This document shows positions 1 to 22,322 of a stretch of 22,322 nucleotides of DNA, one piece after another; position 1 is the stretch's first letter, and the number at the start of each line of letters is the position of its first letter. Origin of the DNA: Planctomycetota bacterium. Lineage in GTDB: Bacteria; Planctomycetota; Planctomycetia; Isosphaerales; Isosphaeraceae. Both the position numbers and the translations under genes were made by a program. Where the stretch lies: positions 1 through 22,322 of the forward strand of contig JAJYCH010000007.1 in assembly GCA_021778575.1 (NCBI GenBank), read 5' to 3'. The notes beneath the pieces were generated by a model that was given only the letters and a program-made list of their open reading frames with translations, was not told the DNA's origin and did not search any database.

Positions 1-776
1 GTCCCGCTCTGGACCGTACCGCCGGTGAAGGTCAGCAGGCCGACGTTGTCGCTGTAGTTGTTCAGGTCCCAGGTTGCTCCCGATCCCATGAGTGTGACCG
101 GTTGATTCTCTACCTGATTGGCGGCGAGATTCTTGACGAGAGCCGGGCCGGCGGTGCCGTCGATGACCAGAGGACCGGCGAGGAGGCCCATGCCGCCACC
201 ATGGAGATCGAGTTCGCCCGCGCTGACGGTGGTCGTGCCCGTGTACGTTTCGCCGGATGACGAATCCAGGATCAGGGTTCCGCCGCTCGTCTGGGTCAGC
301 CCGTAGCCGTTGCCCGAGATGGACCCGGTGAAGTCGAGCGTGCCGCCGGCGGCGACATCGAAGGTCTCGGTCGCCGTCAGGGTCGTGGCGATGTCAAATT
401 GCGAGGCGCCTGCGGTGTAGGTGGTCGAGAAGCCGCTCGTCACGGTGATGGCGTTGCCGCTGAACCCGTAACCGGCGCCGTCGATCTCGATCGAAGCGAC
501 GGTCAGACCCGTGATATCGTTGATGTTGGCCAGGTTGGCCGCGGCTGAGGGGAAGTCCAGATCCTCTCCCGAGGTGGGCGTGCCGAGCGTCCAGTTACCG
601 GCGGCGGACCAGAGGTTGCTGGACGCCCCGGTCCAGACGTCGACGGTGGGCGTGATCCGTAATTCCAGCAACTCCGCGTGGGGCGAGAGCCGTCGCAAGA
701 GGCTCGGTCGATCATCCCGACGTCTCCGGTGACTCGGCCGATCCATCCCCGGGCGATCAGCACGCGACTTTCCCAT
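1..776 (-). CDS. Beta-strand-repeat (autotransporter-type) surface protein, 5' part; continues past the left edge
   Basis: The minus frame is open from 776 to the window edge (about 258 codons). After a very basic leader (RRRRDDRPSLLRRLSPH) comes ELLELRITPTVDVWTGA. This is the 'LE-x-R-xxP' motif found at the N-termini of many planctomycete exported proteins, and W-T-G-A is the usual beginning of a passenger repeat region. The rest is rich in G, T, S, N and V, with repeat units such as SGNGYGLTQTSGGTLILDSS and GETYTGTTTVSAGELDL. These match autotransporter-associated beta-strand (PATR-like) repeats, so a long extracellular beta-helix is likely; ligand and role are unknown. The start is uncertain: ATG at 776 has a purine-rich stretch (GGGGACGAAGAAG) upstream, while an in-frame ATG at 746 is the alternative. 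No sigma-54-like promoter was seen upstream. Confidence is high for the coding frame and the repeat class, moderate for the start. Confidence 0.8.
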   Translation of the reverse strand, partial: MGKSRADRPGMDRPSHRRRRDDRPSLLRRLSPHAELLELRITPTVDVWTGASSNLWSAAGNWTLGTPTSGEDLDFPSAAANLANINDITGLTVASIEIDGAGYGFSGNAITVTSGFSTTYTAGASQFDIATTLTATETFDVAAGGTLDFTGSISGNGYGLTQTSGGTLILDSSSGETYTGTTTVSAGELDLHGGGMGLLAGPLVIDGTAGPALVKNLAANQVENQPVTLMGSGATWDLNNYSDNVGLLTFTGGTVQSG

Positions 777-1607
777 GGCTTCTTCGTCCCCAGGTTGATG
801 GTTCCGCAAATCGCGCGAAGGCTCGACTCGCGGCATTGGGCGAGTTCCCGCGAGCGCAATTCGTGATCGGCGTGGTCAGTCGGTGAGCTGTTTGCAGGCT
901 GGGAATTCATCGACGTCGATGAAACCGTCTGACTTTCAATCTAGAACGCGAAGCGCTCTCCGGTTGTCATTTCTTTCTGGAATGTCTCATTTTTTGGGAC
1001 ACTCCTCGCGGAACAGCACCGGCGATTTTGCCCTCGTTCCCGTGGTCCTTCGTGAGAATGCCGTCCGGGACGCTCCAGCGACAGCGTTCAAACACCGTCG
1101 CCGAAGCGGAAAGACCGAGGTGGAGCGTCGATAACGGCATTCCCACGCGGGGGTGTGGAAATGAGAAAGATATGACGTCGAATCCGTGATGGTGTTCAGC
1201 GAAGAGTCTCGTTCGAGCGATTTCTCGGGGATCTCCTGGAGCCGGTCGGAGCACCAGAGCCGTTCGCGCTCGAGTCGCACACATGTAGGGCAGGATTTAT
1301 TCTGCCGAGGACGAATGACCGGCAGGATAAATCCTGCCCTACGAGGCTTTCCACGATGCAAGGCGCTCGTGAACCGCACTAAGTGGGCAGATGGGCGCGG
1401 GTATCCTTAGCATGGGAAGGCCGCGTCGAACGGCTTGAGAAACATCCTGATTTTCAGCTTGAACTGCCGGAACCGCGAAACATGCGTCAAGGCCGGACAA
1501 CCCGGCGCTGTCGCAAGCGAAGCCCGCGAGACAACATTGTCGGACGTCGGCCTCGACAGGACGCGGCACCAGCCGACCAATCCGTCGTCAAACGAAGCCA
1601 GTCTCGA
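777..1607. other. Gene-free stretch between the surface protein and the next minus-strand gene
   Basis: About 830 bp in which I find no convincing gene. The open frames on both strands have arginine- and serine-rich shadow compositions and no usable ribosome binding site. The only clear structure is the inverted REP-like pair at 1285-1342. An imperfect short inverted repeat (CATTCCCAC against GTGGAAATG, about 1138-1163) is weak. The promoter of the surface protein gene should lie near 780-900 but was not recognised. Confidence 0.5.
1285..1342. repeat. Inverted pair of GTAG-footed REP-like hairpins (BIME-like)
   Basis: Two 22-bp arms (1285-1306 and 1321-1342) are inverted copies with one mismatch, separated by 14 nt. 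Each begins, on its own strand, with the tetranucleotide GTAG followed by an imperfect palindrome GGCAGGAT...TTCTGCC. A GTAG foot in front of a small hairpin is the signature of REP sequences mobilised by REP-associated tyrosine transposases (RAYTs), and an inverted pair of REPs is the BIME arrangement. No RAYT gene is in the window. It is not followed by a T-run, so it is not a simple terminator. Confidence 0.6.
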
Positions 1608-2120
1608 TCATCTCTGGAACAACAAGAAACACACCAGCCCGACTCCAAGAATCGCCAGCGGCATGACGACCGTCGCGGCGAGGACCAATCCTTTTCCGAA
1701 CGTCCGAGGGCTTTCGGTTTCGAGGACGGGAGTCTGAACGCGGTTTGTCAGCTCCTCGACTCCAAGGAGTGTCTCCTGCCAGCTTGTGATGATCTCGTTG
1801 GTGACCAAGGTTGAGTCGAGGGCTGATTCATACGGGATCAGATTGATTTGTTTGGGGTATTCCTCGTCGAAATAGGACAGGGCGAGATAATTGAGGCCCG
1901 TCGGCTTCGACCATGAGGAAAATCGGCCTATCGTGATGCTCTTGATCGCCTTGAAGGGAATCTCAACGGCCTGAGCGCAGTCCTCGAGATTGAGAGAATC
2001 CTCGGTCAATCGGAGGCTTCCGCTACCTTCAAAGAGGAAGATGTACTTGCCCCAGAACGAGCGGCTGTACTCGACCGAGGCGAAGTAACACTTGCGCTGG
2101 GATCGGATGTCGGTGATCAC
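1608..2120 (-). CDS. Hypothetical protein with a C-terminal membrane anchor
   Basis: 170 aa, family not recognised. The first 125 or so residues have alternating hydrophobic/polar strands with charged turns (for example FWGKYIFLFEGSGSLRLTED, AVEIPFKAIKSITIGRFSSW). This pattern resembles a small PH-like beta-barrel, but that is only an impression. The tail LVLAATVVMPLAILGVGLVCFLLF (about residues 145-168) is a clear single transmembrane helix ending in QR, so the protein is probably C-tail anchored with the globular part in the cytoplasm. The start is GTG at 2120, with GAGG five bases upstream. It is divergent from the DUF1015 gene and appears monocistronic. Composition and codon use match the neighbours. 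Confidence 0.75.
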   Translation of the reverse strand: MITDIRSQRKCYFASVEYSRSFWGKYIFLFEGSGSLRLTEDSLNLEDCAQAVEIPFKAIKSITIGRFSSWSKPTGLNYLALSYFDEEYPKQINLIPYESALDSTLVTNEIITSWQETLLGVEELTNRVQTPVLETESPRTFGKGLVLAATVVMPLAILGVGLVCFLLFQR

Positions 2121-2384
2121 GTTGACCTCATGAATCGCGGTGGAACGCTCGGGAGCCTTGCGTTCTGAGAGAGGTAACCGCGACGGAGTATTCGCCGGTC
2201 CAAGCGAAATCTTGGACCATGAGCGCCCGATTTCGACGACCTGGGCAAACTCGACGCGGGATTGCCCCGAACCCGCTCCATCCGCTACGATGCCCCTTAG
2301 GTGCCCGTTGCGCCGGCGTTCCGCGTCCCCCCTTTCGCGGTTTCATCCCCTGGTTTCGCATCCTGGTTCCGGACGGCCTCGCCC

Positions 2385-3683
2385 ATGCCCGATATCCGAC
2401 CTTTCCGCGGCGTCCGCTACGATATGGCCCAGGTCGGCGCGATGTCCGACGTGGTCGCCCCTCCCTATGACGTCATCGACTCGTCACTCCAAGAAAAGCT
2501 TTACGAAGCCAGTCCTTACAACATTATCCGGCTCGAACTCAATCGCGAGGAAGCCGACGACTCGCCCGAGTCGAACCGATACACCCGCGCCGCCCGATTT
2601 CTCAAGGAATGGCTCCGGAACGGCGTTCTCCGTGAAGACCCACACCCAGCCTATTACCTCTACAGCCAGACCTTCGAGGTCGAAGGCCAGACCCACACCC
2701 GGAAAGGTTTCCTGGCCCGGGTCCGGCTCGAACCGTTTGGCTCGGGCAAAATTTTTCCGCACGAGCACACGCTTTCCGGTCCCAAGGCCGATCGCCTGGC
2801 CCTGTTCAACGCGACCCAGTACAACCTCAGCCCGATCTTCGGTCTCTATCCCGACGATCCCGGCGAGGTGATCAAGATCGCCGAGGCCGGAATTCGCGAC
2901 AAGACCCCTCAGGAAGCCACCGACCACCTGGGCGTGAAAAACCAGCTCTGGGAAATCCTCGACCCCAAGACGATCACCGCCTTGCAAGGGTTGATGGCTC
3001 CGAAACCGGTCTTCATCGCCGACGGCCACCACCGTTACGAGACGGGTCTGAAGTTTCGCGATGATCTCGAAGCCAAAGGGGAACTGAGCGGCCCCGACGA
3101 CCCGGCAAATTTTTGCCTGATGATGCTGGTCGGCATGAGCGACCCGGGATTATTGATCCAGCCGACTCACCGACTGGTCCGAGGCTTCGTCGGCCTGACC
3201 TCGGAAGCTCTCGCCGCTCGCCTCGACACGGAATTCCTGATCACACCGACCGGCGAAGGGGATGAAGGCTGCCGGAACGCCTGGGATCACATCCAGATCG
3301 CCGACGATCAGGACACTCTCGGATTCGGAACCGTCGAGGACGGGCGCTGGTTCGTCGCGAAGCTCCGGAACACCCAGCGGATGGATCAGCTCACCCCCGA
3401 CCGGAGCCCTGAATGGCGGAGTCTGGGCGTGAGTATCCTCCACGAACTCGTCCTGAACGACCTGCTCGTCAAGATCGGCGCGGCATCCTGCACCTACGTC
3501 CATCAGATTGGCGAAGTCCTCGACAGCGTCAACAAGGAAGCCTGCGACGTTGCCTGCCTCGTTCCCGCCGCTGGCATGGAATACGTCGAGGCGATCGCCT
3601 CAAACCTCGAAAAAATGCCCCCCAAGAGCACCTATTTTTATCCGAAGCTCTTGAGTGGGTTGGTTTTGAATCCCCTGCGCTGA
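2385..3683 (+). CDS. DUF1015 family protein
   Basis: 432 aa, the normal length for the DUF1015 family (PF06245). Conserved landmarks are the N-terminal MPDIRPFRGVRYD, APPYDVI (25-31), PHEHTLSGPK (about 125-134) and DGHHRYETG (213-221). The G-H-H-R signature resembles the ParB/Srx nucleotide-binding motif, and ParB-like proteins include free-serine kinases (SerK, SbnI). A nucleotide-dependent small-molecule kinase or related role is therefore possible but unproven for this family. It is soluble, with no signal peptide. The start at 2385 was chosen because DUF1015 proteins begin with this 'xxIxPFRGxRY' block; an upstream in-frame ATG at 2301 would add 28 residues unlike the family. The SEC-C gene follows 43 bp later on the same strand. 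Confidence 0.9.
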   Translation: MPDIRPFRGVRYDMAQVGAMSDVVAPPYDVIDSSLQEKLYEASPYNIIRLELNREEADDSPESNRYTRAARFLKEWLRNGVLREDPHPAYYLYSQTFEVEGQTHTRKGFLARVRLEPFGSGKIFPHEHTLSGPKADRLALFNATQYNLSPIFGLYPDDPGEVIKIAEAGIRDKTPQEATDHLGVKNQLWEILDPKTITALQGLMAPKPVFIADGHHRYETGLKFRDDLEAKGELSGPDDPANFCLMMLVGMSDPGLLIQPTHRLVRGFVGLTSEALAARLDTEFLITPTGEGDEGCRNAWDHIQIADDQDTLGFGTVEDGRWFVAKLRNTQRMDQLTPDRSPEWRSLGVSILHELVLNDLLVKIGAASCTYVHQIGEVLDSVNKEACDVACLVPAAGMEYVEAIASNLEKMPPKSTYFYPKLLSGLVLNPLR

Positions 3684-3726
3684 GTGGTCGGTAGTCAGTA
3701 GTTAGTGAAACCAGGATCAACTCAGA

Positions 3727-4203
3727 ATGTTCGACAATCGCTGGGATAACTGGGCAGGAGATTTCGCCGAATCGTTCGGCGCGGGGCTTCTCGACCCATC
3801 CGTGCGCAACTTCGTTCCCGATATCTTGACGCAATTTGGCGCGGCGGTTCGCAAGATCGATCGCGACTTCCCGGACGAAGTTTCGGCGGGGACCTTTGCG
3901 ACCGTCATGACCGATGTCATGCCCCGGCTCTCGCTACCGGAACAGGCTCGTCCGCACGTTCCGGAGGTGATCGCCCGGTTTCTCGACTATCTCCAGGACA
4001 GTGGTCGAGTCGGCGAAGGGGCTGACTGGGCGGCACAGATCCGGGTGATCGGCCAGTCCTTCGGCCAGCGGCTCAAGCCGGAAGGGGGCGTCAAGGGGGT
4101 GACCATCCAGCGCCCGGCCGACTCGTCGCCACTGGGACGAAACGACCCGTGCCCGTGCGGGTCAGGCAAGAAATACAAGAAGTGCTGTTATTCGCGCACC
4201 TGA
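3727..4203 (+). CDS. SEC-C motif protein
   Basis: 158 aa. The C-terminus carries a complete SEC-C zinc motif, [19 protein letters not shown] (about 137-155), with ligands C-x-C-x(8)-C-C as in the SecA tail. That motif binds zinc and commonly mediates ribosome or SecB contacts. The N-terminal 130 residues are helical ([30 protein letters not shown]) and not assignable to a known family. It is soluble, probably a small adaptor of unknown target. It lies 43 bp downstream of the DUF1015 gene and may be cotranscribed. The stop codon is embedded in a 14-bp palindrome (4198-4211). Confidence 0.85.
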
Positions 4204-4211
4204 ATTCAGGT
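4198..4211. repeat. 14-bp palindrome over the SEC-C stop codon
   Basis: ACCTGAATTCAGGT is a perfect palindrome that includes the TGA stop. Its 12-bp core, CCTGAATTCAGG, recurs at 8031-8042 just after the stop of the GTPase gene. Confidence 0.6.
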
Positions 4212-4234
4212 CTTTGCATAAGGCCAATCAACAG

Positions 4235-4270
4235 AAAAAGGCGGGGCGCTCTCGAATGGAGCGCCCCGCC
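4235..4270 (-). terminator. Rho-independent terminator of the CsbD-DUF1328 operon (possibly bidirectional)
   Basis: A perfect 12-bp GC-rich stem (4240-4251 with 4259-4270, 7-nt loop) is bordered by five A at 4235-4239, which read as a U-run for minus-strand transcripts. It lies downstream of the DUF1328 stop. The same hairpin could also end plus-strand transcripts from the SEC-C gene, though without a U-run. Confidence 0.75.
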
Positions 4271-4323
4271 GAGAGTTGGCTGACGAGACCGCTTTTTGAA
4301 TTGGCTATCGCGTCTGATCTGGC

Positions 4324-4378
4324 GTAGAGTGGGCGCGGCCCACCATTTTCGATTCGTGGTGGGCGCGGCCCACCTTAC
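4324..4378. repeat. Second type of GTAG-footed REP-like hairpin pair
   Basis: Two copies of the palindrome GTGGGCGCGGCCCAC (4329-4343 and about 4359-4373) are separated by a short AT-rich spacer. The left foot is GTAG (4324-4327) and the right end is TTAC (4375-4378), that is GTAA on the other strand. The layout is the same as the 1285-1342 element but with a different hairpin. It lies between the DUF1328 stop and its terminator. Confidence 0.55.
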
Positions 4379-4409
4379 GAGATCGCGACGCTAATCGGCA
4401 AAACGCTCT

Positions 4410-4586
4410 CTAGACCGTTGGCCCGTTAAGGGCTCGTCGACCGAAGATCAGCGAGACCACGAACAGGACAAGGAACACGAGCGCAAACAACTTGGCGATC
4501 TCGGAAGAGGTTCCGGCCAGACCGGAAAATCCGAGACCCGAGGCGATGATCGCGATGATCGCAAACAGAATGGCCCAGCGAAGCAT
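4410..4586 (-). CDS. DUF1328 small membrane protein (YtjA-like)
   Basis: 58 aa. [20 protein letters not shown] then [20 protein letters not shown] then [11 protein letters not shown] closely follows the DUF1328/YtjA family: two membrane helices with a conserved short G-S-A turn and a basic C-terminus. In proteobacteria such proteins are stress- or stationary-phase-associated inner-membrane proteins of unknown biochemistry. ATG at 4586 has a strong AAGGAG six to seven bases upstream. It follows the CsbD gene by 92 bp with only a hairpin between, and no promoter was seen in the gap, so it is probably the second gene of a sigma-54 operon starting at 5176-5191. The terminator is at 4235-4270. Confidence 0.88.
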
Positions 4587-4639
4587 GGGATGCTCCTTGA
4601 TCGTCCGAAGACGTAAGTGATGGGAGAACAGAGATCCAA

Positions 4640-4669
4640 GGGTGGCGCGGTGTCACGACCGCGCCACCC
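4640..4669 (-). other. Intercistronic hairpin between CsbD and DUF1328 genes
   Basis: A perfect 11-bp stem (4640-4650 with 4659-4669) around an 8-nt loop, with no following U-run on either strand. It more likely stabilises or processes the mRNA between two cotranscribed genes than terminates it. Confidence 0.55.
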
Positions 4670-4678
4670 GTGATGGGT

Positions 4679-5101
4679 TTACTTCGAGCGAAGCGCCAGC
4701 CCAACCACGAGACCAGCCACCAGTCCCACACCGAAGGCCGCCGCAATCGACTGCGCCGGGTTATGGCGGACCAGGTCCTGGCCGGCGTCGAATCGTTCGC
4801 GGGCCTGTTCGGTAACGTTGCCGTACTGGTCGCGGAATCGGTCGCCCGCCTGGTGAGCAAAGTTCCCCACCGCACCGGCGGCCTGCGAGATCACCGAACC
4901 GCCCTTGGCGGTCAGCTCGGTGAGGTACTTCTCGATCGCCTCGCGACCTTCGCCCGTCTTCGACTGGATCTTGCCGACCAACTGGTCGATGTTCCCGCCG
5001 TGAATCTGGAGGTCGTCATCCGTGAGCTGGCCCCACTTTTCCTTGACCTGACCGCGGAGCTTGTTCCACTGACCCTGAATTTCCTGGGCATTGATAGCCA
5101 T
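4679..5101 (-). CDS. CsbD-like domain fused to a DUF883-type glycine-zipper membrane anchor
   Basis: 140 aa. Residues 3-55 (IQGQWNKLRGQVKEKWGQLTDDDL, QLVGKIQSKTG) are a CsbD domain, a family of small general-stress proteins. The middle is amphipathic helix. The C-terminus RHNPAQSIAAAFGVGLVAGL plus VVGLALRSK is the DUF883 C-terminal anchor (R-x-x-P then a glycine zipper, ending in basic residues). CsbD is usually a stand-alone soluble protein, so this tethers it to the membrane. ATG at 5101 was chosen because it has AAGGGAG upstream and begins the CsbD block; an earlier ATG at 5149 would lie inside the leader. The sigma-54 promoter at 5176-5191 gives a leader of about 64 nt. First gene of an operon with DUF1328. 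Confidence 0.87.
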   Translation of the reverse strand: MAINAQEIQGQWNKLRGQVKEKWGQLTDDDLQIHGGNIDQLVGKIQSKTGEGREAIEKYLTELTAKGGSVISQAAGAVGNFAHQAGDRFRDQYGNVTEQARERFDAGQDLVRHNPAQSIAAAFGVGLVAGLVVGLALRSK

Positions 5102-5141
5102 CGTCACGAACTCCCTTGAGCGGTCTAAACGCTTCATTTCC

Positions 5142-5157
5142 CCGACCACCTGGTCGG
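5142..5157 (-). other. Leader hairpin of the CsbD mRNA
   Basis: An inverted repeat of 7-bp arms (CCGACCA / TGGTCGG, 2-nt centre) lies about 8-23 nt after the predicted start of transcription. A very similar element (TCCGACTGGTCGGA, 5600-5613) occupies the equivalent place in the lipoprotein leader. Confidence 0.4.
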
Positions 5158-5175
5158 TCTCTGAATGATTTTTAG

Positions 5176-5191
5176 AGCAAGAGCAATGCCA
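5176..5191 (-). promoter_or_regulatory. Sigma-54 promoter of the CsbD-DUF1328 operon
   Basis: On the minus strand TGGCATTGCTCTTGCT fits the -24/-12 consensus TGGCACG-N4-TTGCW at 10 of 12 positions. The invariant GG and GC are separated by exactly 10 nt. The -12 GC is at 5177-5178, predicting a start near 5165 and a leader of about 64 nt. Confidence 0.75.
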
Positions 5192-5243
5192 ATCAGACGG
5201 AAAAACAAATCTTTAAATCGATGACAGCAATAAGTTGAGACTC

Positions 5244-5291
5244 AAAAACACGAACGCCTGTGGAAACCAAGGTTTCCACAGGCGTTCGTGT
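5244..5291 (-). terminator. Rho-independent terminator of the lipoprotein gene
   Basis: A perfect 20-bp inverted repeat (5249-5268 with 5271-5290, AA centre), extendable by one A-T pair, is followed for minus-strand transcription by five T (the A-run 5244-5248). It lies just downstream of the lipoprotein stop and upstream of the CsbD promoter, insulating the two transcripts. Confidence 0.9.
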
Positions 5292-5337
5292 GATTATCGA
5301 TGCGCCATCGGACGACGACGCCTGCCGACGATCCAAA

Positions 5338-5535
5338 TTACTTGGGCTCGGTGGAGGCCGGAGCGCCTTCTTTGGCGTCGCCCGACTTCTTGATCTCGTC
5401 GGTCTTGATCTCGGTCGCCTTGCCGTTGGGGGTTTCAACGGTCTTTTTCTCTTCGACCTTGGTCTTCTCGTCGCAGCCAACCATACCGATCGAGGCAACA
5501 CCGATAATCAAGGCGGAGGCCAGGAAGCGCTTCAT
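5338..5535 (-). CDS. Small lipoprotein
   Basis: 65 aa. MKRFLASALIIGVASIGMVGC is a signal peptide with a lipobox-like M-V-G-C; Cys21 would be lipidated. The mature part is only about 44 residues, is highly charged and lysine/glutamate-rich (KTKVEEKKTVETPNGKATEI), and ends in low-complexity sequence, so it is probably disordered. No function is recognised; the size is like other short envelope lipoproteins of planctomycetes. ATG at 5535 has AAGGACTTTCCC upstream. A near-consensus sigma-54 promoter lies at 5624-5639 and a perfect terminator at 5244-5291, so it forms its own transcript, divergent from the DUF883 gene at 5857. Confidence 0.85.
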   Translation of the reverse strand: MKRFLASALIIGVASIGMVGCDEKTKVEEKKTVETPNGKATEIKTDEIKKSGDAKEGAPASTEPK

Positions 5536-5599
5536 GGGAAAGTCCTTCGGGGAAACGATGACGGCATCTTGTTCACCCCACTGTTGAGGTTCACGGATG

Positions 5600-5613
5600 T
5601 CCGACTGGTCGGA
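5600..5613 (-). other. Palindrome at the start of the lipoprotein mRNA
   Basis: TCCGACTGGTCGGA has 6-bp arms around TG and coincides with the predicted +1 to +14. It could be a protein-binding site or a 5'-end mRNA hairpin. Confidence 0.35.
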
Positions 5614-5623
5614 TGAATCTCAT

Positions 5624-5639
5624 GGCAACCGCCGTGCCA
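5624..5639 (-). promoter_or_regulatory. Sigma-54 promoter of the lipoprotein gene
   Basis: On the minus strand TGGCACGGCGGTTGCC matches TGGCACG-N4-TTGCW at 11 of 12 positions, one of the two best matches in the window. The predicted start is near 5613, giving a leader of about 78 nt. It is divergent from the promoter at 5743-5758, and the two share about 100 bp of upstream DNA. Confidence 0.82.
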
Positions 5640-5655
5640 CAAGGCACCGGCCGCG

Positions 5656-5669
5656 CCGAATTGAGCAGA
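5656..5669. promoter_or_regulatory. Candidate activator-binding site shared with the regulator's own promoter region
   Basis: CCGAATTGAGCAGA occurs here, between two divergent sigma-54 promoters, and again in inverted orientation at 12378-12391 at the predicted transcript start of the NtrC-family regulator. A related sequence, CCGAGCAGATCAATTC, lies at about 5703-5718. Function is inferred from position only. Confidence 0.3.
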
Positions 5670-5742
5670 ACGCGCCGGGTTCGAGAAATCGCCAAGCATC
5701 GGCCGAGCAGATCAATTCTCGTTTCGGGATCAGTGCCCGAGT

Positions 5743-5758
5743 CGGCACGTTCCTTGCA
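5743..5758 (+). promoter_or_regulatory. Sigma-54 promoter of the DUF883-like gene at 5857
   Basis: CGGCACGTTCCTTGCA matches TGGCACG-N4-TTGCW at 11 of 12 positions, with GG (5744-5745) and GC (5756-5757) at the required spacing. Predicted start near 5769, leader about 88 nt. The leader contains a possible stem-loop (TCAGTC 5771-5776 with GACTGA 5808-5813, and inner TTCCA with TGGAA). Confidence 0.82.
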
Positions 5759-5856
5759 ATTCTCTCGGATTCAGTCGGACTTCCATCTGGAGGTCTGGAA
5801 ACGTCGGGACTGACACCGACCGAGACGAATCACGGTTTCCATAGGGAGTTTCTCCG

Positions 5857-6273
5857 ATGGCGAATAACAAGAATCAGAACGCGAATGGCGGATCGACTCC
5901 CTCGGAGGGGGTTCGCGAACCAATCCAGAACGTCGGCCAGCAAGTCCGGCAGGGGGCCGAGCAGGTCAGCAACCGACTTCGCGAAGGGTACGACACCGCT
6001 CGCGAAGGGGCTCTGCACGGTTACCACGAGGCCGAAGGTCTTGTGTCCCGGAATCCGGCTCCCTCGCTCTTGATCGGCCTGGGCGTCGGCTTCGGGGTGG
6101 GTCTGGTCCTCAGCTCGCTGTTCCAGCGCGAGGAGACCTGGGCCGAGAAATATCTCCCCGAATCGCTTCAGGACGCCCCGGACCGATATCACCGGCTGGT
6201 CGAGTCGTTGCGGTCGTTGCCCAAGACGGTTCACGATCACTTGCCGCACGCCGTTTCCAAGCATCTCGGCTGA
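5857..6273 (+). CDS. DUF883-like membrane-anchored protein
   Basis: 138 aa. Residues 1-60 are polar and helical (VREPIQNVGQQVRQGAEQVS, REGALHGYHEAEGL). Then follows the DUF883 anchor SRNPAPSLLIGLGVGFGVGL plus VLSSLF (about 64-89), with the R-x-x-P entry and a GxGxGxG glycine zipper. Unlike classical ElaB/YqjD proteins, a further 45-residue amphipathic tail follows the helix (WAEKYLPESLQDAPDRYHRL). In E. coli the family are stationary-phase inner-membrane proteins reported to bind ribosomes; that role is not shown here. AGGGAG lies 8 nt before the ATG. Monocistronic: sigma-54 promoter at 5743-5758 and intrinsic terminator at 6316-6351. Confidence 0.85.
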   Translation: MANNKNQNANGGSTPSEGVREPIQNVGQQVRQGAEQVSNRLREGYDTAREGALHGYHEAEGLVSRNPAPSLLIGLGVGFGVGLVLSSLFQREETWAEKYLPESLQDAPDRYHRLVESLRSLPKTVHDHLPHAVSKHLG

Positions 6274-6315
6274 TCTCCGGATTGGCCTGCTTGGGCCGCG
6301 AATCCGTTCGCGCAA

Positions 6316-6351
6316 GGCTGCCCCGACTCGAATCGGGGCGGCCCTTTTTTT
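6316..6351 (+). terminator. Rho-independent terminator after the DUF883-like gene
   Basis: An 11-bp stem with one G-U pair (6316-6326 with 6333-6343, 6-nt loop) is followed by C and seven T (6345-6351). Its position also shows that the next gene must start downstream of here. Confidence 0.88.
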
Positions 6352-6443
6352 GTCGACCGCGACTCGCTACGATCGCGGCGGCGACATCCGTCCGGCCAAT
6401 CTTTCCCAGATCTGAGCGAAATTCCTTTTGGGGCTCTCTCACC

Positions 6444-8024
6444 TTGGAACCAAAGCGACGACCGAGGTCCATTCCGTTGCTCAAGAACTGGCGATCGTGG
6501 GTGCTCTTGCTCCTGTTCGTCGCCCCTTATCTGGCCTTCATGGGGCTCGGGTTCCTCTACCTGCTCGAAAAGGGAAAGGTCTGGATGCTCGGGGGAGCCG
6601 GGCTCTCGATCCTTTCAGGGGTCGCGATCGCGTTGCTCCTGTCGCGCTGGACGAAGTCGTCCCAGGCCTTCTTGCCACCGATCGACTGGGACATTCCGAC
6701 GACTTTTTCGGAATTCGACCGCCAGGCCTGGGCGCTGGTCGAGACCGAGGCCGAGCGTGGCGATGTCCTGGAAATGACCGAACTTTACCAGTTCAACACC
6801 TATATCACGACCGGAGAGCGGCTGGCCAACCGCCTGGCCGCTCACTACAACCCGCTCTCGTCCGACCCGCTCGAACGGGTTGCGGTGGTTGAGCTTCTGA
6901 CCGCCCTGGAACTGGCGGCCGAGGATCTGACCCGGCTCTGTCGCCAGGTCCCCGGTGGCGATCTGGTCACGCCGGCCGACTGGAAGAAAGCCGTCGTCGC
7001 CGCCAGCTACATCCAGAAAGCGAGCGACCTTTACACCTACCTGCTCCCACTCTTCAACCCGGTCACCGGAATCCCTCGACTGGCCTCGCAGCACCTGATG
7101 GTCAAGCCGGCCTGGAAGAACATGCAGCAGAACCTGTTGCGCTGGTTTTACCGGGCCTTCGTCAACCGGCTGGGGACTCACCTGATCGAGCTTTACAGCG
7201 GGCGGCTGGTGATCGGAGCCGACCAGTACCGCAAACTCACCCGTAAGGGGGGCGGGCTCTCGGCCAAGGGGGATGTCGCGACCTTCGACCTGACCATTGC
7301 CGTCGCCGGAGCGCGCGACTCGGGCAAGACAAAGCTCATCGAAGCTCTCGAAGCGGCTCGAACCGAGCTTCTCACCGGGAATGACCTCGACCCAACCGGA
7401 GCCACCCGGCTCAAAACGGCGAAGATCATCGAGATCGACTATTACACGGCGATCGAAGGTGGCAAGGAATCGGCCCGGAACCGAGCGACCCGACGCCACG
7501 CCGTGAGCGAAGCCGCCGAATGCGACCTTCTGCTCCTGGTCGTGAACCTGGCAGCCGACTCGCACGGGGCCGATGCCGCGTTCCTCACCGACTGGACGAA
7601 GTGGTACACCGATCATCCGGGTCTCCAGGTTCCCCCCGTGCTCGGAATCGCCACCCAGGTCGACTCGCCGATTCTCGGGGCCGACTGGAAACCACCTTAC
7701 GACTGGTCAGATGGCCCGGGCCGCCGCGAAGCCGCCGTGAAGGCGCGGGTCCAGACCTTGAGAAGTGTTCTTCCCATCCCCCTGAGCGAGATCTTGCCGA
7801 TGGCCGCGGGAGCCCGACCGCCGTTCGGGGTCCGCGAAATCCTGTTGCCCAGCTTGACCAGCCTTTGCCATCAAGCCGAACGCAACGCCTTGATTCGCCA
7901 ACTCAGGAACGCCTCGGCGCGATCGAGAGCCGGCCGGCTCGTCCGCCAGGTCGGCGAGCAGGGCAAGTCGCTCTGGAAAAGCCTCCGGGATCGGGGCAAG
8001 CCCGACGATGGCGCGACCGCGTGA
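6444..8024 (+). CDS. Membrane-anchored P-loop GTPase-like protein
   Basis: 526 aa from TTG at 6444. Two adjacent membrane helices (about 20-42 and 47-70) are followed by a helical linker, then a GTPase-like domain: G1 GARDSGKT (290-297) and a G4-like TQVD (405-408) following the hydrophobic strand PPVLGIA. A canonical DxxG switch II is not evident; IIEIDYYTAI (about 329-338) is the likeliest equivalent. The layout resembles dynamin-like or YcjF/Era-type membrane GTPases, without a clear subfamily. The start is unsure: TTG at 6477 has GAGG nine bases upstream and would remove 11 residues, while ATG at 6282 precedes the terminator at 6316-6351 and is rejected. It lies between two sigma-54 transcription units; no promoter of its own was recognised. 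Confidence 0.75.
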   Translation: MEPKRRPRSIPLLKNWRSWVLLLLFVAPYLAFMGLGFLYLLEKGKVWMLGGAGLSILSGVAIALLLSRWTKSSQAFLPPIDWDIPTTFSEFDRQAWALVETEAERGDVLEMTELYQFNTYITTGERLANRLAAHYNPLSSDPLERVAVVELLTALELAAEDLTRLCRQVPGGDLVTPADWKKAVVAASYIQKASDLYTYLLPLFNPVTGIPRLASQHLMVKPAWKNMQQNLLRWFYRAFVNRLGTHLIELYSGRLVIGADQYRKLTRKGGGLSAKGDVATFDLTIAVAGARDSGKTKLIEALEAARTELLTGNDLDPTGATRLKTAKIIEIDYYTAIEGGKESARNRATRRHAVSEAAECDLLLLVVNLAADSHGADAAFLTDWTKWYTDHPGLQVPPVLGIATQVDSPILGADWKPPYDWSDGPGRREAAVKARVQTLRSVLPIPLSEILPMAAGARPPFGVREILLPSLTSLCHQAERNALIRQLRNASARSRAGRLVRQVGEQGKSLWKSLRDRGKPDDGATA

Positions 8025-8029
8025 GCGAC

Positions 8030-8043
8030 GCCTGAATTCAGGC
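8030..8043. repeat. 14-bp palindrome just after the GTPase stop
   Basis: GCCTGAATTCAGGC is a perfect palindrome, sharing the core CCTGAATTCAGG with the site at 4198-4211. Both copies lie at the 3' end of a plus-strand gene. Confidence 0.55.
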
Positions 8044-8131
8044 ATTTCCGTGCGCAGGACAATACCAAACGTGCTCATCTGCGCGGCGGTTTCCACATCT
8101 CTCCATCGGATGCTTGCGATCGTCGCGTGAT

Positions 8132-8147
8132 TGGCATTAAGGTTGCT
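8132..8147 (+). promoter_or_regulatory. Sigma-54 promoter of the four-gene DUF883/holin-X/lipid-kinase operon
   Basis: TGGCATTAAGGTTGCT matches the -24/-12 consensus at 10 of 12 positions, with GG 8133-8134 and GC 8145-8146. Predicted start near 8158, leader about 75 nt. Confidence 0.78.
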
Positions 8148-8170
8148 CAATAGCGTCCCCGGCATGGTGG

Positions 8171-8204
8171 CGGAAGTTCCGTCCTTCCGAGGGTCGAGCG
8201 ACCC
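8171..8204 (+). other. Two tandem stem-loops in the operon leader
   Basis: CGGAAG/CTTCCG (8171-8176 with 8184-8189, 7-nt loop) is followed at once by GGGTCGAGCGACCC (8191-8204) and then TTTT. Both lie between the predicted transcription start and the first gene. They could stabilise the 5' end or, because of the short U-run, act as a weak attenuator. Confidence 0.4.
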
Positions 8205-8232
8205 TTTTCGGCTTCGATGAGGAAAACCGATC

Positions 8233-8757
8233 GTGGCGACCGCACCCCCGGAATTTGAAGACATCCGCCGGCAAATGGCGCAGATCCGTCGCGACCTTCA
8301 CGACGATGTCAAAGGCGTCGTCGAAGGGGCCGAGGCGGCCACGGACTGGCGGCGTTTCATCCGGAATTACCCCTGGGCGACCCTGGGAGCCGCCTTCGCG
8401 GTCGGTTACCTGATCGTCCCCCGGAAGCACCAGCCGACCACCGTCACCATTGCTCCCAGCCAGATCGCCCCGGCCCTGGCTCAGGTCGCGGCTCCAGAAG
8501 TCAGGCCGGAACCCGCAAAGAAGAGCAAAGGCTTGCTCGCCAGCGCCTTTGCACTGGTTGCTCCGATCGCCTTCCGGACCGCTCAAGGCTATGCCTTGCA
8601 GTTCGCTGAGCAATGGCTTGCCCAGAAGGTGGCCGAGCAGATGAACCAGCATCCCGACCTCGCCGCTGCCTTTGGCGCGGGGGCGCCACCTTCGCCGTCG
8701 GCCGCGACTGATCCGCGAGGGCCTCGGGTCAATCCGCCGGGGGCTCCCCGGTTCTGA
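8233..8757 (+). CDS. DUF883-like membrane-associated protein, first gene of the operon
   Basis: 174 aa. Residues 1-45 form a charged helix (EDIRRQMAQIRRDLHDDVKG) typical of the DUF883 N-terminus. IRNYPWATLGAAFAVGYLIV (43-62) is the DUF883 anchor, with the characteristic N-x-P-W. The C-terminal half is an extension: a second hydrophobic stretch, LLASAFALVAPIAF, then an amphipathic helix and a proline/alanine-rich end. It is probably an inner-membrane scaffold; no enzymatic motif is seen. The start is GTG at 8233 with GAGGAAAA upstream. It is the first of four genes behind the sigma-54 promoter at 8132-8147; the next gene begins 87 bp after its stop with no promoter between. Confidence 0.82.
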   Translation: MATAPPEFEDIRRQMAQIRRDLHDDVKGVVEGAEAATDWRRFIRNYPWATLGAAFAVGYLIVPRKHQPTTVTIAPSQIAPALAQVAAPEVRPEPAKKSKGLLASAFALVAPIAFRTAQGYALQFAEQWLAQKVAEQMNQHPDLAAAFGAGAPPSPSAATDPRGPRVNPPGAPRF

Positions 8758-8844
8758 ACCTTATGGTCGCGGATCATGGTCGGAACAGGTGAGTCGGGCG
8801 GCGATTCATTCCACGGCACAAAACAAAATCAAAAGGGGAAATCG

Positions 8845-9045
8845 ATGGTCGACCGAGCAGCGGGACTGGAAGCAGGGCTCAGCGACGTCCGGGAAAAAGC
8901 GCTGGAAGTCGCGGCTTCGGCTCGCGAAAACTTCCAGGTAGGGACCAATCTGTTGCGTGATTACATTGTCAAAGAACCCACGCGGGCCCTCGGGATCGCG
9001 GTGGGAATGGGGGTGATCCTGGGATGGCTGATCAAGCGTCGATGA
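8845..9045 (+). CDS. Short DUF883-like (YqjD-type) membrane anchor protein
   Basis: 66 aa. A helical N-terminus (VDRAAGLEAGLSDVREKALE) leads into VKEPTRALGIAVGMGVILGW plus LIKRR, a clean DUF883 C-terminal anchor ending in basic residues. ATG at 8845 has AAAAGGGG upstream; an upstream ATG at 8776 has no such site. The stop overlaps the start of the next gene (ATGA at 9042-9045), implying translational coupling. YqjD-like followed directly by YqjE-like is the same order as in the enterobacterial yqjCDEK locus. Confidence 0.82.
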   Translation: MVDRAAGLEAGLSDVREKALEVAASARENFQVGTNLLRDYIVKEPTRALGIAVGMGVILGWLIKRR

Positions 9046-9494
9046 GCCGAAACAACGGCACGAACCACCCGGCCGCTTCCCCCTTGACCGTGGTCAGCAA
9101 CCTGGCGGACTTCGGTAACGACATCGCGACACTCGCCGAACTCCAAGCGAAGCTCGCGGCCTACGACGCGAAGGAAGCGGCGGCTCGCGCGATTGGCCCG
9201 ATGGTGATTCTGGGGGTCAGCGCCGCGGTGGCCCTGGCCAGCTTGCCGGTTATTCTGATCGGCCTGGCCGATCTGATCGCCGCCAACTCCCGGATCTCCT
9301 CCGGCACGGCACAATTGATCGTCGGTCTCTCGGCCTTGATTCTGGCGGCGGTCGCTGGTTTTCTCGGGGTCCGGGGGTCCGTGCGGAGCCTGGATAGTTT
9401 CCGCCGCTCGCGCGAAGAGTTGACCAGGAATCTCTCCTGGATCAGAACGGTTCTGACTTACAGCGGCCGGACGGTCGGAAAGCGGCGGGTGTGA
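9042..9494 (+). CDS. Holin-X/YqjE-like membrane protein
   Basis: 150 aa. Two hydrophobic helices (about 53-80, MVILGVSAAVALASLPVILI; about 92-116, AQLIVGLSALILAAVAGFLG) are preceded by an amphipathic helix with ATLAELQAKLAAYDAKEAAA. This matches the YqjE/'putative holin-X' family (PF07332), where the helical segment after the N-terminus is often 'xLxxLxxAExxLAxxE'. Despite the family name there is no phage context, so a lytic role is unlikely; a membrane-shape or stress role beside YqjD-like proteins is more plausible. The start at 9042 overlaps the upstream stop, and its own end overlaps the lipid kinase start (GTGA, 9491-9494). Confidence 0.82.
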   Translation: MSRNNGTNHPAASPLTVVSNLADFGNDIATLAELQAKLAAYDAKEAAARAIGPMVILGVSAAVALASLPVILIGLADLIAANSRISSGTAQLIVGLSALILAAVAGFLGVRGSVRSLDSFRRSREELTRNLSWIRTVLTYSGRTVGKRRV

Positions 9495-10393
9495 TCGAGG
9501 CGGAAGGATCATCGGTCACCGGTCTGACAGGATTGCTCGTCAACCGCCGAGCAAGACGAGCGGCTCTGCTGACTCGTGCCGAGCCGCTCGACCTCCTTGC
9601 GAACCATGGAATCGCGCTGGGACCGATCGCCTGGGTCAAGCACTCGCGCGACTTGCTCCCGGCGATCGATTCATTGCTGGATCAGGGAGTGGATCGGATC
9701 ATCGTCGGCGGTGGTGACGGGACCATGAGTACCGTCGCGGCTCGACTGGCGCACCGGAGCGTGACTCTGGGGGTTCTGCCGCTCGGAACCGCTAACGATT
9801 TCGCCAGGACTCTGGGAGTCCCCGACGACCTGGATGACGCCGCACGGATCATCGCGACCGGCAACTACCGGTTCGTCGACCTGGGGCGCGCGAACGATGC
9901 TTATTTTCTGAACGTGGCGAGCATCGGCATGTCCGTCTCGGCCACCTCGCAGCTTTCGCCGGCGATCAAGCGGAAGCTCGGGGTTCTCGCCTACCTTTAC
10001 GCTGGGTTTCGAGCCTTTACGCGACACTCGACGTTTCGAGTTCGCGTCCGGAATGGCCTGGATTCCGTCGAGACGACCGCTCACCAGCTCGTCGTGGGCA
10101 ATGGTCGGTTCTATGGCGGTGGCGTGCTCGTCTCTCGGGAGAGTTCGCTCGAGGATGGGTTGCTGCACGTTTACGCGCTGGGAACCCGCGGTCGCTGGGA
10201 TTTGCTCCGGACGATCGCCTTGCTCCGGATGGGGGTGCCCATCGACCGGCCGGGAGACTGCTTCTTGCAGACCGCCTCGATCCAGGTCGAAACCTGGCCC
10301 GACCTGGAGATCAACTGCGACGGCGAGATCCGGACCAGGACACCGGTTACCTTCGCCGTCGAGCCGGGGGCACTTCGCGTCTTCGTTCCCTGA
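9491..10393 (+). CDS. Diacylglycerol/lipid kinase catalytic-domain protein (YegS/DgkB-like)
   Basis: 300 aa, the usual length. The nucleotide loop GGGDGT (73-78), PLGTANDFA (97-105), ASIGMS (143-148), EDGLLHVY (221-228) and CDGE (276-279) are the standard motifs of the DAGK_cat/YegS family, which phosphorylates diacylglycerol or related lipids at the inner face of the membrane. No transmembrane helix is present. GTG at 9491 overlaps the preceding TGA, so it is coupled to the holin-X-like gene and is the last gene of the sigma-54 operon. Co-expression with membrane-anchor proteins fits membrane-lipid turnover under stress. It ends 3 bp from the stop of the convergent CBS gene, with a small bulged hairpin at the junction. 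Confidence 0.92.
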   Translation: MIEAEGSSVTGLTGLLVNRRARRAALLTRAEPLDLLANHGIALGPIAWVKHSRDLLPAIDSLLDQGVDRIIVGGGDGTMSTVAARLAHRSVTLGVLPLGTANDFARTLGVPDDLDDAARIIATGNYRFVDLGRANDAYFLNVASIGMSVSATSQLSPAIKRKLGVLAYLYAGFRAFTRHSTFRVRVRNGLDSVETTAHQLVVGNGRFYGGGVLVSRESSLEDGLLHVYALGTRGRWDLLRTIALLRMGVPIDRPGDCFLQTASIQVETWPDLEINCDGEIRTRTPVTFAVEPGALRVFVP

Positions 10394-10396
10394 AGA

Positions 10397-10837
10397 TCAG
10401 GAATGATCGATCACCTCGGTCACGACCTCGCCGATCTTCTGCTTGCTCAGAAAGCCGGTAACGTCGGACCAGGCGATAATCCCGACCAGTTGCCCCTGAG
10501 CGTCGATCACCAGGAGGCGTCGGACCCCTTTGTCGGCGAATTTTTCCGAGATCGTGTCGATCGAGTCGCCCGGAGCGACGGCCACAACCCCTCGGGTCAT
10601 CAATTCGGTGACGGGCAGGCTGGTCAGGTCGCCACCCTGTTCGGCCAGCGCCAGGGCCACGTCGCGATCGGTCAAGAGACCGATCGGCTTGCCCTCTTCC
10701 AGAACCGGCACGGCGCCGCAATCGGCATCCCGAAAGATCAAGACCGCCTCGAGAACCGTGCTGTAGGTTGAACAGGTCCGCGGACCAGGAGTCATCACGT
10801 CGGCCGCGGTCGCGGTGGAGGAAGCAGAAATTGTCAT
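10397..10837 (-). CDS. Two-CBS-domain protein
   Basis: 146 aa. Two tandem CBS domains occupy nearly the whole protein: about 9-65 (ADVMTPGPRTCSTYSTVLEA ... GLLTDRDVA) and about 76-136 (VTELMTRGVVAVAPGDSIDT ... GIIAWSDVT). Such stand-alone pairs bind adenine nucleotides (AMP, ATP, SAM) and act as energy or redox sensors, often among stress genes. ATG at 10837 was chosen for AAGGA seven bases upstream; an ATG at 10876 would add 13 residues unlike the family. It lies 78 bp downstream of the NtrC-family regulator on the same strand, with a weak sigma-54-like site (10891-10906) in the gap. Confidence 0.9.
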   Translation of the reverse strand: MTISASSTATAADVMTPGPRTCSTYSTVLEAVLIFRDADCGAVPVLEEGKPIGLLTDRDVALALAEQGGDLTSLPVTELMTRGVVAVAPGDSIDTISEKFADKGVRRLLVIDAQGQLVGIIAWSDVTGFLSKQKIGEVVTEVIDHS

Positions 10838-10890
10838 CGCCGGATCCTTCGAGAACGAGAGAGAAAATATCCGCAATCCTCACGGGTCGG

Positions 10891-10906
10891 TGCAACTCCC
10901 GGACCC
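10891..10906 (-). promoter_or_regulatory. Weak sigma-54-like site upstream of the CBS gene
   Basis: On the minus strand GGGTCCGGGAGTTGCA has the GG-N10-GC spacing and a perfect TTGCA -12 box but only 4 of 7 matches in the -24 half (9 of 12 overall). The leader would be only about 43 nt, shorter than for the other sites. Confidence 0.35.
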
Positions 10907-10915
10907 AAACCGGAT

Positions 10916-12310
10916 TCATGCCGATTTGAAAGGATGCTTGCTAATTTCATATTCGCTGATCTTGCCTGAGATACTCCGACGCGACAGCCCGCAGAGCTTG
11001 GCGCACTCGCCGACGTTCCCCCGGGTCTTTTCGAGAGCTTTGGTGATGTATTGCCGCTCGATCTGCTCGGTCGCCTGCTGGAGATAGAACGGGAGCGGCT
11101 GCTTCAGGTCGACCTCGAACTTGGGCGAATCCTCGTTCGGCGTCCCCACCACTTGATGGGGCAAGTTGTCGGCGGTGATCGTGTCGCCGACCGTGGTGAC
11201 CGCCGCGCGTTCGATGGCGTTCTCGAGCTGGCGGATATTCCCGGGCCACCGGTAACCAAGCAACCGGTCCATCGCCTCGGGGGCAACCTTCTTGGCTGGT
11301 TCGCCGGACCGGGCGTATTTGTTGAGAAAATGGGTGATCAGCAGAGGGATATCCTCGGGCCGTTCACGCAGCGGTGGCACGTCAATCTTGATGACGTTGA
11401 GCCGATAGAACAGATCCTCGCGGAATCGGCCCTCCTTGACCTCCTTCTCCAGGCTCTTATTGGTTGCGGCGACGACCCGGATATCCACCTCGATGCTTTC
11501 GTGTCCGCCAACCCGCTCGAAGCGCTTTTCCTGGAGGACCCGAAGCAGCTTGGCCTGCATCGCCTGCGAGATATCGCCGATCTCGTCGAGGAAGATGGTC
11601 CCCTTGTCGGCCAGTTCGAACCGCCCTTTGCGTCGGGCATCGGCCGAGGTAAAGGCCCCGCGTTCGTGGCCGAACAATTCGCTCTCCAGCAGACTCTCGG
11701 GGAGCGCCGCGCAGTTGATCGCCACCAAATTTCCTTGCCGGTCCTCGCTCGAATAGTGCACGGCCTTGGCAATCAGTTCCTTGCCCGTTCCGGTCTCTCC
11801 TTCGATCAGGACCGTGCTCTTGGTTCCGCCGATATGACGGATCAACTGAAAAATCTTATGCATCTCCGAATTCTTGGAGATGATGTTGTGAAAACTATAA
11901 TTTTCCTTGAGTTGTTGACGAAGTTGCAGCACTTCGTCCTGAAGCGCCCGCATCGTCAAGGCTCGATCCATGACAAGCTTGAGCTGGGTGGCATCGATCG
12001 GCTTGGTCAGAAAATCGTACGCACCGAGTCGCATGGCCTCGACCACTCGCTCGATCGAGCCAAACGACGTGGTGACGATGGTCGTGACCAAGATCCGCCG
12101 TAGAGTGACCTCGCGGATCAAGTCCATCCCACCCATTCCCGGCATTCGGAGATCGGTGATCAACACGCTGTAATCCGTGGCCGAGAGCGCGGCAAGTGCT
12201 TCCTGGCCACTCGAAACGGCATCGACTTTCAGCTCGTCGGTTTCGAGCAGTCGTTTGAGCAGGGTCGTGCTATGCGGATCATCATCGACGAGAAGGACTT
12301 TGCGCTGCAT
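10916..12310 (-). CDS. NtrC-family sigma-54-dependent response regulator
   Basis: 464 aa, full length, in three domains. Receiver, 1-120: acidic pocket D9-D11, phospho-acceptor D53 in ITDLRMPG, K103 in FLTKPID. AAA+ ATPase, about 144-378: Walker A GETGTGKE 171-178, sigma-54 contact loop GAFTSA 218-223, Walker B TIFLDEIGD 238-246, sensor II arginines around GNIRQLENAIERA. Fis-type helix-turn-helix, about 413-455 (GNVGECAKLCGLSRRSISGK). It would activate RNA polymerase-sigma-54 by ATP hydrolysis after phosphorylation. The contact loop has S in place of the second G of GAFTGA. A sigma-54-like promoter lies about 90 bp upstream (12402-12417), suggesting autoregulation. Likely partners are the kinase at 13141 (inferred) and the sigma-54 promoters across the window. 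Confidence 0.95.
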   Translation of the reverse strand: MQRKVLLVDDDPHSTTLLKRLLETDELKVDAVSSGQEALAALSATDYSVLITDLRMPGMGGMDLIREVTLRRILVTTIVTTSFGSIERVVEAMRLGAYDFLTKPIDATQLKLVMDRALTMRALQDEVLQLRQQLKENYSFHNIISKNSEMHKIFQLIRHIGGTKSTVLIEGETGTGKELIAKAVHYSSEDRQGNLVAINCAALPESLLESELFGHERGAFTSADARRKGRFELADKGTIFLDEIGDISQAMQAKLLRVLQEKRFERVGGHESIEVDIRVVAATNKSLEKEVKEGRFREDLFYRLNVIKIDVPPLRERPEDIPLLITHFLNKYARSGEPAKKVAPEAMDRLLGYRWPGNIRQLENAIERAAVTTVGDTITADNLPHQVVGTPNEDSPKFEVDLKQPLPFYLQQATEQIERQYITKALEKTRGNVGECAKLCGLSRRSISGKISEYEISKHPFKSA

Positions 12311-12377
12311 GCCATCAATCTCTCTGGATCGAATGTTGTCCAGCCACCGACCGAGATGATTCTCGGCCGCGCGGCCA

Positions 12378-12391
12378 TCTGCTCAATTCGG
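12378..12391. promoter_or_regulatory. Second copy of the 14-bp candidate regulatory site
   Basis: TCTGCTCAATTCGG is the exact reverse complement of 5656-5669. It sits at the predicted transcription start of the regulator gene, where a bound protein would be expected to repress. It also forms one arm of a GCTCAA-N12-TTGAGC dyad with the -12 region. Confidence 0.3.
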
Positions 12392-12401
12392 AAACCATTT
12401 G

Positions 12402-12417
12402 AGCAAATCTAGTACCA
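12402..12417 (-). promoter_or_regulatory. Sigma-54 promoter of the NtrC-family regulator gene
   Basis: On the minus strand TGGTACTAGATTTGCT matches TGGCACG-N4-TTGCW at 10 of 12 positions with exact GG-N10-GC spacing. Predicted start near 12391, leader about 81 nt. Divergent from the promoter at 12672-12687, sharing about 255 bp. Confidence 0.7.
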
Positions 12418-12502
12418 TGACGAAGTCTGCTGCCTAGATGTCGCCAGATCGTGTCCAATTTTTCGGATGTCGCCCGAAAGGAGCCCTTTCACGACCCAGG
12501 AT

Positions 12503-12520
12503 TCGGCAACGATTTGCCGA
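12503..12520. promoter_or_regulatory. Dyad TCGGCAA-N4-TTGCCGA, candidate enhancer site
   Basis: Perfect 7-bp arms around CGAT lie about 87 bp upstream of the -24 box of the regulator promoter and about 150 bp upstream of that at 12672. This is the spacing expected for an NtrC-type activator site. Direct repeats nearby, CCAGTTTCCC at 12620-12629 and 12640-12649 (20 bp apart) and GATGTCGCC at 12437-12445 and 12466-12474, are alternative candidates. Confidence 0.35.
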
Positions 12521-12671
12521 TTTCCCTGTTGCCGCGATGCCGCTCAGCGGTTGAGAGAAATCCTGGCGCCGAGAACCGGAAGTGCTGCGGTCGAGGTTCC
12601 CATGCCGCCGGCAACGGGACCAGTTTCCCCGTCAGGGGCCCAGTTTCCCAGCGATTTTGGAGTGTCGAGAA

Positions 12672-12687
12672 GGGCACAATAATTGCT
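12672..12687 (+). promoter_or_regulatory. Sigma-54 promoter of the small anchor gene at 12799
   Basis: GGGCACAATAATTGCT matches at 10 of 12 positions, with GG 12673-12674 and GC 12685-12686. Predicted start near 12698, leader about 101 nt. Confidence 0.72.
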
Positions 12688-12798
12688 GTAAGCGTGGTAA
12701 TGTCCTGGTTTGCGCCCGACTTGCTTGATTGACAGGGTTGGTCCGTTTTCGAGTGATCTCAACGCGGCTTCATCCCGTCATTGCTGGGAGTTATCCTC

Positions 12799-12993
12799 AT
12801 GGTCGACGTGGCGAGAACTCGATTTCCCGACAACATGAGCCGGTCGTTGCCTTCCGAGAGTCTGCCCTGGGAATCGGCGGCGACCGAGGTCGTGGATCGG
12901 CTGAAAAAGTACGCCCGAGACGAACCGATCGCGTTTGGCGCCTGGGCATTCGGGATTGGATTTCTGCTGGGTTGGCGTCTCAAACCCTGGTAA
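12799..12993 (+). CDS. Short DUF883-like membrane anchor protein
   Basis: 64 aa. A polar N-terminus and amphipathic helix (WESAATEVVDRLKKYARDEP) run into EPIAFGAWAFGIGFLLGWRL plus KPW, the same R-x-x-P / G-x-G / basic-end anchor as the other DUF883-like proteins of the window. Here it has the shortest cytoplasmic part and an unusual WAFGIGF core. ATG at 12799 has GGGAG upstream; an in-frame ATG at 12781 lacks one. Driven by the sigma-54 promoter at 12672-12687 and divergent from the regulator gene. The kinase gene starts about 147 bp downstream on the same strand and could be read through. Confidence 0.78.
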   Translation: MVDVARTRFPDNMSRSLPSESLPWESAATEVVDRLKKYARDEPIAFGAWAFGIGFLLGWRLKPW

Positions 12994-13140
12994 CTGGCTC
13001 GGCGAACGGGAACGTCTCGCCGGGTATGGGTTGTTCGCGACGATATTCCGCCGACCGTTTCCGGACTGATGCCCCGCGCTCTTGCCTGGAATCTGTTTCA
13101 TTGCCGCCTGGGTTTCGTTCTCCGACGGGAAAGGCCACCA

Positions 13141-14265
13141 GTGACCGCATCCGATCATGTCGTCATCTTTGACGAGGACCACGACCGGGCCTCGTTGATC
13201 GCCGGTTTGCTGGAACGAAGCCAGCCCTGGAATGGTCCCAAAACGATCCTGACATTCCACGATCTCAGGGGCGACTGGGAGCCGGCAGCGGGAATCCAGG
13301 AATTGAGAAGCGGATTGCCCGTTCTGGCGATTGTCGTCGAGGCCGATCCGGCGCGTTCGGCGTTTCCAGGACTTCAGGAACTGGCACGACAGGAGGGGGT
13401 CGCGACGCTCCTGGTGGTCGATGGAACTCTCGATCCTGCAAGCCTGGCGTCAAAGGCTCGGGGATTTGATGGCTGGATCGCCCTGGCCGCGCTCGATCAC
13501 GAGTTGCCGGCCCGGGTGGCCGAGGTTCTCGACCGGACCGACGCGAAGTCGCGCAACGGCCGTTCCGCCCCCGCTCTCGATTCCCGTTTTCTGGCGCTGG
13601 TGGTCCATGATCTTCGGACCCCATTGAACGTCATCGGGCTAACGATCCGGGCGATCACGCAGACGATTCCGAATCGGAGTGTCGAACTCGACGAGGATCT
13701 GACCTTCATCAAGGACAACGCCGCCCAGATCGAGAAAATGCTGTCGCAACTTGGCGATTATTGCCGGTTGATCGACCGCGAATCGCCATTGATGAGTTCC
13801 GAATTCGATCCCCGACGGTTCCTGAGCGACTTCGTGGAAGTCCACCGATCGCGGCCCGGGGCGGATCTCCAACCGTTGAAACTCGAACTTACAGAGACGT
13901 CGCCGGTCGAGGTCACGCTCGATCAGAACCGGGTCAAGCTGGCTCTCCAGAATGCCCTGGCAAACACCCTCAACGCGGCGGGAAAAACACCGGTTCGGCT
14001 CCGGTCGAGCGCAAACGATGGGCGCTGGATTATCGAACTGATCGTCGATAAGCCGCCGCCCCAGACGGTGGTTTCCCGGACCTTGCGGCCCGAACAGTTC
14101 GAACGGATCTCCGGCTCGGCGGCCGAGCGTCGCGGCCTTGACCTGGCACTTGCGGCGCATGTCAGCGAATCGTTCGGCGGGACCGCCCGGTTGGAGGTCG
14201 AACCCGAACAGCGGTCGAGCGTGGTCCTGGAATGGCCGGTTCGGAGTCCGACCACCGAGGCTTGA
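13141..14265 (+). CDS. Atypical histidine kinase with a pseudo-receiver and degenerate ATP-binding domain
   Basis: 374 aa from GTG at 13141 (AAAGG six bases upstream; the ATG at 13069 has no such site). Residues 1-130 have receiver-like topology (VVIFDEDHDRASLIAGLLER) but no aspartate in the usual acceptor strand (LAIVVEADP). The HisKA domain is intact: FLALVVHDLRTPLNVIG with His156. In the HATPase part the N box is recognisable (NALANTLNAA, 271-280), but the G1 box DxGxG is DKPPP (303-307) and the G2 box is RRGLDLAL (330-337). It has no membrane helix, so it is cytosolic. It may be a weak or inactive kinase acting as a phosphatase or scaffold, possibly for the regulator 0.8 kb away; that pairing is inferred from proximity. 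Confidence 0.85.
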   Translation: MTASDHVVIFDEDHDRASLIAGLLERSQPWNGPKTILTFHDLRGDWEPAAGIQELRSGLPVLAIVVEADPARSAFPGLQELARQEGVATLLVVDGTLDPASLASKARGFDGWIALAALDHELPARVAEVLDRTDAKSRNGRSAPALDSRFLALVVHDLRTPLNVIGLTIRAITQTIPNRSVELDEDLTFIKDNAAQIEKMLSQLGDYCRLIDRESPLMSSEFDPRRFLSDFVEVHRSRPGADLQPLKLELTETSPVEVTLDQNRVKLALQNALANTLNAAGKTPVRLRSSANDGRWIIELIVDKPPPQTVVSRTLRPEQFERISGSAAERRGLDLALAAHVSESFGGTARLEVEPEQRSSVVLEWPVRSPTTEA

Positions 14266-14286
14266 ACGCCGCCCCGTTCCGACCCA

Positions 14287-14302
14287 CGGCACGACGCTTG
14301 CG
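14287..14302 (+). promoter_or_regulatory. Sigma-54 promoter of the ferritin-like gene
   Basis: CGGCACGACGCTTGCG matches TGGCACG-N4-TTGCW at 10 of 12 positions, including all of GGCACG and TTGC. GG 14288-14289, GC 14300-14301; predicted start near 14313, leader about 83 nt. It begins 22 bp after the kinase stop. Confidence 0.78.
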
Positions 14303-14395
14303 ATGTGATTCAGACTAACGACGAGGTTACCCGGGATCGTTCCGGTTTCTCCTTCGTTGCTCTGTCACTTCGTTCCGAAAGCGATAAGGCCCGCC

Positions 14396-14890
14396 ATGAC
14401 GACCACCCCGACTGCCCGGCGCGACTGGATCGTCGCCGAGTTTTCCAAGGGAATCGAAGCGGAACATTCCCTCCAAACTCATGCCGAAACGACGGCCTCG
14501 AACCCTCCGGACCCCTCGCTCGTTGTCCTCTACCACGAGATCGCCGCCGATGACCAGCGGCATCGAATGATCGTCGAGACCATCGCGACCCGCTACGGTT
14601 ACAACCCGGGCAAGATTCTTGGTGGTGGCGTGAGCGGCGCCTTCGACCGGCTCCGCGAAAAGGTCGGCGAGATCGGTTCGACCCCGCAGACCAGGCTCGC
14701 TCACGACCTCGCTGCCAAGGCCGACTCGATTCACTGGACGACCGCCTGGATTTACACGTTTCAGAGTCTCGGTGACACCGTGAGCGCCCGCGAACTCGCC
14801 GCCGTTCTGACCGAGGAAAAGTCGCATCACGATGCTCTCCAGGAAGGCCTCAATCGGCTGATGGCTCGCGAGGCCACCGAACCCGAATAA
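14396..14890 (+). CDS. Ferritin-like four-helix protein (putative)
   Basis: 164 aa, all-helical. Four segments carry regularly placed acidic and histidine residues: FSKGIEAEHSLQTHAETTA, YHEIAADDQRHRMIVETIA, ADSIHWTTAWIYTFQSL and LTEEKSHHDALQEGLNRLM. The E...E-x(2-4)-H spacing in helices 2 and 4 resembles di-iron ferritin-like or rubrerythrin-like bundles (as in DUF892/DUF2383-type stress proteins), but I cannot place it in a defined family and metal binding is inferred. Soluble, no signal. ATG at 14396 has AAGG seven bases upstream. It has its own sigma-54 promoter (14287-14302), which ties it to the stress regulon. Confidence 0.7.
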   Translation: MTTTPTARRDWIVAEFSKGIEAEHSLQTHAETTASNPPDPSLVVLYHEIAADDQRHRMIVETIATRYGYNPGKILGGGVSGAFDRLREKVGEIGSTPQTRLAHDLAAKADSIHWTTAWIYTFQSLGDTVSARELAAVLTEEKSHHDALQEGLNRLMAREATEPE

Positions 14891-15080
14891 CGGCCGAAGA
14901 CCGATTTTTCCGCGATCGAGCCGTGACGAGGTGGAACCGAGTGGCGAATTTGTCACTTCTTGTGGTTATTTTGCCTCGATCGATTGGACATCCATGATTT
15001 GTCGCGTTACGATCAAAGGGGAACCTTCACCGTGACCGAAAGCCCTGGGCGATCCGGCGACGGATCGCGACAGCAAGATC

Positions 15081-16301
15081 ATGGTTCGACCTCTCGCGAG
15101 TTGCTTCACCTGGCGGCTCGGTTGGATCCTGGTGCTGGTCGTCGGGATGGCTCGACCATCCTCGGCTGGCTTCACCATCCAGGATCTGGGCGTTCTCACG
15201 CCGTTTGGAACCAGTTCCGGCTCGGCGATCAATGCGCTCGGCCAGGTTGCGGGCTCGGCCAATAACCTTTCCGGCAATCTGGTCGCGGTCTCGACGGTGC
15301 AGTCGGGGCAAGTCCAAGCGGTCGGATTGCCTCCCGATGCGATTCAGAGCCGGGGCAATGCCATCAATCTGAGTGGCAGCGTTGCCGGCTCCTATCTTGA
15401 TAAGTTCAACGCCCAGCATGCCTTCGTCTCCGGGCCGGATGGCGTGTCCGTCGTCACTCCCCTGGCGGGTGGAACTTACACCGTGGCCAATGGGATCAAC
15501 GGCTCGGGCATGGTGATCGGTACCGGCGACGTGCTCGACGGGACAACCCGGGCGTTCGTCATGGGGATCGGCGGCCATCCGACGGCGATCACCCCGCTCG
15601 GTACGGGCACGTTCAACGTCGGTAACGGGATCAATGATAGCGGATCGGCTGTCGGAACTTCCCAGATCGCCCCCGGGGGGTTGGTTCATGCTTTTCTCGC
15701 GGTTCCCGGCCTTTCCACGGTTGACCTCCTGAGCCGGAACGCCGCCGGCGACTTCTCGTACAACACCTACGGGACGGCGATCGCCAATACAGGAGATGTC
15801 GCCGGTTATGGCGACGTCGGCCGTTATGAGCATGCCTTCTTCGCCCCCAGTGGCGGCGGGACCCTGGTCGACCTCGGCGTTCTTCCCGGGGGTTCGTCAA
15901 GCTATGGGTATGGATTGAATGACCTGTCGCAGGTCGTCGGCTCGGTCAATTATGGGATCACTCAACCGGGTCAGCCGAATTCGGAGGCGTTCATCTGGGA
16001 TGCCGTGTATGGGATGTTCAACCTGAACACCTTGATCTCGACGACCGATCAGGCAAGCTGGGTCCTGACCCAGGCAACCGGGATCAACGACTCGGCCGAG
16101 ATTACTGGGACCGGTTTGCTCAACGGGGTGGCCCACGCCTTTCTACTGACCCCGATCCCCGATGAGCCCCTGTTCTCGACACCCGGTCAGACGGTGCCGG
16201 AACCGCCCGCCGTCGGGCTCACTCTGATCGGCTTGCTGACTGTCATTATCGGGGCTAACCGGCTCAAGCCCGGACGAACCGAGGGCCAGGCAATCGCTTG
16301 A
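15081..16301 (+). CDS. HAF-repeat exported protein with a PEP-CTERM-like sorting tail
   Basis: 406 aa. A signal peptide (about 1-29, LGWILVLVVGMARPSSAGF) is followed by some six or seven HAF-type repeats. Examples are INALGQVAGS, INGSGMVIGTGD...RAFV, INDSGSAVGTS...HAFL, ANTGDVAGYGDVGRYEHAFF, LNDLSQVVGS...EAFIW and INDSAEITGTG...HAFLL, consistent with a beta-propeller. The C-terminus is VPEPPAVGLTLIGLLTVIIG followed by basic residues: a P-E-P box, a membrane helix and an arginine/lysine tail, as in exosortase substrates. It is exported and processed at the cell surface; function unknown. No sigma-54 site is visible upstream. Its last 38 bp overlap the 3' end of dprA on the other strand. Confidence 0.88.
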   Translation: MVRPLASCFTWRLGWILVLVVGMARPSSAGFTIQDLGVLTPFGTSSGSAINALGQVAGSANNLSGNLVAVSTVQSGQVQAVGLPPDAIQSRGNAINLSGSVAGSYLDKFNAQHAFVSGPDGVSVVTPLAGGTYTVANGINGSGMVIGTGDVLDGTTRAFVMGIGGHPTAITPLGTGTFNVGNGINDSGSAVGTSQIAPGGLVHAFLAVPGLSTVDLLSRNAAGDFSYNTYGTAIANTGDVAGYGDVGRYEHAFFAPSGGGTLVDLGVLPGGSSSYGYGLNDLSQVVGSVNYGITQPGQPNSEAFIWDAVYGMFNLNTLISTTDQASWVLTQATGINDSAEITGTGLLNGVAHAFLLTPIPDEPLFSTPGQTVPEPPAVGLTLIGLLTVIIGANRLKPGRTEGQAIA

Positions 16302-17385
16302 CCAGCCGGCGCATTTCGAGCACGCTCAAGGTCGCCATCACCTGCGACGCCGTCAAGCCGCTGCCGACGATCAGTTCGTCGACCGACATCGGCCGATGAT
16401 CGAGGCGACCGACGATCATCCGTTCCTGGTCAGAGAGCGAAAGCTCGGCGGGGTGGCGAATTCCCGGTTCCTCGGGTTTCGCCTTGACCTCGCGCACCAG
16501 TGGCCCGAGTTCTTCGAGGATATCGTCGACCGTCTCGACCAGCTTGGCCCCATCGCGAATCAGGTAATGACAGCCTCGGCTGGGCAGGCTATCGACGGGT
16601 CCAGGGACGGCGAAGACCTCGCGATTTTGGTCGGTCGCGTGCTTGGCGGTCGAGAGTGACCCGCTCCGAGGCGTGGCCTCGACGACAACCACCCCCAGGC
16701 TCAAGCCCGAAATGATCCGGTTCCGCTGCGGGAAAAGCCCCGCCAGCGGCCCCTGGCGCATCGGTGACTCGCTGATCAGGGCTCCCGAGGCGACGACCTC
16801 GCGCGCCAGGTCTTCGTGTTCGGGTGGGTAAACTTCGGCCAGGCCATTCGCGAGGACCGCCAGGGTCCGGCCGCCGCCGTTCATCGCCCCGCGATGCGCC
16901 GCCGCGTCGATCCCTCGGGCGAGACCGGAGATGACAGTCACGCCCACCCGGGCCAGCGACGTCGCCAGTTTCTCGGCGATCCGGAGACCGTAGGAGGTGC
17001 ATTTTCGCGAACCGACAAGCGCGATCGCGATCTGGTCGGCCGGCTCGATCGAACCCCGGACGTAGAGCAAGCTCGGCGGGTCGGGGATCTCGACCAGGCT
17101 CGGCGGATACGACTTGTCCGACCGGCTGACGACCGTGACCCCCTGCTTCCGGCAGAGTTCCAGTTCCGCCTCGGCGTCGACCTCGCGTCGGGCCCGGCTG
17201 ATCTTCTCGGCCAGCTTGCCGCCAACCCCGGCGACCTCGCGGAGTTCGGATTCCCGGGCGTCGAGCACGGCTCCGGCCGAGCCGAATTCTTCGATCAAGG
17301 TCCGACAGGTTTTCGGCCCGACTCCAGGAACCAGGGTCAAGCGAAGCAGATCCAGGAGGGTCGAATCCGGCGATGGGTCGCTCAC
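16264..17385 (-). CDS. dprA: DNA-processing protein DprA
   Basis: 373 aa. An N-terminal helix-hairpin-helix/SAM-like region (LVPGVGPKTCRTLIEEFG, VAGVGGKLAEKISRA) is followed by the Rossmann-like DprA core (ALVGSRKCTSYG, VISGLARGIDAAAHRGAM, FPQRNRIISGLSLG, GSLSTAKHATDQNREVFAVP) and a C-terminal winged helix (SVDELIVGSGLTASQVMATL). DprA loads RecA on incoming single-stranded DNA during natural transformation. GTG at 17385 overlaps the aroB stop by 4 nt (GTGA), so the two are translationally coupled. The 3' end overlaps the PEP-CTERM gene on the opposite strand by 38 bp. Confidence 0.96.
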   Translation of the reverse strand: MSDPSPDSTLLDLLRLTLVPGVGPKTCRTLIEEFGSAGAVLDARESELREVAGVGGKLAEKISRARREVDAEAELELCRKQGVTVVSRSDKSYPPSLVEIPDPPSLLYVRGSIEPADQIAIALVGSRKCTSYGLRIAEKLATSLARVGVTVISGLARGIDAAAHRGAMNGGGRTLAVLANGLAEVYPPEHEDLAREVVASGALISESPMRQGPLAGLFPQRNRIISGLSLGVVVVEATPRSGSLSTAKHATDQNREVFAVPGPVDSLPSRGCHYLIRDGAKLVETVDDILEELGPLVREVKAKPEEPGIRHPAELSLSDQERMIVGRLDHRPMSVDELIVGSGLTASQVMATLSVLEMRRLVKRLPGPRFVRA

Positions 17386-18515
17386 AACGCCTCCCTGGCT
17401 GGGCTCGGAGCGACCATCCCGGCCAGAACCGCGTGAATCGCGGCTTCGGGAGCCCCCGTCAGCTCGACCCGGCCGATCGCACGGGGGAGCACGAAGCGGA
17501 TCGAGCCTCGTTCGTTCTTCTTGTCGCGTCCCATCGCGTTGAAGAGAGCCGCCAGGTCCAGGCCGTGAGCTTCGACGGGCAGTTGGAACCGGCGGAGCAA
17601 GGCAATGATCCGCTCGGTGATACCCGGGTCGATCCAGCCCAGCGATTCGGCGAGCCGCGACTCGGCCACCATCCCGACGGCCACGGCCTCGCCATGCTCG
17701 AACTTGCCGCCATAACCGGCGACGGCCTCGATCGCGTGGCCGACCGTGTGACCGAAGTTGAGCACGGCCCGGAGCCCGGTTTCCTCGCGCTCGTCGGCCG
17801 AGACCACCTCCGCCTTCAACTCGCAGCTCCGGGCGATGATCCGCCGGATCATGACCGGGTCGCGAGACTCGATCAACTCGACGTTGGCTTCGAGTTCTTC
17901 AAAGAACCGGGCGTCCAGAATCACGCCATACTTGACCACCTCCGCCAGACCGCAGCGCAGTTCGCGGGTGGGGAGGGTCGTCAGGACGTCGGTATCGATC
18001 CAGACCCCGGCCGGCTGATGAAACGCGCCGATGACGTTCTTGGCGCCGGGGTGATTGACGCCGACCTTGCCGCCGACCGAACTATCGACCATGGCCAGCA
18101 GGCTGGTCGGGACCATCAGGAGCGGGAGCCCCCGAGCGTAAGTCGCCGCGACGAACCCCGCCAGGTCACCGATCACACCGCCGCCGACGGCGACGACACA
18201 GGTCTGACGATCGGCCCGGATCGCCACCAGTCGGTCGTAAAGCCGCAACGAGGCTTCGAGCGATTTCGACCGCTCGCCCGCCGGGACGGTTTCCAGGCTC
18301 GCTCCAATCCCGATCTCGGTCAATTCCGAAACGAACCCACCGGCCGCTCCGACCAGATTCTCGTCCGTCACCACCAGCGCCGACCGGCAATTTCGCCCCA
18401 CCGAGCTCGAGCCCAGAACCTCGCGAACAAACCCGCCAAACGCACCCGATCCCGCCCCGCTGACCACGCGGACCTCGTAAGATCGGGAGCCCAGGTCGAC
18501 TTTGACGCCAATCAT
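17382..18515 (-). CDS. aroB: 3-dehydroquinate synthase
   Basis: 377 aa, normal length. NAD-binding GGGVIGDLAGFVAATYARGL, substrate-loop PTSLLAMVDSSVGGKVGVNH, and the zinc ligands in LAEVVKYG (Glu), NFGHTVGHAIE (His) and FEHGEAVAVGM (His) are all present. The enzyme converts DAHP to 3-dehydroquinate in the shikimate pathway, in the cytosol. ATG at 18515 lacks a clear ribosome binding site, as is common here. It is the upstream member of an aroB-dprA pair, an unusual functional pairing that the overlap shows to be a real operon. Confidence 0.97.
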   Translation of the reverse strand: MIGVKVDLGSRSYEVRVVSGAGSGAFGGFVREVLGSSSVGRNCRSALVVTDENLVGAAGGFVSELTEIGIGASLETVPAGERSKSLEASLRLYDRLVAIRADRQTCVVAVGGGVIGDLAGFVAATYARGLPLLMVPTSLLAMVDSSVGGKVGVNHPGAKNVIGAFHQPAGVWIDTDVLTTLPTRELRCGLAEVVKYGVILDARFFEELEANVELIESRDPVMIRRIIARSCELKAEVVSADEREETGLRAVLNFGHTVGHAIEAVAGYGGKFEHGEAVAVGMVAESRLAESLGWIDPGITERIIALLRRFQLPVEAHGLDLAALFNAMGRDKKNERGSIRFVLPRAIGRVELTGAPEAAIHAVLAGMVAPSPAREAL

Positions 18516-19006
18516 GCAGGAAGACTCGCGAGGGAGCGATTTTCAACGTCGCCAGTCTAGCATCGACGTTCGCAATTCGCCAACGACTCGGTCCGCCGGC
18601 CCCGGGGAAGTCGAAGCCGAGATCCGCGACCCTTTTTCACGCGTTGGCCAGTAAGTACGTTCGAAGCGGCGTCATCGGCACGATCTTACGAGGATGGAGA
18701 CCATCGTTGGAGCAGAGGACCGGGCTTGTTGGCTTCGTTTTGGAAAAATCGACCAAGAGCCGATGTTTGGGTTCATCTGGAGAAACCGAGGGGCCGGTTG
18801 GCTTCGTTTGGAGCGGGCTCGAAAGGGCGGATTTTATCGAGGGGGGCTGGCCTTGACTTCAAGATTGATCGGGTCGAGCAGGTCGCCCGGCGGGTTCATC
18901 TCGCGATGGTCCTTCCCGAACGCCCCCTGGATTGCTAAAATTGGATTTTAACGGAAGCCAAGTTGAGATCTCTCGACTGTCTGGAACCGCCACGGGTGGC
19001 CCGACT
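18516..19006. other. Gene-free stretch upstream of the metalloprotease gene
   Basis: About 490 bp with no convincing gene; the plus-strand frames encode low-complexity 'GFVW/ASFG' strings that come from a DNA repeat (18729-18815). It must hold the divergent promoters of aroB and the protease gene, but none was recognised and no sigma-54-like site is present. Confidence 0.5.
18729..18815 (+). repeat. Three degenerate copies of a TTGGCTTCGTTTGGA repeat
   Basis: TTGGCTTCGTTTTGGAAAAA begins at 18729, TTGGGTTCATCTGGAGAAAC at 18767 and TTGGCTTCGTTTGGAGCGGG at 18798. Spacing is 31-38 bp. From memory, similar strings giving 'IGFVW/LASFG' pseudo-translations are scattered in intergenic DNA of related planctomycetes. 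Confidence 0.5.
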
Positions 19007-20071
19007 ATGACCGATATTCTCACCTGGTCGATCAACCTGGGTCGGTGGTCCGGAGTTCAGATCCGGGTCCATTATTTCCTGGTGTTCTTCGCGATCGGGC
19101 GCTTGCTCAACGCGGTCGTCGACAAGGACCAGGATCTCCTTCCGACCATCGCCTGGCTGCTGATCCTCCTGGTCGTCCTGGCTCTGCACGAGCTGGGCCA
19201 CGCGGTGATGGCTCTCCATCAGCAGGTCGAACCCGACGATATCCGGTTCTGGCCGCTGGGTAATTTTGTGATCCCGTCGGGTTCGAGCCGGTCGCAGGAC
19301 AACTTGCCCGTCGCCGTCGCGGGAGTCGCCACCAGCGGCTTTCTGGCTCTCTTCTCGGCGCTGGTTCTGGCCATGGCCGGAGCCCGGATGGTGTTTAACC
19401 CGTTTGGCGACGGCAACGATGCCGGCGCTCCGTACCTGCTCCTGGCCAAGTTTCCTCGGGTCGAGGCGTTCCGACCACTCTGGTTCGTGGGTTGGTTTGG
19501 GTATTTGAACCTGGTCGTGTTTCTTGCCAACCTGATTCCCGCGTTGCCGCTCGATGGCGGTCGGATTCTTCGAGCGGTCCTCTCGCGATCGTCAGTCGGG
19601 ATCACCCGCGATAATCCTTACGCCCAGTGGACCGGTCACGCGGTCGCTCTGATCCTGGCGATCGCGGGATTGATCCGGATGTTTCGCCCGGCGTTCAGCG
19701 ATGGACTGACTTTGATCGCCCTGGCCTTCCTGATCGAGTTGATCGTCCGGTCCGAAACCCGGATCATGGAGGATGGCGGGTTCTTCGACGACGGGGTCTT
19801 CGGCTACGACTTCTCGGAAGGATACACAAGCCTGGAAAGCAGCGCCGCGAAGGTCCGACCGTACCGCGAAAGCGCCCTCAAACGCTGGCGGCGGAAGCGT
19901 TCCGAACTGCGACGCCAGCGCCGGCTGGCTCGCGAAGCGGCCGAGGAGCAGCGGATGGACGAGATCCTCGACAAGCTCCATCAGCAAGGCAAAGGCTCGC
20001 TGACCGACGAGGAAAATCGCTTCCTGGTCCGCGTCAGCACCAAACTCCGCAATAATCGACCGCGGTCGTGA
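19007..20071 (+). CDS. Site-2-type membrane zinc metalloprotease (M50 family)
   Basis: 354 aa. Several membrane helices are present. The second long one (about 47-68) carries the zinc motif HELGH (61-65), and PALPLDGGRILRA (178-190) supplies the third ligand, Asp183, as in S2P/SpoIVFB-like proteases. The start 'LGRWSGVQIRVHYFLVFFAI' is the typical N-terminal strand and helix of the bacterial M50B group. After about residue 255 comes a long cytoplasmic tail with a basic coiled region (KRWRRKRSELRRQRRLAREA) and RMDEILDKLHQQGKGSLTDE plus ENRFLVRVS, which looks like the DUF6576-type tail of rhomboid and M50 proteins. No CBS pair is present. ATG at 19007 fits the family; ATG at 18932 would add 25 unrelated residues. 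It overlaps the next gene by 4 nt. Confidence 0.9.
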   Translation: MTDILTWSINLGRWSGVQIRVHYFLVFFAIGRLLNAVVDKDQDLLPTIAWLLILLVVLALHELGHAVMALHQQVEPDDIRFWPLGNFVIPSGSSRSQDNLPVAVAGVATSGFLALFSALVLAMAGARMVFNPFGDGNDAGAPYLLLAKFPRVEAFRPLWFVGWFGYLNLVVFLANLIPALPLDGGRILRAVLSRSSVGITRDNPYAQWTGHAVALILAIAGLIRMFRPAFSDGLTLIALAFLIELIVRSETRIMEDGGFFDDGVFGYDFSEGYTSLESSAAKVRPYRESALKRWRRKRSELRRQRRLAREAAEEQRMDEILDKLHQQGKGSLTDEENRFLVRVSTKLRNNRPRS

Positions 20072-20865
20072 AGTCGCGACTCCTCGAAACGCTGGGCCGG
20101 CGGCCAATCCTGCTCGACGCCGCGATGGGCACTCGACTGATCGCGCAGGGGCTGAACCTGGCCGACGATGATCCGGCGCTCTGGGTCATCAATCATCCGC
20201 TCGAAGTCCTTCAGATCCATCAAGCCGACACCGAAGCCGGCGCCGAAGCCCTTCTGAGCAATACATTTGGAGCAAATCGTTTCTGGCTCGACCGCTTCGG
20301 CCAGGGTCCGGAAACGGCGACCATCAATCGGCAGGCGGTCGAGCTGGCCCGACAGGCGATCGGTCCTGTTGGGTTCGTTTTGGGCACGATCGGTCCCACG
20401 GCGTCCGACCATCCCCAGGCCCTCCGGGAACAGGCAGAAGTCCTGGTCCAGAGTGGCGTCGATGCGCTCCTGCTCGAAACCCACTCGCTCGACCAGGCCT
20501 GTCGATCGCTGGAACTCTTCCGTGATTGGCCGGTGCCGATCCTCGCCAGCCTCTTCGCCTGGCCCGAACCGATCCGGGATTCGGCCCATCGCCTGATCGA
20601 CCGAGGGGCGGCCGCCATCGGGGCCAACTGCCTGAACGGGATGGGGCCGGCTTTGGACCTCGCCCGGAAGCTTCGCGAGGTGACCGATCACCCGCTCCTG
20701 ATCAAGCCCTCAGCCGGCTTGCCCGGTTCGGCTCTGGAATCCCCCCAACAATTCGCCAACGCCGTACCCGAACTCCTCGCCTGCGGGGTTCGCCTGATCG
20801 GTGGTTGTTGCGGGACGTCGTCGGCTCACGTCGCGGCGATCCGGAAGGAACTCGGCTCGATTTGA
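20068..20865 (+). CDS. Homocysteine S-methyltransferase family protein
   Basis: 265 aa, a single Hcy-binding TIM barrel (PF02574) without cobalamin domains. LLDAAMGTRL at the start, SNTFGANR (64-71), and the three zinc cysteines Cys188 (GANCLNG) and Cys247/Cys248 (GGCCGT) are all present. It transfers a methyl group to homocysteine or a related thiol/selenol; the donor (betaine, S-methylmethionine or a methylfolate partner) cannot be told from sequence. It is shorter than typical 300-residue enzymes but complete. GTG at 20068 overlaps the protease stop (GTGA), so it is coupled to it. Confidence 0.9.
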   Translation: MKSRLLETLGRRPILLDAAMGTRLIAQGLNLADDDPALWVINHPLEVLQIHQADTEAGAEALLSNTFGANRFWLDRFGQGPETATINRQAVELARQAIGPVGFVLGTIGPTASDHPQALREQAEVLVQSGVDALLLETHSLDQACRSLELFRDWPVPILASLFAWPEPIRDSAHRLIDRGAAAIGANCLNGMGPALDLARKLREVTDHPLLIKPSAGLPGSALESPQQFANAVPELLACGVRLIGGCCGTSSAHVAAIRKELGSI

Positions 20866-20944
20866 CCTGTTGGCGTGGCCCGGTCTGTTGCGGTACGATC
20901 GATCGTTCCCGGCGACCGAAACCCTTATTGCAGGACCAGACCCG

Positions 20945-21427
20945 TTGGCCCCGCGAACCCGCTCCACCATCCCCGATCCGACCCGACCCCGGCGCAAGAA
21001 CACTCTGGCCCGCGCCGAGTTACCGGCCGGCGATTGTCTCTGCGACCATTGCTCGGGCAAGTGCTGCCGGTACTTCTCGCTGCCGATCGAGACGCCGACC
21101 GCCTGGGGCGACTACGACGCCATCCGCTGGTATCTCGCCCACGGCCAGACCCTGGTTTACGTCGAAAAAGAGACCTGGTACCTGGTCGTGATGACCAAGT
21201 GCAAGTACCTCGACAAGGCCGACCGCTGCCGGATCTACCACAGTCGCCCCAAGATCTGCCAGGACTACACCACGGCCGAATGCGAATACGACGAGGATTG
21301 GGTCTTCGAGAAAGTCTTCGAGACCGCCGAACAACTCTGGGAATACGCCGAGGCCGTGCTCCCGCCGCGAAAACGACCGAAGCCGGTCGGCCCGGTGTTC
21401 ACGGTGATTGGGCCGGGGGCGACATGA
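20945..21427 (+). CDS. YkgJ-type cysteine-cluster protein
   Basis: 160 aa from TTG at 20945. Cysteines lie at 31, 33, 36, 40, 41 (CLCDHCSGKCC), 86, 95, 105 and 113, in the order C-x2-C-x3-CC ... C ... C-x9-C ... C of the YkgJ/UPF0153 putative zinc- or iron-chelating family. RCRIYHSRPKIC is the family's typical 'C-x-I-Y-x-x-R-P-x-x-C'. Probably a metal or Fe-S-binding protein; some relatives are linked to formaldehyde or flagellin modification, which is not shown here. The start is not certain: no ATG is suitably placed after the upstream stop at 20865, and the TTG has AGGA about ten bases upstream. It overlaps the next gene by 4 nt (ATGA). Confidence 0.82.
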   Translation: MAPRTRSTIPDPTRPRRKNTLARAELPAGDCLCDHCSGKCCRYFSLPIETPTAWGDYDAIRWYLAHGQTLVYVEKETWYLVVMTKCKYLDKADRCRIYHSRPKICQDYTTAECEYDEDWVFEKVFETAEQLWEYAEAVLPPRKRPKPVGPVFTVIGPGAT

Positions 21428-22095
21428 GGACGGTGGAGGAGATCCGAGCTCACTTCCTGGAACGACTAGCCTTGGCATTGAAACGGCCGGGGATGTTCGG
21501 TGGCCCGAACATCATTCGAGAGCTACTCAATTATCTGGTCTTCATCGACGAGAATGAAAAGTCATATGAAACGTTGATCGCCGAGGAGAGATTCGTTCGA
21601 TATTTCGGTCCCGGATGGATCGCCGCGCCATTCTGGTGGAAATTCGGGGGAAAATACGATCGCTACGCCAACGAAGTCAGCTCCGTCTATGCGGAGATCG
21701 CCTACCAGCTTGGCTATGCCAAACTTGATCGAAACCTTGACGCTGGGGAATGGCGAAGCTTGCGGAAAGGCTTGAGAAAGCGAATTCAGGAGCGAGATTG
21801 GACCGTGTCGGATGTCGTCCAGGAATTCGGTCCTTCCTCGTTCCGCACCGGTTTGACCTGGCAACAGATTCTGTGTTATTCCAACGGGGTCATCGGAGAC
21901 GAGTGGGTTTTCTTCGACTTTGAGGCGAAGCAAGGCGATGAATGGCCACTCGGGTCGAAATGGCCTCCGGAGGATTTCAAGGACGTCTCGAACCCACCCT
22001 TACGCAACGTCCGATTGCCCGCGAAGGACTTTTCCCATAGCCTGGTCTTGACCCCTTTCGGCCGGACTTCGGCCATCTTACCGATCCAGTACTGA
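21424..22095 (+). CDS. Hypothetical protein, translationally coupled to the YkgJ-type gene
   Basis: 223 aa, no family recognised. The N-terminal part has the pattern MRTVEEIRAHFLERLALALK-RPGMFGGPNIIRELLNYLVF, a helical region with an 'RPxMxGG' turn seen in some uncharacterised small proteins. The middle is aromatic-rich (FGPGWIAAPFWWKFGGKYDR), and the C-terminus (WPLGSKWPPEDFKDV) looks globular. No signal peptide or membrane helix. ATG at 21424 overlaps the upstream stop (ATGA). The base composition of this gene and of the next one is slightly more AT-rich than that of the cluster before them, so the pair may be a later insertion in the operon; this is a weak indication. Confidence 0.8.
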   Translation: MRTVEEIRAHFLERLALALKRPGMFGGPNIIRELLNYLVFIDENEKSYETLIAEERFVRYFGPGWIAAPFWWKFGGKYDRYANEVSSVYAEIAYQLGYAKLDRNLDAGEWRSLRKGLRKRIQERDWTVSDVVQEFGPSSFRTGLTWQQILCYSNGVIGDEWVFFDFEAKQGDEWPLGSKWPPEDFKDVSNPPLRNVRLPAKDFSHSLVLTPFGRTSAILPIQY

Positions 22096-22101
22096 ATCCC
22101 C

Positions 22102-22322
22102 ATGGCCATCCGCTCGAATCACTACGAGGCTGCTTTCGAGGCGTTCATCCGCTCGATCCCGGTCCCTTGCGTGGCGGTCGATGAAGCGAAACGGGCGCTT
22201 TTTGGGGACGAGGGGGTCAAAAATCCCGACTTCTTGCTGTATCCTAAACATGGTCCGAATCTGGTTGTCGAGGTGAAGGGCAAGAAGGGGAAGGACGCGA
22301 ACGGGCGACGCCCCTGGGAGAA
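22102..22322 (+). CDS. PD-(D/E)XK-like protein, 5' part; continues past the right edge
   Basis: The first 73 residues are present. NHYEAAFEAFIRSIPVPCVA then VDEAKRALFG is followed by NPDFLLYP and NLVVEVKGKKGKD. An Asp after proline, a hydrophobic strand, then E-V-K is the catalytic core pattern of the PD-(D/E)XK nuclease fold, and the helix before it is usual for that fold. Activity cannot be judged from the fragment. ATG at 22102 is 6 bp after the upstream stop, so it is in the same operon; the ribosome binding site is poor. Confidence 0.7.
   Translation, partial: MAIRSNHYEAAFEAFIRSIPVPCVAVDEAKRALFGDEGVKNPDFLLYPKHGPNLVVEVKGKKGKDANGRRPWE

Follow-up and report, generated by a model that had tools for sequence, protein, structure and literature searches.

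What governs a cluster of small membrane-anchored proteins in a planctomycete genome, and does the cluster encode the regulator that switches it on? We address this question for a 22,322-nucleotide stretch of an Isosphaeraceae genome (contig JAJYCH010000007.1, positions 1 to 22,322), hereafter the window, in which a preliminary description had placed seven sigma-54 sites and proposed a single envelope-stress regulon with its own NtrC-family activator inside it. The organisation of the general stress response in planctomycetes is, to our knowledge, unclear. We conclude that the conserved sigma-54 stress regulon is real, and that the locus probably gathers in one cluster a sigma-54 regulon protecting the envelope or the stationary-phase cell, with an NtrC-type activator and kinase embedded in it.

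Results

Sites were scored as matches to the 12 positions of TGGCACG-N4-TTGCW, with the GG-N10-GC core required. At 10 or more matches the whole window holds exactly seven -24/-12 sites, reproducing the proposed coordinates and strands with scores of 10 or 11 (Table 1), and by our own gene calls all seven are intergenic and point at the next gene. Site ends lie 75-112 nt from the start codons, which agrees with the leaders of about 64-101 nt originally predicted if transcription begins about 11 nt past the site. The list of seven was real but incomplete, as an eighth, weaker site precedes the CBS-domain gene. GC-rich intergenic DNA could match such a motif by accident, and isolated 10/12 matches do arise randomly at about one per window (mean 1.07 and maximum 4 in 100 dinucleotide shuffles of the whole window), but the reversed window has none, and the intergenic DNA of the cluster, 1,955 bp in all, carries 7 sites against a shuffle mean of 0.099 (maximum 2), with none of 2,000 shuffles giving 7. 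Shuffled intergenic sequence thus does not yield such matches at equal frequency, and the conservation tests described below make a chance origin very unlikely, to the point of being negligible.

Table 1. Features of the cluster, with positions in the window.
Feature	Position	Strand	Basis
DUF1328 small membrane protein	4410..4586	-	PF07043 46.3 bits; downstream of CsbD
CsbD domain with C-terminal DUF883-type glycine-zipper membrane segment	4679..5101	-	PF05532, DUF883_C, hydropathy
Sigma-54 site TGGCATTGCTCTTGCT, CsbD-DUF883 then DUF1328	5176..5191	-	10/12; conserved
Probable lipoprotein, 65 aa	5338..5535	-	weak lipoprotein models below cut-off; no Pfam match
Sigma-54 site TGGCACGGCGGTTGCC, lipoprotein	5624..5639	-	11/12
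Sigma-54 site CGGCACGTTCCTTGCA, DUF883-like a	5743..5758	+	11/12; conserved
DUF883-like membrane protein a	5857..6273	+	37% identity to C-terminal part of CsbD-DUF883 over ~52 residues; no Pfam match
P-loop-type protein, probably membrane-anchored	6444..8024	+	GARDSGKT read by eye; hydropathy
Sigma-54 site TGGCATTAAGGTTGCT, DUF883/holin-X/lipid-kinase operon	8132..8147	+	10/12; conserved
YqjD-like protein b, first gene of the operon	8233..8757	+	no Pfam match; conserved in 9 loci
Short DUF883/ElaB-like tail anchor c	8845..9045	+	DUF883_C 20.8 bits and ElaB model E 0.0021, both below cut-off
Holin-X (YqjE-type) membrane protein	9024..9494	+	PF07332 48.1 bits, cut-off 28.4
YegS-type lipid kinase	9491..10393	+	PF19279 and PF00781 above cut-off
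CBS-domain protein	10397..10840	-	PF00571 90.8 bits
Eighth sigma-54 site GGGTCCGGGAGTTGCA, CBS protein	10891..10906	-	9/12
NtrC-family regulator, probable activator	10916..12310	-	receiver, sigma-54 AAA+ (loop GAFTSA), Fis-type HTH (GLSRRSIS)
Sigma-54 site TGGTACTAGATTTGCT, regulator's own gene	12402..12417	-	10/12
Sigma-54 site GGGCACAATAATTGCT, small anchor d and histidine kinase	12672..12687	+	10/12; conserved
DUF883-like anchor d, 64 aa	12799..12993	+	no Pfam match; conserved copies by tblastn
Histidine kinase	13069..14265	+	HisKA 32.0 bits, HATPase_c 28.1 bits
Sigma-54 site CGGCACGACGCTTGCG, ferritin-like protein	14287..14302	+	10/12; conserved
Ferritin-like four-helix protein	14396..14890	+	predicted fold, pLDDT 86.8

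Relatives carry the sites at orthologous positions. In loci orthologous to the cluster, a site of at least 9/12 lies upstream of 57 of 62 target genes (49/54 without the window), as opposed to 4 of 47 non-target genes of the same loci (4/36 without the window); at 10/12 or better the counts are 38/62 and 1/47. Resolved by promoter, with the window included in each count, the site is conserved in all six regions upstream of CsbD-DUF883 and all six upstream of DUF883-like a, and at 9/12 or better in 9/9 for the DUF883/holin-X/lipid-kinase operon, 8/8 for anchor d and the kinase (one lying 253 nt away) and 7/7 for the ferritin-like gene (one at 242 nt). The CBS site is found at 34-99 nt in nine of ten regions, and the lipoprotein site in three of five, being missing in the other two. 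In genome G018 the cluster is spread over three contigs, and sites are kept on each. When upstream regions were aligned blind with MAFFT, the best-conserved stretch of 16 columns coincided with the -24/-12 element in four of five cases (CsbD, 883a, 883b and ferritin-like; 0.85-0.88 vs 0.65-0.72 elsewhere); the exception is the CBS alignment, where another window ranks higher. The P-loop-type gene, present in most retrieved cluster copies, is not preceded by a conserved sigma-54 site across orthologous loci, and the DUF1328 gene has none at 9/12 or better in the window.

Beyond the cluster, CsbD-DUF883 genes across the class carry such a site in 33 of 46 cases, against 1 of 46 in reversed sequence and a shuffle mean of 0.37, and in 15 of 19 outside the family; the CsbD gene of G031 has no site within 250 nt. 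Within the family a site precedes dnaK in 22 of 30 cases, and it precedes a treZ-like gene, named by eye, in 6 of 13. All 25 genomes searched, the present one included, encode one rpoN (PF04552 match above cut-off). Together, the chance controls, the orthologous conservation and the recurrence at CsbD-DUF883 across the class strongly support the proposed coherent sigma-54 regulon.

The protein labels vary in firmness. CsbD membership is clear for the protein at 4679..5101 (PF05532, 57.2 bits; cut-off 40), as is YqjE/holin-X membership for the product of 9024..9494. The DUF883 labels hold as a resemblance confined to the C-terminal anchor, but not as profile membership: the proteins at 4679..5101 (22.5 bits) and 8845..9045 stay below the Pfam cut-off of 27, and those at 5857, 8233 and 12799 have no Pfam match in the profile search. 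Similarly, the ferritin-like call stands on predicted structure but not on sequence profiles, none of which exceeds its cut-off for 14396..14890. The model of this protein adopts a four-helix ferritin fold with a TM score of 0.75 to a ferritin-like chain; its best Foldseek matches are ferritin-like chains, none with E <=0.001, and YciE/YciF are also among the matches.

The regulator combines a receiver, a sigma-54 AAA+ module and a Fis-type HTH, with PF00072, PF00158 and PF02954 all above cut-off. Its best NCBIfam model is AtoC; assignment as AtoC, NtrC or ZraR was rejected at equivalog level, with scores of 490.7 of 714, 435 of 558.6 and 399.5 of 760, respectively. Of 45 family genomes, only 11 have a close orthologue, and in all of these, window included, the AAA+ loop reads GAFTSA or GSFTSA; in a group at 55-58% identity it reads GAFTGA or GSFTGA in 13 of 18 and GAFTSA in 4 of 18, one not being read. 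A GG-N10-GC core stands at the same position before the regulator in 9/11 genomes (window included; scores 8-10), G021 and G031 having the gene without a core there. The neighbouring histidine kinase, which has no recognisable DxGxG box and probably forms one operon with anchor d, is the regulator's probable partner.

The presence of this kinase in the same cluster and of the core in nine of eleven genomes leads us to regard the embedded regulator as probably the activator of the cluster promoters. It is also possible, although we consider it unlikely, that the sites are true sigma-54 promoters opened mainly by another NtrC-type protein, with the reach of the embedded regulator confined to its own gene and a neighbour or two. 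The genome has ten NtrC-type matches at E<=1e-60; among the 18 family genomes in which CsbD has a site of at least 10/12, 10 have no close orthologue, so that the regulator is not the sole activator of such promoters and other activators must serve those genomes; and, in other families, the four regulators located close to the CsbD operon differ in their HTH. As no enhancer motif is shared across 43 promoter regions, where only weak local repeats appear and two common words fall mostly within the coding ends of the regulator and kinase, the link between regulator and promoters draws on synteny. That synteny argues for the embedded regulator, a kinase lying near it in 11/11 genomes with the close orthologue and DUF883/CsbD-cluster genes adjoining it in 9/11, as does a second regulator group, 55% identical, beside DUF883/holin-X genes in G002, G031, G007, G024 and G033. 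The claim of an activator inside the cluster is hence upheld by gene order, by the core and by the second group, but not by a shared binding motif. Also weighing against the favoured reading are the GAFTSA loop of the regulator, the unrecognisable DxGxG box of the kinase and the two genomes that have the regulator without its core.

A further reading, which we hold to be quite improbable, is that sigma-54 polymerase binds these elements chiefly as a brake or a reserve promoter, with most transcription coming from sigma-70-type or ECF promoters. Tandem sigma-66 and sigma-54 promoters at hrcA-grpE-dnaK in Chlamydia offer a precedent (PMC8762339), and a sigma-70-family model finds 7-18 matches per genome in 21 genomes, some proteins perhaps being counted in two pieces. 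However, the 11 kb contain four sigma-70-like matches vs 2.0 by chance, using an E. coli-type consensus that would miss other promoter types, and one of these (5165-5192) merely overlaps a sigma-54 site.

Discussion

In the model we favour, sigma-54 RNA polymerase would wait as a closed complex at the eight -24/-12 promoters, which the cluster-encoded NtrC-family activator, probably phosphorylated by the adjoining histidine kinase in response to an inducing stress, would open at the expense of ATP. The sigma-54 promoter before the activator gene, conserved although it departs from the consensus, may place that gene under the activator's own control. The predicted output would comprise tail-anchored glycine-zipper proteins of the DUF883 type together with CsbD, DUF1328, the YqjE-type holin-X protein, lipid kinase, lipoprotein, CBS protein and ferritin-like protein. 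The term envelope stress is borrowed from distant homologues of these proteins and should be read as suggestive. In Rhodopirellula, rpoN is reported to show no heat regulation and to be lowered under salt (PMC2754498), which we count against this explanation.

The gene order recalls P. aeruginosa PA3040-3042 and E. coli yqjD-yqjE, stress and stationary-phase genes in which a DUF883-type anchor is followed by a YqjE-type holin-X protein; according to the available text of that report, however, the Pseudomonas operon is under AlgU, whereas the operon here has a sigma-54 promoter, and the present cluster also encodes CsbD, additional anchors and, close by, an activator (PMC11302039). In the Chlamydia trachomatis sigma-54 regulon, an NtrC-type activator, AtoC, is likewise associated with some envelope genes and with a sigma-54 promoter at hrcA-grpE-dnaK, but the targets described are not the CsbD/DUF883 set and the latter promoter is in tandem with a sigma-66 one (PMC8762339). 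The embedded regulator shares the domain order of AtoC, NtrC and ZraR, and differs in its GAFTSA loop, GLSRRSIS stretch and sub-cut-off equivalog scores. For the Planctomycetia, predicted sigma-54 regulons, at the level of the class or phylum, include sites before genes for NtrC-type regulators, DnaK/GrpE-type chaperones, universal stress proteins, MscS and CBS-domain proteins (PMC12316311); the main text of that work has no match for CsbD, DUF883, COG3237, COG4575 or COG5487, and its available part describes no cluster carrying its own activator, unlike the present one. In the paper collection consulted, no paper was found that treats DUF883 together with sigma54.

More broadly, we tentatively raise the idea, with somewhat less than even confidence, that sigma-54 has assumed, in Planctomycetia, the role played in other bacteria by RpoS, RpoH, AlgU or EcfG. 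It might then run a general stress response comprising membrane anchors and CsbD, DnaK, trehalose-type metabolism and ferritin-like proteins, acting through several NtrC-type paralogues whose HTH is of the GLSRRS type and each of which would serve a single stress module (one lies in the DUF883 cluster and another close to dnaK). None of 21 genomes has an rpoS or rpoH equivalog above cut-off (TIGR02394, TIGR02392), the models being proteobacterial, the present genome 75% complete and other stress sigma factors possible.

Overall, a type of membrane-stress operon that is AlgU-controlled in Pseudomonas appears to have been transferred to the control of a sigma factor that depends on an activator and is driven by ATP, and the poorly understood DUF883, CsbD and DUF1328 proteins gain a common regulatory logic. 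The sigma-54 promoters at CsbD-DUF883 across the class and at dnaK in the family offer a direct, testable answer on the planctomycete stress response, and a cluster with its likely activator, whose core wiring is kept in relatives within the class, hints at how these bacteria may run it.

Sigma-54 sites in the cluster

A scan of both strands over all 22,322 bases, requiring the GG-N10-GC core and a match of at least 10 of the 12 positions of TGGCACG-N4-TTGCW, returned exactly seven sites, precisely those that the preliminary description had assigned to one envelope-stress regulon with its own activator inside it. Dinucleotide shuffling of the whole window gave a mean of 1.07 sites with a maximum of 4 (100 shuffles), and shuffling of the 1,955 bp of intergenic DNA in the cluster gave an expectation of 0.099 with a maximum of 2 in 2,000 shuffles, as against the seven sites found. 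An eighth, lower-scoring site is listed with other features in the table; an Rfam search of the window returned nothing above gathering score.

Features of the window and their positions
Feature	Position	Strand	Remark
Palindrome CCTGAATTCAGG, copy 1	4199-4210		at a gene end
CsbD-DUF883 gene	4679..5101	-	target
Strong terminator-like site	5248-5291	-	20-bp stem, then T-rich run; for the lipoprotein gene
Probably membrane-anchored protein	6444-8024		P-loop-like GARDSGKT; in most fetched cluster copies; Pfam search without match
Palindrome CCTGAATTCAGG, copy 2	8031-8042		at a gene end
Eighth sigma-54 site (9/12)	10891-10906	-	5' of CBS gene
Regulator (NtrC family)	10916-12310	-	inside the cluster
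CGnGCA, then TCGCGCGA-like block	~12311-12420		just 3' of the regulator's -12 box
CCAGTTTCCC, twice	12620-12660		copies spaced by ~20 bp, in the interval from regulator to anchor d; seen by eye
Histidine kinase	13069-14265	+	inside the cluster

Conservation at orthologous loci

Contig C467, which the window spans in full, belongs to a fragmented genome of 5.35 Mb that is 75% complete. Judged by the regulator, the nearest named relative is Tundrisphaera lichenicola, at 88% identity, and Isosphaeraceae bacterium EP7 (83%) is a further one; the source is thus very likely a planctomycete of the Isosphaeraceae. Close regulator orthologues (79-89%) were found in 10 of 58 relatives searched, own genome not counted, one of them split across two contigs; at least 80 generic NtrC loci of many phyla, from a genome-collection pattern search, were excluded from the analysis. 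The regions around the close orthologues were mapped for genes and sites, taking the best site per gene within 350 bp upstream. With the window counted, a site of at least 9/12 precedes the genes for CsbD (6/6 orthologous upstream regions), DUF883-like a (6/6), DUF883-like b (9/9), CBS (10/10, at a distance of 34-99 nt in 9), anchor d (8/8), the ferritin-like protein (7/7) and the lipoprotein (3/5). Upstream of the regulator the best score reaches at least 9/12 at any position in 8/11, and GG-N10-GC stands at the right position in 9/11, scoring 8 in three, 9 in five and 10 in the window; several genomes carry GGAA-type -24 boxes there.

Pooled over the same loci, window counted, sites of at least 9/12 precede 57/62 targets versus 4/47 non-targets, totals that cover the targets except the histidine kinase, omit rows lacking upstream DNA (1/63 target and 2/49 non-target rows) and include genomes of one genus (G009/G026, G015/G029, G019/G031 and G000/G001). 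The sites recur at orthologous positions in relatives; the figures are 49/54 versus 4/36 without the window, and 38/62 versus 1/47 at a threshold of at least 10/12. In locus L046 the top-scoring match for CBS probably differs from the true site, as do those for the regulator in L043 and L052; the L045 sites at 242-253 nt are doubtful. Some targets retain a motif flavour of their own across genera; the DUF883-like a site, for instance, begins with C in 6/6 of these regions, although L242, used in the alignment below, has T.

Because the scan itself demands GG and GC, MAFFT alignments were made for the upstream regions of five genes, no motif being named, and searched for the most conserved 16-column window among 5-8 hand-chosen sequences per gene (usually one per genus, L240 and L242 being added to some). 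The -24/-12 element was the top window for CsbD (0.88 versus 0.72 for the next), DUF883-like b (0.86 versus 0.66), the ferritin-like gene (0.86 versus 0.68) and DUF883-like a (0.85 versus 0.65). The CBS region gives this comparison no support, since its top window is the coding end of the regulator and not the -24/-12 element.

CsbD genes across the class and sites beyond the cluster

CsbD matches were present in 78 of 148 genomes of Planctomycetia searched. Among genes of the CsbD-DUF883 type, 33/46 carry a site of at least 10/12 within 250 bp, versus 1/46 reversed and 0.37 shuffled, a count from 60 regions plus the window that excludes matches starting past residue 20 or spanning fewer than 80 residues. 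Forty of the CsbD regions were added by hand, mostly by long reading frame and with promoters unseen, the exception being G146, a genome whose gene had already been scored; two of them (L205 and L213) contributed no gene. Four CsbD-DUF883 sites are perfect 12/12 matches, and outside Isosphaeraceae the type has a site of at least 10/12 in 15/19, a short DUF883-type anchor lying beside CsbD in 17 and a holin-X protein in 11 of 20 regions. The 30 best CsbD matches, mostly of the shorter type, gave 7/30 versus 0/30 in the control, two loci in the wrong reading frame (L175 and L200) being counted as misses. We consider the sites of the cluster to be almost certainly sigma-54 promoters.

Genome-wide, TGGCAY-N5-TTGCW occurs 19 times here (backwards-read control 5), 13 times in G021 (control 3) and 23 times in G026 (control 12), with 2, 2 and 3 of these, respectively, in the cluster. 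The 36 places read in these three genomes include dnaK, a treZ-like gene and genes for a small charged helical protein and a BON-like protein, all named by eye; a good number appear to be matches within coding sequence. Within the family, dnaK has a site in 22/30 versus 1/30 in the control (30 of 48 listed matches, those with loci), the treZ-like gene in 6/13 versus 0/13, and the ferritin-like gene in 7/16 at no fewer than 10/12 (control 0/16) and 11/16 at no fewer than 9/12. In G018 the CsbD-DUF883 block, ferritin-like gene and regulator lie on three separate contigs, each retaining its sites. G031 likewise has its DUF883 block away from the close regulator, and there the anchor d and CBS sites score 10 and no CsbD site was found within 250 nt. 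One G026 locus (L158) carries a TGGCAY-N5-TTGCW site 5' of rpoN, a gene named by eye, and sigma-54 may therefore control its own gene there.

The embedded regulator and its candidate binding sites

The regulator has a receiver, a sigma-54 AAA+ and a Fis-type HTH domain, and scores below the cut-offs of the AtoC, NtrC and ZraR models. Its loop reads GAFTSA, with GAFTSA or GSFTSA in 11/11 close-group genomes, and a histidine kinase with the box HD(L/I)R(T/S/N)PLN lies near it in 11/11. In this kinase and its orthologues the DxGxG ATP-binding box was not seen in 11/11 genomes, many having a PPP stretch there. A second regulator group, 55-58% identical, adjoins genes of the kinds found in the cluster in G002, G031, G007, G024 and G033; such genes were not seen nearby in the 13-20 kb regions from G005, G030, G017 and G011 or within 1.5 kb in G014, G028, G036 and G061-G064, and G047 shows a single weak match 9 kb off. 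We regard the embedded regulator as probably the main activator of the sites in this genome.

NtrC-type paralogues about 48-52% identical to the regulator lie 2-19 kb from dnaK in nine genomes (G002, G008, G009, G018, G025, G026, G031, G034 and G035), the three whose HTH was read (G008, G025 and G034) having GLSRRSIS; this proximity suggests that the chaperones may have a sister regulator.

Palindromic dyads were sought in 48 promoter regions; a search for gapped words in 43 of these, with G026 excluded, yielded no enhancer motif common to the 43. Shuffled sequence reached at most 7-8 regions per word, a level that three words surpassed: GCAA-N6-TGCC (9 regions) reads as the antisense of adjacent sigma-54 sites, while AACGTCGG (9) and GGCG-N6-CCGA (11) lie mostly before the CBS and ferritin-like genes, within the regulator and kinase coding ends, and all three were rejected as activator motifs. 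Upstream of the regulator, only some of the genomes have repeats such as GGGAA, GAA-N6-TTC and TGCTC-N6-GAGCA. The assembly contains the palindrome CCTGAATTCAGG at three places, the third inside an unrelated repeat; it was dismissed as an operator, its 10-bp core being nowhere matched exactly in L042-L061, the loci orthologous to the cluster. CCAGTTTCCC was not found as a common motif among relatives. The CGnGCA/TCGCGCGA-like block is conserved in orthologues, being kept even in G021 and G031, both lacking the sigma-54 core, and is maybe an operator or leader element.

Target proteins and the nature of the programme

According to PMC12316311, genes for NtrC-type regulators, chaperones, universal stress proteins, MscS and CBS proteins have predicted sigma-54 sites in Planctomycetia or the phylum; its main text gives no match for CsbD, DUF883 or the three COG numbers tried. 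Two further papers describe a Pseudomonas DUF883-YqjE operon controlled by AlgU and up in stationary phase (PMC11302039), and Rhodopirellula rpoN as not heat-regulated and decreased under salt (PMC2754498). Our literature search found no paper joining DUF883 with sigma54.

The target identities proposed earlier hold in part: CsbD, DUF1328 and the lipid kinase exceed Pfam cut-offs, as do holin-X and CBS, and the DUF883 assignments fall below. By eye, the DUF883-like proteins have in common a proline followed by a glycine-zipper hydrophobic segment, often C-terminal. The ferritin-like assignment is supported by a predicted four-helix ferritin-like fold (pLDDT 86.8; TM 0.75 to a Xanthomonas protein), which YciE/YciF also match. 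ElaB is reportedly controlled by OxyR and RpoS. Judging from homologues only, the programme would probably be an envelope or stationary-phase stress response.
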